A stretch of DNA of 64,000 bases from Corynebacterium kroppenstedtii (lineage in GTDB: Bacteria; Actinomycetota; Actinomycetes; Mycobacteriales; Mycobacteriaceae), in contig NZ_CP069792.1 of NCBI RefSeq assembly GCF_016894245.1, positions 1,426,001-1,490,000 of the forward strand. Reading direction: 5' to 3'. The translations under genes and the position numbers were made by a program. Each line of letters opens with the position of its first letter. The stretch's first letter is position 1. Shown here one piece after another: positions 1 through 64,000 of this stretch. Below the pieces are notes generated by a model. It ran no database searches and had not been told where the DNA came from. It saw only the letters and a list, made by a program, of their open reading frames with translations.

Positions 1-1331
1 GAACGATATCCCACCAGGGCGTTACCCTGCCGTTCCACAATAGTTTTGCCTGCCACGCGCAAGCTCACGGCGTCGGCAATGGCTGTGGAGTCATCCCCAC
101 CGGTAGACACGGCATCACCCCTGGAAGCCCTATTGACTGGGATAGTTTTACCCGCCTCGCCCTTCTTAGTATCGACGACGCTAACGCCTCCCTTAACAGG
201 TACTAGAAGGTGATTATCGCCGACGACATCGCCAGTTCCTAACGCATCGGCAACAACAAACTGAACGGAAAGGTCCTCGGGGTCGAAGGCGTAAAGACGC
301 TCTCCATCCCACCAGAACATGTTGTGAGGGCCATCGTTAATAGCGGGTTCGAAGGTGTTCTTGGGTTTTCCCTTGCCAGCGGCATCCGCGTTAGCACGCT
401 TGTGGGCTTTGATTAGGGGGGATGGTTCGACAACCTGGGATGAGGTCACATGGCCTTTCTTATCAACGACGTCAATTCGGGGCGTAGGTGCGTCCACGTA
501 CACGGCCGCTTTGCTTTCACTAATGGCAACAATCTGCGCGGTGTCGGCACCTAGGTTGTACGACTTAATCATTTCAGGCTTGCGGGAATCATCCGGCACA
601 GCTTTCATCAGCCGGAACATAGCGTGGCCCTCGGTGTCTTTGTCGTCGGGACAATTTTCGACGACGGCGAGTAAGTCAGATCGGGTTAGTGCGGAACGGA
701 TAGTGCAATGGGGGAAGGGCTGCATATCAGGTTCGGCTTGGTCTTCGACATCGCCGAATTCAACTGTGCGCACGAGATCATTACGCCACAGTTCCATCCG
801 GGTAGGTGTGACGACACCGACGTTATCGTTGGAACGCACCATTGAGACGGGGCCCGAGTTCGCCGACTCCCGGCTATGCGAGTATTCACCAGTCGCGTCG
901 TCGAGAGAGCTGACTTCACCACAGCCCCCAGGACCTTTGAAGACGGGGATAATTTGAGAGAATGATGCCGTTATCCCGCAAAGGTTTTGGTTGCGGGTGT
1001 ATGACCACCGGACCGATCCTGTGGCTGGGTCCAGGCCTTCCACTTTTTTCTCTTCTGTTGCCACAACTGTCGGGCCGCTGACAACAGGGCCTTCAGGGGC
1101 GGGGCCGGAAATCTCGTGGGTCCACGTTCGGTGTAGTTGGGCGGGGACACTAGTGAGCTGGTCTTCAGCTTGGGGTGCGCTGTCCGCGGTGGAGAGGTGA
1201 GAATGACGGGCCTCAGATGTCACCCACACCCCGAGGAGCCACACGACCACAATGAGTGTGATTACAGCTACTGCGATCCGGTCAGTGCGCGTAGAACGTT
1301 CCGCCGGAACCCGGGGCCTGAAACTCTTCAT
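1..1331 (-). CDS. Membrane-anchored beta-propeller-like protein, Rv3212-like (3' end outside window)
   Basis: The frame reads from an ATG at 1331 leftward with no stop to base 1, so about 443 N-terminal residues are present and the C-terminus is cut off. A short basic N-terminus (MKSFRPRVPAERSTR) is followed by one hydrophobic segment at about residues 20-37, then an extracytoplasmic region with WTHEISGP, a GLDPATGSV element and a WSYTRNQNLCG stretch, which resemble blades of PQQ-type beta-propellers. Mycobacterial Rv3212, which sits beside the RhlE helicase gene, has the same layout and neighbourhood. Function is unknown; an envelope role is inference from the anchor. The gene is codirectional with rhlE downstream of it, about 108 bases away. 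Confidence 0.7.
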   Translation of the reverse strand, partial: MKSFRPRVPAERSTRTDRIAVAVITLIVVVWLLGVWVTSEARHSHLSTADSAPQAEDQLTSVPAQLHRTWTHEISGPAPEGPVVSGPTVVATEEKKVEGLDPATGSVRWSYTRNQNLCGITASFSQIIPVFKGPGGCGEVSSLDDATGEYSHSRESANSGPVSMVRSNDNVGVVTPTRMELWRNDLVRTVEFGDVEDQAEPDMQPFPHCTIRSALTRSDLLAVVENCPDDKDTEGHAMFRLMKAVPDDSRKPEMIKSYNLGADTAQIVAISESKAAVYVDAPTPRIDVVDKKGHVTSSQVVEPSPLIKAHKRANADAAGKGKPKNTFEPAINDGPHNMFWWDGERLYAFDPEDLSVQFVVADALGTGDVVGDNHLLVPVKGGVSVVDTKKGEAGKTIPVNRASRGDAVSTGGDDSTAIADAVSLRVAGKTIVERQGNALVGYR

Positions 1332-1439
1332 AAACTGTGACCTTACGTGTGATGTCAGCGCCACCCTCATTGGGCTTCACTGTTGCTTACGACAGTGCTT
1401 ACAACGTTTCATTGTCGAGCACGGCGGGGTGAATCGTTA

Positions 1440-3116
1440 TTAACGACGTTGCGACCGGGAGTGGGAATGCGAACGGGATCCGGACCGTGAACGACGCGAT
1501 CGCGACTCAGACCGTCGGTGGGGATCGCCTTGACGCCGGTTATCACGACGCGGGCGAGAGGCTCGCTTCGCGCTCTTCCTCTGCGGGCTCAGCGCCTTTG
1601 CGCCGCCATAGACCGGCCGGGATTCTCCGACACGTTCGTCAACGTCATCGGGAATGTCTAAAGCCTCACGCAACTCAGGTGACGTCGAAAACCACTCATC
1701 CAGTTCGCCGATGTTGAGGTCGAGTTCGTCATCGATGACTTTCCACTTGGCGACCTCATCCCAACCGACCAGGGTCACCGCTGTTCCGGTGTGCCCCGCG
1801 CGGCCAGTTCTGCCGATACGGTGCACATAGGTCATCGCGTCGTCCGGCACTTGATAGTTGATGACGTGGGTAACGTCGTCCACGTCGATGCCACGAGCTG
1901 CAACATCCGTCGCGACGAGAACCTCAATCTTCTTGCTGCGGAAGGCGTTAAGGGATTTTTCCCGCGCAGGCTGAGCCATATCGCCATGGACCGCGCCGAC
2001 GAGGAAACCACGTTGGGCGAGGTCATCGGCAACATCAGCGGCGGAGCGCTTGGTGCGCGTGAAAATGATGGTTCGGCCTCGATTATGCGCCTGCAAAATT
2101 GCGGACAAGGTGGCCAGCTTGTTGAGCTTATGATTCTTAAACGCCACTTGCTTCGTGGTCGTGTGCGTCGTCGAATCATCCGTACCCTCAGCGCGGATAT
2201 GCACAGGCTTATTCATAAAAGTCCTGGCCAAGGCCATGATTGGCGCTGGCATTGTCGCCGAGAACAACATCGTTTGGCGCTTCTCAGGAACCTGTTGAAG
2301 GATTTTCTCGATATCGGGAAGGAAACCGAGGTCAAGCATTTCGTCGGCTTCGTCGAGTACCAGAACAGCGACGTGGGAGAGGTTGAGCTCACGGTTCTTG
2401 CACAAATCCAGCAGTCGACCCGGTGTGCCGACGATGCAGTCTGTTCCCTCGCGGAGCTGTGCGATCTGCTTCTCAAAGGGATGGCCGCCACAAATCGTGG
2501 TCACGCGCAGTGAACGATGCTCCTCATTGAAATTGGCCAGATGCCTCGCGGCCAGAGTGAGGTCATCGGCAACCTGGTAGGCCAGCTCGCGGGTGGGGGC
2601 GACGACTAATGCTCTAGGCGTTCCGTCCAGCTCGGGGATGGCCGCGTCGTCAAAAATGCGATCAAGCAGTGGCACCCCGTATGCCAGCGTTTTCCCCATC
2701 CCGGTTCGCGCTTGTCCGATGAGGTCTTTACCGTCGAGGGCCAGAGGTAGAGTGAGCTCCTGGATAGCAAATGTGTGCGTGATACCGTGTTCGGCCAGCG
2801 CGTCGACGATTTCTGCCGCTACGCCGAGTTCCTCAAACGTCGGTGTTCCGGATTGCTCTGTTCCCGATTGCGCTGTTCCCCAGCGTGCGATGTCAATGGG
2901 CTGTGGTGTGGTGTTGGAAGCGGCTGCATTAACATTCGCGGTCACGTTATTGGGGTCGGGCGCGTCCTTGGGAGCGAAGGTGGCCGCGGGAGTGGTATTG
3001 TTCGTCCCTTGATTAGGTGATGTCGTCCGAGGCGCTGCCGAGCGTGATGAACGCCGGACAGCTCTCCGCCGTCGCGATGATGTACGTGTTTGCTGCGAAC
3101 GCCGCTTGTCCGTCAT
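1440..3116 (-). CDS. rhlE: DEAD-box ATP-dependent RNA helicase, RhlE-like
   Basis: Cytoplasmic RNA helicase that remodels RNA or RNP using ATP. All core motifs are visible: Q motif (IQELTLPLAL, about residue 119), Walker A ARTGMGKT (about 137), PTRELAYQV, VLDEADEML (about 253), LFSATMP, ARGIDVDDV and HRIGRTGRAG (about 436). Both ends are basic and low-complexity; the C-terminal tail is Arg/Ser-rich (SRSRRSRSGSRSHSHSRSQRR-like), typical of RNA-binding extensions. I chose the ATG at 3116 (MTDKRRSQQT), preceded by AGGATAACCACC; a longer frame reaches 3185 but adds residues with no family character. The gene is divergent from the DUF3107 gene, as in mycobacteria (Rv3211 region). The family assignment is firm; the RhlE subtype rests mostly on synteny. 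Confidence 0.93.
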   Translation of the reverse strand: MTDKRRSQQTRTSSRRRRAVRRSSRSAAPRTTSPNQGTNNTTPAATFAPKDAPDPNNVTANVNAAASNTTPQPIDIARWGTAQSGTEQSGTPTFEELGVAAEIVDALAEHGITHTFAIQELTLPLALDGKDLIGQARTGMGKTLAYGVPLLDRIFDDAAIPELDGTPRALVVAPTRELAYQVADDLTLAARHLANFNEEHRSLRVTTICGGHPFEKQIAQLREGTDCIVGTPGRLLDLCKNRELNLSHVAVLVLDEADEMLDLGFLPDIEKILQQVPEKRQTMLFSATMPAPIMALARTFMNKPVHIRAEGTDDSTTHTTTKQVAFKNHKLNKLATLSAILQAHNRGRTIIFTRTKRSAADVADDLAQRGFLVGAVHGDMAQPAREKSLNAFRSKKIEVLVATDVAARGIDVDDVTHVINYQVPDDAMTYVHRIGRTGRAGHTGTAVTLVGWDEVAKWKVIDDELDLNIGELDEWFSTSPELREALDIPDDVDERVGESRPVYGGAKALSPQRKSAKRASRPRRDNRRQGDPHRRSESRSRRSRSGSRSHSHSRSQRR

Positions 3117-3264
3117 GGTGGTTATCCTATCGTGGTGCCTACAATGGCCGGTGCTGGGCTGGTGAGGCGTGTTCGCATCTGCCAAAAATAGCCGTTATGG
3201 TGCTGTCCTGATCAGGTCATAGGCGCCATAGAGAAAACCCTGACGTTGATGATAAGGATTGATG

Positions 3265-3495
3265 ATGGAAATCAAGATTGGTTTTACAGATAACCCCCGT
3301 GAACTGGTCATTAATGCCAAGGGGAAAAAAGAAGAAATCACCAACACAATTAACGACGCCTTGTCCAAGCCGACGGATACCAGCGCTGTGTTGAGCATCG
3401 ATGATGCCAAAGGACACACCCATTTGATTCGCCGTGCCGCCATTGCCTACGTAGAAATCGGCACAGAGTCCGCCCGCCCCGTCGGCTTCGCGTAA
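3265..3495 (+). CDS. DUF3107 family protein
   Basis: Small protein of 76 residues beginning MEIKIGFTDNPREL and containing the DUF3107 features KEEITNTINDAL and a C-terminal AYVEIGTESARPVGF. It corresponds to mycobacterial Rv3208A (TB9.4), which lies in the same place. The function is not established. The start is chosen at the ATG at 3265 because AAGGA lies at 3254-3258 with six bases between; a second ATG at 3262 and a TTG at 3259 are in frame. It probably has its own promoter in the gap to rhlE. Confidence 0.88.
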   Translation: MEIKIGFTDNPRELVINAKGKKEEITNTINDALSKPTDTSAVLSIDDAKGHTHLIRRAAIAYVEIGTESARPVGFA

Positions 3496-3577
3496 ACAAC
3501 GTACCCGCTGTTTTACTATTCGCCCGCTGGCTTCGCGTTTCCGCCCCACGAGGTATCCCCTAAAGAGTCATTATCGA

Positions 3578-4624
3578 ATGAGCCACAACAACGACGTGCA
3601 CCGTGATCGCGCTAGTGCCGGTCGCGCTAACAACTCTGCTATCGACCCCGACGGCCCTGCGCCGATGACCCGTACCCCTTTGAGGAAGAAACGCCGGTCC
3701 GGGAGAGCCGCCCCTGCGGAATCCACACCAATCTTGCTCGCCCGTCGATGGGGCTGGGGCGCGCTAGTTATTCCTGTTGTCGCGGTACTTGTCCTGTGGT
3801 TGATTGTTGCTGCCATGACAGGGGTAGGGAACCCATTTCGCGCGTCGACAGTGCAAGATTCTCCCTTTAGCCAGGGTGATGGTGATGGGGCACAAGGCGA
3901 TGGCCCCCATGGGCTGGGTGATAATCCGGTTCCGTCCTCGCCAGAGGTAGAAAAAGGCCTGCAGAAGGAGTTGCCTAAAGGTGGCCCGTACACCGAGGCT
4001 GGTGAGGGGACGTACCGTGCGATCGGTAAACCTGGGATGAAGGTCGGCGAGGGTAAAACCAAACGTGTGAAATTTGTTATCGAGGCTGAAAATGGGCTCG
4101 ATACCAATAGTTACGGTGGGGACGACGCGATCTCGACGATGATAGATAGCACCCTTTCCGATCCTCGGAGCTGGACACACGATAAGAACATCGCGTTTGA
4201 ACACATCGATATCGATGATCCGACACAGTCGCCCGATCTGCGCATCCAGATTTCCAGTCCGGAAACAGCCCGCCAGGCATGTGGGGATAGCATCAAAATA
4301 GAAACAAGTTGTTTTACCGCGGCAGGTAATCGTGTTGTTCTCAATGAGGCCCGGTGGGTTGGTGGCTCTGGGGCTTTTAATGGGGATCTTGGTTCATATC
4401 GCGAATACATGATCAACCACGAGGTCGGGCACGGAATCGGCTACGCTCACCACAAAGCATGTGAAGACGATGGCGGTTTAGCGCCTATCATGATGCAGCA
4501 GACACTGGGGTTGGCTAATAACCCATTGCATAAGCTTGATAAAGAATCCGCCCAGGTGTACCCCGAGGACAATAAAGTCTGTAAATACAATGCATGGCCG
4601 TACCCGCAAGCGTCGAAATCGTAG
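3578..4624 (+). CDS. DUF3152 membrane-anchored metalloprotease-like protein
   Basis: 348-residue protein with a basic N-terminus (RKKRRSGR), one membrane segment at about residues 58-80 (PVVAVLVLWLIVAAMTG), a charged linker and an extracytoplasmic domain. That domain contains HEVGHGIGYAH at about 281, which fits the HExxHxxGxxH zinc site of metzincin-type peptidases, followed by PIMMQQT, which can serve as the Met-turn. DUF3152 proteins are conserved in Actinobacteria (Rv3207c neighbourhood) with no characterised substrate. Two Cys pairs (ACGDSIKIETSC and ACEDDGG/KVCKY) suggest exported disulfides. Proteolytic activity is inference from the motif. Confidence 0.87.
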   Translation: MSHNNDVHRDRASAGRANNSAIDPDGPAPMTRTPLRKKRRSGRAAPAESTPILLARRWGWGALVIPVVAVLVLWLIVAAMTGVGNPFRASTVQDSPFSQGDGDGAQGDGPHGLGDNPVPSSPEVEKGLQKELPKGGPYTEAGEGTYRAIGKPGMKVGEGKTKRVKFVIEAENGLDTNSYGGDDAISTMIDSTLSDPRSWTHDKNIAFEHIDIDDPTQSPDLRIQISSPETARQACGDSIKIETSCFTAAGNRVVLNEARWVGGSGAFNGDLGSYREYMINHEVGHGIGYAHHKACEDDGGLAPIMMQQTLGLANNPLHKLDKESAQVYPEDNKVCKYNAWPYPQASKS

Positions 4625-4660
4625 TGCGTAAGGGACAGAACGTACTTAAGGATGGAACCC

Positions 4661-5596
4661 ATGACTTCAGCGGAGCCGACACCACTTCATGACATGGCCC
4701 CACCGTCGGACCCCATCCTGATGGGCTTCCGGGCAGATCGCGGAACCCCCGAACTCTTGGGGCGCGAATGGGGGTACGGGTGGAAAGTTCAATCCGCCGT
4801 TCTTCGACGCGCACACCATGCGGATACGGCAATTTGGTCGGCGAAAATGCGCCACAAATTGAAGCCATCGGGGATTGGCGTCGTCCGCCCACTGAGCTCC
4901 TCTGATGGACGCTACATCCTCGGAGGGTGGCACGCGGATACATGGGTACAGGGGCACCCCGCTCCGCGGTTTGATGAAATCGCCGCCGCATCGCTTCTGC
5001 TGTCGGAATCGATCGACCAGGCGATGGGGGTGGGCGGAAACAACCGTTTCAGCGAGAACCCACTCCCGCAGATTGACCTCGACGAACGCCCGTGGACAAC
5101 GCAACACCTCTTCGCCGCAGCCGATCAGGCGGCGTTTTCCGAGGACCCATCGCAGGTGATCGCGCCGGGGCTCGACGTCTCCGCAGTGGCGAGTTCTACC
5201 GTTGCTCAGGCATTGGAGTTGGCGTCCTCGGTGGCGGCATTGCGTGACGAAGTGCAGGCTCCGAACCGCGTGGTGTCCTCCGACATGGTCGGGACGACGG
5301 TGTTTGATGGTTCCTCCCCGGCCGTTGTGACCGAGATTCCGCCGGTGTTTCATCCGCATGCGTGGCCCGTTGCGTTGACCGTCGTCGACGGGATGGCCTG
5401 GGGAAATGCCGACGACGGTTTAGCAGCGCGGTGGTCACACCTGCCGGACTTCGACGAAATGATGGTTCGCGCGGTGCTCTATCGGTTGTTCGTCCACGCG
5501 CTGCATCCCGATGCTAAGGAGAGCTCACTGGTGGGGTTGGGACGCATGGTTGAGGTCGTCCGTGCGCGTCGCGGTTCTGGGGCGCGCACGTCGTAG
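4661..5596 (+). CDS. TIGR02569 family protein
   Basis: About 311 residues matching the actinobacterial TIGR02569 family, with no transmembrane segment or signal peptide. Recognisable parts are LGREWGYGWKVQSAVLRR, GRYILGGWHADTWVQG and the conserved C-terminal RAVLYRLFVHALHP. The family always lies near adnA/adnB and is fold-related to small kinases or phosphotransferases only by remote similarity, so no reaction is assigned. The start is the ATG at 4661, with AAGGA at 4648-4652; an ATG at 4652 overlaps that ribosome site and is unlikely. Confidence 0.82.
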   Translation: MTSAEPTPLHDMAPPSDPILMGFRADRGTPELLGREWGYGWKVQSAVLRRAHHADTAIWSAKMRHKLKPSGIGVVRPLSSSDGRYILGGWHADTWVQGHPAPRFDEIAAASLLLSESIDQAMGVGGNNRFSENPLPQIDLDERPWTTQHLFAAADQAAFSEDPSQVIAPGLDVSAVASSTVAQALELASSVAALRDEVQAPNRVVSSDMVGTTVFDGSSPAVVTEIPPVFHPHAWPVALTVVDGMAWGNADDGLAARWSHLPDFDEMMVRAVLYRLFVHALHPDAKESSLVGLGRMVEVVRARRGSGARTS

Positions 5597-5679
5597 GGCA
5601 GCGGTTGCGTCGAGCGTTTCTAGGTGACGTGAACGAAAAATGATCTAGCGTGTCCTAGCCAAGTGCAATAATCAGCACC

Positions 5680-8600
5680 ATGTTGACATCGACGCCTACA
5701 CGGAGACCGCTCCACATCCACCCGACTAAAGAAACTGCCGCTCACACTGAATTCCAGTGGCAGGGGATAGCGTCGGACGTTATCAACTTAGCAGGCTCTT
5801 CATCAGGGACGTTTGTGGTAAAAGGTGGACCTGGTGCCGGGCGTTCGTCGTTTTTACGGGATGTTGCCCGGGCGGAGATCATGTCCGGCACAAATCCGGA
5901 TTCGATCTTATTTCTCACTGCGTCGAAAGAGGCTGCTGTACAGACTAATCGGTGGCTTTTAAGTGCAATCGAACAAGAGTTCGATAATGATATTGCGATA
6001 GAGAGAGTGTTTTCCGGCTTGATCGCCCGGTCAGTGCACTCGTTTGCTTTTGCTGTATTACGCCATCAAGCGGCGCATACACCGGGAGCGCTTGCTCCGC
6101 GCTTATTAACAGGTGCAGAACATGACTCTCTGGTTCGTGACATGCTCCGTGAGCACAGCGAAAGAGGGGCGGATATATGGCCAGAGCGGTTGCGGTCTGC
6201 TCTGACAACTCTTGGTTTTGCCCGTCAGCTCCGTGACTTTTTGCTACGTGTAGCTGAGCGGGGGTGTACGTCGGAGGAACTTCGGCAGTATGGCCAGGGC
6301 TGTTCTCGTGATGAATGGAGTGCTGCCGCTGACTTTTACGATGAGTATCGAGCCACGGCTCGTCTCATGGGGTCGAATGCTCTTAACGCCTCAGAGCTCG
6401 TCCGTGCTGCAGTTGATGCCCTGGACAGTGATGAAGAATTAGCAGAGTCGTTAAACTTCGATGTCATTCTTATCGACGATTCCCAGTTCTTCGATCCTCT
6501 GTCGTCAGAGCTGGTGGAACGTTTCCGATCTCGTGCGCGACTAACGCTAGTTGCTAGCGAGCAATCGGAGTCAGTGTTTCGATTTCGTGGTGGCAGCACG
6601 ACGTACGCGGACAAGCTGGCGAAAACAGAAAATACTATCCATTTGTCGGGGACCAAACGACTGGCTCCTCCGGTAGCCGAACTGGCTGCCCGCGTAGCCG
6701 ACGCGACGCGCCACCCCGAAAGCTTAAGGTGGGCGAAAGAAATCCGGCATCAGGACGCCGAGCGGTTATCCGACCATAGTGCCGAATTCGGTGAGGCCGA
6801 TGTGCGGGTTCTTGTTTCACCATCTGCGGAGGTCGCTGCGGTGGTGGATCGCGTTCGGCGCGCCCATATCGTCGATAATGTTCAGTGGAAAGACATTGCC
6901 GTTATTGTTCGTTCAAAGAGTCAAGCTGCACCGATGAGGCGGGGGCTATTGGCGGCGGGGGTGCCAGTAGCTGATGATCCCACGGAGATTGTCTTGTTGG
7001 AACAACCGATGGTTCGGGCAATTCTGCAAGCGGTCAGGTGCGCGGTTGGTGAAGACCTTACAAACGACGAGCTAGAGCGACTGGTCCTCAGCCCGATCGG
7101 TGGCGGGGACCCAATTACCTTCCGCTGTATTTTGCGCGGTCTTCGTCGTGGGTTCATGAAAGTTGAGTTTGATAATCCCGTAAGAGCGGCTGAGCTGACG
7201 GCCATAACTACGACCGACGATGAAGATTACGGCCGCTCGGTTTTTCGCGCGATTGATGCCCTGCGGTTCATTCTCTTAGGCGGTGAGCTTATTGATCTCA
7301 CAGAGAACCTCACTGCCCGGGAAAAAGATCTGATCATGCGGGTGCGCAGCGTCATTCAAGCTGGTCAGGAAGCCTTCTATGGCGGTGAGAGTGTTGAGGC
7401 AATCTTGTGGGCGGTATGGGATGCAGCTGGTTTGTCGGAAGCGTTGGCTAATCAATCGCTACGGGGCGGTGCTGTGGGATCGATGGCCGACCAGCATTTG
7501 GACGCTGTCATGTCTTTATTTGATGCCGCTGGGGATTATGTTGAACGTCATCCACACAGCACGATAACCTCGTTCGTTCGATTTATCGTGGAACAAGAAT
7601 TACCGACGGGGGCTCGTGATAGACGTGGTCCGGTTCGAGAAGCGGTCGACGTGTCTCCGGCCCACGCCACCGTAGGAAAAGAGTGGGATACCGTCGTCGT
7701 TGCTGGTTTACAGGAAGATGTATGGCCGTCGCTGTCCGAGACGGGAACTATCTTTCGGCAAGAAGAATTTGTTGATTTTTTGGATCGTGGTGTCGAACCG
7801 GGCCGTCCCGAGAATAGGCGTGGCCGGTATGACGATCGCTTGGCTGAAGAGCGCCGCCTGTTCTTGGTAGCAGTGACACGCGCACGCCGATCCTTGCTGG
7901 TGACAGCTGTAGGACCTCATGTCTCAGACGACGGAACAGTTGATAGCGACGCAGATATACGCTCCCGGTTCTTGGAAGAGCTTGCAGGCGATCAAGCTTT
8001 AGCGAGTTCGCACGGTGAGCCCGATGCTGAGTCCTCTGATAGTGCTGACTTACGAGCTCTTACAAGCAGCGGTGGGTCGCAGACTCAGTCCCCGCTGTCA
8101 GTACTTCCAGAGTGCGAATTTCCACGAGTTCTATCACCGGATTCCCTCATCGCCGAACTTAGGCGTGTAGTTGAGTCTGAGGACTCGTCTGGTCATGAGC
8201 GACACCATGCTGCTCGGCAGCTAGCCCGTCTGGCTTTAGCGGCGGGTGACGCACCTTCTAGGGAATCGGTGATCACAGCAGCCAACCCTGATCATTGGTG
8301 GGGTGCTCAGGAGTTATCGACGACTAAGAATCTGCATGACCCCGAGACTGCGTACTTTATTAGTCCATCTCAGGTGGAAAGATACCTCGAATGCCCGCTT
8401 GAGGCTTTTCTACAGAGTGTCGAAACCGCAGGCCGCGATACTACTGCAACTCTGCTAGGTACATTAACCCACATGGCGGCTGAGGCTATGGAGCGCGGGG
8501 TCGATGAGGGGGACGTTCGCGATGTCTTTTTAGCGACAGTACCTCGTCTTTTAGGGACTCTCACGTGGAAAAAGCACGATCAAATCGATAAGTGGACGGA

Positions 8601-9207
8601 CATGTTCGACCGTCTGGTGGAAAAGCTACATCTTCGATATGCGGCTGTAACCGGCCACGCAGAGGTTGAACAAGTAATTGAGTCCCGGATCGGCCAGACA
8701 AGCTCAGGCGACGATGTCTATGTCAGAGGGAAAATTGATCGTCTCGAGATCAGTGACGTTGGAAAGTACTACATTATCGATTTCAAAACAGGCAATCAGG
8801 TAGCAAAGGATATACCTGATAATCCACAACTCAAGACTTATCAGACCGCGGTGGCCAAATCGATAGATCCGCAGAATACTCCCTCCAGCTCTGTGTCCTC
8901 CCTGTCTTCTTCTCGTATGTCGGAGGAATGCTCAGCGGACAATTGTTTGGCAGGCGCGGAACTTATTTACCCTCATAAAAATCCGCGGAAGCCTACTGTC
9001 CAGGATCCGTTGACAAACGACGATGTTGACGGATGGGCTAGCCAGCTCGTTGATCTTGCACTTGTTATGGCGGGCCCGCACTTCGCTGGCAGTTCTGATT
9101 CTCAACCAGATCAGAACTCTCGCGCTCGTTCCCTTAGCCGTGTGCTGGTCAGAAAATCCGCATTGGCCCCGAGTTTCTCCTCGTCGAATATCGAAGACGC
9201 GGATTAG
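5680..9207 (+). CDS. adnA: AdnA subunit of the AdnAB helicase-nuclease
   Basis: One half of the actinobacterial AdnAB heterodimer, which resects double-strand DNA breaks before RecA-dependent repair. The order is an N-terminal UvrD-type motor and a C-terminal RecB-family nuclease. The motor is degenerate: Walker A reads GGPGAGRSS (about residue 50) with Arg in place of the Lys, and Walker B reads IDDSQ (about 265) instead of DExQ. The nuclease is intact, with GTLTHMA (about 930), GKIDRLE (about 1017) and IDFKTG (about 1033). A first cluster-type cysteine is present in ECPLEAFLQ (about 904), but no CxxC partners are seen at the C-terminus. At 1175 residues it is slightly longer than mycobacterial AdnA. 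adnB follows after a gap under 100 bases and the pair is probably one transcript. Confidence 0.92.
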   Translation: MLTSTPTRRPLHIHPTKETAAHTEFQWQGIASDVINLAGSSSGTFVVKGGPGAGRSSFLRDVARAEIMSGTNPDSILFLTASKEAAVQTNRWLLSAIEQEFDNDIAIERVFSGLIARSVHSFAFAVLRHQAAHTPGALAPRLLTGAEHDSLVRDMLREHSERGADIWPERLRSALTTLGFARQLRDFLLRVAERGCTSEELRQYGQGCSRDEWSAAADFYDEYRATARLMGSNALNASELVRAAVDALDSDEELAESLNFDVILIDDSQFFDPLSSELVERFRSRARLTLVASEQSESVFRFRGGSTTYADKLAKTENTIHLSGTKRLAPPVAELAARVADATRHPESLRWAKEIRHQDAERLSDHSAEFGEADVRVLVSPSAEVAAVVDRVRRAHIVDNVQWKDIAVIVRSKSQAAPMRRGLLAAGVPVADDPTEIVLLEQPMVRAILQAVRCAVGEDLTNDELERLVLSPIGGGDPITFRCILRGLRRGFMKVEFDNPVRAAELTAITTTDDEDYGRSVFRAIDALRFILLGGELIDLTENLTAREKDLIMRVRSVIQAGQEAFYGGESVEAILWAVWDAAGLSEALANQSLRGGAVGSMADQHLDAVMSLFDAAGDYVERHPHSTITSFVRFIVEQELPTGARDRRGPVREAVDVSPAHATVGKEWDTVVVAGLQEDVWPSLSETGTIFRQEEFVDFLDRGVEPGRPENRRGRYDDRLAEERRLFLVAVTRARRSLLVTAVGPHVSDDGTVDSDADIRSRFLEELAGDQALASSHGEPDAESSDSADLRALTSSGGSQTQSPLSVLPECEFPRVLSPDSLIAELRRVVESEDSSGHERHHAARQLARLALAAGDAPSRESVITAANPDHWWGAQELSTTKNLHDPETAYFISPSQVERYLECPLEAFLQSVETAGRDTTATLLGTLTHMAAEAMERGVDEGDVRDVFLATVPRLLGTLTWKKHDQIDKWTDMFDRLVEKLHLRYAAVTGHAEVEQVIESRIGQTSSGDDVYVRGKIDRLEISDVGKYYIIDFKTGNQVAKDIPDNPQLKTYQTAVAKSIDPQNTPSSSVSSLSSSRMSEECSADNCLAGAELIYPHKNPRKPTVQDPLTNDDVDGWASQLVDLALVMAGPHFAGSSDSQPDQNSRARSLSRVLVRKSALAPSFSSSNIEDAD

Positions 9208-9301
9208 CTCGATTCCGAGGTCTACGTTTTCGATGCCTAGCACCATTTTCCATCAACCATATTTATGAACACCGTTGGTAAAGAGATTGGATGATATCCC
9301 C

Positions 9302-12300
9302 ATGCCCCACATTCCCGATGGGATTGCTTTTCACGCGAAAGACATTGCTGAGGCGTTACACCGCCCTGTACCTACACGCGAGCAAGCTGCTGTCATTGAG
9401 GCAGATTTAGAGCCACAGCTCGTTGTCGCAGGCGCGGGTGCTGGAAAGACCGAGACGATGGCAGCACGTGCGGTCTTTCTCGTCGCTAATGGATGGGTAT
9501 CCACGGATCAAATACTGGGCCTAACATTCACCCGAAAAGCTGCGGGTGAACTTAATACTCGTATTCGCCATCGTCTCACTCAACTGGCTGCGAGCGACCT
9601 CATCCAATCCCTTCCTCCGAATGACCCACGCCGGAAAAACATGCACGACATCCAGCAAACGGTGGTCACCTATGACTCTTTTATGCAGAAGGTCGTTCAC
9701 GAATTCGGTCTCCTCTTGCCTATCGAACCAGCTGCTCAAGTAGCTGATGGCCCGGAACAATGGTTAACCGCTAACCGAGTCATCAGCGATCTCGGATACG
9801 AGGATGAGTCCGATGACTGTAGCTTTTCACAGGCAAAATCGACCGCCAGACAATACATGCTCGCGCTGTCTGAAGCGATGGACAACCACCTGGCGACTCC
9901 TCAACAAGTGATTGACGAATCCCAGGCATTTATTGACAACGTCGTGAACGCAGAAGGCGTTATCTCCACACGCGGTTCAAACCGTGGCAGGCTGAAAAGC
10001 GATGTAAATAAACTCTGTACACCTCATCAAGATCGCTTGATGCTTCTTAAATATCAGCAAGAGTTCTACAAGAGACTCTCTGACAAACTGCTGATGACGT
10101 ATGGACAGATTACTGCAAAAGCTACGCAGCTAGTCCGAAAGTACCCTGAGATAGGACAGGAATTGCGTACGCGGTACCATGCTATTTTCCTCGACGAATA
10201 TCAGGACACCAACTACGCACAGCATGCTTTTTTAAGTAGTCTTTTTGGTTCTCAGCCTGACTTAGAGGCCACGGGTTCAGTCGATAAACCTGTTGGGGTG
10301 ACAGCGGTGGGGGACCCAATGCAAAGTATCTACGGTTTCCGTGGTGCAAGCCCCGGCAATTTGTATCAATTCCTGGATGATTTTCCCCGGTATCAGGGTG
10401 GTGTTCTTGTTCCCTGTGAAAAGAGGGCTCTCTCTCAATCATTTCGCAACCCGGATGAAGTACTCGAACTAGCCAATGCTATATCGCACGATGCCTTGTC
10501 TGGTGGGGAAGGCTGTGGCTTTGATGCTGTTGACGCTGACTCTTCGGCACTTGTACCGACGTTGAGTAGCGGTAAAGAAGGTAGCGCTGGGGTCGTCTCC
10601 GTGAAATGGGCTCTAGATGAGCGCGATGAAGTCGAGTGGGTTGCCGACGTTTTTGAACAGGAATACCGATCTGCGATGCAGAATAAGTCACAGGGTGAGC
10701 CAACTAAGCCATTTACAGGCGCGATCCTTGTGCGAAAAAATGACCACATAACCCCATTTGCTGAAGCTCTTATGAAGCGAGGCATTCCCGTTGGTATGTC
10801 GCCAGACTCACTCTATGACATCCCCGAAGTCAGGGAGGTCTTGTCTGTACTGCGAGTAGTGGTTGATCCAAGTGATGATGAAGCTACGCTCGAAGTGCTC
10901 AGTAGCCCGCGATGGCGGATGGGAACCCGGGATATCAAAACCCTCAGTAACAGGGCTAAGGACCTTGCTCGAGGATCCGACAATCAATCCGGGACGAGGA
11001 AATCGAAACACAAAGAAATTGATTCCATCGAAATATTTGAAGAAAAAGCTAACGAGCTTGAACTTCCGGGAGATGGAACGGAAGTTAGTCTGGCTGATGC
11101 AATTGCGGATCTTGGAATATCATCAGACCAGGGAAATAAATCGGCGTTCAGCGATGAAGGGCGCATGCGGTTACAGGCATTATCAGCTGAACTGCGGTGG
11201 CTGCGTCGGCAGAGTATGACGGTGCCGCTTCCGGACCTTCTTGCCCAGATTGAGAGCACCTTAAGCATCAGAACTGAGGTGCTTGCTCGCCAAGATCCGT
11301 CCGAGGATGGTGCCGCAGGAACCATTCACCTTGATCGACTACGTGATGTTGCCGAAGACTTCACAGCACGTGGGGGAAGTACACAGGAATTTCTCGAGTA
11401 TCTAAGAGCGGCGGATGAGGCACCGGGAACGACTATAGAAGCCGGAGAAGTCTCTGTTCATTCGGATCAGGTTCAAATTCTCACTGTTCACAGTGCGAAG
11501 GGATTGGAATGGGATGTCGTTGCTGTTCCGTTTTGTGATGACTCAACGTATAACAGTCCAGATCTAAGTTCAGGTTCGAAGCAGAAGAAGGGGAAGAAAA
11601 AAGGAAACTGGACCGGGACGTGGTTGCGAAGCTCGAAAATTCTGCCCTCCGCGCTCCGAGGCGACCCCCGTTCACCCGCTAACCCACTAGGCTTCCCTGT
11701 ATTCAAGGACACCGAGCTGGCGACATGGAAGGACATTCAGTCAGCAGAAAAAGAATATAAAAAAGAGATTGAGAGCGTTGACATAAGGGATTCTGATTTC
11801 CTCTTTTACGTAGCCATCACTAGGAGTGCGCGCCGACTGCTTGTTTCCGGGCACAGTGTTAACCCAGCTAGTAAAAACTACCTTCAGAAGTCACACCGCT
11901 TCTTTCAGGTCCAGAACATCGTCGCAGGCAAATTGGGCATTGATGTCAATGCGCGTTTCGAAGAACTCCAAGCAACTCATGCAGAGGAGCCACTTCGGAT
12001 CACAGCACATTCCGGTGGAGATCACCCAACGTGGAACCTCGACCTCACGGAACCGCCTTTAGAGACCGTGAGCGATGAACCTCAGAGTGAAGCTCCTATA
12101 TGGCCATCCGATCCGCTAGGAGAGCGTCGTGAAGCCGTCGACAAAGCAGCTGAGTTAGTACGGGCAGCTATGGAAGATCTCAAGGCTGAGTCTGCTGACC
12201 CCGGAAAGGGCTACACGCCACAGGCGGACCCCGGTACTTTGGCCGCCACGTGGGAAAATGAGACCACCGCACTGATCGAAGAAGCACGAGCCGCCTACGT

Positions 12301-12982
12301 GAGCCACACCGATGTTCCCCTCGGTTTGGAGTTGACGACCTCGGAAATGATGCTAGCTTCAGCTGACCCCGAAGCATTTGCGCGTCGTCGTGCTCGGCCA
12401 GTGCCCTTCAAACCCAACCCATACGCCAAGAGAGGCACGGCATTTCATAACTGGTTGGAGGCAGAGCTGGGCGGTGCCTCTGCGCTCATCGACGATGATG
12501 AATTGCTAGGCGCAATGGAGGATAGCGACGACGATATTCCTATCTCTCAGCCCGAACTCGATCACCTCAAAAAAGCATTTATGAAGTCACCATGGGCTGG
12601 GAAAACAGCGTGGGACGTTGAACGCCCATTTACTCTGAATCTGGGAGGCTACTTCATCCGTGGCCGCATGGATGCCATCTTCAAGAGCGAGAAGAATGGC
12701 ACACCAGAATGGTTCATCGTCGACTGGAAGACTGGTAAGAAACCTACTGGTCAAGATATGAAAAGAGCAGAGATCCAACTTGCGATGTATAAAGAAGCTC
12801 TGCGCCGACAGTTAGCTGACACAGGTACACCGAACGCCACTATCAGGGCAGCTTTTCACTACGTCAGGCTTAACGAGACCTACGAACCCACTGACTTACC
12901 ATCCCCGGACGAACTCGCTCAGAGTGTCCTTTCTACACTGGACGACTCAGATAATGAACAATCTGGCGATAGTATGCAGTGA
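9302..12982 (+). CDS. adnB: AdnB subunit of the AdnAB helicase-nuclease
   Basis: The active motor subunit of AdnAB. Superfamily 1 helicase motifs are complete: VAGAGAGKTETMAAR (about residue 44), LTFTRKAAGEL, IFLDEYQDT (about 296), AVGDPMQSIYGFRG, TVHSAKGLEWD and FYVAITRSARR. The C-terminal nuclease shows FHNWLEAELG (about 1048), GRMDAIF and VDWKTGKK (about 1140). Length about 1226 residues. An in-frame TTG at 9275 would add nine residues; the ATG at 9302 is preferred because it is preceded by GGAT at a suitable distance and matches the family's N-terminus. The intact motor here and the degenerate one in AdnA fit the known asymmetry of the complex. Confidence 0.92.
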   Translation: MPHIPDGIAFHAKDIAEALHRPVPTREQAAVIEADLEPQLVVAGAGAGKTETMAARAVFLVANGWVSTDQILGLTFTRKAAGELNTRIRHRLTQLAASDLIQSLPPNDPRRKNMHDIQQTVVTYDSFMQKVVHEFGLLLPIEPAAQVADGPEQWLTANRVISDLGYEDESDDCSFSQAKSTARQYMLALSEAMDNHLATPQQVIDESQAFIDNVVNAEGVISTRGSNRGRLKSDVNKLCTPHQDRLMLLKYQQEFYKRLSDKLLMTYGQITAKATQLVRKYPEIGQELRTRYHAIFLDEYQDTNYAQHAFLSSLFGSQPDLEATGSVDKPVGVTAVGDPMQSIYGFRGASPGNLYQFLDDFPRYQGGVLVPCEKRALSQSFRNPDEVLELANAISHDALSGGEGCGFDAVDADSSALVPTLSSGKEGSAGVVSVKWALDERDEVEWVADVFEQEYRSAMQNKSQGEPTKPFTGAILVRKNDHITPFAEALMKRGIPVGMSPDSLYDIPEVREVLSVLRVVVDPSDDEATLEVLSSPRWRMGTRDIKTLSNRAKDLARGSDNQSGTRKSKHKEIDSIEIFEEKANELELPGDGTEVSLADAIADLGISSDQGNKSAFSDEGRMRLQALSAELRWLRRQSMTVPLPDLLAQIESTLSIRTEVLARQDPSEDGAAGTIHLDRLRDVAEDFTARGGSTQEFLEYLRAADEAPGTTIEAGEVSVHSDQVQILTVHSAKGLEWDVVAVPFCDDSTYNSPDLSSGSKQKKGKKKGNWTGTWLRSSKILPSALRGDPRSPANPLGFPVFKDTELATWKDIQSAEKEYKKEIESVDIRDSDFLFYVAITRSARRLLVSGHSVNPASKNYLQKSHRFFQVQNIVAGKLGIDVNARFEELQATHAEEPLRITAHSGGDHPTWNLDLTEPPLETVSDEPQSEAPIWPSDPLGERREAVDKAAELVRAAMEDLKAESADPGKGYTPQADPGTLAATWENETTALIEEARAAYVSHTDVPLGLELTTSEMMLASADPEAFARRRARPVPFKPNPYAKRGTAFHNWLEAELGGASALIDDDELLGAMEDSDDDIPISQPELDHLKKAFMKSPWAGKTAWDVERPFTLNLGGYFIRGRMDAIFKSEKNGTPEWFIVDWKTGKKPTGQDMKRAEIQLAMYKEALRRQLADTGTPNATIRAAFHYVRLNETYEPTDLPSPDELAQSVLSTLDDSDNEQSGDSMQ

Positions 12983-13086
12983 GTAACCGTGTGAACGTGC
13001 GACGTAATGGGGGAGGACAGTTTGCACCTGTCCCTGAAATTAGCCACGTTCCAAACCAGCACACCGACCACCAGCGAGTAAGGAGA

Positions 13087-13113
13087 ATGAAACGCCATGC
13101 GGGTGATACATAA
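13087..13113 (+). CDS. Possible eight-codon leader peptide upstream of the K+ channel gene
   Basis: An ATG at 13087 follows a strong ribosome site (AAGGAG at 13080-13085, close to the start codon) and encodes MKRHAGDT before TAA. The stop overlaps the start codon of the channel gene as TAATG. The channel start has no good ribosome site of its own, so this minicistron could couple ribosomes into it. Supported only by spacing and signals; it may be chance. Confidence 0.35.
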   Translation: MKRHAGDT

Positions 13114-14255
13114 TGCGTGAGCGCTTCAAAGTGCGCGGGGATCAGGCACCCCTCAACAATTTGCCCGTGCATGCGCTGGTCAACATCGTCCGGATTCCCT
13201 CGCAAGCACCCTTGAGTCCTTGGTGGCTGATCGTTCGTCGATTCTTCTATGCGCTGGTCCTGCTCCTTGTAGCATCGGTCATTTGTTGGTTGGACAAAGA
13301 CGGGTACTCAGAGCACCTGACGTTCATCGATGCGCTGTACTATTCCACTGTTTCCTTGACAACAACAGGGTACGGCGACATCACACCCGTCACAGAAAAC
13401 GCGCGCATTGTCAACATCCTGGTCATCACACCAATGCGTATCGTATTCCTGGTCTTATTGGTCGGTACGACACTGTCCGTCTTAACCGAAGCATCCCGTC
13501 GAGCATTACAAATCCAAAGGTGGAGGAGACACTTGCGTAACCATACCGTCGTCGTCGGCTACGGCACCAAAGGCCGATCCGCCGTCTCTGCCCTCGTTGA
13601 AGACGGGGTTCCCCCGAGCCAGATCGTCGTCGTCGACACCGACAAAGATTCTCTGGCCGCCGCCGAAAACAGAGGCCTCGTGACAGTCAACGGGTCCGCC
13701 ACCAAAGCCGATGTCCTCCGCCTAGCAGGTGTATCACGGGCCCGGTCCGTGGTTGTCGCACCCAACATGGACGACACCGCCGTCCTCGTCACGCTATCGG
13801 TCCGTGAAATTGCGCCCTCCGCCACTATCGTGGCCAGTGTCCGCGAATCAGAAAACGTCCACTTGGTGCGACAATCGGGCGCAGACTCAGTTGTTATTTC
13901 CTCCGAAACCGCGGGCCGAATGTTGGGCTTGGCCACGATGACCCCCTCCGTTGTTGAGATGATGGAAGACCTCCTCAGCCCCGATGAAGGATTCTCCATC
14001 GCTGAGCGCGTCGTACGAGACGACGAAGTCGGCGGCCACCCAAGAAACCTCTCCGACATCGTGCTCGGTGTGGTGCGCTCCGGCGAGCTGTACCGCATCG
14101 ATTCCCCCGAAGCCAACGTCGTCGAACAGGGCGACCGGTTGCTCTACGTGCGGCGCGTGTATCCCGCCGAAGGCAGCGACGGACAGGCAAATACCCCACG
14201 CAACCCCAGCGCGAAAAATGTGAAACCCCGCAAGTCCGGGGCGGAAAAGAAGTAG
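13113..14255 (+). CDS. Two-TM potassium channel with RCK (TrkA-N) domain
   Basis: Ion channel subunit of 380 residues in the cytoplasmic membrane. Residues about 33-55 form the first membrane helix, the selectivity filter TTTGYGD lies at about 82-88, and a second helix follows (VFLVLLVGTTL). The cytoplasmic part begins with a Rossmann RCK domain (VVVGYGTKGRSAV, about 145-157, and VVVDTDKDSL) and ends with a TrkA-C-like region (GELYRIDSPEANVVEQGDRLLYV). The homologue Rv3200c occupies the same position after adnB. Nucleotide or ion gating by the RCK domain is known for the family, not shown here. The start overlaps the stop of a short upstream frame. Confidence 0.92.
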   Translation: MRERFKVRGDQAPLNNLPVHALVNIVRIPSQAPLSPWWLIVRRFFYALVLLLVASVICWLDKDGYSEHLTFIDALYYSTVSLTTTGYGDITPVTENARIVNILVITPMRIVFLVLLVGTTLSVLTEASRRALQIQRWRRHLRNHTVVVGYGTKGRSAVSALVEDGVPPSQIVVVDTDKDSLAAAENRGLVTVNGSATKADVLRLAGVSRARSVVVAPNMDDTAVLVTLSVREIAPSATIVASVRESENVHLVRQSGADSVVISSETAGRMLGLATMTPSVVEMMEDLLSPDEGFSIAERVVRDDEVGGHPRNLSDIVLGVVRSGELYRIDSPEANVVEQGDRLLYVRRVYPAEGSDGQANTPRNPSAKNVKPRKSGAEKK

Positions 14256-14295
14256 CAAGCTTCTACGACGATGGCCAACCATGGGAAGGAGAAGG

Positions 14296-16413
14296 ATGGC
14301 CCCTTATCGTAGCCCCCGCAATGGGGCAGGGAATCGCCTTAACCTCTCACTCGAGGAACTCGATTCCGACCAATATGAAGCTGCAACTGCCCCACGAGGC
14401 CCCCTCGCCATCGTCGCCGGAGCAGGAACCGGCAAAACACGCACGATCACCCATCGCATCGCATATCTGATAAATCAAGGATTTGTTACTCCACAACAAG
14501 TCCATGCCGTCACCTTCACCACCAAAGCTGCCGAGGAAATGAGAGAACGCCTCCGCATCATGGGCGCAGGCGCAGTCCAAGCACGAACATTCCACGCTGC
14601 AGCCCGCAAACAGCTCTCCTACTTCTGGCCACGAATAGCAGGCGACCTGCCGTGGAGAATCCTCGATGACAAATTCCGCATGGTGTCCAGGGCACTTCGC
14701 CACACCGGAATCAAAGCCGGGAAAGAGACCATCCGCGACGTCATCGGTGAAATCGAATGGTCCAAAGCTAGGCTGATTTCCGCCGCCGACTACGAAAAAC
14801 GTGTCGAACAACTCCACCGTGAGCCCCCCATTGCGGCAGACAAAGTTGCCGACGCGTACCGCGTCTACGAAGACATTAAGGCGACACCGGAAGGCGTCTT
14901 CCTCGATTTCGACGACCTTCTTCTCTACGTCGCCGGTGCAATGGAAAACCTGCCGGAAGTCGCAGAGGAATTCCGCGCACGATACCGAAGCTTCGTGGTC
15001 GACGAATTCCAGGACGTCACGCCCCTGCAACAACGCGTGTTAGACGGGTGGTTAGGAGACCGCGACGATATCACCGTCGTTGGAGACGCAAACCAAACGA
15101 TCTACTCGTTCACTGGCGCCGATCCATCATTTCTACTTCGGTTCCCCCAACGCTTCGAGAATGCCACCGTCGTCCGGTTGCAGCGCGATTACCGCTCCAC
15201 GCCTCAAGTGGTCGGCCTGGCCAACAAAGTTATTTCTCAGTCACGCGACGGAGTATCAACGGCGGATTTCACACTCGAAGGGCAACGCCCCGCCGGCCCG
15301 GAGCCCGTCTTTGAAGAATTCGACGACGAATCCCTGGAAGCCGCCGTCGTCGCGCGCAGAATTCGCCGGCTCATTGAATCCGGCGCTCCGCCGTCGGAAA
15401 TAGCAATACTGTTCCGGCTCAATGCGCAATCGGAAAAATTTGAGCACGCCCTGGATGAAGCCAACATCCCGCACCATGTCCGCGGTGGAAAGAGCTTCTT
15501 CGACCGCTCTGAGATCACCGGTTCACTGGCAGCCTTAGAGCGTCTGGCCAGTGCTCACATGGAGTCGGGGACTATTCACACCGGCGATGCGCTGGTTTCG
15601 GACATCAAGGCCGTGTTGGCTCGCCAAGGACTGTCCGCCCAAGCCCCGGCCGGAGAGCGGGCACGCGAGCGGTGGGAATCGTTATCCTCCCTCTACCACC
15701 TGATCGCGGATATTGTTCACGCCTCGCCCGGCGCGGACATGCCCGCCGTGATGAGCATCCTCCGCGAGCGCGCCCAATCGAACCGGCCCCCAGCTGGGGT
15801 AGAAGGCGTCACCCTGGCGACGATCCACGCTGCAAAAGGCCTGGAGTGGGACGCCGTATTTGTCGTTGGCCTTGTGGAAGGAACACTACCCATCCGGCAG
15901 GCTATCGCCCTGGGATCGTCGGCAATCGAAGAAGAACGCCGATTACTGTATGTGGCGGTGACCCGTGCGCGTGAGCATCTGCAACTGAGCTGGTCGCTGG
16001 CACGCGAGTCAGGGGGCAGGGCATCCCGGAAACGCACGCGGTTCCTTGACAGCATCGCCCCGACGTCGAAGAGTTCGGCTGACCACCAGCGGAAAAGGAA
16101 GCGTAGTTCACGCTTGTGCTCGGAGTGTGGGGCCACGCTACAAACCCCAGCCGAGAAGGTGATGGGGCATTGCAGCAGGTGTGGCAACGACGTCGACGCC
16201 AACCTTGTTGACGCTCTGCAGCGCTGGAGGCTAAGGCGCGCGCACCAGCAGGGAACGCCTAGCTACACCGTGTTCAGTAATGCCACCATGATGGCCATTG
16301 CAGAGCGGCAACCATCCACCGCACAAGAACTCCTGGACATCAGCGGCATTGGCCCCGCGAAACTGGAACTCTACGGGGACGATATTCTCCGCATCATCGC
16401 TGATTCAACATAA
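14296..16413 (+). CDS. uvrD2: ATP-dependent DNA helicase UvrD2
   Basis: SF1A 3'-5' DNA helicase of DNA repair, about 705 residues. Motifs: VAGAGTGKTRT (about residue 40), TFTTKAAEEM, VDEFQDVTPLQ, VVGDANQTIYSFTGA, TIHAAKGLEWDAVF and YVAVTRAREHL. The C-terminal part distinguishes UvrD2: a zinc-type CSECG...CSRCG tetracysteine at about 607-628 and an HRDC domain ending in LLDISGIGPAKLELYG. The ATG at 14296 follows GGAAGGAGAAGG; another in-frame ATG lies at 14281. The gene begins only 25-40 bases after the channel gene, so nudC and the mycoredoxin gene that often lie between them in relatives are absent here. Confidence 0.94.
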   Translation: MAPYRSPRNGAGNRLNLSLEELDSDQYEAATAPRGPLAIVAGAGTGKTRTITHRIAYLINQGFVTPQQVHAVTFTTKAAEEMRERLRIMGAGAVQARTFHAAARKQLSYFWPRIAGDLPWRILDDKFRMVSRALRHTGIKAGKETIRDVIGEIEWSKARLISAADYEKRVEQLHREPPIAADKVADAYRVYEDIKATPEGVFLDFDDLLLYVAGAMENLPEVAEEFRARYRSFVVDEFQDVTPLQQRVLDGWLGDRDDITVVGDANQTIYSFTGADPSFLLRFPQRFENATVVRLQRDYRSTPQVVGLANKVISQSRDGVSTADFTLEGQRPAGPEPVFEEFDDESLEAAVVARRIRRLIESGAPPSEIAILFRLNAQSEKFEHALDEANIPHHVRGGKSFFDRSEITGSLAALERLASAHMESGTIHTGDALVSDIKAVLARQGLSAQAPAGERARERWESLSSLYHLIADIVHASPGADMPAVMSILRERAQSNRPPAGVEGVTLATIHAAKGLEWDAVFVVGLVEGTLPIRQAIALGSSAIEEERRLLYVAVTRAREHLQLSWSLARESGGRASRKRTRFLDSIAPTSKSSADHQRKRKRSSRLCSECGATLQTPAEKVMGHCSRCGNDVDANLVDALQRWRLRRAHQQGTPSYTVFSNATMMAIAERQPSTAQELLDISGIGPAKLELYGDDILRIIADST

Positions 16414-16475
16414 GGCGGAGGATTAAGAAGGGGGTTGACGTAACCAGCCAACGGTGATGTCAGATCACCGCGCTG

Positions 16476-17435
16476 TTACAGCCAGCGCGGACCGATAATG
16501 CCGCACACAGGGCAATGAGGGTCTCTGGCAATCGGCGACCGCACGACCTCCAACGTCCGAGGATTCATACTTATCGACGCGCCCACCGTCGGCGGGGTCG
16601 GGAGCGACGGAAGAGCGAGCCAGTCACTAAAGACCGACCACTGCGCCGAGATGATCCCGCGGGCGACAGTGACCATCTCGTACGTGAGCGTTAGCGTGCC
16701 AGCACTGCGGCCAGAAATCGCCTCGTTGACCAGATCAGGAGACGCCGTCGCCATATGCATACACAGCGGGCACCCGCTGGCATTGCCGACTAGATGTGCG
16801 GATGACCCGGTCATGGCAGGGCCAATCCTGAGCGCACCATCACGAATGGTCACGAATAAATACGGCTCATCGACGCTGGCCAGCAGACCGGGGGAAGGTA
16901 CAGCCACCGCAACGATACTCGCCCGAGGGGTGGTGCGTTCCGAATCCCGTGGTTCATTCGGCTCAGGCAGGTCCGTGTCGGACGCCAGCGCCCCGCCGGT
17001 AGTCTCAACAACGTTGGGCGAAAGGGTGCGCTGACCGGGAAATATATCGGCAAGTACGTGCGACAATGGCTCTACAGCAATGATCCTGTGTGGGGGCGTG
17101 ACGCTCGTTCTGCTTTGCCCGGGGCGGACATTTCCAGCAACTAGCAGGGGAGTGCGCAGGAGTTCGTCGATAAGGGTGAGTGCGAACGATGAAGACACCA
17201 CCCGCTCGATTCTGCCGATAATTGCCGACGTCGGTTGCGGCGATGAACAAGCGAGGAGTGCCCGGGCGACGCGCTGGGCGGTGGGTCGGTCGGCCATGGG
17301 AATGACTACCGCCGTAGAGGTGTCTGCACCGACGCGAAGCCACCCGTCGGGTTGAACAAAAACGCGGGTCCCGGATGATAAGCAGATAGTGTGTGGCCAC
17401 CGCACGGTGCCCCCTTGGTTTTGTGAACGATTCAT
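16476..17435 (-). CDS. Cyclodehydratase/E1-like zinc protein (TIGR03882-like)
   Basis: 319 residues. Two Cys pairs fit the structural zinc site of E1-like and TOMM cyclodehydratase proteins: CPLCMHMATASPD (about residues 225-240) and CPVCG at the very C-terminus. The N-terminal half has the GTRVFVQPDGWLRVG opening seen in actinobacterial homologues such as Rv3196, which also lies near uvrD2. No precursor peptide or heterocyclase partner gene was seen nearby, so a thiazole/oxazole peptide pathway is not supported; its role is unknown. A GTG at 17405 has a stronger ribosome site (AAGGGGGCACC) than the ATG at 17435 and may be the true start. Converges on uvrD2. Confidence 0.7.
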   Translation of the reverse strand: MNRSQNQGGTVRWPHTICLSSGTRVFVQPDGWLRVGADTSTAVVIPMADRPTAQRVARALLACSSPQPTSAIIGRIERVVSSSFALTLIDELLRTPLLVAGNVRPGQSRTSVTPPHRIIAVEPLSHVLADIFPGQRTLSPNVVETTGGALASDTDLPEPNEPRDSERTTPRASIVAVAVPSPGLLASVDEPYLFVTIRDGALRIGPAMTGSSAHLVGNASGCPLCMHMATASPDLVNEAISGRSAGTLTLTYEMVTVARGIISAQWSVFSDWLALPSLPTPPTVGASISMNPRTLEVVRSPIARDPHCPVCGIIGPRWL

Positions 17436-17522
17436 TGATCTGGATTTCCCCGGCTGTGCTCTGCGGCACAGTGCTATGTGTAGTGTACCGGCACCCCCTT
17501 GGCCACACTGTAGAGTGAAACT

Positions 17523-18080
17523 ATGCCCCCCAGAGTCAAGCGAGACGTCGCTACGGTCGTGGAGGACTTTGCGCCAGAGGTAGAAATACGTCTGTCGTCG
17601 CGGAGGAAGAAAACATTGTCCGCCCGCCGAGAGTCTGGTCGGATCGTCGTCATGGCACCGGCGAGAATGTCGGCCGCAGCGTTGCGTGATTCTGTTGAGT
17701 CCCTTGTTCGTAGGGTGGAAAAGAAATCGTCCGTCGCGGATAAGTCAGATGACGATCTCCACCGGCGGGCCCGTCGTCTGAATGCGAAATATTTGGAAAA
17801 CCGTGCGGAATGGACGGATATTCGGTGGGTGACCAATATGGAGCGTCGGTGGGCTTCATGTTCCACGGATACGGGGAGAATTCGGATTAGTCATTACCTG
17901 AAGGACGTTCCCGATTACGTCCTTGACCAGGTTATTGTTCATGAGCTAGTGCATACCTTCATTCCGAACCACTCGGCAGAATTTTACGCGTGGGCGCACC
18001 GCATTGATTATTGGGAGCGCGCTGATGGGTACTTGGAGGCTTACCAGCGGTGGGGCCGCGGAGGTAGACAGTCCTCGTAG
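17523..18080 (+). CDS. YgjP-type M48-like metallopeptidase (DUF45)
   Basis: 185-residue protein with the zinc-peptidase motif HELVHTFIPNHSAEFY near residue 140, preceded by RRWASCSTDTGRIRISHYL, the hallmark of the YgjP/DUF45 (WLM-like) family. No signal peptide, so it is cytoplasmic. No ribosome site precedes the ATG, and TAGAGT lies seven bases upstream, so a leaderless transcript is likely. It is divergent from the E1-like gene, a pairing conserved in relatives. Substrate unknown. Confidence 0.85.
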   Translation: MPPRVKRDVATVVEDFAPEVEIRLSSRRKKTLSARRESGRIVVMAPARMSAAALRDSVESLVRRVEKKSSVADKSDDDLHRRARRLNAKYLENRAEWTDIRWVTNMERRWASCSTDTGRIRISHYLKDVPDYVLDQVIVHELVHTFIPNHSAEFYAWAHRIDYWERADGYLEAYQRWGRGGRQSS

Positions 18081-18132
18081 TAACGACGACGATCCGCGCC
18101 GAGTCCAAAGGATGGACTAGTTGAAAGGCGGC

Positions 18133-19920
18133 CTAAGCGGTGCGTCCGGTGTGGCGTCGAGCACTAAGCCCCGTCATGATCATTTGTGTGGCCAGAATGG
18201 CGCCGACCCCTTCACCGCACCGGAAACGAAGAGCAAGCAAAGGCTCCAACCCCAAGTGCGTAATGACAGTGCGATGAGCTTTTTCCCGGCTCACATGAGC
18301 CGCGACCAGATGCGATTGGACCGCGGGATTAATCTGCACCGCAGCCAACGCGGCCACAGAAATGGCGAGTCCATCGAGGACGACGACGTGGTTATTGTCC
18401 AACGCCCCCAAGCACAATCCCGTCGTGACCGCGAACTCAGGACCACCGAACTCAGCAAGAGCATCAATCGGGGAGGAAGGATGAACGCGCGATAAAGCTT
18501 GCCGGGCCACCTCACGTTTCCGCTCCATCATGGAAGTATCGGAGTGGGCGCCAATGCCGACGGCATCGTTCACATCAAGCCCGGTGAAATGCGCTGCCAC
18601 AATGGAGGCAGGAGTGGTGTTCCCGATTCCAACCTCACCGACGGCAAACAGCGTGGGTTCAGTGAATTCGCCGGCTAGTTTCCGGCCATAGTCAACAAAC
18701 GCGCGGGTATCCGCAGCGGATAGGGCCGGGGCTGTAGCGATATCCCCACGCGCATCGTGAGCGTGGACATAACGAATAGGATGGGCACAATCGTTGCGTC
18801 CTTCGCGACATTTACGGTTCCGCTGGTCACCGTGGCTTGAATCGCCCTCAATACCCGCGTCAATAAGAAGCGACGGGATTCCTGCCCCAGCTGCCGTCGT
18901 CACACCCAGGCTTTCTCCAACGGCTGACGCGTCCATAATTTCCCGCGTGACGGACGGCGAAAATGATGAGACACCATGCGCTGTCACGGGATGGTCAGCC
19001 CCGATAAGAATGTGCTGGGCGTTATGTATATCACCGACCGCGGCAACTTTGTCCATGGTCGTATCCAGGATGCCCAGCGAACCGGGAGGGGTGAGAAGCC
19101 GGTCGGAAGAATCGTGAGCTGCGACAACATGCGCCTGATCTGGCATATGGCCGTCATCGGGCGTCGCGATCGCATTTGCTGGTGACTCGGCTCCGTCGCG
19201 CCACCCATTCCGCATAATGAGGTTCTCAACGGGAAGTTTCTTGGACCACGCACGCCGCTCGAGCCCAGGCGACGGCGGGCGCTCGTCCGGCCACCCCATG
19301 CACATCCACCCCAGCGTTTCAACCCCCTCGGGCAGATGCAGCAGCTCGGCCAGGTCATCGGGGCGGAATAGTGTCACCCACCCCATACCGAGCCCATAGG
19401 CCCTCGCGGTCAACCACATGTTCTCGATGGCTGCCGCGCAACTCCACAGGTCGGTATCAACAAAAGTGTTGCGCCCCAAGACCCCGGACGCTGGGGTTCG
19501 CCGATCACAGGCGACCACAATTCCCAGCGGTGCCTCCTTAATCCCGTCGAGTTGCAGGTCAAGCAGCCGCTGTTTCCTATCGGGTGTCAGCAGCTCGGCT
19601 TGTTTTAGCTTTTCGACGTCGGCCAGCATGGCGGCTTTATCGCGAAGAGCGGGATCATCGACGATGATGAACCGCCATGGCTGGCTATGTCCGACGCTAG
19701 GTGCAGCATGGCCAGCGTCGATGACAGTTCGGACAAGGTGGTCAGGCACCGGTTCTGAGCGGTAGCGGCGTATATCGCGTCGTGCTCCAATAACGCGGTC
19801 CAACGCAGCGCGCACGTCCTCTGGCAACGCCCATCCGTCTGGTTTTTCAGCGCGCTCGGTGGCTGAGGTTGTATCGCCTATGACGGGGGTCGGGCGCTCC
19901 CATCGACGGTCGTTATTCAT
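18133..19920 (-). CDS. BluB-CobT fusion: DMB synthase plus DMB phosphoribosyltransferase
   Basis: One 595-residue chain with two consecutive steps of cobamide lower-ligand assembly. Residues 1 to about 225 are BluB, the flavin-destroying enzyme that makes 5,6-dimethylbenzimidazole from FMNH2: RDIRRYRSEPVP, SVGHSQPWRF and GLGMGWVTLF. Residues about 250-595 are CobT, which joins the base to nicotinate mononucleotide: LLTPPGSLG (about 275), EVGIGNTTPAS (about 424) and the catalytic Glu in CGEGVGAIL (about 566). CobT has an insertion at about 363-388 with spaced Cys and His (SHGDQRNRKC, NDCAH). No B12 riboswitch is possible in the 53-base gap upstream and no other cobalamin gene is nearby, so the rest of the pathway or corrinoid salvage must lie elsewhere. 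Confidence 0.92.
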   Translation of the reverse strand: MNNDRRWERPTPVIGDTTSATERAEKPDGWALPEDVRAALDRVIGARRDIRRYRSEPVPDHLVRTVIDAGHAAPSVGHSQPWRFIIVDDPALRDKAAMLADVEKLKQAELLTPDRKQRLLDLQLDGIKEAPLGIVVACDRRTPASGVLGRNTFVDTDLWSCAAAIENMWLTARAYGLGMGWVTLFRPDDLAELLHLPEGVETLGWMCMGWPDERPPSPGLERRAWSKKLPVENLIMRNGWRDGAESPANAIATPDDGHMPDQAHVVAAHDSSDRLLTPPGSLGILDTTMDKVAAVGDIHNAQHILIGADHPVTAHGVSSFSPSVTREIMDASAVGESLGVTTAAGAGIPSLLIDAGIEGDSSHGDQRNRKCREGRNDCAHPIRYVHAHDARGDIATAPALSAADTRAFVDYGRKLAGEFTEPTLFAVGEVGIGNTTPASIVAAHFTGLDVNDAVGIGAHSDTSMMERKREVARQALSRVHPSSPIDALAEFGGPEFAVTTGLCLGALDNNHVVVLDGLAISVAALAAVQINPAVQSHLVAAHVSREKAHRTVITHLGLEPLLALRFRCGEGVGAILATQMIMTGLSARRHTGRTA

Positions 19921-19973
19921 GTGCTGCTTGTCTTCCGCTGTGAATATCTAGTGTGAGTATGTCGTGCGAGTGT

Positions 19974-21632
19974 CTATTTGTCGTCGTCGCCGGACCCATC
20001 GGTGTTGTCTTCATCACCGCCACTCGAGCCCTTCCCGCGGGTAGAACCATCCTCGTCTGCATCATCGCCATCACTAGGTGTGTTACCGGACTGTTCATTG
20101 AGTTCACGCTCTAATTTTTCAATTTCGCTAATAGGGTTGAACTCGTCGTCGTCCGATTCTCCCAGAATGCCGTCGATGAATTCGGCCGGATGGGCGATAT
20201 CGTCAGCCGTGGGAAGGAAATCGGGGTGGTCCCACACATGGTCACGTCGATCAATACCCACCGCAACAGTGAGCCGCCGCCACAGTTCTGCCGCTTCGTC
20301 GGCGTGGCTAGCAGAGAAGTCCAGTCCGGTGTTCCCCGCCATGTTTTCCAATCCGGGTTTCATCGCGCGCCGGGCTGACCAGGATTTTTGGATTGACTCC
20401 ATGACCGGGATGCGGTCGAAGAGAGCGTCGGCAAGAACGTTGTCCACCCAGCCTTCAACGAGGGACAGCATGGTGTCTAACTGGATGCCCGCGTGCTCAT
20501 TCGAGGCGACAATTTGGGGCGAGAGATCCATGTTTTGAATCTGCTGGAACATGTCTTGCATCCGCGATGGGTCCGAGAGTGCCTCGGGGTCAATGGACCG
20601 GGAGGCTTCTTCCATCGCGGACGTATCCAGCGACAGTCCACGTGAATACGTTTCGACGGCGAGAAGCAGACGCTCTTCGAGCCACGGAACGTAGGCGAAT
20701 AGTCGCTGGTGGGCTAGTTCCCGTGCGCACAGGTAAATAAGCACCTCACGCTTGGGTTTGTTAAATTCCTCGGCAAGAGTGCTCAGCTGGCCAGTGAGCA
20801 GTGCGCTGCCATGCTTCTCATCTAAGGAGAACCCCCACTCGGAGACGCTCGTGACAGAGGTGGCAATATCCCCCAAGATGCGTCCCAGTTGCATCCCCAT
20901 GTTCATGCCACCGACCTGGGCTAACATGCCGAGCAGCGAACCAGCCATCTGCTTCGCTTCTTCGGGGAGGGCATCCTTTTGTGCTTCATTAAGGCTTTCT
21001 GCCACAGGATTTATAAAGCGCTTCCAGGTGGGGAGCGTGCGGGACAGCCACTCCGACGGATCCCATACTTCAGGGATTTTTCCGTTGCTCGGCAGGATCG
21101 TCGCATTGCTGAGCCACAATTCAACCAGGCTCGTGGAATCTTCGACAGCCTTCTGATCAGACTGTCGGACAGGTGCCGGATTGGATTGCTTAATGGTCTG
21201 GCGGGCAATCTTATCGGCCATCGCAAAATTGATGGGGCCTTTGGCATCAGGGGAGTTCATCGAAGACCCCATCCCAGACAGCATCGTCCCGAACTGGCTA
21301 AGAATGTCACCTAAACCGCCCTGACCAGAGGATCCACTTACAGCGAAACCGCCGGGAAATGCGCTAAAACCGGGTATATCGCCACCCGAGCCACCACCCA
21401 TATTGAAGAATGCCTCAAAGGGGTTACCGCTGCCACCAGGGGAGTTGCCGCCATCATTGCCTTCGTGGCGTTCATTGCCGCTATCCCCGCGACCACTGTT
21501 TCCGCTAGAAGGATTGCCCTGGCCGCTATCGCCGTTCTGGTTATTGTTGTTCTTGTCGCTGTGGTCGTTACCGTCGTTACCGTCGTTGTTGTCGTTATTG
21601 TTCGAAGAAAAACCGAAACCGTGGTTACTCAT
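19974..21632 (-). CDS. DUF2342 zinc-dependent metalloprotease-like protein
   Basis: About 552 residues, homologous to Rv3195. The N-terminus is extremely rich in Asn, Asp, Gly and Ser (NNNDNNDGNDGNDHSDKNNN type) and the C-terminus is acidic and Gly-rich, so both ends are probably disordered. The core has the family motif ARELAHQRLFAYVPWLEER at about residue 300 (RExAHxRL, a variant zinc-type helix) and HVWDHPDFLPTADDI. Some databases call the family coenzyme F420 biosynthesis-associated, but that is by context only. Start at the ATG at 21632 (MSNHGFGFS); the frame extends upstream but overlaps the divergent gene's control region. Confidence 0.85.
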   Translation of the reverse strand: MSNHGFGFSSNNNDNNDGNDGNDHSDKNNNNQNGDSGQGNPSSGNSGRGDSGNERHEGNDGGNSPGGSGNPFEAFFNMGGGSGGDIPGFSAFPGGFAVSGSSGQGGLGDILSQFGTMLSGMGSSMNSPDAKGPINFAMADKIARQTIKQSNPAPVRQSDQKAVEDSTSLVELWLSNATILPSNGKIPEVWDPSEWLSRTLPTWKRFINPVAESLNEAQKDALPEEAKQMAGSLLGMLAQVGGMNMGMQLGRILGDIATSVTSVSEWGFSLDEKHGSALLTGQLSTLAEEFNKPKREVLIYLCARELAHQRLFAYVPWLEERLLLAVETYSRGLSLDTSAMEEASRSIDPEALSDPSRMQDMFQQIQNMDLSPQIVASNEHAGIQLDTMLSLVEGWVDNVLADALFDRIPVMESIQKSWSARRAMKPGLENMAGNTGLDFSASHADEAAELWRRLTVAVGIDRRDHVWDHPDFLPTADDIAHPAEFIDGILGESDDDEFNPISEIEKLERELNEQSGNTPSDGDDADEDGSTRGKGSSGGDEDNTDGSGDDDK

Positions 21633-21729
21633 ACCCTCTACGGTACCGGCTTTGGAAAGCATCTCTCCACATGCTAATAGCGAACGGCCGTCGTCGTTGC
21701 TGGTGCGGCATCCGGTACGCTTGATCGCT

Positions 21730-22773
21730 GTGAGTCTGCGCAACAAGACAATTATTCTCGGTGCAATTCCCGTGGTTGCGTCTGCTGTTGCACTGAGTTT
21801 GACGGAAATCCCCGGCACCTCGATTGATCTTTCTGTGCCCTATGCTGCAGAAGGTCCTGGTCCGACATTTAATACGCTGGGCACAACGGGCGGTAAGAGT
21901 GTCGTCGACATTTCGGGAACAAAAACCTATCCGACGTCCGGCCATTTGAATATGACCACGGTGTCTGTTCGTCATGGCATGTCGCTGCCACAGGCGATTA
22001 CTCGGTGGGCAACAACGAACGACACACTGGTTCCGATTGAGCAGATTTTCCCCTCCAATCAGTCGCCGGAGGAAGTGAATAAGGAAAATCAGGCCGCGTT
22101 TGCGTCGTCGGAAAATAATGCGACGTCCGCAGCGATGAAGTACCTTCATCGACCGATGGCGGTCACGGTGATGTCCCAGCCCGAGGGGTCCGATCAGATC
22201 CATAAGGGGGACATCATTGAGGGGATCGATGGCAAGAAAATCGACCAGCCACAGGATCTGGTCAAGGTTGTACGTGACCATAAAGTGGGAGATCAGGTCA
22301 CCCTTCAGGTTCAGCGTGACGGCAAATCCGAGGACGTCTCCGTTCCCGTGCGACAAGGGGAGTCTGATGACACTCCGATTTTGGGCATCACCATCAAACA
22401 AGAGCCTGCCGACGGGACGACGATCGACTACCACCTGGACGACATTGGTGGCCCATCAGCGGGGCTGATGTTTACTTTGGCGGTCGTCGACAAGCTGACC
22501 CCCGACAACCTTACCGATGGAAAATTCATCGCAGGGACGGGCACGATCGACGCGAACGGTGACGTTGGGCCGATCGGTGGAGTCTCCCACAAGATTGACG
22601 CTGCGAAGAAGGCGGGGGCGACGATGTTTATGACTCCGTCCGATAACTGTACGGAGGCGCTGTCGGGTGACCATGATGGCGTTGTGCTGGCGAAGGTCAA
22701 TAACCTTTCCGACGCTGTTGCCGCGTTGAAAGAGGTCAAGGCGGGCAAGAAGCCGAAGAGCTGTTCGGAGTAA
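21730..22773 (+). CDS. PDZ-domain Lon-type serine protease, membrane-anchored
   Basis: About 348 residues, homologous to Rv3194c. An N-terminal membrane anchor (GAIPVVASAVALSL) precedes a family-specific region with the hallmark GPGPTFNTLG, then a PDZ domain (HKGDIIEGIDGKKI, about residues 150-215) and a Lon proteolytic domain with the Ser in GGPSAGLMFTLAVVDKL and the Lys in GGVSHKIDAAKKAGA, forming the Ser-Lys dyad. Acts on the outer face of the membrane; substrate unknown. The GTG at 21730 is chosen for the short basic N-terminus before the anchor; the open frame extends to 21403 across the divergent gene but is not credible there. Confidence 0.88.
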   Translation: MSLRNKTIILGAIPVVASAVALSLTEIPGTSIDLSVPYAAEGPGPTFNTLGTTGGKSVVDISGTKTYPTSGHLNMTTVSVRHGMSLPQAITRWATTNDTLVPIEQIFPSNQSPEEVNKENQAAFASSENNATSAAMKYLHRPMAVTVMSQPEGSDQIHKGDIIEGIDGKKIDQPQDLVKVVRDHKVGDQVTLQVQRDGKSEDVSVPVRQGESDDTPILGITIKQEPADGTTIDYHLDDIGGPSAGLMFTLAVVDKLTPDNLTDGKFIAGTGTIDANGDVGPIGGVSHKIDAAKKAGATMFMTPSDNCTEALSGDHDGVVLAKVNNLSDAVAALKEVKAGKKPKSCSE

Positions 22774-23248
22774 CGGATCGCGGTGTTGGCAATCGGCGTG
22801 TCCTGTGGCAAGCAGTTGGCGATCGTTAGTGATCAGAGGAAAATGTACAACGCCCGCTCTCTCAGGATGTCGTGTGCCGCCATAATGCTGTGTGATCGTG
22901 GAGAGATGGGGGTTATCATGCGGAAAGAAGGCTTTCGTACTGGATGCTAAGTTTCTACAAATGCGTACGGTACATCCATGAAACGTCATGGCGTGGCCGA
23001 GTACATTTGTGGTCGAGCAGCAGTATTCAACCCCGGTGGCGAGTCGCGATGCGGGAGACATGTCGAGTGGCACAATTTTGGATGGTGCTGGAAGGACATG
23101 GTGGGAATAGAGTGGCATGTATCGTTTGCCAAACCCCCAATGAGTACGCTTATATCTTTATAGCTAAATTGGTCTAGTCAGATCTGAAGAGCTGTGGAGT
23201 CAGGGTTGCCCCGTGATTCACAGTTTCGTCTTATACGAAGGAGTTAAC
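22774..23248. other. 475-base intergenic region with a weak promoter candidate
   Basis: No convincing gene on either strand. It lies between the PDZ-Lon gene and the ATPase/YhgE pair. The best promoter candidate for that pair is TTGCCA at 23126 with TTATAT at 23150, a spacing of 18. Several short frames exist but lack family character. The stretch may hold unrecognised operators. Confidence 0.35.
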
Positions 23249-24199
23249 GTGCGAGAGCGTCAATCTGACGGAAGCCAGCCCATCAAAGGCGTGGGTAAAT
23301 TTGCCGCGACGTCAGCTCGAACACACAGAAAATCTCATGCTGACGGCGAAAGTGCTCCAGCAGTGGTCGCCGAAGATATCGCGCTGTCAGCTGCCGAAGG
23401 CCGAGTATTTGGGCATCTTAATTTCACCGTGCCCGGTAGCGGGTTGACTATTCTTTCCGGCCGCGGAGGATCAGGCCGAACATCACTAGCGTTGAGTATT
23501 TCTGGGCGGATGAAGTTGGACGCTGGTACGTTGACCGTGCTTGGGGAGCGAAAGCCTAACAAAATTAATAAAATGGTGGCAATTGCCGGGGTCGATGAGA
23601 TCGATGGCCTGGATGGCGATGTTCGTCTCCGAACGGTGTTGACTGAGCATAAGAGTTGGTCACACCCATGGATAGTGTGGACGAAGCCCGCTGATCAGGA
23701 ATACTATGAATCGTTGTGCGGGGATGTCTTCGGCGACCGAGCCTTACCGTCATTAGACTCTTATGTCGCTGAATTGACCAGCCTGGACAACATATTGATC
23801 AGAATTTCTCTTGCGCTGGCTCCGGCAAATTCCGAAGAAATCGGACTATTGGTCATGGATGATCTCGAGCAAGTTCGAGAGTATGACTTGCGCCTTGTTC
23901 TCATTCATGTTCTCTCGAGATTAGCTCAACGAATGCCAGTGATCGTGAATACGGTCAATCCGATTCCAGATTCACTCATGCCAGATCACACGTTGATTGA
24001 ACTCTTTAATACGGATAATAACAGCGTTGTTCCAATAGTTGAGGAGTTACCCCCGGGGGTTCTGCAAGACAGAAACACTGCCCGTTCCACTGATTCTGTA
24101 TCCGTTAATCCATCCCCTGATACCCAGGACGATATAAATAATAACGAGACTGCCAGGTTTGATGCGGTAGCCGCTGGATCCGATGAGGAGACACTTTAA
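23249..24199 (+). CDS. Degenerate ABC-type ATPase partner of the YhgE protein
   Basis: About 316 residues with an ABC-like nucleotide-binding fold. Walker A reads SGRGGSGRTSL, with Arg in place of the invariant Lys, the Walker B region reads LLVMDDLEQ, and no LSGGQ signature is recognisable (the matching region reads VAELTSLDNILIRISLAL). It may bind nucleotide without normal hydrolysis. The C-terminal 60 residues are polar and acidic. The GTG at 23249 follows AAGGAG at 23238-23243. Its stop overlaps the next start as TAATG, so the two proteins are translationally coupled and probably form a complex at the membrane. Confidence 0.72.
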   Translation: MRERQSDGSQPIKGVGKFAATSARTHRKSHADGESAPAVVAEDIALSAAEGRVFGHLNFTVPGSGLTILSGRGGSGRTSLALSISGRMKLDAGTLTVLGERKPNKINKMVAIAGVDEIDGLDGDVRLRTVLTEHKSWSHPWIVWTKPADQEYYESLCGDVFGDRALPSLDSYVAELTSLDNILIRISLALAPANSEEIGLLVMDDLEQVREYDLRLVLIHVLSRLAQRMPVIVNTVNPIPDSLMPDHTLIELFNTDNNSVVPIVEELPPGVLQDRNTARSTDSVSVNPSPDTQDDINNNETARFDAVAAGSDEETL

Positions 24200-26640
24200 T
24201 GATTTCTGGTTTGAATTTGGGCTCAGAGCTCCGCCGTTTTCGTCGTTCCAAATTGGGGCGTCTGGCAGTTGGTGCCATTATCTTTATTCCTCTTCTTTAT
24301 TCCTGCCTTTATTTGTGGGCTTTTTGGAACCCTTTTGGGCACGTGGAGAAGCTTCCTGTTGCATTCGTTAACGACGATAAAGGTGCGAATGTTCAGGGAA
24401 AGGAGTTACGTGCAGGTGACCAGATTTCCGATAAGTTAAAAGACGATAAGCGCATTGACTTTGACTTTGTCAGTAATGATAAGGCCACGAAGGGGGTTGA
24501 AGACGGAGACTATTACTTTATGGTCCGTCTTACGCCGGACTTTTCTAAAGCAGTCGCATCCCCCAGTGGTACAAAAGCTGAGCAGGCCGTTATTCAAACT
24601 AACTACAACACGACTAACGGCTACCTGGCAACGCTGATCGGACAGAACACCATGCGTGAAATGGTGCCCGTGATTTCATCAACCCTCGGAGAACAGGTTG
24701 TAGGAAAAGTTTTGGTCAGTATGCAAGAAGCTGGTGCGGGGATTGGTCAGGCCGCTGACGCTGCTGACAAGTTGCAGGATGGATCTAATCAAGTTGGGGA
24801 CAAACTGGGAGATCTTAAGGATGGAGCTGATCAACTAGATTCTGGTCTCGGCAACGCGCATGATGGCGCGAACCAATTAGCGTCAGGTGCAACAAAAGTG
24901 AATAGCGGGGCAAATGATCTTTCCCAAGGGGCATCGACGCTGCACGACAAGTTGGCTGAGGCTAGCACAGGAGTGAACACTCTTTCGGAAAAGATGGGTG
25001 AGGCCAAAGCAGGCTCAGATAAGATTCACGACGGAATTGGTCAGGTTGATCAAAAACTCGGTGAGGTTTCTGAGGGATCAGCTAAAGTTGCGGCGGGTGC
25101 AGACCAGATAAAGGCCCAGGTCCAGCAAAGTACTGCGCCGTTGGCAGGGATCGATGCAAAAATGGGGCAGCTCACTGGTGGCCTCGATCAGCTCGGTACC
25201 GTCGCAACGCAAGTCAACGGTGGCGTTCAGCAAATTAACGGTATCGCCCAGCAAGCGTCGAAGGCCCAAACTGGTCAGTCAGACAAAGTTAGGGCTATCG
25301 CTAGTCAGCTGCATAAATCGTCAGATCCTACAGCACAGAACGTTGCGAACCAGCTTGACGGGCTCGCGGTGCAAATTGACTCGCAGGGGTTAGGTAAGAA
25401 TTCAGAAAACCTCGCCAAAGTTAACCAGCTTTCTCAGGGGACGTCTGCGCTGGCTTATCAGCTTAACGATCCTTCTGCTGAGTTCCGTGGTGGGATTAAC
25501 CAGCTTGCTAATGGTGCAGGACCAATTCAGAGTAAAATTAATGAGCTCAACACGGGGCTTGACCAGTTAAGTGAAGGCGCTAACACTGTGGCATCAGGGT
25601 CAAGTCAGCTGCGTAAGGAGGGCACAACACCCCTTGTTAACGCTTCGGGTCAGTTAAGTTCCGGTTTGGGACAGTTGGATTCTGGTGCCCAGACTCTTAA
25701 GGCAGGAATGCCCCAGGCTGTTCAAGGATCTGCGAAACTAGCCGATGGGGGTAAGCAACTGGCTGCTGGCACGAATCGGCTTAAAGATGGTGCTACTCAA
25801 TTGTCAAGCGGCACTACCCGGCTTCAACAGGGAGCGCATAAGCTTTCCGATGGTGCCGGCAAGTTACAGGATGGCTCAGGTAAGATTTCCACCGGCTTGG
25901 GTGAATTGAAGGACAAGTTGGGCGATGGGGCTAAGAAGGTTCCCTCATGGACGACACCTCAGCGTGAGGCGTCAGCGCGCGTCATGTCTGATCCTGCAAA
26001 GTTGTCAGCAAAGGATTTTTCAGGGGATCAAGTCTTCGGTTCCGGCCTAGCTCCGTTCTTCTTCTCATTAGCAATGTTCATCGGTGGCCTCATTACATTC
26101 TTATTGCTCCGGCCACTTCAGAACCGGGCCGTAGCATCGGGTGTTGCCCCCTTGCGCGCGGCGCTTGATGGCCTATGGCCGGCCAGCATCATCGCTATCC
26201 TTCAAGCGACGATGATTATTGTGGTCACGCTAACTCTAGTGGGAATGGATGTGGCACACCCGTGGGCACTATGGATCTTCTCAATCGGCGTTTCCATTGT
26301 GTTCGCTGCTATTAACCAAATGTTGAACGTCGCATTGGGGCCTGGGCCCGGTAAGGTTGCAGCGATGGCGTTGCTGATGTTGCAGATTCTTTCGTCAAAC
26401 GGGCTCTACCCTGTTGAGACGGAGCCTAAACTTTTCCAGTGGCTACACCCAGTTAACCCCTGGACTTACTCAGTGAACGGGTTCCGCCAATTGATGTACG
26501 GCAACATTGATCAGCGTCTGCCTCAATCAATACTGGCGCTTATCATCATTGGTGCCATTTGTATTGGCATCACCGCGCTGTGTGCCTACCGTGACCGGAA
26601 GTGGACGGTGGAGCGGTTACACCCCGCGATCGATATTTAG
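24199..26640 (+). CDS. YhgE/Pip-domain membrane protein (ABC-2-like exporter)
   Basis: 813 residues. One N-terminal membrane segment (about residues 21-42), a large extracytoplasmic region and a C-terminal block of about five segments from residue 612 that resembles ABC-2 permeases. Between about 180 and 590 lies a long run of heptad-like repeats of the form LxxGaxqLxxG (for example LKDGADQLDSGL and LASGATKVNSGA), typical of YhgE/Pip and EsaA-type proteins and probably a long coiled coil. YhgE/Pip relatives serve as phage receptor (Pip), in secretion or in transport; the substrate here is unknown. The overlap with the ATPase gene and the terminator just after it mark a two-gene operon. Confidence 0.85.
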   Translation: MISGLNLGSELRRFRRSKLGRLAVGAIIFIPLLYSCLYLWAFWNPFGHVEKLPVAFVNDDKGANVQGKELRAGDQISDKLKDDKRIDFDFVSNDKATKGVEDGDYYFMVRLTPDFSKAVASPSGTKAEQAVIQTNYNTTNGYLATLIGQNTMREMVPVISSTLGEQVVGKVLVSMQEAGAGIGQAADAADKLQDGSNQVGDKLGDLKDGADQLDSGLGNAHDGANQLASGATKVNSGANDLSQGASTLHDKLAEASTGVNTLSEKMGEAKAGSDKIHDGIGQVDQKLGEVSEGSAKVAAGADQIKAQVQQSTAPLAGIDAKMGQLTGGLDQLGTVATQVNGGVQQINGIAQQASKAQTGQSDKVRAIASQLHKSSDPTAQNVANQLDGLAVQIDSQGLGKNSENLAKVNQLSQGTSALAYQLNDPSAEFRGGINQLANGAGPIQSKINELNTGLDQLSEGANTVASGSSQLRKEGTTPLVNASGQLSSGLGQLDSGAQTLKAGMPQAVQGSAKLADGGKQLAAGTNRLKDGATQLSSGTTRLQQGAHKLSDGAGKLQDGSGKISTGLGELKDKLGDGAKKVPSWTTPQREASARVMSDPAKLSAKDFSGDQVFGSGLAPFFFSLAMFIGGLITFLLLRPLQNRAVASGVAPLRAALDGLWPASIIAILQATMIIVVTLTLVGMDVAHPWALWIFSIGVSIVFAAINQMLNVALGPGPGKVAAMALLMLQILSSNGLYPVETEPKLFQWLHPVNPWTYSVNGFRQLMYGNIDQRLPQSILALIIIGAICIGITALCAYRDRKWTVERLHPAIDI

Positions 26641-26652
26641 TGTGCTGATGCC

Positions 26653-26689
26653 AGAGCGCCCCAGCTGTATAGCCGGGGCGCTCTTTTTA
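26653..26689 (+). terminator. Rho-independent terminator after the YhgE gene
   Basis: A perfect ten-base stem (AGAGCGCCCC with GGGGCGCTCT) and a twelve-base loop, followed by a T run. Confidence 0.9.
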
Positions 26690-26769
26690 GGTTTGGTAGC
26701 TACTGCTTAGTTACTACTCGGTGTCATCAGTTGGGATGTAATACGGGCAACCAACAGGGGAGTAAGGCT

Positions 26770-27438
26770 CTAGTAGTCCGAGTCAGTCGTGAAGGAGGCG
26801 TTATCGACGGGCGTCTCGTCACTGTCTTCGACAGGCTCAAACGTCGAACGCAGGAGCTCAACAATCTCGGGAGCGATATCGGGACCTCCAAGGAGTTCGA
26901 TGTTGTCTTGACCGAACGCGCCGGCTGCATCCAATTCTTCTTCGGTAGGCCGTAGCTGAAGCAAGGTAAGGTCGGGCCCGCCGTTAATCATCCCGCTAAA
27001 TAGCCGAGCTTTGCGAGGACGTGAACCTGGCTCCGCGGCATTCGTGAACATAATTTCGTGGGCCAGGATCGCGCCAGCCACGGTTGGCGGCCAGGCGGTC
27101 CGGGCGACGTAATCGTGAAGCTCGTCTCCGGAGCCGATCTCCGGTAGGTCTTGGACAACGAGCGTTAAATTTTGTTCCTCCTCCTCATTAATGAGGTTTC
27201 CCGTTTCTCGGGCAATAATTGTCCCCGGAACTAAGCCAAACAATGTTGGGGGCTGATCCCACCCTTCGGCGTGAATAAAGTCAACAGCTTCACGCATCGC
27301 TCGTTCTAGGAGCTGCTGTGTGGTGGGTTGGTGCCGGGTGAAATGCGAAGTATGAGTTGAAGATCGCGTCGTATTGGGTGATGTAGCAGGCGTTGATGAC
27401 GAGTCTGATGACGAGGAAAAAGGACTAAATTCGGACAT
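26770..27438 (-). CDS. PPA1309 family conserved protein
   Basis: About 222 residues, soluble. A Ser/Thr-rich N-terminus precedes a conserved core with LERAMREAVDFIHAEGWDQPP, LFGLVPGTIIA and AWPPTVAGAILAHEIM, seen in the PPA1309 family next to UPF0182 genes in Actinobacteria. The C-terminus is acidic. Function unknown. In-frame ATGs lie at 27474, 27453 and 27438 and none has a clear ribosome site; the last is chosen as closest to the expected length. Divergent from the UPF0182 gene with a shared control region. Confidence 0.75.
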   Translation of the reverse strand: MSEFSPFSSSSDSSSTPATSPNTTRSSTHTSHFTRHQPTTQQLLERAMREAVDFIHAEGWDQPPTLFGLVPGTIIARETGNLINEEEEQNLTLVVQDLPEIGSGDELHDYVARTAWPPTVAGAILAHEIMFTNAAEPGSRPRKARLFSGMINGGPDLTLLQLRPTEEELDAAGAFGQDNIELLGGPDIAPEIVELLRSTFEPVEDSDETPVDNASFTTDSDY

Positions 27439-27584
27439 ATAGAAAGTATTCATGCCGTGCCGGTTGGCTTGCAAGAAACACTCTTGTCGGACTTAGGCGT
27501 ACGTCGAGCTCCTAGGTTATCGACGCCGGCCCAGGTTCAAGTACAGTGAACAGCAATGACCCTCTGATTAGGAGAAGCGAAAAG

Positions 27585-30500
27585 GTGCCCAAGTCGGTTA
27601 AGCGAAAGGCTCCCCGCCGGTGGGCCGTTGTAGCGGTGGTACTGGCTATTGTCGTCATGCTGTTGCCTGTCGCAGTAGCTGTTTTTACTGATGTCGCATG
27701 GTTTAACTCCATGAACTTTGGCCGAGTGTACGTCACCGAACTCGTCACTCGGATCGTGCTGTTCGTCGTGGTTGGGCTGCTTGCCGGCGCGTCGATATGG
27801 GCAGCCGCGTGGGTAGCCATTAAGTATCGCCCTCTTGTTCCCGAAGACGCAGACCCCCACAGTCCGCTCGAGGCCTATCGGCAGGTTATTGTTCGATCCT
27901 CACGGGCTGTTCTGGTGGGTTTGCCGCTGGTCGTCGGGCTATTCGCCGGATTAGCTGCACAGTCCGAGTGGCGCATGATCTTGATGTTTATGCATCGTGA
28001 GAGCTTCGGCGAATCGGATCCGCAGTTCCACCACGACTACGGGTTCTATGCATTTAGCGTGCCGTTCTGGTCATGGCTGCTCTCGGTCCTGTTGACGCTG
28101 ACGGTTGTGGCGTTCGTCGTTAACCTCGTCATGAACTGGCTGTTGGGGGGTATCCGGACGGGGGATCCCCGCGCCGGTAAGCGGGCGACGGTGATGAGCC
28201 AAGCTCGCGTGCAGATGGCGTCGATCGCCGGAATTTTCATGGTCGTGAAGGCCGTCGACTATTGGTTCGATCGCTATCGCTTGCTGTCTAAGGACCATTC
28301 GACATTCACGGGCGGCTCCTTCACTGACATCAATGCTGTGTTGCCCGCAAAGATTGTCTTGCTCGTCCTTTCTGTTGTAGTGGCCGCAGCGTTCTTCGCG
28401 GCAATTTTCCTCCGGGATCTCAGGATTCCCGCGATGGCAGCGGTGCTGATGGTCGCGTCGGCAGGAATTATTGGAGTCGCATGGCCCTTGGTGGTGGAGC
28501 AGTTCAATGTGTCCCCGAACCGTGCTGCTAAAGAACGCGACTACATTGAGCGGAATATTAAGTCGACGCGGTACAACTATGGCCTGACTGACGAGCACGT
28601 CACCTACGACCGCAATTGGGGTGCTGATGAGAAATCGAAGTCGGATCAAAACGAGTCGGTAGCGAATGATTCCGCGACCATTTCGAACATTCGGCTGCTG
28701 GACCCCGAAGCGATTTCGGCGACGTTTACTCAGCAGCAGCAGCTGAAGAATTTCTACGGGTTCCCCAGTGATCTGAGCATTGATCGTTATGAACACAACG
28801 GTGAGATGCAAGATTATGTGGTCGCTGCCCGTGAGCTTGATCCCAAATCGCTTTCCGGTAACCAGCAAGACTGGATAAACAAGCACACGGTGTACACGCA
28901 CGGTAACGGTTTTATCGCTGCGCCGGCGAACAAAGTCGATGAGGTTGCCCGCGATGTCGGATCGTCCCGCGGCGGATACCCAATTTATACCGTGGCTGAC
29001 TTGCAGTCGAAGGACCGTACTAAGTCGGATGACCCGGATACGTTGAAGATCAAGGTTGATCAGCCGCGTATTTATTATGGCCCCCGTGTGGCTGATACTG
29101 ATCAGGATTACGCCATTGTCGGCGACGACGGGTCTGGAAAACCGCGTGAGTACGACACTGACGGGTCGAATTACACCTATGAAGGTAAAGGTGGCGTCGG
29201 CATCGGAAACATCGTGTCGCGTGCCATGTATTCCCTGAAGTATCAGTCGATGAATCTGTTGTTATCGGAAGCCGTGGGCAACGATTCGAAGATTGTATAT
29301 GACCGTGACCCTCGCGATCGCGTGCATAAGGTAGCTCCGTGGTTGACGACGGATTCGCAAACTTACCCGGCTGTCATTGATGGTCGTATTAAGTGGATTG
29401 TCGACGGATATACGTCCGTGAATAACTTGCCTTATTCGGAGCACACTCAGATTTCGGGCGCGACGGAGGATTCTCTCAACCCTGATGGGACGGAGCAGAA
29501 CACCGTCGGCAATAGTGTGAGTTACATCCGTAACTCTGTGAAGGCGACGGTGGATGCTTATGACGGGACAGTTGACCTCTATGCCTTTGATGAATCTGAC
29601 CCGATTTTGAAGTCGTGGCGGCGCAGTTTCCCGGGGACGGTGAAGCCGAAGTCCGATATTTCTGATGAGTTGATGAAGCACCTCCGCTACCCGGAGGATC
29701 TGTTTAAGATTCAGCGTGAATTGTTAACGCGGTATCACGTGTCGGACCCGGGCGTGTTCTTCACGAACGACTCGTTCTGGTCGGTTCCCCTGGACCCGAC
29801 TGCTTCTGAGCAGGGGCTGAGGGATAAGAACCAGCCGCCCTACTACGTCGTCGCGTCGGATCCGACGACCGGGGATCCCAGTTTCCAGCTGATTACCCCG
29901 TTGCGCGGGTTGAAGCGCGAGTTCCTCTCTGCTCACATGGCGGTGTCGTCGGACCCGAAGACCTACGGGAAGATCACCGTTCGTGTCTTGCCGACGGACA
30001 CTCAGACGCAGGGGCCAAAGCAGGCTCAAGACACGATGATGTCGTCGGACCAGATTTCGCGTGAGCGCACCTTGCTTGAGGGGTCCAGTACGTTGATCAA
30101 TGGCAACTTGCTGACCTTGCCTGTGGGCGACGGCGGGATCCTTTACGTTGAGCCGGTGTATTCGAAGCGTAAGGAGCAGGAATCTGCCTTCCCGAAGCTG
30201 TTGCGTGTGCTCGTGTTCTACAACGGGCAGGTTGGGTACGCGCCGACGATCGGTGAGGCGTTGAGCCAGGTCGGCATTGACCCGAAGGAAACGACGACGA
30301 CGAAGGAAGTGGACGGATCCGATAAGGATAAGTCCGACCAGAATGATTCGGATTCCGATTCCGGATCCAACTCCGATGACACCTCTGGTGACAACAAGGA
30401 TGACTCTGATAAGAACGACTCGAGTTCCACCGCGGTCAGCCCATCCAGCGATGATGTGAAGGAACTTGATGACGCTGTTCAGAAGGTCCGCGACGCGAAA

Positions 30501-30644
30501 AACAGTGGATCGTTTGAGGACTACGGTAAAGCCTTGGACGAGCTGCAAAAGGCCTTGGAGAAATACCAGAGCGACACTGGCTCCAGTGGGTCGACGCAGC
30601 TGACGGATACCGAGGGGCCGAAGCCATCGGGTAGTGGTTCATAG
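27585..30644 (+). CDS. UPF0182 family membrane protein
   Basis: About 1019 residues, homologous to Rv3193c. The N-terminal 330 residues hold about seven membrane segments (first: VVAVVLAIVVMLLPVAVAVF), followed by the family's conserved ERDYIERNIKSTRYNYGL and a large extracytoplasmic domain containing PRIYYGPR and GVGIGNIVSRAMYSLKYQSMNLLLS. Near the C-terminus an acidic Asp/Ser-rich linker separates a final helix (KALDELQKALEKYQ). Function unknown. The GTG at 27585 is chosen because AGGAG lies at 27570-27574; a GTG at 27546 is in frame but has no ribosome site. Confidence 0.9.
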   Translation: MPKSVKRKAPRRWAVVAVVLAIVVMLLPVAVAVFTDVAWFNSMNFGRVYVTELVTRIVLFVVVGLLAGASIWAAAWVAIKYRPLVPEDADPHSPLEAYRQVIVRSSRAVLVGLPLVVGLFAGLAAQSEWRMILMFMHRESFGESDPQFHHDYGFYAFSVPFWSWLLSVLLTLTVVAFVVNLVMNWLLGGIRTGDPRAGKRATVMSQARVQMASIAGIFMVVKAVDYWFDRYRLLSKDHSTFTGGSFTDINAVLPAKIVLLVLSVVVAAAFFAAIFLRDLRIPAMAAVLMVASAGIIGVAWPLVVEQFNVSPNRAAKERDYIERNIKSTRYNYGLTDEHVTYDRNWGADEKSKSDQNESVANDSATISNIRLLDPEAISATFTQQQQLKNFYGFPSDLSIDRYEHNGEMQDYVVAARELDPKSLSGNQQDWINKHTVYTHGNGFIAAPANKVDEVARDVGSSRGGYPIYTVADLQSKDRTKSDDPDTLKIKVDQPRIYYGPRVADTDQDYAIVGDDGSGKPREYDTDGSNYTYEGKGGVGIGNIVSRAMYSLKYQSMNLLLSEAVGNDSKIVYDRDPRDRVHKVAPWLTTDSQTYPAVIDGRIKWIVDGYTSVNNLPYSEHTQISGATEDSLNPDGTEQNTVGNSVSYIRNSVKATVDAYDGTVDLYAFDESDPILKSWRRSFPGTVKPKSDISDELMKHLRYPEDLFKIQRELLTRYHVSDPGVFFTNDSFWSVPLDPTASEQGLRDKNQPPYYVVASDPTTGDPSFQLITPLRGLKREFLSAHMAVSSDPKTYGKITVRVLPTDTQTQGPKQAQDTMMSSDQISRERTLLEGSSTLINGNLLTLPVGDGGILYVEPVYSKRKEQESAFPKLLRVLVFYNGQVGYAPTIGEALSQVGIDPKETTTTKEVDGSDKDKSDQNDSDSDSGSNSDDTSGDNKDDSDKNDSSSTAVSPSSDDVKELDDAVQKVRDAKNSGSFEDYGKALDELQKALEKYQSDTGSSGSTQLTDTEGPKPSGSGS

Positions 30645-30730
30645 CCAGTGCGCAGGCGATTTCACATTTGTTCCGCGATGCGTTAAATTATCTCTTGTCG
30701 CTGACGGAGACACGGTCTCCGTGCGACTGT

Positions 30731-30804
30731 CGCGGGGTGGAGCAGCTCGGTAGCTCGCTGGGCTCATAACCCAGAGGTCGATGGTTCGAATCCATCCCCC
30801 GCTA
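30731..30804 (+). tRNA. Initiator tRNA-fMet (anticodon CAT)
   Basis: A 74-base cloverleaf with acceptor 5' strand CGCGGGG and 3' strand CCCCGCT plus discriminator A. The first base pair is mismatched (C1 with U72), and the anticodon stem is CTGGG/CCCAG with three G-C pairs next to the CTCATAA loop: both are initiator hallmarks. The T loop is TTCGAAT. CCA is not encoded. Confidence 0.96.
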
Positions 30805-30813
30805 CAAAACAAG

Positions 30814-30848
30814 CCCCCTATCGGCAGGTAATGCCGGTAGGGGGTTTT
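30814..30848. terminator. Bidirectional terminator between tRNA-fMet and the importer operon
   Basis: Thirteen-base stem (CCCCCTATCGGCA with TGCCGGTAGGGGG, one wobble pair), T run on the right for the tRNA; on the other strand CTTGTTTTG follows, so it can also end the leftward importer operon. Confidence 0.88.
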
Positions 30849-30866
30849 CGTCGCTAAGCGCTGCTG

Positions 30867-32618
30867 TCAATCGTGGCTTTGCGCAAGGCTCTCGATATAA
30901 ATCTGCCGGTCACAGCAGGTGCGAAGAAGCTCGGGGCTATGGCTGATGATTAGAATCCCAATTCCGCCGTCGCGCGCCCAGGACGTCAGCATGGTCATCG
31001 TGTGCGCAGCTGTTCCCGGGTCCAGCATGGCGGTGACCTCATCGCACACGACAAAGTCCGGTTCGCTTGCCAACACACGCGCCAATATTGCTCGCTGGAG
31101 CTGGCCGTCTGAAACCTGGGAGGGGCGACGATCCAGAAGGTCCGGTGTCACCTGGACTTCCATCGCCGCTTCTTCGGCCGTCATTCCGTGGCTGGTTTCT
31201 TCGATGATTTGCCGCAGAGTGAACCGCGGATTGCACGCCTTCCGCGGCGACTGAAAGAGCATATTGATCTTTCCACGCGCCTGCCTCCGGCCCCCGATAA
31301 CGGACGTAATATTCCGGATTTCCTCTCCGCCGCATGTCACGGTTCCGTGGTCAGCATCAAGCAGCCCACACATGATCCTGGCCAGCGTCGTCTTACCGGA
31401 TCCTGACGGGCCTGCGAGCCCCACAATTTCTCCAGAGTGGATAGAAATATCCAGTTGGTTCAGAACGGGGATCGACGCTTTCTTGCCACTAAAGCTCTTC
31501 GTGATCTTCGACCCCTCCCACACTTTGGGATGCATTTTTCTTTCCGACGCTAACTTCGCGGGTGAGTTTTCGTGTGAACCGCGTGCGTCGTCATGCGAGG
31601 TGGACGAACCGTCGTGCGAAGCGGCGGACAGTGCTGCCGCTTCCTTCAGACGTGATTCGAAGGTGACGGAGTCGCCCAGGTCCACCAGCGAGGGAGGGAA
31701 GCCAGGGATCGGAACCATGCCGCCGGAGGGAAGCGCGGCAAGCAGAGCCCGAGTATATGGGTCATGAGGGTGGTCCAGGATTGTTGACGCTGCGCCTTGT
31801 TCCACAAAACGGGAGGCGTACATCACGCTTAAACGGTCGGCGATGCCAGCGTCCCGCAGTTCCGTTACATCGTGCGTGATTAAAAGGACCGCGCGGTCCG
31901 CGTCGGCAATATCTCGCAACAGAGAGAACAGGGAGGATTTCAATTCCGGGTCCAAGGAGGCCGTGGGCTCGTCGGCAATCACGACTTCGGGATCGCCGGC
32001 AAGGGCGAAGGCGACGGCTACTCGTTGGACCATTCCGCCGGAGAGCTCATGAGGATAAAGGTTTGCCACTCGGGTAGAGAGGTAAACCTGATCCAGCAGC
32101 GTCTCGATTTTCTGAGGTGCGTCGGCAGACGGGGTGAGCTCGGTGATCGTTTCTATGAGTTGGCTTCCGACTGTTCGGACCGGGGTGAGAAAAGTTGCCG
32201 CGGACTGCGGGATCAGGCCGACGTGGTGGCCGGCGAGGGGACTCGGCTTGTCCCGCCAATCGCCGTGCTTGGCGTGGTGGTAGGCAACCATGTCTTGGGA
32301 CCAGCCCGGCGATGGCGACGATTCTTGAACAATGACCGTGCCTTCCACGTGGGCAGACGACGGCACCGTGCCGACGACGGTATTCGCGATGATGGACTTA
32401 CCGCACCCGGATTCGCCGATCACCGCATGGACTTCACCTGGGCATACGGTGAGGGAAATGTCTGTGTTCGCATGAACCCAGCCACGGTCCGCATGGCCGC
32501 GACCGTGGAACCGCCCACGGTGGCCGGGGGCAGGAATTCTCACGCTCAGATGCCGGATGTCGACCGAGGGGATACGCCCTTGATTAGGGGTGAGAGTTTC
32601 GTCAAGGGGGGCAGACAT
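30867..32618 (-). CDS. Fused DppD-DppF-type ATPase of an Opp/Dpp/Nik importer
   Basis: 583 residues containing two ABC ATPase domains that drive import through the two permeases encoded upstream. Domain 1: GESGCGKS (about residue 67), signature LSGGMVQRVAVAFAL, Walker B VVIADEPTASLD. Domain 2: GPSGSGKTT (about 400), altered signature VSDGQLQRA (about 500), Walker B VVCDEVTAMLD. The His switch is in LLITHDVTE and LIISHSPEL. Separate genes are usual; the fused form occurs in some actinobacterial systems. Starts three bases after the preceding permease gene, so one operon. Substrate could be peptide, nickel or a metal-metallophore complex. Confidence 0.92.
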   Translation of the reverse strand: MSAPLDETLTPNQGRIPSVDIRHLSVRIPAPGHRGRFHGRGHADRGWVHANTDISLTVCPGEVHAVIGESGCGKSIIANTVVGTVPSSAHVEGTVIVQESSPSPGWSQDMVAYHHAKHGDWRDKPSPLAGHHVGLIPQSAATFLTPVRTVGSQLIETITELTPSADAPQKIETLLDQVYLSTRVANLYPHELSGGMVQRVAVAFALAGDPEVVIADEPTASLDPELKSSLFSLLRDIADADRAVLLITHDVTELRDAGIADRLSVMYASRFVEQGAASTILDHPHDPYTRALLAALPSGGMVPIPGFPPSLVDLGDSVTFESRLKEAAALSAASHDGSSTSHDDARGSHENSPAKLASERKMHPKVWEGSKITKSFSGKKASIPVLNQLDISIHSGEIVGLAGPSGSGKTTLARIMCGLLDADHGTVTCGGEEIRNITSVIGGRRQARGKINMLFQSPRKACNPRFTLRQIIEETSHGMTAEEAAMEVQVTPDLLDRRPSQVSDGQLQRAILARVLASEPDFVVCDEVTAMLDPGTAAHTMTMLTSWARDGGIGILIISHSPELLRTCCDRQIYIESLAQSHD

Positions 32619-32621
32619 TAG

Positions 32622-33467
32622 CTAGACCTTCCCTTCGCCATAGTCATTAACACGGGAAACTAGCGAGTGCCCGACGTTTGATACTGCTAACGAAAAAACG
32701 ACGAGGAACAATGCTGGGAAGACCAGAATCCACCAGCTGCCAAGCAGTACTCCGCCTTGAGCATCGCGGAGGAGAGTGCCGAGGGCGGCTCTGTGTGCGG
32801 GAAGTCCGACCCCCAGGAACGACAAGGTCGATTCATGCCAAATCGCATGAGGGACTAATAGAATAAGTCCCACGACAGACTGGCTTAATGCAGCTGGGAC
32901 AAGGTGGTGTCCGATTACCCACAGGTGACCACGTCCGCCGAGGTAAGCAGCTTGGATGTAATCCGAGTGTCTAATAGTGAGCACTTGCGCGCGGGTAATA
33001 CGGGCGATAGGAATCCAGTGGGTGGCAACGAGAGCCAGCACGATCGCGGTGGCTGATCCTTTGAAAAAAGAGACCACAACAAGGACGAGAATCAGATGGG
33101 GTAGCGAATTCATTCCATCAACGAAACGCATGGTCAGGCGATCAAGGAATCCGCCGGCGAGAGCAGCGGTAACCCCAATTAACGTCCCAATTATCGCGGA
33201 GAACACAGCCGTGACGACCGCGATGATGAGCGAAATCCTCAGCGCCTGTGCGGTGCGGACGAATAGATCATGCCCGCCGGAATCAGTACCAAACCAGTAG
33301 TCCGAGCTCGGGGGACTATACGCATTGCCGAAACTAACGGTTGTTTGATCCTCCGGCAGGGCAACGGGAACGACGATCGCGTAGGCAACAATCACCGCAA
33401 TCGTGAGCACTGAAATCCAGACGAGTGGTAACCCCGATGACCGACGCTTAAACAGACGCTTAAACAT
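32622..33467 (-). CDS. DppC/NikC-type permease of the importer
   Basis: About 281 residues with an N-terminal membrane helix (VWISVLTIAVIVAYAIVV) and five further segments. The family's cytoplasmic loop lies at about residues 195-215 (SDYIQAAYLGGRGHLWVIGHHLVP), the site that contacts the ATPase. The ATG at 33467 (MFKRLFKRR) has GAGGG nine bases upstream and overlaps the end of the preceding permease frame (stop at 33460), typical of coupled dppB-dppC genes. Confidence 0.9.
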   Translation of the reverse strand: MFKRLFKRRSSGLPLVWISVLTIAVIVAYAIVVPVALPEDQTTVSFGNAYSPPSSDYWFGTDSGGHDLFVRTAQALRISLIIAVVTAVFSAIIGTLIGVTAALAGGFLDRLTMRFVDGMNSLPHLILVLVVVSFFKGSATAIVLALVATHWIPIARITRAQVLTIRHSDYIQAAYLGGRGHLWVIGHHLVPAALSQSVVGLILLVPHAIWHESTLSFLGVGLPAHRAALGTLLRDAQGGVLLGSWWILVFPALFLVVFSLAVSNVGHSLVSRVNDYGEGKV

Positions 33468-34409
33468 TGGCATCGACCCTCGGATCTGTGAGGACGACGC
33501 AGGCGTCGGCAAGCATGTTTCCGATTAGTACTGCGATGGTGATGAGGAGGGTCAGCGTCGATAACAACATGAAATCGAGGGATTTCGCGGAGTCGACCAT
33601 CGCCTGGCCAAGGCCCGGCCAGCCGAAAATCGATTCGATAATGGTTGATCCGACAATGAGTTCCGGTAACCGAGATCCGATGAGCGCAAAGTACGAGGGT
33701 AATGACAGCGGAACGATGTGGTGCAGCATTACCGTGCGTCGATCAAGCCCACGGACACGGGTACCAGTCATTGCTTCGGATTGAATTGCTTCGCGAACGG
33801 AGGCTCTGAGGCTCAAAAGGAACCAGGGCAGCTGGCTGATTCCCAGGATGACTGCGGGGAGAGCGACATGGCGGAGAGTGCCAGCGAACGTAACAGGTTG
33901 TCCTGGATCTGTGAGCCCACCAGCAGGAGCGATAGGGATCCACAAACAAAAGACCAATAGAGCAACAAGGGCAAGGACAAAGGGGGGAGGGACTGAAGCA
34001 AAGTGGCGATAAACCCGGCGATTCGGTCGACAAGACCACCTTCACGAAGGCCAGCCACGACACCGAGCACGAATGAGACGACCAGAGTAAGGGTTAAAGC
34101 CAGCGCTCCCAGTAGAATTGACCACCCCAGACGCTGCGCTAGGACGTCGGCTACTGGCATGCGGTAGAACCGTGATGTTCCCAGGTCACCTGTGCAGACG
34201 CTGGTCACCCATGACCACCAGGAGGCGTACCAGGGGCCTCCAATGTTGAGGGTCCGGATCAGATCCTCACGTTGTTCGTCGGTTAAAGCACCGGCGTTGC
34301 CGTGGGTATAGGCTTCGAGCGGGTCGAAGGGGCTTAGCGATGCCAAGAAAAACATCGCGGCCGTGACGGCCAACGCGAGAAGCGGCAGGGAACAGATCCG
34401 GCGGAGCAT
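33460..34409 (-). pseudogene. DppB/NikB-type permease gene with a frameshift
   Basis: The permease is split over two frames. The N-terminal part reads from the ATG at 34409 (MLRRICSLPLLALAV, AGGA upstream) through FYRMPVADVLAQRL and GFIATLLQSLPP, then drifts into the wrong frame. The C-terminal part continues in another frame from VLALVALLVFCLWIP through REAIQSEAMTGTRVRGLDRRT, the expected permease loop, to TDPRVDANV at the stop. The break is at the run of six C on the coding strand (33982-33987 here); seven would restore one intact protein. So it is either a recent inactivation, a phase-variable tract or a sequencing error. All other members of the operon look intact. Confidence 0.88.
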
Positions 34410-34538
34410 AAGGATTCCTATGTCACGCCGGCGGCTGTGGCTAGACGCCGAGATCGATCGTCGACGATGGCGATCGGTCGGATTATCGATAGGCTTTTGA
34501 CCTGGGGAAATTCGGCGCAGTCTCGGTGTAGACACGGT

Positions 34539-36218
34539 TTAGTTGTGCCATTCCTCAATGTTGTACCAAGGCCCGAACAAGGAGCCGTGGGAATGCGGTT
34601 CGACAATCTGGTCGCCAGTTTTCATGCCATGGCTATTGAGCACGTAGGAGTGAGCGCCGTACGTGAGTGCGAGCATGGCTGGCTTCTTCCGATACTCCTG
34701 TTGGACTTTTTTGTAGATCTTGTTGCGCTTGTCCTTGTTGGACTCGGATCGCGCCTGGTCCAGCAGCTTGTCGATTTCTGGATTGACGTAGTCCGACGCG
34801 TTATCCCACTTTGCCCCGACGCCATCGGCTGCATACTTCGAATGCAAAATATGATAGATCTGTCCGTCGATGGTGTAAGGCTCACCGCCGCCGCCCAGCA
34901 TGACCGGCGTGGAGTTGTACACCTCTTCGGTCACCGCGCTGGAGTCCTTGGCCACCGGGTTGATCTGAATGCCAATGGCCTTCAGGTCCGAGGCTGCGGC
35001 GAGGGTTAAATCCTTTCGGGCGGCATCGCGGTTAGGGAAGTAGATAACATCCATTTCCGCCCGCTGGCCGTCCTTGACTCTGATGCCGTCGGATTCTTTA
35101 ACCCAACCGGCGTCGTCGAGAATTTTTTCCGCCTTCTTTGTGTCGTGGGGGATCTCCGAATCTTTGTCGTAGGCATCGCCATAGGCGTCGGTGATGAAGG
35201 TACTGGTTGGGGTTCCGTGGCCTGCATAAATGTCGTCAATCATCTTTTGTCGATCGACGCTGAGGTTCATGGCCATGCGGATCGCGTCGTCACCGGCGAC
35301 GGGGTGAGCAGCGGGAAGGGAGATGCCCCGCCAATCCAGGGAATCAATATGCTCCGCGGAAATGTCCTTGGATTTGGCGACGGTGTCGGCCAGCTTGGCT
35401 TCGAGCATAGTGCCATCGCCTTCGCCGACGCGCATCTGCTGCGCCCGGGTGTTGTCGTCGGTGTTGTGCCGGATGACGATCTTCTCGGTCTCGGGGGCAT
35501 CGCCCCAGTAGCCATCGCGCGCCTCGAGGATCGCTTCATCTGGACGTAGAGAGGTGACCTTGTATGGGCCCGTTCCAATGGGATCTGAGTTAATCTTCAT
35601 GTCCTCTGCCTTCGCCGGGTTGGTGAAATCGAAGGCTTCAGACGGAGCGATAGCTCGGTAGATGCGACGGTCGAACTCGGAATCAGGGTGCTTGAGGTGG
35701 AACTTGACGGCGTGGTCCCCGTCCGGTGTGACGTCGTCGATTGATTCAACTGCCGTGGCCTCTGTGGAGGCGAAGCGCGGATCGATGATCGCTTTATAAG
35801 TGGCGACGACATCCTCCGGCCCGAAGGACGATCCGTCCGAGAAGGAAATGTCTTTCTTCAACGGGACGGTCCATTCCGTCAAATCATCGTTGGATTTGGC
35901 TTCGCCATCGGCGAGCACCGGCTTCGGCTTGGAGTTTTTTCCTGGGGAAACACGGTAGAGCGAGTCGTAGATGTGGGACTCTCCGTTTCGTCCGTGTCCA
36001 AGAAGTGGGTTGTAGTTACCGAGCTTCATATTTTCCAGGACGACGAATTGCTTGGTGGATTTGTCTGAGCTTTCGCCGTCTCCGCCGGTGGACGGCGTTG
36101 AGCATGCTGAAAGGGCCAGGGAGAGGGATGCTACGGCGGCAAGTGCGGTGGTGAAGTGGCGGCTTCGTGACTTCTTCAGGGGAGAGCGGAAGCTGGGTGA
36201 GGAGTGAGTTCGGGACAC
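34539..36218 (-). CDS. Opp/Dpp/Nik-type substrate-binding lipoprotein
   Basis: 559-residue SBP_bac_5 family protein, the first gene of the importer operon. An N-terminal signal peptide ends in the lipobox LSAC, so Cys39 is lipidated and the protein sits on the outer face of the membrane. Family elements: LLGHGRNGESHIYDSLYRV, GTGPYKVTSLRPDEAI, RMAMNLSVDRQKMIDDIYAGHG and the C-terminal YKKVQQEYRKKPAMLALTYG. The ligand cannot be read from the sequence; peptides, nickel and opine-type metallophores are all known for the family. Start is a GTG at 36218 with GAAAG upstream. Confidence 0.92.
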   Translation of the reverse strand: MSRTHSSPSFRSPLKKSRSRHFTTALAAVASLSLALSACSTPSTGGDGESSDKSTKQFVVLENMKLGNYNPLLGHGRNGESHIYDSLYRVSPGKNSKPKPVLADGEAKSNDDLTEWTVPLKKDISFSDGSSFGPEDVVATYKAIIDPRFASTEATAVESIDDVTPDGDHAVKFHLKHPDSEFDRRIYRAIAPSEAFDFTNPAKAEDMKINSDPIGTGPYKVTSLRPDEAILEARDGYWGDAPETEKIVIRHNTDDNTRAQQMRVGEGDGTMLEAKLADTVAKSKDISAEHIDSLDWRGISLPAAHPVAGDDAIRMAMNLSVDRQKMIDDIYAGHGTPTSTFITDAYGDAYDKDSEIPHDTKKAEKILDDAGWVKESDGIRVKDGQRAEMDVIYFPNRDAARKDLTLAAASDLKAIGIQINPVAKDSSAVTEEVYNSTPVMLGGGGEPYTIDGQIYHILHSKYAADGVGAKWDNASDYVNPEIDKLLDQARSESNKDKRNKIYKKVQQEYRKKPAMLALTYGAHSYVLNSHGMKTGDQIVEPHSHGSLFGPWYNIEEWHN

Positions 36219-36344
36219 GGCAGGTCTTTCGCAGGGGAGACATTGGAAATGAAAAGTGATGTGAGTTAGAGCATGCTAAGGAAGTTCCGCCTGGTCAAAT
36301 CTTACCAACCACGTATGGGGGTGAAAATATAATTCGATAAAACA

Positions 36345-36360
36345 TTAGGTTATGAACTAA
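36345..36360. promoter_or_regulatory. Possible second DtxR-like operator
   Basis: TTAGGTTATGAACTAA is an imperfect palindrome; its left half matches the DtxR half-site TTAGGTTA. It lies about 130 bases upstream of the leftward importer operon, within the 348-base divergent region 36219-36566. The right half is weak, so this is tentative. Confidence 0.35.
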
Positions 36361-36487
36361 AGTCCGATTTGCGAATTCGCAGGTCATTGGAGGTGTTAGC
36401 TGACGCATTAGGGCTTACAAGCCGCTGTAATTAGGGGAGTGTTCGTCGCTAGGTGGAGTCTCACTCTAAAGAAATCTCAGAAACCTG

Positions 36488-36516
36488 TTGACTTACTTAG
36501 GTAAGGCTCCAATACT
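36488..36516 (+). promoter_or_regulatory. Promoter with DtxR-like box ahead of the metallophore cluster
   Basis: TTGACT at 36488 and AATACT at 36511 form a sigma-A-type promoter with 17-base spacing. The spacer and -10 carry TTAGGTAAGGCTCCAATAC (36497-36515), whose left 12 bases match the DtxR/IdeR consensus at 11 positions while the right half is poor. Binding of iron-loaded DtxR here would block RNA polymerase, so the genes downstream should be induced by iron limitation. The rightward operon starts about 50 bases further on. Confidence 0.65.
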
Positions 36517-36566
36517 TTTGTTTCTCACGTGATCCCTCGTAGAACTAATGCTCCCCAGGAAGAATT

Positions 36567-37751
36567 GTGAAAATACTGAATACGTCAAAACGTCGAGCTA
36601 GGAGGGCAATCCTCGCTAGTATCCTTGCCGCATCGATGGCTATAGCAGGGTGTTCGGGCCCGAATTCTGACAATGACTCCAAGGCGGATGAAAAGCAGTC
36701 TGTGAAAGACGTGATGGGCAGGACCGTTGAGATACCGGCTCACCCAGAGCGACTTCTATTCGGTGGTCAACGGTTGCTGTACACCACTGCACTACTCGAT
36801 AAAGAAAATCCGCTTGAGAACATCGTCGCCTGGCCAGATGATCTCGAACAAAATGACATGGCTACATACAAGAAATACAGAGAGAAATTCCCAGATATAG
36901 CCAACATCACGAAGACTGGTGAAGTGTGGGACGGCTCGATGTCACTAGAGCAAGCTCTCCAGGCTCGTCCAGACGTCTTCGTCGTCAGTGCGGGAAGTTT
37001 TGATGCTGCCAAAGAAGCTGGGTTAATCGAGGGACTTGAGAAAGCCGGTGTGCCGACCGTCACGGTCGATTATTTCATCGATCCCGCGAAAAATACGGTT
37101 CCTTCGGTCACGTTGATGGGGAAACTCACGGGGCACACCGATGAAGCCAAGAACTACACGGATTTTTATCAGGAGAAACTCGATCGAGTTCAAAAACGTC
37201 TGAAGGACTCTAATCAACCGGCGACAGACACGTTCTTGTGGCGGGCACCGGGCTACTTTGATTGCTGTTCAACCTTCAATAAATCGAACTTGGCGACGTT
37301 AGTGAACGAAGCTGGTGGTAACAATCTTGGTGACAGCATGATTGATACTAAACAAGGGCAAGTCTCTCCCGAATCCCTCGCCGGGAAGAACCCAGATGTG
37401 ATCGTGGCTACCGGTGCGGATTGGTCGCCAGATCGTTCACCCGTCAAGGGAAAGAAGTACGTGGCCCTTGGTTATGACGAACCCGCAGATAAGGCCAAAC
37501 AACAACTTAGCGAGGTTGTCTCCAGTCAAGCTGCTGTTTCTCAGGTTGACGCCGTGAAAAACCACCGCACTTATGCCATGTGGCACCACTTTTACGATTC
37601 CCCTTACAACGTCATCGCCATTGAATGGATGGCTAAGGCGATGCATCCGGAACTCTTTGGGGACCTGGATCCTGATGCTGACATGAAGACGCTGCATGAG
37701 CAGTTCTTGCCTGTGAAATACTCAGGTACATTCTGGACTCAGTTGTCATGA
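36567..37751 (+). CDS. Iron-complex (FecB/BtuF-type) substrate-binding lipoprotein
   Basis: 394 residues. Basic N-terminus, hydrophobic segment and lipobox MAIAGC, so a surface lipoprotein. The PF01497-type core begins with VMGRTVEIPAHPERLLFGG and contains MSLEQALQARPDVFVVS and SLAGKNPDVIVATGADW. Such proteins bind ferric siderophores, haem or cobalamin and hand them to a FecCD-type permease, which is encoded next with an ATGA overlap. The closest subgroup is not certain. GTG start at 36567 with AGGAAG upstream. First gene behind the DtxR-like box. Confidence 0.9.
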   Translation: MKILNTSKRRARRAILASILAASMAIAGCSGPNSDNDSKADEKQSVKDVMGRTVEIPAHPERLLFGGQRLLYTTALLDKENPLENIVAWPDDLEQNDMATYKKYREKFPDIANITKTGEVWDGSMSLEQALQARPDVFVVSAGSFDAAKEAGLIEGLEKAGVPTVTVDYFIDPAKNTVPSVTLMGKLTGHTDEAKNYTDFYQEKLDRVQKRLKDSNQPATDTFLWRAPGYFDCCSTFNKSNLATLVNEAGGNNLGDSMIDTKQGQVSPESLAGKNPDVIVATGADWSPDRSPVKGKKYVALGYDEPADKAKQQLSEVVSSQAAVSQVDAVKNHRTYAMWHHFYDSPYNVIAIEWMAKAMHPELFGDLDPDADMKTLHEQFLPVKYSGTFWTQLS

Positions 37752-38848
37752 GTTCAGTTGAGTTTGAGCCGTCGGTAGCCTCCGCCGTTAATGCCCTTTC
37801 TGACGACGAAATGGAAGAAGAACTTTATGCTGCTTCGTCTCGGAAAAAGCTTTTATTTATCGCAGTTCTGGCTGTCGCACTAGTCATTTTCACTGTCTGC
37901 GATTTCTTGATAGGCGGAGGCTCGATGCCTGCTTCCGATGCGCTATCGACACTTTTCAATCCTTCTCACTCACGGCCCATTGACTATCAGATAATTTGGG
38001 ATATTCGCCTACCGATGACAGTAACTGCTGTGCTCGTGGGAGGAGCACTTGCAGCCGCCGGCGCCCAAATGCAAACAATTCTGGGAAATCCACTCGCGGA
38101 ACCCTACACATTGGGCATATCCGCAGCGGCCAGCTTTGGCGCAGCGCTGGCAGTAGTTACCGGCTTCTCGGCGACCACGATCGGTGGAACACTGGGAATG
38201 TCTGGGGCTTCGTGGATCTTTGGGATCGCCGCGTGCGGAATCATCATCATCTTTTCTCGGCTGCGTGGAAGCGGAGCCGAGACAATGATCTTGCTTGGTA
38301 TCGCGATCGTATTTTTCTTTGACGCGATGCTCGCTCTGATGCAGTACATGGCCTCTGAAGTGCAGCTTGAGCAAGTCGTTTTCTGGACCCTAGGCAGTTT
38401 AACGCGTGCGACGTGGCCGCAAATTGGAGTCCTCGCTGTTCTCCTAGTGATTTGCCTAGCAGGCTTTTACCGCAATGCGTGGGTCCTTACAGCCTTCAGG
38501 TTGGGCGATGACAGGGCAATGTCGATGGGCATCAATGTCCCTCGCGTCCGCAATGTAACTTTGGTGGCCGTTAGCTTATTGGCTGCGACGTCAGTTGCTA
38601 TGGCCGGAACTATCGGTTTCATCGGGTTGGTTGGGCCGCATATCGCGCGAATTGTCGTTGGGGAGGATCAGCGGTACTTCCTGACCGCTTCCGTTCTGTC
38701 GGGCTCGGTGTTGCTGGTGAGCGCCTCGGTGTGCGCAAAGCTCATCCAGCCCGGGGTGATTCTTCCTGTTGGCATTATTACCGCAGTGGTTGGCGTGCCT
38801 GTATTCGTCGCCATTATTGCCTCCTCCCGAACGCGAAACTGGTCCTAG
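37748..38848 (+). CDS. FecCD/BtuC-type permease for iron complexes
   Basis: 366 residues with about ten membrane segments. Family marks: DIRLPMTVTAVLVGGALAAAGA near residue 95, the LGNPLAEPYTLGIS loop, MSMGINVPRVRN, and GTIGFIGLVGPHIAR close to the C-terminus, the loop that contacts the ATPase. Only one permease gene is present, so it must act as a homodimer. An N-terminal cytoplasmic extension of about 35 residues is acidic. Overlaps the binding-protein gene by four bases (ATGA). Confidence 0.93.
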   Translation: MSSVEFEPSVASAVNALSDDEMEEELYAASSRKKLLFIAVLAVALVIFTVCDFLIGGGSMPASDALSTLFNPSHSRPIDYQIIWDIRLPMTVTAVLVGGALAAAGAQMQTILGNPLAEPYTLGISAAASFGAALAVVTGFSATTIGGTLGMSGASWIFGIAACGIIIIFSRLRGSGAETMILLGIAIVFFFDAMLALMQYMASEVQLEQVVFWTLGSLTRATWPQIGVLAVLLVICLAGFYRNAWVLTAFRLGDDRAMSMGINVPRVRNVTLVAVSLLAATSVAMAGTIGFIGLVGPHIARIVVGEDQRYFLTASVLSGSVLLVSASVCAKLIQPGVILPVGIITAVVGVPVFVAIIASSRTRNWS

Positions 38849-38862
38849 TAGAGGTATCGACC

Positions 38863-39684
38863 ATGTCACATGAGCCAGCTTCTAGGAGTCGTCGTTTCAA
38901 TACTCGATCTGTAACGACGATCGACGGTAAAGAAGAATTTTTCCAAGGACGCAACATCACCTTTTCCTATTCCGCTCGAGAAACGACTCCAACGCTTCAG
39001 GATGTCACGATCCCACCATGCTCCCCGGGAACCATCACGGCTTTGATTGGGCCGAACGGTTCAGGCAAGTCAACACTTTTGAGATGTCTAGCTGGGCTAG
39101 AGAAAAGCGAAGGAACAGTAATCGGGCCGAAGGCCTTGTATCTTCCGCAAGATCCTCCGCCTAAAAGTGCCTTAACTGTGTTTGAGACCGTTCTGCTAGC
39201 CCACCAACAAAGTCTTAAAGGATTCGCGGGGTTGCGCGTATCGCCGGAAACCCGCGCCAAAGTTCGAACTGTGCTCGCCACAATGGGGCTAGCTGAATTA
39301 GAGCATCGGCCGATGGGGCAGCTCTCGGGAGGACAACGTCAGCTTGTCAGCTGTGCGCAAGCCTTGATTCGGCGCCCTAAGGTTTTGTTACTCGACGAAC
39401 CTACGAGCGCTCTGGACTTGAAAAACCAACTATCGCTACTGGAGTGGGTTCGTGATTATGCGGTGGCTACGCCAGCTGCAGTGGTGCTCACGGTTCATGA
39501 CCTTACCCAGGCCGCCAGAATTGCTGACCAAGTAGTAGTCCTCGACCAGGGGAGAAACGTCGGCTCAGGCTTACCTGAGGAGACCATCACCGAATCCATG
39601 CTCGCCTCGGTGTATCGTGTCCGCTCTCATATCACTCGAGGGGAGGCGGGATTATTCATCGACGCCCTATCTCCGTTGACCTAG
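38863..39684 (+). CDS. FecE/FepC-type ABC ATPase for iron-complex import
   Basis: About 273 residues. Walker A IGPNGSGKSTLLR, Q-loop near LYLPQDPP, signature LSGGQRQLVSCAQAL, Walker B VLLLDEPTSALD and His switch LTVHDL. The ATG at 38863 follows GAGG; the open frame reaches back to 38731 within the permease gene but that part is not coding. Third component of the importer; the biosynthetic genes follow after about 100 bases. Confidence 0.92.
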   Translation: MSHEPASRSRRFNTRSVTTIDGKEEFFQGRNITFSYSARETTPTLQDVTIPPCSPGTITALIGPNGSGKSTLLRCLAGLEKSEGTVIGPKALYLPQDPPPKSALTVFETVLLAHQQSLKGFAGLRVSPETRAKVRTVLATMGLAELEHRPMGQLSGGQRQLVSCAQALIRRPKVLLLDEPTSALDLKNQLSLLEWVRDYAVATPAAVVLTVHDLTQAARIADQVVVLDQGRNVGSGLPEETITESMLASVYRVRSHITRGEAGLFIDALSPLT

Positions 39685-39786
39685 CCGGCCATTGCCCAGT
39701 CATTTCTTACTTTGCCTTACTTTGCGAATTCCCACCGAAATACATGCCGCTCCACCCGTTTTCCCCATCCCAAGGAAGGAAACCTC

Positions 39787-40788
39787 ATGCCCGCTGTTGG
39801 AACGCCAGAACTTCGCTCTGATCGGAGTCTCCGTCTGCTGACTAGATCGGATTTAAAAGACATAGAGCTTGAACCGTCAAAGGTTATTGAACTTGTCGAA
39901 GACGGCTATCGTGCCTTGGATGAAGGACAATCTCGATGTCCTACGAAAATGATGATTGAATTACCAGTTAAAAGCCGGGATTCGATTGCGTTTTCGATGC
40001 TTGGCTTTGATGGTTATCGCGACCTTGTCGGCTACAAAACGTCGTATCGAAAGGGTGGCGATAATCCCGACCATTACTACACGACCATAACCTTGTACGA
40101 CGATTCAACAGGTTTGCCGTATGCTTTGATGGACTGTCAGAAAGTAGGAGCACTCCGAACACCTGCGACGACTGCACTCATAGCCCGACAGTGCAGTAAA
40201 CCCGATCCTCGGTCGGTGTTGATGCTGGGTACCGGAATTCAAGCCGTCAACACGTTGCCTTACCTGGCGACAGCGCTACCTTCCCTGTCCACATTCACGT
40301 TTCACGGAACACATGAAGGTGGCATCCACTCAACTCGCGAGCACTTTCGTAGGTGGTTTCCCGATCTGGACCTCAGGTTCGCTGAGGATGTTAAGGAGGC
40401 GGTTCAGGAATCTGACATCGTTGTAGTCGCTTCCGGTCGCGCATGTCATCCACCCATCCATACTGACTGGCTTCCCAAGGGTGGCCTACTCATTTCAGTG
40501 GCATCAAAGGGCGTAGCAGATGGGGCAGTTGCAGAAGCTGATCGTGTCGTGGCCACGAGTGAGGGGCAATATGCCTTAGTCGGAAAACGTCTACGCCAGG
40601 GTAGCAACCAGCTCGATGGCGTACTTCCAGAACTCATTTCATCAGGTCGAACCATCCGAAGTCATGCCGATGAAAAGGTGTTCGCTTTTAGTTCGGGGAT
40701 GATTGTGACTGATATCCCAGTTGCTGATGAGCTTGCTATGAGGGCGCTGGCAGCTGGACGAGGGCGGGAGGTACGGCTATGGGATTAG
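39787..40788 (+). CDS. sbnB: SbnB-like N-(1-amino-1-carboxy-2-ethyl)glutamate dehydrogenase
   Basis: 333 residues of the ornithine cyclodeaminase/mu-crystallin fold. The N-terminal part has IELVEDGYRALDEGQSRCPTKM and the active-site lysine region LVGYKTSYRKGG; the NAD-binding motif MLGTGIQA is at about residue 148. In Staphylococcus aureus SbnB oxidises the SbnA product to 2-oxoglutarate and L-2,3-diaminopropionate. The call rests on family plus the SbnA-like gene two positions on; ornithine cyclodeaminase or an opine-type dehydrogenase is possible. ATG at 39787 follows AAGGAAGGAAACC. Confidence 0.82.
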   Translation: MPAVGTPELRSDRSLRLLTRSDLKDIELEPSKVIELVEDGYRALDEGQSRCPTKMMIELPVKSRDSIAFSMLGFDGYRDLVGYKTSYRKGGDNPDHYYTTITLYDDSTGLPYALMDCQKVGALRTPATTALIARQCSKPDPRSVLMLGTGIQAVNTLPYLATALPSLSTFTFHGTHEGGIHSTREHFRRWFPDLDLRFAEDVKEAVQESDIVVVASGRACHPPIHTDWLPKGGLLISVASKGVADGAVAEADRVVATSEGQYALVGKRLRQGSNQLDGVLPELISSGRTIRSHADEKVFAFSSGMIVTDIPVADELAMRALAAGRGREVRLWD

Positions 40789-42335
40789 CGGAACAAGCGG
40801 ATCCACACCTGTGCCTCGAGCCCATGTTGGAAAGCTGGGAGGAAGAAGTAATAGACGACCCGCATTTCTTGTATTTTCTCCGCAGATTGTCTGGAAAACC
40901 GTTTCACCTTTTGCATCCGGCTACATTCAGTAAAAACTTAGCCGCATACATTGACGTCTTTGACCATCATGGAGTGGAAGGACACGTTCTCTTTGCACGA
41001 AAAGCCAATAAAGCCCAGTGCTGGCTTCATGAGGTAGCGCTCTCCGAACAGGGGTGTGATGTTGCGAGTGGGCCTGAACTCGTGGGTGCCCTAGCTGAAG
41101 GTATTGACCCGAGTCGGCTCACCATCACCGGGGCCGATAAAAGTGAAACCCTCATTTGGCTAGGTATACGACACGAGTGCCTTTTTGCGCTTGACTCTTT
41201 GGTTGAACTCGAACGTGTAAGAAAAATCGCCAGCCAAAGTTCTCGAGTTGCTCGGGTTCTTCTACGACTACGGCCTGATACTCAGCCGAACACAAGATTC
41301 GGTCTTTCGTTTTCTGAATGGCTGAGCCATGAAAGTGTGGCACAGCGTTTAACATCGAGTTTCCCATCGAAAGATTTTACTGAGAGAGTTTGCTTATCTA
41401 TAGAGGGGGTTTGCTTCCATCTCGATGGCTACGACATAGACGAACGTGTACGCGCCATTCGCAAAGCCGTCGATCAGATTGCTGAGCTGCGACGACGAGG
41501 GCACTCCGCAGTCACCGTCGACATTGGGGGCGGCTTCACTGCTCCATATACAGGCCATGATGAGTGGGAGAGTTTTCAGAGCACGATAAGTACCGGGGAT
41601 TACCACGCTGGGCGGGTCCCTTCAGGCACATATCCCTATGGTAATCCACTTCCTACGGGCTCCGCGATGTTGAGTTCAATCTTTGACAAAGTGGGCCCGG
41701 CCTTACGTGAGAACAGTATTTTCGTATGCATAGAACCTGGCCGTGGCCTTTTAGCTGGGGCTGGCGATACGGTCTTCTCCGTGCAAGGTGTCAAAGATCG
41801 GGTGAACTCGGAAATCGAACCTTGTCTCAATTCAGAACCGGGGGGATCAGTTAGTCTGCCCGACCCATATTCGCTCATCGTTGTGGATGGGCTATCGATG
41901 AGTCTGTCTGAGCAGTGGAAAGGACGGGAGTTTTCTCCCGATCCAACACTATGGCCTAGGGAATCGCGGCAGAGAGAACAACGATCAATCGGTAGCACAA
42001 AAACAAAGTCATGGCGCGCTGCGGTAGGGGGAGCGAGCTGCATGGAATACGACATGTTGACTTGGCGAAAGGTATGGTTTGACAGACCAGCAGAAGTCGG
42101 CGACCTGCTCATCTATCACAACACCGCCGGCTATCAGATGGATAAGAACGAGAGTCAATTCCACCAATTACCTTTACCCACCCGGTTCGTGCTCGAAGAG
42201 CTGTCCGAAGACGGCTTGTCACCAGAAAACATCAGTGTATCTGTGCCAACGTTCGGCCGTTTAGGTATTTCCAATTGGGCAGACCGGTGGACTTTACGAA
42301 TTGATCGGCCATTAGTGGAGAGAGGCTGGCTATGA
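40779..42335 (+). CDS. PLP-dependent decarboxylase-fold enzyme, SbnH/Y4yA-like
   Basis: 518 residues of the alanine-racemase/ornithine-decarboxylase fold type III. The PLP lysine is in FARKANKA (about residue 75), the phosphate-binding glycines in VDIGGGF (about 249), EPGRG at about 318, and the catalytic Cys-containing motif GASCMEYDML at about 420. It resembles SbnH, which decarboxylates the citryl-diaminopropionate intermediate of staphyloferrin B, and the Y4yA family often found beside SbnA/SbnB genes. The length exceeds ordinary diaminopimelate decarboxylases (about 420), with inserts between 150 and 240 and before the Cys motif. Overlaps the SbnB-like gene by ten bases; ribosome site GGGAGG. 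Substrate unknown. Confidence 0.82.
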   Translation: MGLAEQADPHLCLEPMLESWEEEVIDDPHFLYFLRRLSGKPFHLLHPATFSKNLAAYIDVFDHHGVEGHVLFARKANKAQCWLHEVALSEQGCDVASGPELVGALAEGIDPSRLTITGADKSETLIWLGIRHECLFALDSLVELERVRKIASQSSRVARVLLRLRPDTQPNTRFGLSFSEWLSHESVAQRLTSSFPSKDFTERVCLSIEGVCFHLDGYDIDERVRAIRKAVDQIAELRRRGHSAVTVDIGGGFTAPYTGHDEWESFQSTISTGDYHAGRVPSGTYPYGNPLPTGSAMLSSIFDKVGPALRENSIFVCIEPGRGLLAGAGDTVFSVQGVKDRVNSEIEPCLNSEPGGSVSLPDPYSLIVVDGLSMSLSEQWKGREFSPDPTLWPRESRQREQRSIGSTKTKSWRAAVGGASCMEYDMLTWRKVWFDRPAEVGDLLIYHNTAGYQMDKNESQFHQLPLPTRFVLEELSEDGLSPENISVSVPTFGRLGISNWADRWTLRIDRPLVERGWL

Positions 42336-43426
42336 GCAATCGACCTGAAGATCAGAACCACCTGCTGCCGCCAAGTGGCTTAAGCTCAAGCCCCGTACGA
42401 AAAGTCCCCAAAGATTACAGCTTTCCTCGTTCGGTATGTGATCTTGTCGGCAGAACGCCGCTTCTCGAGCTAGCTAGGGTCGGCAACGGCAGTCGTCTGT
42501 TGATTAAGTTGGAGTGTTTTAATCCAACTGGATCGGCAAAGATTCGGATGGCTCTAGCCATGGTGCGCAGTGCTGAACGTCGGGGACAGATAAAACCGGG
42601 GTATACCATCGTTGAGCCTACTTCTGGGAATACCGGGCTAGGCCTGGCTATTGCTGCTGTTCAACTGGGCTATAAGTTCATTGGGGTGGTCGATTCCCAC
42701 GCGGCGCCGTCGAAATTGGCAGCTATGAAAGCATATGGAGCGGAACTAATAGTTGTTGATGGGCCGTCAGATCGCCCCTCGACAATGCTCCGACGGAAGA
42801 AGGCCGAGGAGATTTGTTCCTCGTCCCCATATGTGTGGTGGCCTGACCAGCATAGTAATCCGAATAATCCTCTAGGCTACTCACACCTAGCTGAGGAATT
42901 GGATAGTGCTATTTCGGCCAATATCGACGTCCTGGTTGCTTCGGTGGGCACAGGGGGAACCCTTTGCGGAACGGCACGCCGTTTGCGTGAGCTAGGCCAT
43001 TCATTAACCACGATTGGAGTCGAACCAGAAGGCTCGATCATATTTGGTCCGCCAGCTGGGTCTTACAAGCAAAGTGGAGCTGGAGCTCCAGGAGGGTTTC
43101 CGGTGGGCTGCAATGTCGATACGGAAGCTATTGACCAAGGTTTAAAGATAAATGATGTGAAAGCCTTCGCTACCTGCCGAGTCCTAGCACGTGAGAAAGG
43201 CCTGATGCTGGGTGGTACCTCGGGAGCAGCCATCTATGAGGCGCTGAGACAATTGCCGAGCTTTCCTGCTGGTACGACGATGGTAGTGATCGCCTGCGAT
43301 GCCGGTGAAAAGTATCAAAATACGATATTTGATGACCGGTGGATGATTGCCAATAAATTATTGTCGGATATTGCAGAACACCAGGTTAGTGGAATGTTAA
43401 GGGCTTTTGAGACTCTATTGCCCTAG
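42332..43426 (+). CDS. sbnA: SbnA-like synthase for the diaminopropionate precursor
   Basis: 364 residues of the cysteine synthase/beta-substituted alanine synthase fold. PLP Lys in NPTGSAKIRMA (about residue 69; the family usually has S-x-K-x-R), SGNTG (about 98), phosphate loop GTGGTLCG (about 206) and GGTSGAA (about 294). In staphylococci SbnA condenses O-phospho-L-serine with L-glutamate to form the SbnB substrate. The pairing with an SbnB-like gene in one operon makes this role more likely than cysteine synthase. Overlaps the decarboxylase gene as ATGA. Confidence 0.84.
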   Translation: MSNRPEDQNHLLPPSGLSSSPVRKVPKDYSFPRSVCDLVGRTPLLELARVGNGSRLLIKLECFNPTGSAKIRMALAMVRSAERRGQIKPGYTIVEPTSGNTGLGLAIAAVQLGYKFIGVVDSHAAPSKLAAMKAYGAELIVVDGPSDRPSTMLRRKKAEEICSSSPYVWWPDQHSNPNNPLGYSHLAEELDSAISANIDVLVASVGTGGTLCGTARRLRELGHSLTTIGVEPEGSIIFGPPAGSYKQSGAGAPGGFPVGCNVDTEAIDQGLKINDVKAFATCRVLAREKGLMLGGTSGAAIYEALRQLPSFPAGTTMVVIACDAGEKYQNTIFDDRWMIANKLLSDIAEHQVSGMLRAFETLLP

Positions 43427-43486
43427 CTAACCGTCAGACAGCGAATCTGAATAGATATTGGTCTACGGCAGAGGGAGCTTTTGCGC

Positions 43487-44956
43487 GTGGGCTCTAAAGA
43501 TCGTGTTGAAACAAGCTATGAGCTAAATAAGAATTCCGGTGAAAAAGAGCGCTTAGACGCCCAGACTCCTAGTTATCTGGAGATCTCTAGGCTTTCGTTG
43601 CCTATTGCTGGAGTTCAGCTAGCCACAGTTGCATTGACCTCGACCGATGTGGCCATGCTGGGCACGCTGAGTGTGGTGGCTATCGGAGCCGGCGGACTGG
43701 CGATGCAGTTCTATAACCAAATTCGGACTATGTGCGTCGGTATGGTTACTGCTAGCGGAAATAAGGTCGCTGAAGCAGTCGCAAAACTAGAGAACGCAGA
43801 GGCGCGAGGGGCAATCGATGATTCTCGCCGTGACGTTCTTAAAGCAGGAATTAGCAAGCAAGTACGCGTCTCATTCGAAGTAGCGACGGTCATATCTGCA
43901 TTGGGTGCGATTATTGTTGCTCTTCTGGGGGCGAGTCTATTTGCTTTACCGGTCCATGGTGACACTGCCCGAATAGCTTTCGGTATGACGGTCGCTTTGG
44001 CCCCGGGACTGGTTCCAATGCTGTGGCTGAACGTGTTACGACAGTACGCGGTAGGGATGCGAAAGCCAGGATCGTTACTTGTTGTTACCCTGTGGTCAAT
44101 AGCGGTCAATGCTGCGGTGAACTGGTTGATGGTGACCGTTGCCCCTACTACGGCCTGGGCTGTGGCCGGAATTGGTCTCTCGACTACGGTTGTCCAGGTT
44201 TTTACTTTGGTGGCATTTTCTCTCAAGATTCGAAAAGATCCTGATCTTGGTGACTACGTGGAATTTAGACCTCAAACAGGAGATATGACAGCAGCACGTG
44301 AGCTACTCCGTGTCGGGTGGCCTGTCTCCTTAACCTATGGTTCGGAAGCCGCTTTGACTACGATCGCTGGGATTGCAATGTCAATGGTTAGCCCGACGAT
44401 GCTTGCAGCCCACACTGTCGTTAATCAGATCGCTTATATCGTGTATCAAGTTTGTATCGGGTTTTCTCATGGAAGTTCGATACTCGTGAGTAGGGGACTC
44501 CAGGCGAACCATCCGCGCGTTGTTATCACTGAGACCGTGCGTCGAGTGGCGATCCTTGTGGGTATCTACCTGGGCTTTATAGGGCTTGTATGGGCGACCT
44601 GTGGACGGTGGGTCGTCCGAATCTTTGCCTGGAAGGCAACTGACGAAGTTATGACCGTCGCAATAATCTTGATGTTCTTTGCCATCCTGCAGCAGTTCGC
44701 TAAGGGCTCCCAGAATGTTGCGGTAGGCCTTTTGCGGGGGCTGCGCGATACAAGTTCGGGGCTCAAAGCCACATTAATCGGATACTGGTGTGTGGGAATT
44801 CCTGCACTATTCATACTCGGATTAGGCCTCCGTTGGGAAGCGTACGGAGTTTGGCTCGGGTTGATCCTCGGCTTCGGAACGACGACGTTGCTGTTGATGC
44901 GCGTACTTCGTCGAAGGGTTCGGGTGCTCCCCGCCACGCAAAACTCAAGTTTGTGA
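43487..44956 (+). CDS. MATE-family efflux transporter, candidate metallophore exporter
   Basis: About 489 residues with twelve membrane segments in two MATE halves; the first is ISRLSLPIAGVQLATVALTSTDVAMLG and the second starts near GWPVSLTYGSEAALTTIAG. MATE proteins use Na+ or H+ gradients to export small molecules. As the last gene of the operon it is the natural exporter of the product made by the three enzymes. The GTG at 43487 sits nine bases after GAGGGAG; a TTG at 43481 is also in frame. Confidence 0.9.
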   Translation: MGSKDRVETSYELNKNSGEKERLDAQTPSYLEISRLSLPIAGVQLATVALTSTDVAMLGTLSVVAIGAGGLAMQFYNQIRTMCVGMVTASGNKVAEAVAKLENAEARGAIDDSRRDVLKAGISKQVRVSFEVATVISALGAIIVALLGASLFALPVHGDTARIAFGMTVALAPGLVPMLWLNVLRQYAVGMRKPGSLLVVTLWSIAVNAAVNWLMVTVAPTTAWAVAGIGLSTTVVQVFTLVAFSLKIRKDPDLGDYVEFRPQTGDMTAARELLRVGWPVSLTYGSEAALTTIAGIAMSMVSPTMLAAHTVVNQIAYIVYQVCIGFSHGSSILVSRGLQANHPRVVITETVRRVAILVGIYLGFIGLVWATCGRWVVRIFAWKATDEVMTVAIILMFFAILQQFAKGSQNVAVGLLRGLRDTSSGLKATLIGYWCVGIPALFILGLGLRWEAYGVWLGLILGFGTTTLLLMRVLRRRVRVLPATQNSSL

Positions 44957-44996
44957 TGAAGGGCTTACGAGCATACCCACACTTTTTTAAAAACGT

Positions 44997-45028
44997 CCCA
45001 CCTATCAGAAAAAACGCTGGTAGGTGGG
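44997..45028. terminator. Terminator between the metallophore operon and the SDR gene
   Basis: Twelve-base stem CCCACCTATCAG with CTGGTAGGTGGG, one wobble pair and an eight-base loop. On the minus strand it is followed by ACGTTTTTAAAAAAG, so it serves the leftward SDR gene best and probably also the rightward operon. Confidence 0.82.
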
Positions 45029-45056
45029 ATGTTTGGTCTGTGAAAACTCCCGCGAC

Positions 45057-45827
45057 CTACTGATCGTCGCGCAAGTTGTTTCCAGCGGTCTCTCCACCGT
45101 CCAAGACGAAGGATCCACCGGATGCGAACGTAGATTCGTCGGAAGCTAAGTACACGATGAGCTGGGAGATTTCGGTCGGTTCGGCAGCGCGGTCTAGCGG
45201 AATCTGGCCGAAGCCGCGCTTGAGGTTCGCGGTCAACGGAGTATTCACGCTGCCGGGGTGGACAGAGTTGACTCGGATGCCGTACTTACCCAGGTCCAGA
45301 GCCGAGGTCTTGGTTAGGCCTTGAACACCCCACTTAGCGGTGGCGTAGGCCGCACGGTGTTTAAAGCCGACGAGCCCCGCGATGGAAGAAATGTTAATGA
45401 TCGAGGAGGTTTCCCTCTTCTTGAGCTCCGGAACCGCAGCCTTCATGCCGTAGAACGTCCCGGTGAGGTCGATGGCCAGGGTCAGGTCCCAGTCCTTCAG
45501 CGAAGCCTCTTCCACGTCGCCTGCGGTGAAAACCCCGGCATTATTGACCAAAACATCCAGGTGTCCGAAGGCCTCTACGGTTTTCTCCACTGCCTCGGTC
45601 CAGTTATCGAAATCGGTGACATCGAGGTGGACAAAAACAGCTGTGCCGTCGCCGTACTTCTCGTTGAGGTCCTTGGCGAGCTCGGTGCCCTTGTCATCTG
45701 CGATATCTGCCAGGGCTACCTTGGCTCCCTGCGAAGCCAATACCCGGGCGTGGGACTCACCCATGCCCGAGGCAGCTCCGGTGATCAGTGTGACTTTGTC
45801 TTGAACGCGTCCTTGTTTGGTATCCAT
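45057..45827 (-). CDS. Short-chain dehydrogenase/reductase (hydroxysteroid or glucose dehydrogenase type)
   Basis: 256-residue classical SDR. Cofactor motif TGAASGMG, the acidic LADIADDK that favours NAD, NNAGVF, catalytic Ser in INISSIAGL and YATAKWG (YxxxK). PGSVNTPL follows and the C-terminus reads LVLDGG-like. The set resembles 3-alpha(20-beta)-hydroxysteroid dehydrogenases and other cyclic alcohol dehydrogenases; substrate not determinable. Monocistronic between two terminators or convergent regions. Confidence 0.9.
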   Translation of the reverse strand: MDTKQGRVQDKVTLITGAASGMGESHARVLASQGAKVALADIADDKGTELAKDLNEKYGDGTAVFVHLDVTDFDNWTEAVEKTVEAFGHLDVLVNNAGVFTAGDVEEASLKDWDLTLAIDLTGTFYGMKAAVPELKKRETSSIINISSIAGLVGFKHRAAYATAKWGVQGLTKTSALDLGKYGIRVNSVHPGSVNTPLTANLKRGFGQIPLDRAAEPTEISQLIVYLASDESTFASGGSFVLDGGETAGNNLRDDQ

Positions 45828-45916
45828 ACCCTTACCGTAGGCTCTTTACCCACATGATGGACATAGCAACTATCTGTTTGTCGCCCCCGAAAGTAGTGAA
45901 CTCCGGGATTATTGTC

Positions 45917-48900
45917 TTATGCTGCCGGCGGGCAAATCGGTGGTACATCTTTCTTTCCACTTGCCCACTGCTTGAGTGCAGCGACGAACGCATTGGTATA
46001 CCCCACCGTGGCGTTCCCGCGCGGGTGTATCTCATCGCTCGCGAGTTCACTTACGTGGTCGTCGGCGTACGCACACCAGTCAGCTGCGTAGACGTTCGGG
46101 TATTTCTTGGCGGCGTCGACAACTTGTTGTTGAGCGTTTTGCATGTACCAACGGTCGCCATAGGGCATCGCGATAACGATGGTATGTTTCGGTCCAATCG
46201 CCTTTATAATCTCGTCCAGCTGGCCGGGGAAGGCTTGTCCATTCGTACCGAACCCTAGGAAGACGAACTGACGCAGCGCGTCCTGGGCTTTGAGGTCGGC
46301 TATGATCGCGGGAGCTGCCTGGTAGTGGCGGGATACCTCGGCGTTGATGTCTATACCGGGAAAGCGCTTTTGTAGCTCGGCTTGGGAAGCGAGCATGACG
46401 GAATCCCCAATCGCGTTGATATTTGTCCCGTCTTTAGGCACGTCATGTGTAACGACTTTTGGAGCCGGTTTGACAGCACCCCGCTCGGAGCGGTTTTCCG
46501 CCTGTAAGCGCTCTAATTCGGATTCCAGCGCAGTTCCGTGGTTAGTGTTGTGAATAGCTAGACCTGTGAAAACACAGCACAGGATCATAGCTGCCGGCAC
46601 CATCGCGCCGCCGAACCGCTGCTGGTTGGTGGAACGTTCTCCGAAAATTGCGTAGCTCAGTTTGCGTGTACTTTCAATGAACCCGTACCGGCGAATCGGT
46701 GTCTCAATGAAGCGGAAGCTCAGCTCAGCCGCGACTAACGAAATCACGATCGCGATGAGCCCCGTGATCCATTTCTTCCGTCCCCATTCATAATCCTGGA
46801 ACAGTGATACGACGAACAGGTTGGCCGGGACGTGCCACAAATACAGCGAGAACGAAATGAAACCGAGGTGGCGCAAAACCTTGTTCCGGAAAATCGCCGC
46901 TACCGGGCCATTGTTCCGGACGACAGATGCAATGATGATGGCGACGATCAAGGAACTGCTGATGAGGCCGCCTCGGTACGTGAAGGTGTCTTGGTCACCA
47001 AGCCAGAAGAAGTAGAAGATCTGCACCGCGAGCGCGGGGATAGCCAAAAGACTTAAGATCCGCCCATGTTGCAGGAGCCCCTCGCGGTATCCCCAGGTGT
47101 CGCCACGTTTTTCGGTTGACGACGAAATGGTGATCGACGCCAAAGCCGCGCCGATGAGCAGCCCGAATGCGTGGGTGTCGGTGCCGTAGTACACGCGGGT
47201 TGCGTCGTGTCCGGGGTCGACAATGATGGCCATCGCTAGCGCAGACACAACGGCACCCAGGAGGGCCAGTTTCCCGATTAACCGCGGTGTTTTGCGTAAG
47301 ATCACGAGCAATAGTGAAACGATGAGCGGCCAAATGATGTAGAACTGTTCCTCAACCGAGAGGGACCAGTAGTGAGCGAAGATCGGCAGCTCAGACTGTG
47401 CGAAATAGCTCTGCGAGTGGGCGATCTGAACCCAGTTGTTCACAAAGAGTGCCGACGACCAGAACTGTCTGCCCAGGTTCACATTGACGTCGCCGCCGAT
47501 TACTCCCGCGATAGCTGCGCAAATGACAAGCGTGCTGATGGCCGCGGGGGCAATACGCCTTACGCGGCGTATCCAGAAGTTCTTAAGGCTAATGGTGCGG
47601 GAATAAACGAATTCCCGAAGCAGCAGGGATGTGATGAGGAATCCACTGAGTACGAAGAATACGTCGACGCCCAGATAACCGCCGGGGAGTACGTTGCCGA
47701 AAAGGTGGTAAATCACCACCGAGATAACAGCGAGCCCACGGAGCCCATCAATCCCGGGGACATGTCTAATCCCTGTCGGAGCGCCCTTGGTTGACGTCTT
47801 TCCTGCGGTGGAAGTCTTGCCTCCGGCTGGGCTGGGCTGCGATGCCGTGGGACGGCCTTCACCCTTCACTCGGGTCGTGGCCGCTTGTTGTGGCGCGGCC
47901 ATGGTTTGAGTTCTAGCCGCCGGTGTTTCTGTTTGATGAACCGACGACGGGGTGGTGGACCCTCCCGCGCGCGATGACTTCTTCCCGCGTCCTTTGCCGG
48001 ATTGTCCTTTGCCGGATTTGCGGTCCGACCGTGGTTCGATCCGCTGCGGCCGGGCAGTGCCCTGTGTAAATCGCGATATTCCGGTGGCCCGTGGGACCTC
48101 GACGGAGACATAATCCGCTTTAGACGGTCGCGGAGGGGCAGGCGACTTTCGGCTTATTTCGGGAGCATCTCCCTCAGATACCTTCTCTGATCCTGAATCC
48201 TCCGCACGTTCTTGTGGAGCCGTAGCATCTTTTTGCGAAGCCCTCGCGTCTTCATCGGCAGTATGCGCCTGTGCGGCGTGCGCTTTGTCTCGCGTGGCGT
48301 CCGTTTTACGTTGCGCCTTGTCCGCTTTGCCCTTTACCGGAGCACTGCCTGCTTGCTTGGTTCGGATCGCTTGTGCCGATTTTTTATCCGACGAACCCCC
48401 TGGTTGGGTATCGCGTTTCTCAACGGAGCTTAATGGGCGTGCTGTTGCCCCCGACACCTGCGGTTTCGGGCGTCGCAATGAAAGCCGCGGAGCACTACCA
48501 ACCTCTGATTGCCTATGTGATCGTGTCAGCGAAGATCCCACAGCACGATTGCGTCCAACATTTTTCTTCCCGACGGAACCTGCGCCCGTGATCCCGGACG
48601 TTCCCGAAGGAGTAGTCCGCGCGTCAGCTAAACGACGAGCACCGGCCGGAGCACGGCCGACGTGCCGAAAAGATGGTGTGTCACTCTCACGGGTTGAACT
48701 CTGCGACTCCGAGGTGCGACGTCGCGCACTCACGGGCGTTGACGTGCGGGAAGCAAAAAAATGCGTCTCTACACCGGCGTGATCGTCGTTCCGGCTGTCA
48801 CGGCGTCGAACCTCACCACGGCCTTGCCGCTCGCCGTTGTTACTTGCGCGTCTGGTTTCGTCAGCAGCCCCGTCGTCAGGCGTCGTCGATTGTTGTGATG

Positions 48901-49237
48901 AGGCCGATGAACCACTTTTTGCTGAACCGGACGAGCGTGTCGTAGACGATCCAGCCTTGGACGACCCAACCTCGGACGATTCCGTCGCAAGGGTTCCAGA
49001 TGACGCGGTCGCGGAGGAATCGGAGGGCGCGCTCGCGGATGAAGTGGAAGAACCGGAATGACCTGGCTTAGGATCGGACTGCTGAGCCGTTGCGGGCTGG
49101 CTAGGTCTCGGAGAGTTACCGATGGTGGAGCCAGACTTCAGCAGAGAACTTCCCTGTTGAGCAGCGGATTGCACCGCTTGTGCCGCTCGGCGGGTGGCTT
49201 TGCCCAAACCTGCAGGTGAGAGTTTTGGAAGACGCAT
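45917..49237 (-). CDS. OatA-like membrane acyltransferase with SGNH domain and long disordered N-terminus
   Basis: 1106 residues. The first ~485 are low-complexity, rich in Ser, Thr, Ala, Lys, Arg and Gln with no membrane segment. From about 490 an acyltransferase-3 domain starts (GIDGLRGLAVISVVIYHLF, VFFVLSGFLITSLLL, YWSLSVEEQFYIIWPL) with ten or more membrane segments, followed by an extracytoplasmic SGNH esterase/transferase domain (GDSVML near 941 and DEIHPRG near 1072). This two-part layout is that of OatA-type enzymes that O-acylate peptidoglycan or surface glycans. The donor side is membrane; the acceptor is unknown. The N-terminal extension is unusually long. Confidence 0.85.
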   Translation of the reverse strand: MRLPKLSPAGLGKATRRAAQAVQSAAQQGSSLLKSGSTIGNSPRPSQPATAQQSDPKPGHSGSSTSSASAPSDSSATASSGTLATESSEVGSSKAGSSTTRSSGSAKSGSSASSQQSTTPDDGAADETRRASNNGERQGRGEVRRRDSRNDDHAGVETHFFASRTSTPVSARRRTSESQSSTRESDTPSFRHVGRAPAGARRLADARTTPSGTSGITGAGSVGKKNVGRNRAVGSSLTRSHRQSEVGSAPRLSLRRPKPQVSGATARPLSSVEKRDTQPGGSSDKKSAQAIRTKQAGSAPVKGKADKAQRKTDATRDKAHAAQAHTADEDARASQKDATAPQERAEDSGSEKVSEGDAPEISRKSPAPPRPSKADYVSVEVPRATGISRFTQGTARPQRIEPRSDRKSGKGQSGKGRGKKSSRAGGSTTPSSVHQTETPAARTQTMAAPQQAATTRVKGEGRPTASQPSPAGGKTSTAGKTSTKGAPTGIRHVPGIDGLRGLAVISVVIYHLFGNVLPGGYLGVDVFFVLSGFLITSLLLREFVYSRTISLKNFWIRRVRRIAPAAISTLVICAAIAGVIGGDVNVNLGRQFWSSALFVNNWVQIAHSQSYFAQSELPIFAHYWSLSVEEQFYIIWPLIVSLLLVILRKTPRLIGKLALLGAVVSALAMAIIVDPGHDATRVYYGTDTHAFGLLIGAALASITISSSTEKRGDTWGYREGLLQHGRILSLLAIPALAVQIFYFFWLGDQDTFTYRGGLISSSLIVAIIIASVVRNNGPVAAIFRNKVLRHLGFISFSLYLWHVPANLFVVSLFQDYEWGRKKWITGLIAIVISLVAAELSFRFIETPIRRYGFIESTRKLSYAIFGERSTNQQRFGGAMVPAAMILCCVFTGLAIHNTNHGTALESELERLQAENRSERGAVKPAPKVVTHDVPKDGTNINAIGDSVMLASQAELQKRFPGIDINAEVSRHYQAAPAIIADLKAQDALRQFVFLGFGTNGQAFPGQLDEIIKAIGPKHTIVIAMPYGDRWYMQNAQQQVVDAAKKYPNVYAADWCAYADDHVSELASDEIHPRGNATVGYTNAFVAALKQWASGKKDVPPICPPAA

Positions 49238-49583
49238 TCTAGGTTTCGTTTAGCTCGTGAGTGAGATGGCAGAGTGCAAAGTCTAACGCACTTTGGCCGC
49301 TGACCACATACGCGCCGATAGGGCCATGTTGCCGTAAATGACCCCGTCGGAACGGGAGACGGATTTGATCGTAGCCCCCTTCAGAAGCAGCCTCGTGCAT
49401 CTTCAATGTCGCGTTGTCACAATGTTATTAATTTGTTGCATAGAAGATAGGGGAATGCTGTGAACAGAGAGATATACTGAGCTTGTCGCAGCATAGGGTA
49501 TTCCCTGTGTAGCCATGTTTTCTGGACTTATTCCAGTGGTTTTCGGTCCGCTATATACGGACATGTACAGCAAGGATGTCGTT
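49238..49583. promoter_or_regulatory. Divergent control region with a -10 candidate for the protease gene
   Basis: 346 bases between the acyltransferase and protease genes with no gene. TATACT at 49473-49478, preceded by GA, is a good -10 for the rightward protease gene; no clear -35 is seen. An AT-rich stretch lies at 49420-49440. Confidence 0.45.
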
Positions 49584-50501
49584 ATGTCTTTGGTTAACTC
49601 AGTAAGTCGTGCTGGTTTAGCAGTGCTCGCCTCGGCGGCGTTGTGTGTCGGTGTTGGTGGGGCAGCTCATGCATCAGACGCGCCGACGGATACCTCGGCA
49701 GATAATCCGGCCGCTTCCGAGTCACCGATAATTAACGACGCTGACCCCGACACTGCAGCTACGGCATCCGATGCTGCACCTTCGGCGGAGTACGGCCTTT
49801 TCGATGACATTGTCGCTCAGACCGGAATGGCTGGCGAGCACCGAATTCAAGGCGTTTATTTCCCCTCCCCATCGGCACCCGCTGAGGCGGTGGAGCTCGC
49901 TAAACAGGGAATTTCCCTTTACGGCCCGGGAACCCCCGTGTTTGTTGGCAACGCGATTTGTACAGTCACTGCAGCCGGCCACGACTCTAACGGTCGGGCT
50001 ATGGCTATTACTGCTGGGCACTGCGGACCAGCCGGAAGTCCAGTGACCTCGATGGACTCGCAGGATGTCGGAGTTTCAGGCACCGTCGTCCGCACCAGCG
50101 AGAACCCGAAGTATTCTGTTATTGAGCTCAAAGACAATGCCCGTGTGAGCTCCTCCTATGGACAGGTCACTGCCGACGGCATTGGTGGCGGCGGTGTCGC
50201 GCCTGGCGTGCAATTATGCAAGAACGGTATTTCTACCGGCTGGACATGCGGACAGGCGTGGGAGGCTCCCGCAGATTCGCACTATCTCACGCAAGTGTGC
50301 GCAACGCACGGCGACTCTGGTGCCCCAGTTCTGCTCGGGAACCGGATTGTTGGACTTGTTGAAGGAAGCCCGGGGCCGATTTCCTGTCGTTTCCCAGCGC
50401 AGGGTTCTCTGTTCACGCCGACCGATGTTATTGACATGCAGGCCGTGTTGAATTCACTCAACGCAACGGCCGGCCCTGGAAACGGATTCCGCCTAGGGTA
50501 G
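49584..50501 (+). CDS. Secreted trypsin-fold serine protease-like protein
   Basis: About 305 residues. A Sec signal peptide (RAGLAVLASAALCVGVGGAAHA) precedes an Asp/Ala-rich propeptide-like stretch. The S1 fold shows the histidine in ITAGHC (about residue 143) and the nucleophile in THGDSGAPV (about 243). Where the catalytic Asp is expected (DYAVIxL in relatives) the sequence reads KYSVIEL, so the triad may be incomplete. Three Cys pairs fit disulfides. ATG at 49584 is preceded by AAGGA; the frame extends upstream to 49515 without a signal character. Confidence 0.83.
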   Translation: MSLVNSVSRAGLAVLASAALCVGVGGAAHASDAPTDTSADNPAASESPIINDADPDTAATASDAAPSAEYGLFDDIVAQTGMAGEHRIQGVYFPSPSAPAEAVELAKQGISLYGPGTPVFVGNAICTVTAAGHDSNGRAMAITAGHCGPAGSPVTSMDSQDVGVSGTVVRTSENPKYSVIELKDNARVSSSYGQVTADGIGGGGVAPGVQLCKNGISTGWTCGQAWEAPADSHYLTQVCATHGDSGAPVLLGNRIVGLVEGSPGPISCRFPAQGSLFTPTDVIDMQAVLNSLNATAGPGNGFRLG

Positions 50502-50521
50502 CAGCGTGGTGAACCGCGCTG
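50502..50521. terminator. Hairpin between convergent protease and phosphatase genes
   Basis: CAGCGTGG, loop TGAA and CCGCGCTG form an eight-base stem immediately after the protease stop. No T run follows, so terminator activity is uncertain. Confidence 0.35.
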
Positions 50522-50523
50522 GG

Positions 50524-52323
50524 CTAACCCTGATTAGTTAACCGGCGCTGAACAGTCTCGTGGAGAAGTCCGTTGGTGGCCAGAGCATCGCCACCATGCG
50601 GGCCGTGTTCACCGGCAAGGGACGTAAACGTTCCGCCAGCTCCCTCGACGACGGGCACCAGTGCAGCTAAATCCCACAGCGACACTTCCGGCTCCGCGGC
50701 GATATCGACGGCGCCCTCTGCCACCAGGCAGTACGAGTAAAAATCGCCGAATCCTCGCAAGCGCCAGGCGTCGTCGGTGAGAGATACGAACACATCGAGC
50801 AAGCCTCGATCCTTCCACCCCTCAAGCGACGACATGGAGATCGAGCTATCGCCCACATCGCTGACCGTGGAAACGCACAGTTGTCGCAGGGCGCCATTGG
50901 GCGTTGCACCATTACCCAGAGCCCAGGCGGCTTCACCAGTGACGCCAATCCACTTGCGTCCGAGAGCAGGTGCGGACACGACACCGACTTGTGGGTATCC
51001 GTCCACCATCAACGAAATGAGCGTCGCCCATACGGGGACCCCGCGGACATAGTTCTTCGTCCCGTCGATTGGGTCAATCACCCACTGGCGGCCCGATAGT
51101 ACCGGCTCGCCCCCGAACTCTTCCCCAAGGACCTCGTCATCAGGGCATTCCGTGCTCAAGAGGCGACGGAGGGTGCGCTCGGTGTCCAAGTCCGCGTCGG
51201 ACACCGGGGTCATGTCGGGCTTAGCGTTGACCTGAAGCTCAGTGGAGAGGAATCGCTTCATCGTGATCGCGTCGGCGGCATCAGCGAGCCGAAGCGCGCG
51301 GTCAACGTCATCGCCATATGCACTGCTTGACCACGGCCGTGGGGTCGCATTGGCAGTACCCGCATGATCGCCCTCGTCGGCAATAAATGAAGTAGATGAA
51401 CTAGCCCCATCCGCATGGAGCGTGTGCTCAATCGTATCGACAATTCCCTCAGGCCCAGCGATCGACCAGGTCACGCCTTGGGCATCAACGCGGCGGGTCG
51501 TTCCCCCGACACCTTCGACCAGCGCTTTCCCCGGAAGCCAATCCCATGATTTCACCGAGTGCTGAATCCACGCGCCGAGTTCACCATGTGCCACCGACGC
51601 CAAATCGACCGACCCAGACCCCAACATCCGCACACTGGCGAACTCTTCGACAACACCCATCCACGCGGAGCTAATATCCGGCTGCTTCATAAAAGTGGGG
51701 TGCAAATATGTGCCCAAGCATTCGTGATCTGCCGAGTGAGCCGTGGAATCAAGCCGGGGCAGCGCTTTATCATCCAGAGTGGTGGGAATGGAGGGGCCGC
51801 CGATCCAGGTATATCCCATTGCCGGGCGGTGGACGGCTCCCAAAATCAGCCGATCAGGATTCTCGGCAACGGCTTCGGGGGTGTCATCACCTCCTTCCAC
51901 CAGCGCAATCGCAGAACACCAGTAATCTGATCCGCGAGTGAAGTTGTAGGTCCCATCGACGGGATCGATCACCCACACCCGGCCAGACTGTGAGGGGCGC
52001 GACGCTCCTTCTTCACCGACGACCCCATCGTCGGGACGTAGTAATTCCAGTACCTCAGCGACAAATTGTTCCGCCGCCCGGTCAGCTTCGGTCACAACGT
52101 CGGACACCGACGTTTTGTACTCCGTGGCCAACCCGCCGCGAGCCTGCTTTCCTTCGCGTAAACGCCACGCCAGGCGCCCAGCGTTGTACACGATGTCCCG
52201 TGCGAGCCGTTGGTCATCCACCCCCTCGCGGGCGATGGCGAAGGTTTTAGCCAGCGCGCTGACCATCTCCGTCATGGTGTGCGGTACCTGCTCCTCCGAA
52301 GAATCCATACTCTTATTGTGCAC
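50524..52323 (-). CDS. Fusion of inositol-monophosphatase-like and histidinol-phosphatase (HisN) domains
   Basis: One 599-residue frame with two complete inositol monophosphatase-fold domains. Domain 1: GEEG (about 105), [12 protein letters not shown] (about 117) and [16 protein letters not shown] (about 254). Domain 2: GEEFGG (about 398), [12 protein letters not shown] (about 413) and [16 protein letters not shown] (about 546). Both keep the metal-binding Glu and Asp residues. In Corynebacterium glutamicum an inositol-monophosphatase gene and hisN lie side by side next to prfB, so domain 2 is probably the histidine-pathway phosphatase HisN and domain 1 the ImpA/SuhB-like enzyme, here in one chain. 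They are joined by a linker of about 40 residues. The GTG at 52323 or the ATG at 52308 is the start. Divergent from prfB. Confidence 0.88.
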
Positions 52324-52355
52324 TACCTCTATGACACACTGTTAGGATTACCCAC

Positions 52356-53495
52356 GTGAATCCGGACGTTTCTCAAGATCTCGAAGACCTCAATTCCACC
52401 CTGACGACCATTGAAAAAGTGGTGGACGTCGATGACCTCAAGGATCAGGTACGCGAACTTGAAGCCCAGGCGTCCGATCCCTCCTTGTGGGATGATCCTG
52501 ATCACGCCCAACAGGTGACGTCGAAACTGAGCCACGTGCAAGCGCAGATCAAAAAAGTCACGGCGTTACGCCAGCGCGTCGACGACATGCCGGTGATGTA
52601 TGAGCTTGCCGACGACGCCGTCGAGGCGGGGGATACTGACGCTGCTGACGAAGCGCGAGAGATGGCTGATAGCGAGCGCGAAACCTTGCGCCACGAGATT
52701 GAATCCCTCGAGGTCCAGACGATGTTGTCGGGGGAATACGATGAGCGTGAGGCCGTCGTTAATATCCGGTCAGCTGCAGGTGGTGTGGATGCCGCGGACT
52801 GGGCGGAAATGTTGATGCGCATGTACACGCGGTGGGCGGAACAGCATGGGCATAAGATCGACGTGTTCGATATTTCGTATGCCGAAGAGGCTGGCATTAA
52901 GTCGGCTACATTCATTGTGCATGGCGATTACATGTATGGTCAGCTATCCGTTGAACAGGGAACGCACCGCCTCGTCCGAATAAGCCCATTCGACAACCAG
53001 GGGCGTCGGCAAACATCGTTCGCTGAGGTTGAGGTTCTACCGGTAGTGGAAAAAACCGACCATATAGATATTGACGACAATGACGTCCGGGTTGATGTGT
53101 ACCGATCATCGGGTCCGGGTGGGCAGTCGGTGAATACGACCGACTCGGCGGTGCGGTTGACGCATATCCCGACGGGGATTGTTGTGACGTGCCAGAACGA
53201 GAAATCCCAGATCCAGAACCGGGCGTCGGCTATGCGGGTGTTAGCTGCGAAGCTCTTAGAGCGGAAGCGTGAAGAAGAGCAAGCAGAAATGAATGCGCTG
53301 AAGGGGGATGGCTCCAATTCATGGGGGAACCAGATGCGCTCCTATGTGCTGCATCCCTACCAGATGGTGAAGGATTTGCGCACGAATTTTGAGGTCAATG
53401 ATCCGTCGAAGGTGCTGGATGGTGACCTGGACGGGTTCCTGGAAGCAGGGATTCGTTGGCGAATGGCTCAGCAGCATGGACAAGACAATAACTAG
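52356..53495 (+). CDS. prfB: Peptide chain release factor 2
   Basis: 379 residues. Recognises UAA and UGA: the SPF motif is present in [13 protein letters not shown], and the GGQ loop in [18 protein letters not shown] promotes peptidyl-tRNA hydrolysis. The frame is continuous, so there is no programmed +1 frameshift as in Escherichia coli. GTG start preceded by TTAGGATTACCCAC. It is the first of prfB-ftsE-ftsX-smpB, an actinobacterial order. Confidence 0.97.
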
Positions 53496-53563
53496 CTTTC
53501 CCACATGATTCACATTCACAACAAGGGTTACCAATTGTCCCAGTAGTGCGTTAGTCTGGCTCC

Positions 53564-54253
53564 GTGATTAAGTACGACGCGGTTACCAAGATGTACCGGA
53601 CGTCCACCCGCCCGGCCCTGGATGCCGTCTCTGTGACCATTGACAAGGGCGAATTTGTCTTCCTGATTGGACCATCGGGATCCGGCAAATCCACCTTCCT
53701 TCAGCTAATGTTGAAGGAACAGAATGTCAGTAGCGGGGACTTGTGGGTTGAGGATTTCCACGTCAATAAGTTGCCCAGGAAGAAGGTGCCACAGCTACGC
53801 CAAAAGATCGGCTACGTGTTCCAGGACTTTCGGCTCCTCCCGAAGAAGAATGTTTATGACAATGTCGCTTTCGCCCTGGAAGTTATTGGGACACGACGCT
53901 CGGCAATTGACAAGCGTGTGAAGGAAGTACTTGACCTTGTGGGGTTGGGGAGCAAGCGCAACCGCATGCCGAATGAGCTGTCCGGGGGAGAGCAACAGCG
54001 CGTCGCTATCGCTCGAGCCTCGGTCAACCGCCCTCTAGTTCTTCTTGCCGACGAGCCCACGGGCAACCTTGACCCGGACACCAGTGCCGACATCTTGACG
54101 CTGCTTAACCGGATTAATCAGATGGGGACGACGGTTATTATGTCGACACATGACGCAGGTGCTGTGAACGCCATGCGCCAGCGTGTGCTGGAGCTTCATT
54201 CCGGAAAGCTCGTTCGTGACGATGCCCGCGGCCTGTATGGCGTCGGAAAGTAG
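53564..54253 (+). CDS. ftsE: Cell-division ABC ATPase FtsE
   Basis: 229 residues. Walker [11 protein letters not shown], signature [14 protein letters not shown], Walker [13 protein letters not shown]. With FtsX it activates peptidoglycan hydrolases at the septum. GTG start; TAGTCT lies six bases before it, so the transcript may be leaderless from here. ftsX follows after 11 bases. Confidence 0.97.
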
Positions 54254-54264
54254 GGGAGGGCCCA

Positions 54265-55167
54265 ATGAAGACTAGATTTGTTTTTCGCGAGGCCTTTTCG
54301 GGGTTGAGTCGTAACATGACGATGACTATCGCCATGATTATTACGACGGCGATCTCGTTGGCTTTGCTGGCCACCGGGTTTCTAGTGACCTCAGTGACGG
54401 CAAAAACTAAGGACATTTATCTGGATCGTGTTGAAGTCATGGTCCAGCTTGATGACAACATTTCGGCTAATGACAAAAACTGCTCTAGCAAGGAATGTAA
54501 GGAAGTTCAGGATAAGCTGAAGTCCGATGACGGTGTCGAATCGGTGACATTCCGTAGCCGCGAGCAGTCCTATGAGCATTTCAAGGAGCTGTTTCAGGAC
54601 TCTGATCCCCGTCTTGTAGCAGATACGAGCCCTGACGCTCTACCGGCCGCCTTACACGTGCGGTTGAAAGATCCGCTGGATACGAAGCCTCTTGATGGCG
54701 TGAAGGATATGCCACAGGTCTCCGAGGTCGTTGACCAGGTTGATGACCTCCGCGGTGCCACGAATAACCTCAATGCCATTAGAAATGCGACCTTCGTGGT
54801 GGCGTTTGTACAGGCGATCGCTGCGGTGTTCTTGATCGTGAACATGGTCCAGATTGCGGCTTATTCCCGACGGCAAGAAACAACGATCATGCGGATGGTG
54901 GGTGCTACTCGGTGGTTTACTCAAGCCCCGTTCGTCTTGGAAGCGGTGTTGGCGTCATTCCTGGGATCGCTGGTGGCAATCGGTGGGCTTATCTTGGGCA
55001 AGGAATTTGTTCTCGATAAGACGCTCAAGAGCTTGTATGATTCCCGTTTGATTGTGCGGCTGACTTTAGCCGATATTGGAATGGTCTCGCCGATCATCAT
55101 TATTGTGGGCGTAGTGTTTGCGGCCATTACCGCGCAAGCAACATTGCGCTGGTACGTAAGGGATTAG
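54265..55167 (+). CDS. ftsX: Cell-division membrane protein FtsX
   Basis: 300 residues. First membrane segment at about 22-45 (IAMIITTAISLALLATGFLV), a large extracytoplasmic loop (about 50-170) with a Cys pair, and three C-terminal segments (TFVVAFVQAIAAVFLIVNMV, LASFLGSLVAIGGLILG, IIIIVGVVFAAITAQA). The loop recruits cell-wall hydrolases in relatives. Ribosome site GGGAGG. Confidence 0.95.
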   Translation: MKTRFVFREAFSGLSRNMTMTIAMIITTAISLALLATGFLVTSVTAKTKDIYLDRVEVMVQLDDNISANDKNCSSKECKEVQDKLKSDDGVESVTFRSREQSYEHFKELFQDSDPRLVADTSPDALPAALHVRLKDPLDTKPLDGVKDMPQVSEVVDQVDDLRGATNNLNAIRNATFVVAFVQAIAAVFLIVNMVQIAAYSRRQETTIMRMVGATRWFTQAPFVLEAVLASFLGSLVAIGGLILGKEFVLDKTLKSLYDSRLIVRLTLADIGMVSPIIIIVGVVFAAITAQATLRWYVRD

Positions 55168-55188
55168 CACGCTGTGCGTAGCACGTAG

Positions 55189-55213
55189 CGCGATGTGCGT
55201 TGTGCGCATCGCG
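55189..55213 (+). repeat. Inverted repeat in the ftsX-smpB gap
   Basis: CGCGATG and CATCGCG (seven bases) flank an eleven-base loop in a GTGCG-rich stretch. No T run. It could be an mRNA hairpin between ftsX and smpB. Confidence 0.4.
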
Positions 55214-55263
55214 TTCGGTGCGCACTGTGTCGATGATGGAAATGTAGTTGTGAGGAGTTCGAC

Positions 55264-55815
55264 GTGGCGAAAAAAGCGACATTAGTTGACCACGGGGCGG
55301 CTAAGGGTAAAAAGAAAGCCCAGTCGAAGGCGTCGAAAAAGAACGCGAACAAACGGTTGGTTGTTGCTACTAACCGGCGGGCGCGTCACGACTACACCAT
55401 CCTTGATACGTGGGAAGCTGGGATTCAGCTCGTCGGGACTGAGGTGAAGTCCCTCCGCGAGGGGAAAGCGTCGTTAATTGATTCCTTCGCGACGATTGAC
55501 GACGGCGAAGTGTGGTTGCAGCACCTCCACATTCCGGAGTATTCCAAAGGGCACTGGACGAACCATTCGCCCCGGCGGACGCGAAAGTTGCTGCTCCACC
55601 GCAACGAGATTGATTCCATCATGGGCAAGGTGCGCGACGGCAATAACACGCTGATTCCGTTGAGCCTGTATTTTTCCGACGGGAAATTGAAAGTGGAATT
55701 AGCTCTGGGCCGCGGTAAACAGGACTATGACCGTCGCCAAGATATCAAGCGTCGGACCGAAGAGCGGGAGGCAACTCGTGCCCTCGGCAGGCGCGTGAAG
55801 GGCCTGACGGGCTAG
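55264..55815 (+). CDS. smpB: tmRNA-binding protein SmpB
   Basis: 183 residues; binds tmRNA and loads it on stalled ribosomes. Core: RRARHDYTILDTWEAGIQLVGTEVKSLREG, IPEYSKGHWTNHSPRRTRKLLLH and the C-terminal basic tail KQDYDRRQDIKRRTEERE. The N-terminus carries a Lys-rich extension of about 25 residues. GTG start preceded by GAGGAG. The ssrA gene lies 1.3 kb downstream with one gene between. Confidence 0.96.
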   Translation: MAKKATLVDHGAAKGKKKAQSKASKKNANKRLVVATNRRARHDYTILDTWEAGIQLVGTEVKSLREGKASLIDSFATIDDGEVWLQHLHIPEYSKGHWTNHSPRRTRKLLLHRNEIDSIMGKVRDGNNTLIPLSLYFSDGKLKVELALGRGKQDYDRRQDIKRRTEEREATRALGRRVKGLTG

Positions 55816-55902
55816 GGGCCGGTTTCGGGGTAGTAATTGCTGGCCAGATGTGATTGAGTATGAAAAATACTTAGCTGTACTGGCCTACTTGAGGGAGGAG
55901 CA

Positions 55903-57111
55903 ATGATGGGGGACTCAGATCTGTTCGCTCCCGAAGTATGGGCCGCCCAGCATCCGACCCGTGGTGCCATCAAGTTAACCACCGCTACCCCTGAACATCT
56001 GCGCACTATCGACGCGGGTTGGCCGGAGATCATCACCGATGACAAAGACGAGGACGGGAAAGAGAAGGACGCAAAGGGTAAAGGGGGCTCGAAGGACGTC
56101 GACAAGGGAGTCGGCGAGGACGTCGAAAAAGACAAGGACGCCCCAAAGGATAAGGAAGAAAAGAAGCGACGGAATCAAGTAGAAGTTGCCCAAGCGTTCG
56201 CGAAATCCGACCGCGAGTTTAAGACTTCGATGGCGCGGCGAATCAAATGGGTCACGAAGCGGGGGAGACTAGGGCGCAAAACAGGAAGCTTTCTTGAACG
56301 ATGGGAAGCGTCAGCATCCAAGGGATTGCTCCTTGAGATTGAAGACGAACCCTATGCCCGTTTAGAGAAGCTGTCGAAATATGTATTGCCCGCCGAGAAG
56401 CCCCTCAAGCCCGGTGAATACACCAATAGTCGCTCTCCCCGAGATAAACCGCGTGTTCAGGTCGATGTGAATCCTTTGGGGGAGCTGATGTCGGCCTTCT
56501 ATAAAAAGGATAAGGATACTGTTTTAGCCCTCGAACCGCCTGCAGATTCCCGGTCAGCACGCCGTTTTGCGGAGATGCAAGAATCGCCGTGGAAGGGATT
56601 TCTCTATCCCATGATCGCGGGCACATCAAAGGCTGGATGGGCGATCTTTGTCTTTATTGTTCTTCCGCTCCTCGGCCGAATAGTCGATTGGCTTCTTGGT
56701 CTATTGCCTGACTTCAATATTCCGTGGCCTTCCATACCGTTGCCGCATATTCCCTGGCCTTCGATATCGTTGCCACATATCCCGTGGCCCCATATTTCAT
56801 GGCCTCACATTCCATGGCCAGATTGGAACCTACCGTCAATCCCTCTTCCGGATTGGCTTGTTTTCCTTATTGACCATCCGAGGATGTGGGTTCCCATCGT
56901 TATCGGGCTCGTCGTCGGTGTGACGGCGTGGCGGAATCATAGGAAATCGGAGCGCGCGAAGAACACGAAACGCAACTTCGCGGCGGCTCAGCCTGACACC
57001 ACATCTTCTGATAACGCGTCCCCCGTCAAGAAGTCTAAGGGGAATGACGTCGCCGTTGAAAATGATGAGCCAAGTTCCCAGCCCCTTGACTCATCTGAGA
57101 ACCCGGAGTAA
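55903..57111 (+). CDS. Membrane protein with Trp-Pro repeat loop, function unknown
   Basis: 402 residues, no family recognised. Residues about 50-110 are highly charged (DKDEDGKEKDAKGKGG type) and probably disordered; a basic stretch (RRIKWVTKRGRLGRKTG) follows. A membrane segment at about 245-270 and a second at about 328-348 flank a loop of about 50 residues made of repeated Ile-Pro-Trp-Pro and Leu-Pro-His units (residues about 274-322). The C-terminus is polar and acidic. The strong ribosome site GGAGGAG precedes the ATG at 55903 (an ATG at 55906 is equally possible). Lies between smpB and ssrA in the same direction. Confidence 0.7.
   Translation: MMGDSDLFAPEVWAAQHPTRGAIKLTTATPEHLRTIDAGWPEIITDDKDEDGKEKDAKGKGGSKDVDKGVGEDVEKDKDAPKDKEEKKRRNQVEVAQAFAKSDREFKTSMARRIKWVTKRGRLGRKTGSFLERWEASASKGLLLEIEDEPYARLEKLSKYVLPAEKPLKPGEYTNSRSPRDKPRVQVDVNPLGELMSAFYKKDKDTVLALEPPADSRSARRFAEMQESPWKGFLYPMIAGTSKAGWAIFVFIVLPLLGRIVDWLLGLLPDFNIPWPSIPLPHIPWPSISLPHIPWPHISWPHIPWPDWNLPSIPLPDWLVFLIDHPRMWVPIVIGLVVGVTAWRNHRKSERAKNTKRNFAAAQPDTTSSDNASPVKKSKGNDVAVENDEPSSQPLDSSENPE
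56724..56870 (+). repeat. Short tandem coding repeats for Trp-Pro units
   Basis: About nine imperfect copies of a unit encoding I-P-W-P-(S/H/D) or S-L-P-H, with recurring CATATTCC-TGGCC and CATATCCCGTGGCC-like DNA. Such repeats could vary in number between strains. Confidence 0.75.
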
Positions 57112-57161
57112 CTTCGATTCTCCACGTTTGTTTCGCATGCGTACCCGCAAACGTGTGATGA

Positions 57162-57539
57162 GGGGCCGATTTTGGTTTCGACTCCGTTCTTCAAGCCAGG
57201 GGAAGCGTGCCGGTGCAGGCTAGAGACCACCGTTAAGCGTCGTAGCACATTGATAAGCGCCGAGAATACTCAGCGCGACTACGCTCTCGCTGCCTAATCT
57301 AGCGAAGCGTGTCTGTCAGCCCAGGTTCGTTCCCGGCCTGGATCCTGGCATCGTTGAGGGAACTCGCCACACCGTTGTGTTGTCGGGGCGTTGTGGGACT
57401 TCTTACTGACAACTGGGCCTGTCATCCAGACAAGTTCGCCTGATCTGGAAGGTCGAGCAGAGACTCCGCGCGAACTGCGCACGGAGAAGCCCTGGCGCGA
57501 TGACGGAGGACCCGAGTTCGATTCTCGGCGGCTCCACCA
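57162..57539 (+). ncRNA. ssrA: Transfer-messenger RNA
   Basis: About 378 bases from GGGGCCGATTTTGGTTTCGA to GGCTCCACCA. The 5' GGGGCCG pairs with CGGCTCC ahead of the discriminator and encoded CCA, and GAAGCGTGCCGGTGCAGG is the conserved early segment. The T-arm reads GAGTTCGATTCTC. The reading frame at 57259-57297 starts with the resume codon GCC and encodes AENTQRDYALAA before TAA, close to known corynebacterial tags. Works with SmpB to rescue stalled ribosomes and mark the product for proteolysis. Confidence 0.97.
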
Positions 57540-57544
57540 GACAC

Positions 57545-57571
57545 ACCCCGGTCGTAACAGACCGGGGTTTC
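57545..57571 (+). terminator. Terminator after ssrA
   Basis: Nine-base stem ACCCCGGTC and GACCGGGGT with loop GTAACA, followed by TTTCGT. Placed six bases after the tmRNA 3' end. Confidence 0.85.
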
Positions 57572-57658
57572 GTCGTACAAGTCATAATCCCCAGTCATCA
57601 ACGTTGTATCGAACGTGCTTCAAGGGTGTTTATGAGTGAGGTCGGGCTGGGCTAGGAC

Positions 57659-59140
57659 GTGGCGAGGTCACAATATATTATCGACGCTGTGCAAATTCGT
57701 CGTCCGCAAAAATACGAGCCGACTCATGAACCGGCTCTAGAGAGAAAGCCCATCCGAGGTGGGCTTGGCATATCTCTCGGGATGATCTTTTTAGCGGTTT
57801 GGGCGATTATTCGTTACACCTCGTCCAGTGTACGGAATAAAGATCTCGGCAATTTGTTTGTCTGGCCCTTGGACTTTTCCATTTATTACAAGGCTGTCCA
57901 GCACGTTTCCGAGGGACATAATTTGTATGGCAAGAACTATATTTTCAACTTACCCTTTACCTACCCGCCCTTCGCGGCTGTTGCGTTCACCCCAATGACA
58001 TTGGTTGATCGCAAAACTCTTGCCGTATATTGGCAGATAGGCTCCTTGATTGTCCTCTTCGCGGTGATCTTAGGGATTTTGAGACAACGTGGCTATAAAT
58101 GGTCGTTTTCACTTATTATCATTTCCTTGGCCACGGTATTCGCCTCATTTAATCTCTCAGCAGTTCAAGGCACCTTCTTTTTTGGCCAGGTCAATATTTA
58201 TTTGATGGGCCTCGTGGCTTTGGATTTTCTTCGTCGCAAAACGAATTTTGGGCGTGGAATAGGAACTGGCCTTGCCGCAGGTATAAAACTTACCCCCGCG
58301 TTCTCGATACTCATTTTTATCCTCGAGCGACGATGGAAGGCGGTGATCACCGCTGTCGTCGTTTTTGCTTCAACAATCGTTGCCGGGTGCGTCATTATCC
58401 CGGACGGAGCGAAGTATTGGACCCACTACATGTTCAATACGGACCGGATTGGGCCCCAAAGTAACCCAGGGGCTCAGTCCCTCCGCGGAGTACTGTATCG
58501 GCTGCATATCGACAACCAAATGACGGTATGGATCGAGCTGTCGATTGCGATCGTCCTGGTTTTCTGCATTGCAGCCTATGGCGCTATTAAACGCGGTAAC
58601 TTAGCGATGGCCATGTGCCTCTCGGGAATAACTGCGCCAATTATTGCCCCATTTTCATGGTTCCATCATTGGGTTTTCCTCGTCCCCCTAGCAGTCTTGC
58701 TTATCGACGCCATTACGCGTGGTCTCACGGCGCCAATCAGGTTGATTCAGAACGAGCGTGTGCGGTGGTCACTAGACCAGCTGGTGGGGTTATGCGCTGT
58801 GGTCCTCGTCAGCGTGATGTACATCCCGTTTGTCAGTCAGTACAGCGTGCCTGCTTTCAAGCACTTCCAACAGAATAAGTCCTCGGATCCAGCGATTATT
58901 CGTGGAAGTTTTGTGTACACCGGTATCGCTATTCTCGTTGTAGTTGCCCTGTGGTATTCGGTGGTTCTGGTTATCGACGCGGTTCGTGGCCGCGATGAGC
59001 AGGCGGCGTCACCAGATAACACATGGTTTGGCGATGGGTCGGGCAGGATAGATCGGGAGTCCCCAATCTTCGTGTCGCAGGGGCAAAGTGATTTTAGAGA
59101 GCATGAAGCCTGGGCCTATTACGGCCCAGAGATCAAGTAG
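57659..59140 (+). CDS. GT87-family polyprenol-phosphate-mannose-dependent mannosyltransferase
   Basis: 493-residue GT-C glycosyltransferase (DUF2029) with about ten membrane segments. DFSIYYKAVQHVSEGHNLYG holds the catalytic-type Asp and LPFTYPPFAAVAF the family's signature; FSWFHHWVFLVPLAVLL lies near the C-terminus. Homologues build mannans of lipomannan and lipoarabinomannan on the outer face of the membrane. Which linkage is made cannot be read. GTG start at 57659 with a weak ribosome site. Confidence 0.87.
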   Translation: MARSQYIIDAVQIRRPQKYEPTHEPALERKPIRGGLGISLGMIFLAVWAIIRYTSSSVRNKDLGNLFVWPLDFSIYYKAVQHVSEGHNLYGKNYIFNLPFTYPPFAAVAFTPMTLVDRKTLAVYWQIGSLIVLFAVILGILRQRGYKWSFSLIIISLATVFASFNLSAVQGTFFFGQVNIYLMGLVALDFLRRKTNFGRGIGTGLAAGIKLTPAFSILIFILERRWKAVITAVVVFASTIVAGCVIIPDGAKYWTHYMFNTDRIGPQSNPGAQSLRGVLYRLHIDNQMTVWIELSIAIVLVFCIAAYGAIKRGNLAMAMCLSGITAPIIAPFSWFHHWVFLVPLAVLLIDAITRGLTAPIRLIQNERVRWSLDQLVGLCAVVLVSVMYIPFVSQYSVPAFKHFQQNKSSDPAIIRGSFVYTGIAILVVVALWYSVVLVIDAVRGRDEQAASPDNTWFGDGSGRIDRESPIFVSQGQSDFREHEAWAYYGPEIK

Positions 59141-59177
59141 TGCTGATAGGCACTAGGTGGATGATTACGTCCGGACG

Positions 59178-59972
59178 CTATCGGCGAGACGACGAAAAGA
59201 ACCTCCGGCCACGGACGCCCGCGATGATCATCATGACCCCAAAGGCGGCGAGCATGATCCCCATCAAGATGGTCAAACTATAGAGGCTCGTCAGGGGAGC
59301 GATGATAAAGATGACACCCAAAATGATGGAGAGGATTCCGCTCCACGTCAGGTAGCTGGAGGATCCCGACACCCGGGAGATCACTCGGCCGGTGCTAAAC
59401 GTTGTGAAACCTTGAGCTAAAGCCATGAAGCCGATTGCGATCACAATGACTGCGCCAAAACTTTGGGGTGAAATCAGGGCGCCGATGCCGGCTAGTACTA
59501 GGAGGATGCCGAAGAAGGCACCGATACCGGGGAGGACGGGGATGGATCTGTTAGTGAGACCAAACCAAACAAGTGTGCCTCCTGCGAGAATGGAGAAGAT
59601 CCCAGCGGCCCACGCAAAAACGCTGATTCCAGCATGAGGCCAGATCGCCACAACGAGGCCGACGACCGTTGCTAGTCCTCCTAACAGTGCCAGCCATCCA
59701 GATCCTTTGGATGCAACCGCAGCTATAGGGCTTTCGCTCATTAAAGACCCAAGCCCACCAAAGCCTGAGCTGCTTCCACTCCCGGAGGTATACCTTGAGG
59801 AATATCCCCCAGCGCGATCGTAACCATCTGAGGACCGGTTGTTATTATGCGTCGAGCCACCGTCAGCCCGTCGGCCATCCGGGCCGTAGACAGCGTCGGG
59901 CTCGAAGGGATCGTCGGGAGTTCCCTTGCCTTTCTTGTTGCTATCGCCTGGCGTTGATGAATTATTAGTCAT
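59178..59972 (-). CDS. DUF308 (HdeD-like) membrane protein
   Basis: 264 residues. A polar, Gly/Ser/Asn-rich N-terminus of about 85 residues is followed by six membrane segments (for example LALLGGLATVVGLVVAIW and LTILMGIMLAAFGVMMIIAGV) arranged as paired helices as in HdeD. The start ATG at 59972 has GGAG four bases upstream. Converges on the GT87 gene. HdeD acts in acid resistance in Escherichia coli, but the role here is unknown. Confidence 0.85.
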   Translation of the reverse strand: MTNNSSTPGDSNKKGKGTPDDPFEPDAVYGPDGRRADGGSTHNNNRSSDGYDRAGGYSSRYTSGSGSSSGFGGLGSLMSESPIAAVASKGSGWLALLGGLATVVGLVVAIWPHAGISVFAWAAGIFSILAGGTLVWFGLTNRSIPVLPGIGAFFGILLVLAGIGALISPQSFGAVIVIAIGFMALAQGFTTFSTGRVISRVSGSSSYLTWSGILSIILGVIFIIAPLTSLYSLTILMGIMLAAFGVMMIIAGVRGRRFFSSSRR

Positions 59973-60046
59973 GATTCTCCAGTTCTCTATTGCTGCATTT
60001 CTGTGTTTCTTTATTTCCGTCCCCTACCTCCTTGTAAGGAAGGTAA

Positions 60047-60676
60047 TTAATGGACGGAATTCATGGGGTGATAAGCGCCGACGAGATGGGTATCGACGAT
60101 TCCCAATGCTTCCATAAGTGCAAACATTGTGGTCGGGCCGACGAAAGAAAAGCCCTTCTTCTTCAACGTGTCCGCTAGTCTTGTTGACTCTGGCGTGTGT
60201 GAGGGGATGTCGGATAATCGGAAAGGCCTGGACGCTGTCGGGGAAGCATAGGACCAGACCACGTCAGAAAGATAAGAATTTTCTTCGTGAAGGTTAAGAG
60301 TTGCCTGTGCGTTCCTAATAGTTGCTCGAATTTTTTGTTCATTACGAATGATTTTCGGGTTTGTCATCAGTGATGCCACCGCATCGTCGTTGAAAGTAGC
60401 GACGATGTGTGGGTCAAAGTTGGCGAACGCTTCCCGAAAAGCGGGTCGCTTACGCAAGATGGTAGACCACGATAATCCGGATTGAAACGCCTCTAGAGTA
60501 AGGCGTTCGAACACGCCCGATTCTGATTTCACCGGTACGCCCCATTCCGTGTCGTAGTACTCCATCAGCAGCGGATCCGATGCTGCCCATGGAGGACGTG
60601 CTCGCCCGTCTGCGCCAATCACGAGATCAGGAGACCGACGTTCGTGTGAGGTGTCCCTACCTTCTAGACCAGACAT
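60047..60676 (-). CDS. tag: DNA-3-methyladenine glycosylase I, lacking usual zinc ligands
   Basis: About 209 residues. Base-excision enzyme removing 3-methyladenine. Core: YYDTEWGVPV, FERLTLEAFQSGLSWSTILRKR (with the catalytic-type Glu), NPKIIRNEQKIRATI and FSFVGPTTMFALMEALGIVDTHL. Residues that hold zinc in E. coli Tag are changed: the N-terminal Cys position reads RPPW, the first His position YYD rather than YHD, and the last Cys is Ala in LVGAYHP. Start chosen at the ATG at 60676; the frame extends to 60823 but overlaps the symporter gene. Leaderless or weak ribosome site. Confidence 0.88.
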   Translation of the reverse strand: MSGLEGRDTSHERRSPDLVIGADGRARPPWAASDPLLMEYYDTEWGVPVKSESGVFERLTLEAFQSGLSWSTILRKRPAFREAFANFDPHIVATFNDDAVASLMTNPKIIRNEQKIRATIRNAQATLNLHEENSYLSDVVWSYASPTASRPFRLSDIPSHTPESTRLADTLKKKGFSFVGPTTMFALMEALGIVDTHLVGAYHPMNSVH

Positions 60677-60780
60677 ACTACGAGTGTGGCATACCGTGAG
60701 CTCGATATGCCCCAGTAACGGTTGCGGCTTTCCCGACCGGTTGCGGCTTTTCCAGGGAAGGGCCACCGCCAGCGAAGGGA

Positions 60781-62199
60781 TCACCGCCAGTCGGTTCCCT
60801 GTTCTTTGAGGAATGCCGCACATTGCTCTGCATTTGCTTTCAATCGCGGATCCCAGTCGAGGTAAGCCTTGGTTTCGCGGGCGATGAGGCCTGAAAGTAC
60901 GAGTAGACCGATCAAGTTAGGAATGGCCATCAGGCCGTTTGCGAGGTCGGCGAATGTCCACACTGTGCTTAGCTCCGTCGTTGCTCCGACAAAGACAATT
61001 GCGGTAAACACCATCCGGTAGGGGAGAGATCCCCAGCGCCCGAAGGCCCGCTGTGCGCATCGCTCGCCGTAATAGGACCACCCCAAGATCGTGGAAAAGG
61101 CGAAGAAAACGATGGATAATGACACGATTGTTCCGCCCCACTGGCCGGGGAGTGCGGAGGAGAATGCATCAGCTGTCATGGTGCCGGCAGCATCTTCACC
61201 GTGGTCCCACACCCCCGTCGTAATGACGACGAGCCCGGTGAACGTTACCACTATGATCGTGTCGATGAAGGTCTGAGTCATAGACACGAGGCCCTGTCGC
61301 ACCGGGTGAGTGGTTTTGGCCGCTCCGGCTGCGATAGCTGCAGAACCCATGCCGGATTCGTTAGAGAAAATGCCTCGGGCTACACCCATTTGAATGGCAA
61401 TGATGATCGACGATCCGGCAAATCCGCCTACTGCGGCAGTACCCGTGAATGCGTCGGTAAAGATAAGACCGAGGGCGTGAGGAATCTGATCGGCTTTCAT
61501 AGCTAGGACTACAGTGCCGCCAACGATGTACACCAGGATCATCAACGGGACGAAACCAGATGTGATTTTCCCGATCGCTTGGATTCCGCCGAGTAACACC
61601 GCACCAACCAGAATAAACATGAAGATTCCGGACACCCATGGGTCAATGTCGAACGAATCCTCAAGTCCTGACGCGATAGCATTGGCTTGGGTTAAATTGC
61701 CGATACCGAAGCTGGCGATGATCGCAGCGATGGTGAAGAACCATCCTAGAAAGGTGCCAAAACCGTTGGGGATTCCTTTGGTCAGGTATCGCATCGGACC
61801 GCCGGACATCGTGCCCTGACTGTCAGTTTCGCGGAACCGAACTCCAAGGAAGGCTTCGGAATACTTAGAGGCCATCCCCACGAGGCCGGTGATCCACATC
61901 CATACCAGAGCACCGGGGCCACCCACTGAAATAGCTGTCGCAACACCGACAATATTGCCGACACCGACAGTCGCGGCGAGGGCCGTCGTTAAGGCTTGGT
62001 ACTGCGTGATATCGCCTTCCCCGCCATCGTCTTCGCGGTCGAGCAACCCCAACCGTAAGGCTGAGAAGAGTTTACGGAACTGCACGGCTCGTAGGCGGTA
62101 GGTCAGCCACAGGCCGGTCCCCAGCAGCAGGGGGATGAGGACGAATGGGCCCCATACGACGGAATCGACGTCGGAGAGCCAGGAGGAGAAGGAATCCAT
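60781..62199 (-). CDS. Sodium:alanine symporter (AGCS family)
   Basis: 472 residues with about eleven membrane segments. The AGCS signature lies in GPGALVWMWITGLVGMASKYSE, followed by MSGGPMRYLTKG, GIFSNESGMGSAAIAAGAA and FSTILGWSYYGERC. Imports alanine or glycine with Na+. Upstream gap of about 250 bases to the divergent MauE gene carries its control signals. Confidence 0.94.
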   Translation of the reverse strand: MDSFSSWLSDVDSVVWGPFVLIPLLLGTGLWLTYRLRAVQFRKLFSALRLGLLDREDDGGEGDITQYQALTTALAATVGVGNIVGVATAISVGGPGALVWMWITGLVGMASKYSEAFLGVRFRETDSQGTMSGGPMRYLTKGIPNGFGTFLGWFFTIAAIIASFGIGNLTQANAIASGLEDSFDIDPWVSGIFMFILVGAVLLGGIQAIGKITSGFVPLMILVYIVGGTVVLAMKADQIPHALGLIFTDAFTGTAAVGGFAGSSIIIAIQMGVARGIFSNESGMGSAAIAAGAAKTTHPVRQGLVSMTQTFIDTIIVVTFTGLVVITTGVWDHGEDAAGTMTADAFSSALPGQWGGTIVSLSIVFFAFSTILGWSYYGERCAQRAFGRWGSLPYRMVFTAIVFVGATTELSTVWTFADLANGLMAIPNLIGLLVLSGLIARETKAYLDWDPRLKANAEQCAAFLKEQGTDWR

Positions 62200-62450
62200 G
62201 GATAAAAAGATACAGATTGCCTGTGAAGAAACTTATTAAATCCTCGGAAAATGTGAAGAATTAACATAGATGTAGCATCGCGCCACGTCGGTGAGGTAGT
62301 TCTTACCAGGCTTAATCAAAAAAGAAAAGGGATCGGCGGCGAGAATCGACCAGGAGTGGGTTACCGTGGCAATGCCCGTGAGGCTATGCTAGAGCTCCAT
62401 TGCGAGGTACCCGGAAACGGATGTGCCGTTCACACGAAAGATGGAAGTAC

Positions 62451-62948
62451 ATGGATACGGTGGTACAGAGCGGAAACGCGGGCTCACAAGAAAGCCATAG
62501 GTCTCTCATTCTCGACATCATCAGCTTGATTACTCGGCTGGCTATGGCTGCTGTATGGATCATCAGTGGATTTTCAAAGTTGAGTGATTCATTACAGACT
62601 CAGCAGGCAATAAATGCGTATGAGATTCTTCCTAGAGATCTTATTTCACCTCTCGCGGCAGGGTTGCCGGTGTTTGAAATCGCGTTGGGTGTGCTGTTCC
62701 TTCTCGGGATTTTCTTGCGCCCAGCTGCGGTGATCTCGATCGGTCTATTGACTGTATTTATTATCGCGATCATTTCTGCGTGGGCCCGAGGGCTCAGTAT
62801 TGATTGCGGGTGTTTCGGCGGTGGCGGAGCGGATCCTAACGCGGGCCCGGCTACCTATTTAACCGAGATAGGACGCGACCTCGGGTTTATAGTACTTTCG
62901 TTATGGACCGTGTGGCGGCCGTACAAGAGGTTCGCATTGCACCCGTAG
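62451..62948 (+). CDS. MauE/DoxX-family redox-associated membrane protein
   Basis: About 165 residues with four membrane segments (RLAMAAVWIISGFSKLSD, LAAGLPVFEIALGVLFLLG and others). The family's vicinal Cys motif is present in IDCGCFGGGG at about residue 120. Members work with DsbA-like proteins in forming or transferring disulfides. The ATG at 62451 follows GGAAG; the frame extends to 62400. The DsbA-like gene follows after a short gap, so one redox operon. Confidence 0.86.
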   Translation: MDTVVQSGNAGSQESHRSLILDIISLITRLAMAAVWIISGFSKLSDSLQTQQAINAYEILPRDLISPLAAGLPVFEIALGVLFLLGIFLRPAAVISIGLLTVFIIAIISAWARGLSIDCGCFGGGGADPNAGPATYLTEIGRDLGFIVLSLWTVWRPYKRFALHP

Positions 62949-62992
62949 TTTGCACTGACGGGTTCTAAAGAGGGCACCGGAGGGTTCCCTAC

Positions 62993-63061
62993 ATGAAAGG
63001 AATACGTAAACTAGGAAAGCTATGGGCGCGATGCTGGTTCGCGTCACCACTTGAAAAGTAA
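62993..63061 (+). CDS. Possible 22-residue cationic peptide gene
   Basis: ATG at 62993 preceded by GGAGG with nine bases between; encodes a 22-residue peptide starting MKGIRKLGKLWARCW, with seven Lys or Arg and one Cys, amphipathic. It fills the gap between the MauE-like and DsbA-like genes in the same direction. No homologue recognised; it may be a leader, an antimicrobial-like peptide or chance. Confidence 0.4.
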   Translation: MKGIRKLGKLWARCWFASPLEK

Positions 63062-63076
63062 ACTGCGAGGACTTCA

Positions 63077-63850
63077 TTGAGTAGTAACAAGATTAAAGCG
63101 CCAAATGAGAAAAACAACGGCTTTATCTGGGCAATTGCCGTCATCGTTATCATTATCGCCGTGGTGATTGGCTTTGTCATTATTAATGACAAGAACAACA
63201 GCTCGTCCTCAAGTGACGCCGCGAAAGATCAAGCCGATGTCACAGCCGACTTCACTCTTGACGGCTCGACAGCGAACTTTAAGAGCAGCGATGCTAAATC
63301 AGACGTTCCCACCGTCGACCTGTATGACGACTTAACGTGTCCTCACTGTGCAGACTTGGAATCGAGCACTGGGTCATCCCTTCTCGACGCTGTCAATCAG
63401 GGAAAGCTGAACCTGAATATCCGCACGATGAACTTCCTGGATAAAGGTCAGAACGGAAAGCTTGACGAGCAGGGCCCAGCAACCAAGGCTTTGACGGCGC
63501 TGTACGCGGTGGCCAAGTCGGGTGACGGAAAGCTGTATTGGAACTATCGAGCCAGCCTGTTTGAAAACCAGCAGAAAGTTTATGGTTCGTGGGGCTATGA
63601 CAACTTTGCAGACCTTGCCAAGGATATGGGTGCATCCAAGGGTGTCGTGAAAGACATCAAGGACGCGAAGTATCACAAGGACGCCCTGAAATTGGCTGAG
63701 GACAATGAAAAGAAGCTAACCAAGGAAGGCGATGGGCAGGTGTCTAGCCCGCGCGTCTTCGTCAACGGTAAAGAACTCAAGTTGCAGTCCTCTGACCAGC
63801 ACACTTTCGAAGATTGGGTGCCCCGAGCCGAAAGTGGCAAGGTCGAATAA
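63077..63850 (+). CDS. Membrane-anchored DsbA-like thiol oxidoreductase
   Basis: 257 residues. An N-terminal anchor (IWAIAVIVIIIAVVIGFVII) precedes a Ser/Asp-rich linker and a thioredoxin-fold DsbA domain with LTCPHCADLE (CPHC at about residue 88) and a cis-Pro-type SPRVFVNGKEL near the C-terminus. It oxidises or isomerises disulfides in exported proteins. The start is a TTG at 63077, with GAGGA seven bases upstream; no other start codon gives the anchor intact. Confidence 0.88.
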   Translation: MSSNKIKAPNEKNNGFIWAIAVIVIIIAVVIGFVIINDKNNSSSSSDAAKDQADVTADFTLDGSTANFKSSDAKSDVPTVDLYDDLTCPHCADLESSTGSSLLDAVNQGKLNLNIRTMNFLDKGQNGKLDEQGPATKALTALYAVAKSGDGKLYWNYRASLFENQQKVYGSWGYDNFADLAKDMGASKGVVKDIKDAKYHKDALKLAEDNEKKLTKEGDGQVSSPRVFVNGKELKLQSSDQHTFEDWVPRAESGKVE

Positions 63851-63899
63851 GCGATATTCACCGGGCCCGAAAAGACTCTCAATTAAGACGCGTCATATG

Positions 63900-63935
63900 A
63901 GGGAATCAGTCAACAAGAGACTGGTTCCCTTTTTC
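63900..63935 (+). terminator. Terminator after the DsbA-like gene
   Basis: Twelve-base stem AGGGAATCAGTC with GACTGGTTCCCT (one wobble pair), then TTTTTC. Clear rho-independent signal. Confidence 0.88.
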
Positions 63936-63983
63936 TCTGCCCTCTTCGGTGTCCCCTGTGGCGGCTACAGATACCGCTTGTGA

Positions 63984-64000
63984 AAAGCCCCCACGTGGGG
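63984..64000. other. Partial hairpin at the right edge
   Basis: AAAAGCCCCCACGTGGGG runs into the window end and could be the left part of another terminator hairpin; the right arm is cut off. Bases 63936-63983 show no gene. Confidence 0.35.

Follow-up and report, generated by a model that had tools for sequence, protein, structure and literature searches.

Gene content of the locus

The window, a 64,000-bp stretch of the Corynebacterium kroppenstedtii genome (genome positions 1426001-1490000), contains an operon of seven genes in one direction with a promoter ahead (Table 1). The open reading frame coordinates and Pfam families agreed with the first-pass annotation, which had described seven codirectional genes of these families with three overlapping junctions. 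Two of the overlaps are ATGA junctions (37748-37751 and 42332-42335), and the third spans ten bases (40779-40788). For the FecE gene, the longest open frame begins at 38731, and the start in the table was adopted. The family name Y4yA for the decarboxylase was taken from the source names of its homologues.

Table 1. Features of the operon and of the divergent importer (positions in the window)
Feature	Coordinates	Strand	Family or remark
Double ATPase, SBP_bac_5 importer	30867-32618	-	Pfam ABC_tran, two stretches; homologues beside other cores
Second permease, SBP_bac_5 importer	32622-33512	-	Homologues beside other cores
First permease, SBP_bac_5 importer	33460-34535	-	Two overlapping frames, 33813-34535 and 33460-33957
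SBP_bac_5 substrate-binding lipoprotein	34539-36218	-	Pfam
Promoter with DtxR-like box	36488-36516 (box 36497-36515)	+	
SBP, YiuA-family ferric-chelate-binding lipoprotein	36567-37751	+	
FecCD-type permease	37748-38848	+	PF01032
FecE-type ATPase	38863-39684	+	PF00005
OCD/SbnB-like dehydrogenase	39787-40788	+	PF02423
Y4yA-family PLP decarboxylase (PLP decarboxylase-fold)	40779-42335	+	PF02784
CysK/SbnA-like (PALP) beta-replacement enzyme	42332-43426	+	PF00291
MATE exporter	43481-44956	+	PF01554; fourth core gene in 66 of 79 related loci

A divergent operon for an SBP_bac_5 (Nik/Cnt-like) ABC importer, missed by the first-pass annotation, occupies 30867-36218. Its lipoprotein was 44-55% identical to homologues in 17 core-bearing loci, 100% identical in L001, and matched more weakly in L043, L045, and L136, and the same importer type accompanies Zur-box cores elsewhere. 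Judged by these homologues, the importer is part of the same kind of system as the core. According to the match coordinates, both pieces of the broken first permease share a single phase in their matches to L001, L005, L132, L138, L016, and L026. The homologous permease of G088 has one in-frame stop with the phase unchanged, and in a relative that has no cluster the SBP_bac_5 importer is decayed. Other Corynebacterium genomes keep the MATE gene and the Fec importer, with the core absent.

Enzyme core and the ligase question

The order SbnB-like, Y4yA-type decarboxylase, SbnA-like, and MATE was kept in 66 of the 79 related loci, Amycolatopsis included, and the joint presence of these four genes places the window in the aes/EDDS type. 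The SbnB-like protein was 53-63% identical to its counterparts in nine of ten compared loci and 30% identical to that of the tenth, the EDHA-like L134. Near-invariant positions were K75, H214, G250-252, EPGR 319-322, C421, and D425 in the decarboxylase (71 rows), and K70, TSGNTG 97-102, and GTGG 206-209 in the SbnA-like enzyme (66 rows). Those that we take to be catalytic in the two families are kept according to these alignments, as membership of the aes/EDDS type leads one to expect. Comparison with L001 gave dN/dS values of 0.07-0.24 for the three enzymes. No residues distinguishing Fec loci from the others were found in the SbnB-like and decarboxylase proteins.

The available text of PMC4993170 describes [S,S]-EDDS as made without NRPS or NIS enzymes and Zur boxes as its setting, and aes ([S,S]-EDDS/EDHA) clusters are described, Corynebacterium included, in what is accessible of PMC10486106 and PMC10702961. 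As in the aes operon of Amycolatopsis japonicum, judged through L038, L042, and other relatives, the window has all four core genes in one operon and no ligase. L038 and its kin probably correspond to the characterized aes genes, judging by kinship, box, and gene order, with these relatives standing in for A. japonicum itself. The first-pass annotation saw no NIS ligase or NRPS in the window, and this held: no IucA/IucC (NIS) gene occurs in the complete genome, and condensation-domain matches lie only at genome positions 538975-543633 and 1118018-1124377, outside the window. A ligase-free operon by Pfam and genome search is what an aes/EDDS-type cluster should show. The annotation had regarded the ligase as missing or the condensation as unusual; this puzzle dissolves because the four-gene core matches the known ligase-free EDDS-type arrangement.

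It is highly improbable that the SbnA/SbnB-like enzymes instead feed diaminopropionate to a distant ligase, either an NIS enzyme or the NRPS at genome positions 1117883-1125625. That NRPS (2580 aa), accompanied by a free-standing AMP ligase, lies 0.34 Mb from the locus, and S. scabies offers a precedent with SbnA/SbnB genes adjoining an NRPS. However, the best DtxR match in the stretch scanned ahead of the NRPS was 12/19, and the core, which brings its own decarboxylase and exporter, recurs as a unit across many genera. An NIS ligase elsewhere was rejected since the genome has no such gene, and nothing connects the NRPS with the locus. The window does share distant SbnA, SbnB, and decarboxylase families with staphyloferrin B (sbn), but its genome has no NIS synthetases, and its SbnA- and SbnB-like proteins fell far under the NCBIfam equivalog cut-offs (241 against 350 bits and 86 against 327, respectively). 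With enzymes of the aes type, the earlier staphyloferrin-B/diaminopropionate frame is not supported. The idea of a small chelator exported by MATE and re-imported by a Fec-type transporter is retained in a ligase-free form; its derivation from diaminopropionate is not. The Pfam families of the seven genes also differ from the nicotianamine-synthase-like and opine dehydrogenase pair of staphylopine.

Another aes product, the hydroxyarginine variant EDHA, is described as an iron-responsive siderophore of clusters with aesA-D type genes and is reported from Corynebacterium species. According to papers that cite Spohn 2018, EDHA clusters occur in Streptomyces, Corynebacterium pseudotuberculosis, and C. 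ulcerans. That the locus makes EDHA is nonetheless very unlikely. A TauD dioxygenase accompanies the core in L134-L136, the presumed EDHA clusters, and homologues of the L134 protein were found only there among the 79 loci and the window (tblastn, E 1e-4); arginine hydroxylase as the mark of EDHA was deduced from the product name. The SbnB-like proteins of L134-L136 were also only 30-31% identical to that of the window, against 55% for L038 and L042. If L134-L136 are EDHA clusters, the window thus differs from them in having no dioxygenase and another SbnB-like branch.

Regulatory boxes and importer type

The promoter (TTGACT-17-AATACT) was found once, against 0.5 ± 0.8 times in shuffles, which taken alone is weak. 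Within it lies the DtxR-like box TTAGGTAAGGCTCCAATAC, so the overlap claimed by the first-pass annotation stands, with a match of only 13/19 to a DtxR consensus that we typed ourselves. Of 1000 shuffled versions of the intergenic region (348 bp), 5.8% scored this high (P 0.058), so the full box does not exceed chance. The left half of the box, TTAGGTWAGSCT, is exact, unique within the window, and was reached in 0 of 1000 shuffles. Across the genome, which has two DtxR-family matches over the cut-off, the box is one of three sites with at most one mismatch from TTAGGTWAGSCTNNNNTNA; at up to two mismatches there was no genome-wide enrichment (17 sites, whereas the reversed control gave 50). With up to three mismatches, the strict DtxR consensus gave no genome site (reversed control, 1), and the IUPAC consensus gave one palindromic site, located elsewhere (reversed control, 6 per strand). 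Since both consensus scans were unproductive, the genome-wide argument is weak, and the case for the box is built instead on its exact left half and on the related loci. The operon is probably under DtxR control.

DtxR/IdeR boxes lay ahead of the core in 13 of 17 loci with a Fec importer, compared with 2 of 58 without one; the box of the window, at 13/19, is a weaker match. A phylogenetic sign test left 3-6 independent contrasts, too few for this association to be significant, and at a threshold of 14/19 some random pairings ran the opposite way. Both arrangements coexist in one Nocardia transvalensis genome, where the L008 core has a Zur box and no Fec importer, and the L010 core has an IdeR box together with that importer. 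L020, which has a Fec importer, also carries a Zur box (13/15). L001 adds no independent evidence for the box, since its SBP gene and that of the window have the same DNA sequence.

The binding protein of the operon belongs to the YiuA family, relatives of which have been solved with iron and with Fe-NTA. Nitrilotriacetate is itself an aminopolycarboxylate. The window protein shares its family with YiuABC of Yersinia, but it is a Gram-positive lipoprotein linked to chelator synthesis, and Phe170 aligns with YiuA Arg165.

Zur boxes of at least 12/15 directly precede 9 of the 58 cores without a Fec importer. Among the ten Amycolatopsis loci without that importer, five (L032, L038, L039, L042, and L048) had boxes of 12-13/15 directly ahead of the core, and the other five had none at this position. 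In L005, a Zur box (12/15) lies ahead of the second importer. ZnuA genes occurred in 33 of 33 genomes searched, a set not matched to the loci. A rival reading, in which the locus makes a zincophore resembling classical [S,S]-EDDS and the DtxR-like box is due to chance or regulation is dual, draws on the Zur-box cores and on the second importer kept in the window, a type found behind Zur boxes in Nocardia and its relatives. We consider this unlikely: no Zur match above 10/15 was found in the intergenic region common to both divergent operons (hand-entered consensus), the YiuA-type importer associates with DtxR boxes, and the Nik-type importer of the window is frame-broken. The window thus departs from Zur-regulated EDDS in its YiuA/Fec importer within the operon, its DtxR-like box, and the lack of a detected Zur box. 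The aminopolycarboxylic-acid metallophore region of C. striatum is of the same genus and class, and a C. striatum homologue of the decarboxylase (P0072) is 41% identical, but the available text of PMC10486106 describes that region as zinc-dependent and EDDS-like.

Proposed pathway and implications

The locus probably encodes a metallophore system of the aminopolycarboxylate class (EDDS-type, aes-like) that makes, exports, and takes back a small EDTA-like chelator, mainly for iron. The SbnA-like enzyme would join activated serine to an amino acid, probably aspartate, and the Y4yA decarboxylase would remove the serine-derived carboxylate to leave the ethylenediamine half that forms the bridge. 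Decarboxylation is placed before the serine-derived amine is substituted, because PLP chemistry needs a primary amine. The SbnB-like dehydrogenase would then couple the amine of this half reductively with a second oxo-acid, which for EDDS would be oxaloacetate. MATE would export the chelator, the YiuA/FecCD/FecE importer would return the ferric complex, and DtxR would repress the operon when iron is plentiful. The second, Nik-type importer may have handled a different metal complex in the past, or may do so even now.

More tentatively, the EDDS-type core may be a portable unit whose metal changes when importer and regulator are exchanged, one form pairing Zur with a Nik-type importer and the other pairing DtxR with a YiuA/Fec importer. 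Some Corynebacterium might use both importers for one chelator, and related species that keep the importers and MATE but lose synthesis might live on and recycle the chelator of others. The iron-type arrangement may already be included in Spohn 2018. Compared with the known type, the locus stands out for its apparent gearing to iron rather than zinc and for the second importer alongside. The zinc- and iron-type cores in one Nocardia genome, and Corynebacterium producers versus importer-only species, form natural pairs for metal choice and chelator sharing. Kroppenstedtii-group Corynebacterium are human-associated. If the proposed reading is true, EDDS-type chelators, best known as a soil actinomycete zincophore, would extend to iron uptake in this group.

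Setting of the operon and the question of a ligase

The host genome is a single contig of 2,483,614 bases (99.99% complete), and its closest named relative found was Corynebacterium parakroppenstedtii (locus L001), with a decarboxylase identity of 94%. Gene calling and family searches recovered every one of the seven genes, together with the families and overlaps, claimed in the first-pass annotation. The G+C content of the operon was 50-55% per kb (36-45 kb), lower than that of the flanks (54.5-60.3%). The SBP gene was identical in DNA to that of L001 (dN = dS = 0), against a dS of 0.33 for SbnA; judged by this comparison, the SBP gene is a recently exchanged segment. A second DtxR-like site is possibly an internal site of the operon.

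Coordinates of features in the window and elsewhere in its genome
Feature	Coordinates	Frame	Remark
Window	1426001-1490000	contig	
Divergent SBP_bac_5 operon	30867-36218	window	
First permease of SBP_bac_5 operon	33460-34535	window	two overlapping frames
SBP gene of seven-gene operon	36567-37751	window	
Second DtxR-like site	39560-39578	window	13/19; within FecE gene 3' end, ~230 bases 5' of SbnB-like gene
NRPS region (L144)	G000:C1:1117883-1127438	genome	NRPS of 2580 aa; condensation, AMP-binding, carrier and thioesterase domains; stand-alone AMP-binding protein downstream

The first-pass annotation was right to single out the locus, but the missing siderophore ligase that it regarded as a puzzle was not borne out, as the core is of the ligase-free EDDS type and no IucA/IucC gene exists anywhere in the complete genome. 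The structure of EDDS is taken to indicate a mechanism unlike the NRPS and NIS pathways (PMC4993170), and the related siderophore EDHA, whose operon genes are named AesA-AesD, is called iron-responsive and is also reported from Corynebacterium pseudotuberculosis and C. ulcerans (PMC10702961). An EDDS-like aminopolycarboxylic-acid cluster is likewise reported from C. striatum (PMC10486106), and antiSMASH 7 is stated to support this metallophore class.

Conservation of the four-gene core

The decarboxylase as query gave 74 loci. Seven Corynebacterium regions were fetched, one of which (L131) lay on the same contig as L005; removal of the duplicate L060 and addition of the other six gave 79 loci. 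The SbnB-like, decarboxylase, SbnA-like and MATE genes occurred in that order on one strand in 66 of them, from Nocardia, Amycolatopsis, Kribbella, Tsukamurella, Corynebacterium, Rhizobiales and Burkholderiales. The 13 exceptions were eight Mycobacterium loci, in which the CysK-like gene was absent or located elsewhere, and L035, L045, L058, L069 and L074, which include short or broken loci. Immediately 5' of the core, Zur boxes of 12-13/15 were present in five of the seven loci of the Amycolatopsis keratiniphila/decaplanina tree group, like those reported from A. japonicum at its [S,S]-EDDS genes (PMC6103462, PMC4993170, PMC9252823).

The window's SbnB-like protein shared 55% identity with those of Amycolatopsis L038 and L042 versus 30-31% with its counterparts in L134-L136, Corynebacterium loci that contain TauD and are probably EDHA clusters. 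For the window's product, a second arm like that of EDDS is therefore likelier than hydroxyarginine. Because PLP decarboxylation requires a primary amine, the SbnA-like enzyme would likely act first, the decarboxylase second and the SbnB-like enzyme last.

A second importer, with Zur-like sites in other loci

The divergent SBP_bac_5 operon lay outside the first-pass finding. With presence defined as more than 120 bits to any of four queries, an SBP_bac_5 gene was found in 20 loci without and three loci with the Fec importer among the 79. L068 and L134-L136, four of the 20, had another SBP_bac_5 subfamily and DtxR boxes of 14-16/19; L134, L135 and L136 also carried a TauD dioxygenase and a divergent core, and are probably EDHA clusters. 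Upstream of SBP_bac_5, all 14 loci of the L016 type (at least 63% identity to L016) had a Zur-like site that scored 11/15 or better by match count alone, and in 11 of them the score was 12/15 or better. In 13 of the 14, the site was 29-50 bases 5' of the aligned start; the offset in L053 was distorted by the end of the locus. No good Zur site was found at L026 (Rhizobiales, window-type SBP_bac_5), where the best match was 10/15.

Besides the window, both importers adjoined one core in the Corynebacterium loci L001, L005 and L132. At the second importer, L005 had a Zur-like match of 12/15 and a DtxR-like match of 13/19, and L132 had a Zur match of only 10/15 with a DtxR-like match of 13/19. The first permease gene of the SBP_bac_5 operon, broken over two frames in the window, runs in one phase in six relatives; the break is either recent or an artefact of sequencing.

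Loss of the core and the metal setting in Corynebacterium

Among 242 Corynebacterium genomes, 112 had a decarboxylase match, and the 30 best places were read as loci, leaving out 82 genomes with weaker matches. Nine of the 30 contained the four-gene core (six window-type and three EDHA-like); it was thus not evident in 103 of the 112, with loci read for the best 30 places only. In L098 and L088, the two long frames examined (931-936 aa) fused an NAD_binding_9 domain to a decarboxylase-fold domain, and L085 had the two as adjacent genes.

A Fec-type binding protein of at least 51% identity was present in 15 of the 242 genomes, six with the core and nine with no decarboxylase match above 40%. 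Six of these nine were read (L138-L143), and all six kept MATE, SBP, FecCD and FecE; in L142 the SbnB- and SbnA-like genes were reduced to stumps. Because MATE persists without the core, a role in recycling can be speculated. In the relative G088 (2,446,804 bases), the SBP-to-MATE cluster was absent at the corresponding place, and the best Fec-type binding-protein match, at another place, was only 37%. Its second importer was decayed: the binding-protein gene had three in-frame stops and the first permease had one, the second permease had none, and the ATPase match was split over three phases. This pattern of core loss and importer decay fits a link of chelator synthesis with both importers. 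By titles and abstracts, none of the papers found describes an aes core linked to a YiuA/Fec importer; the locus is an ordinary class in an unusual metal setting.
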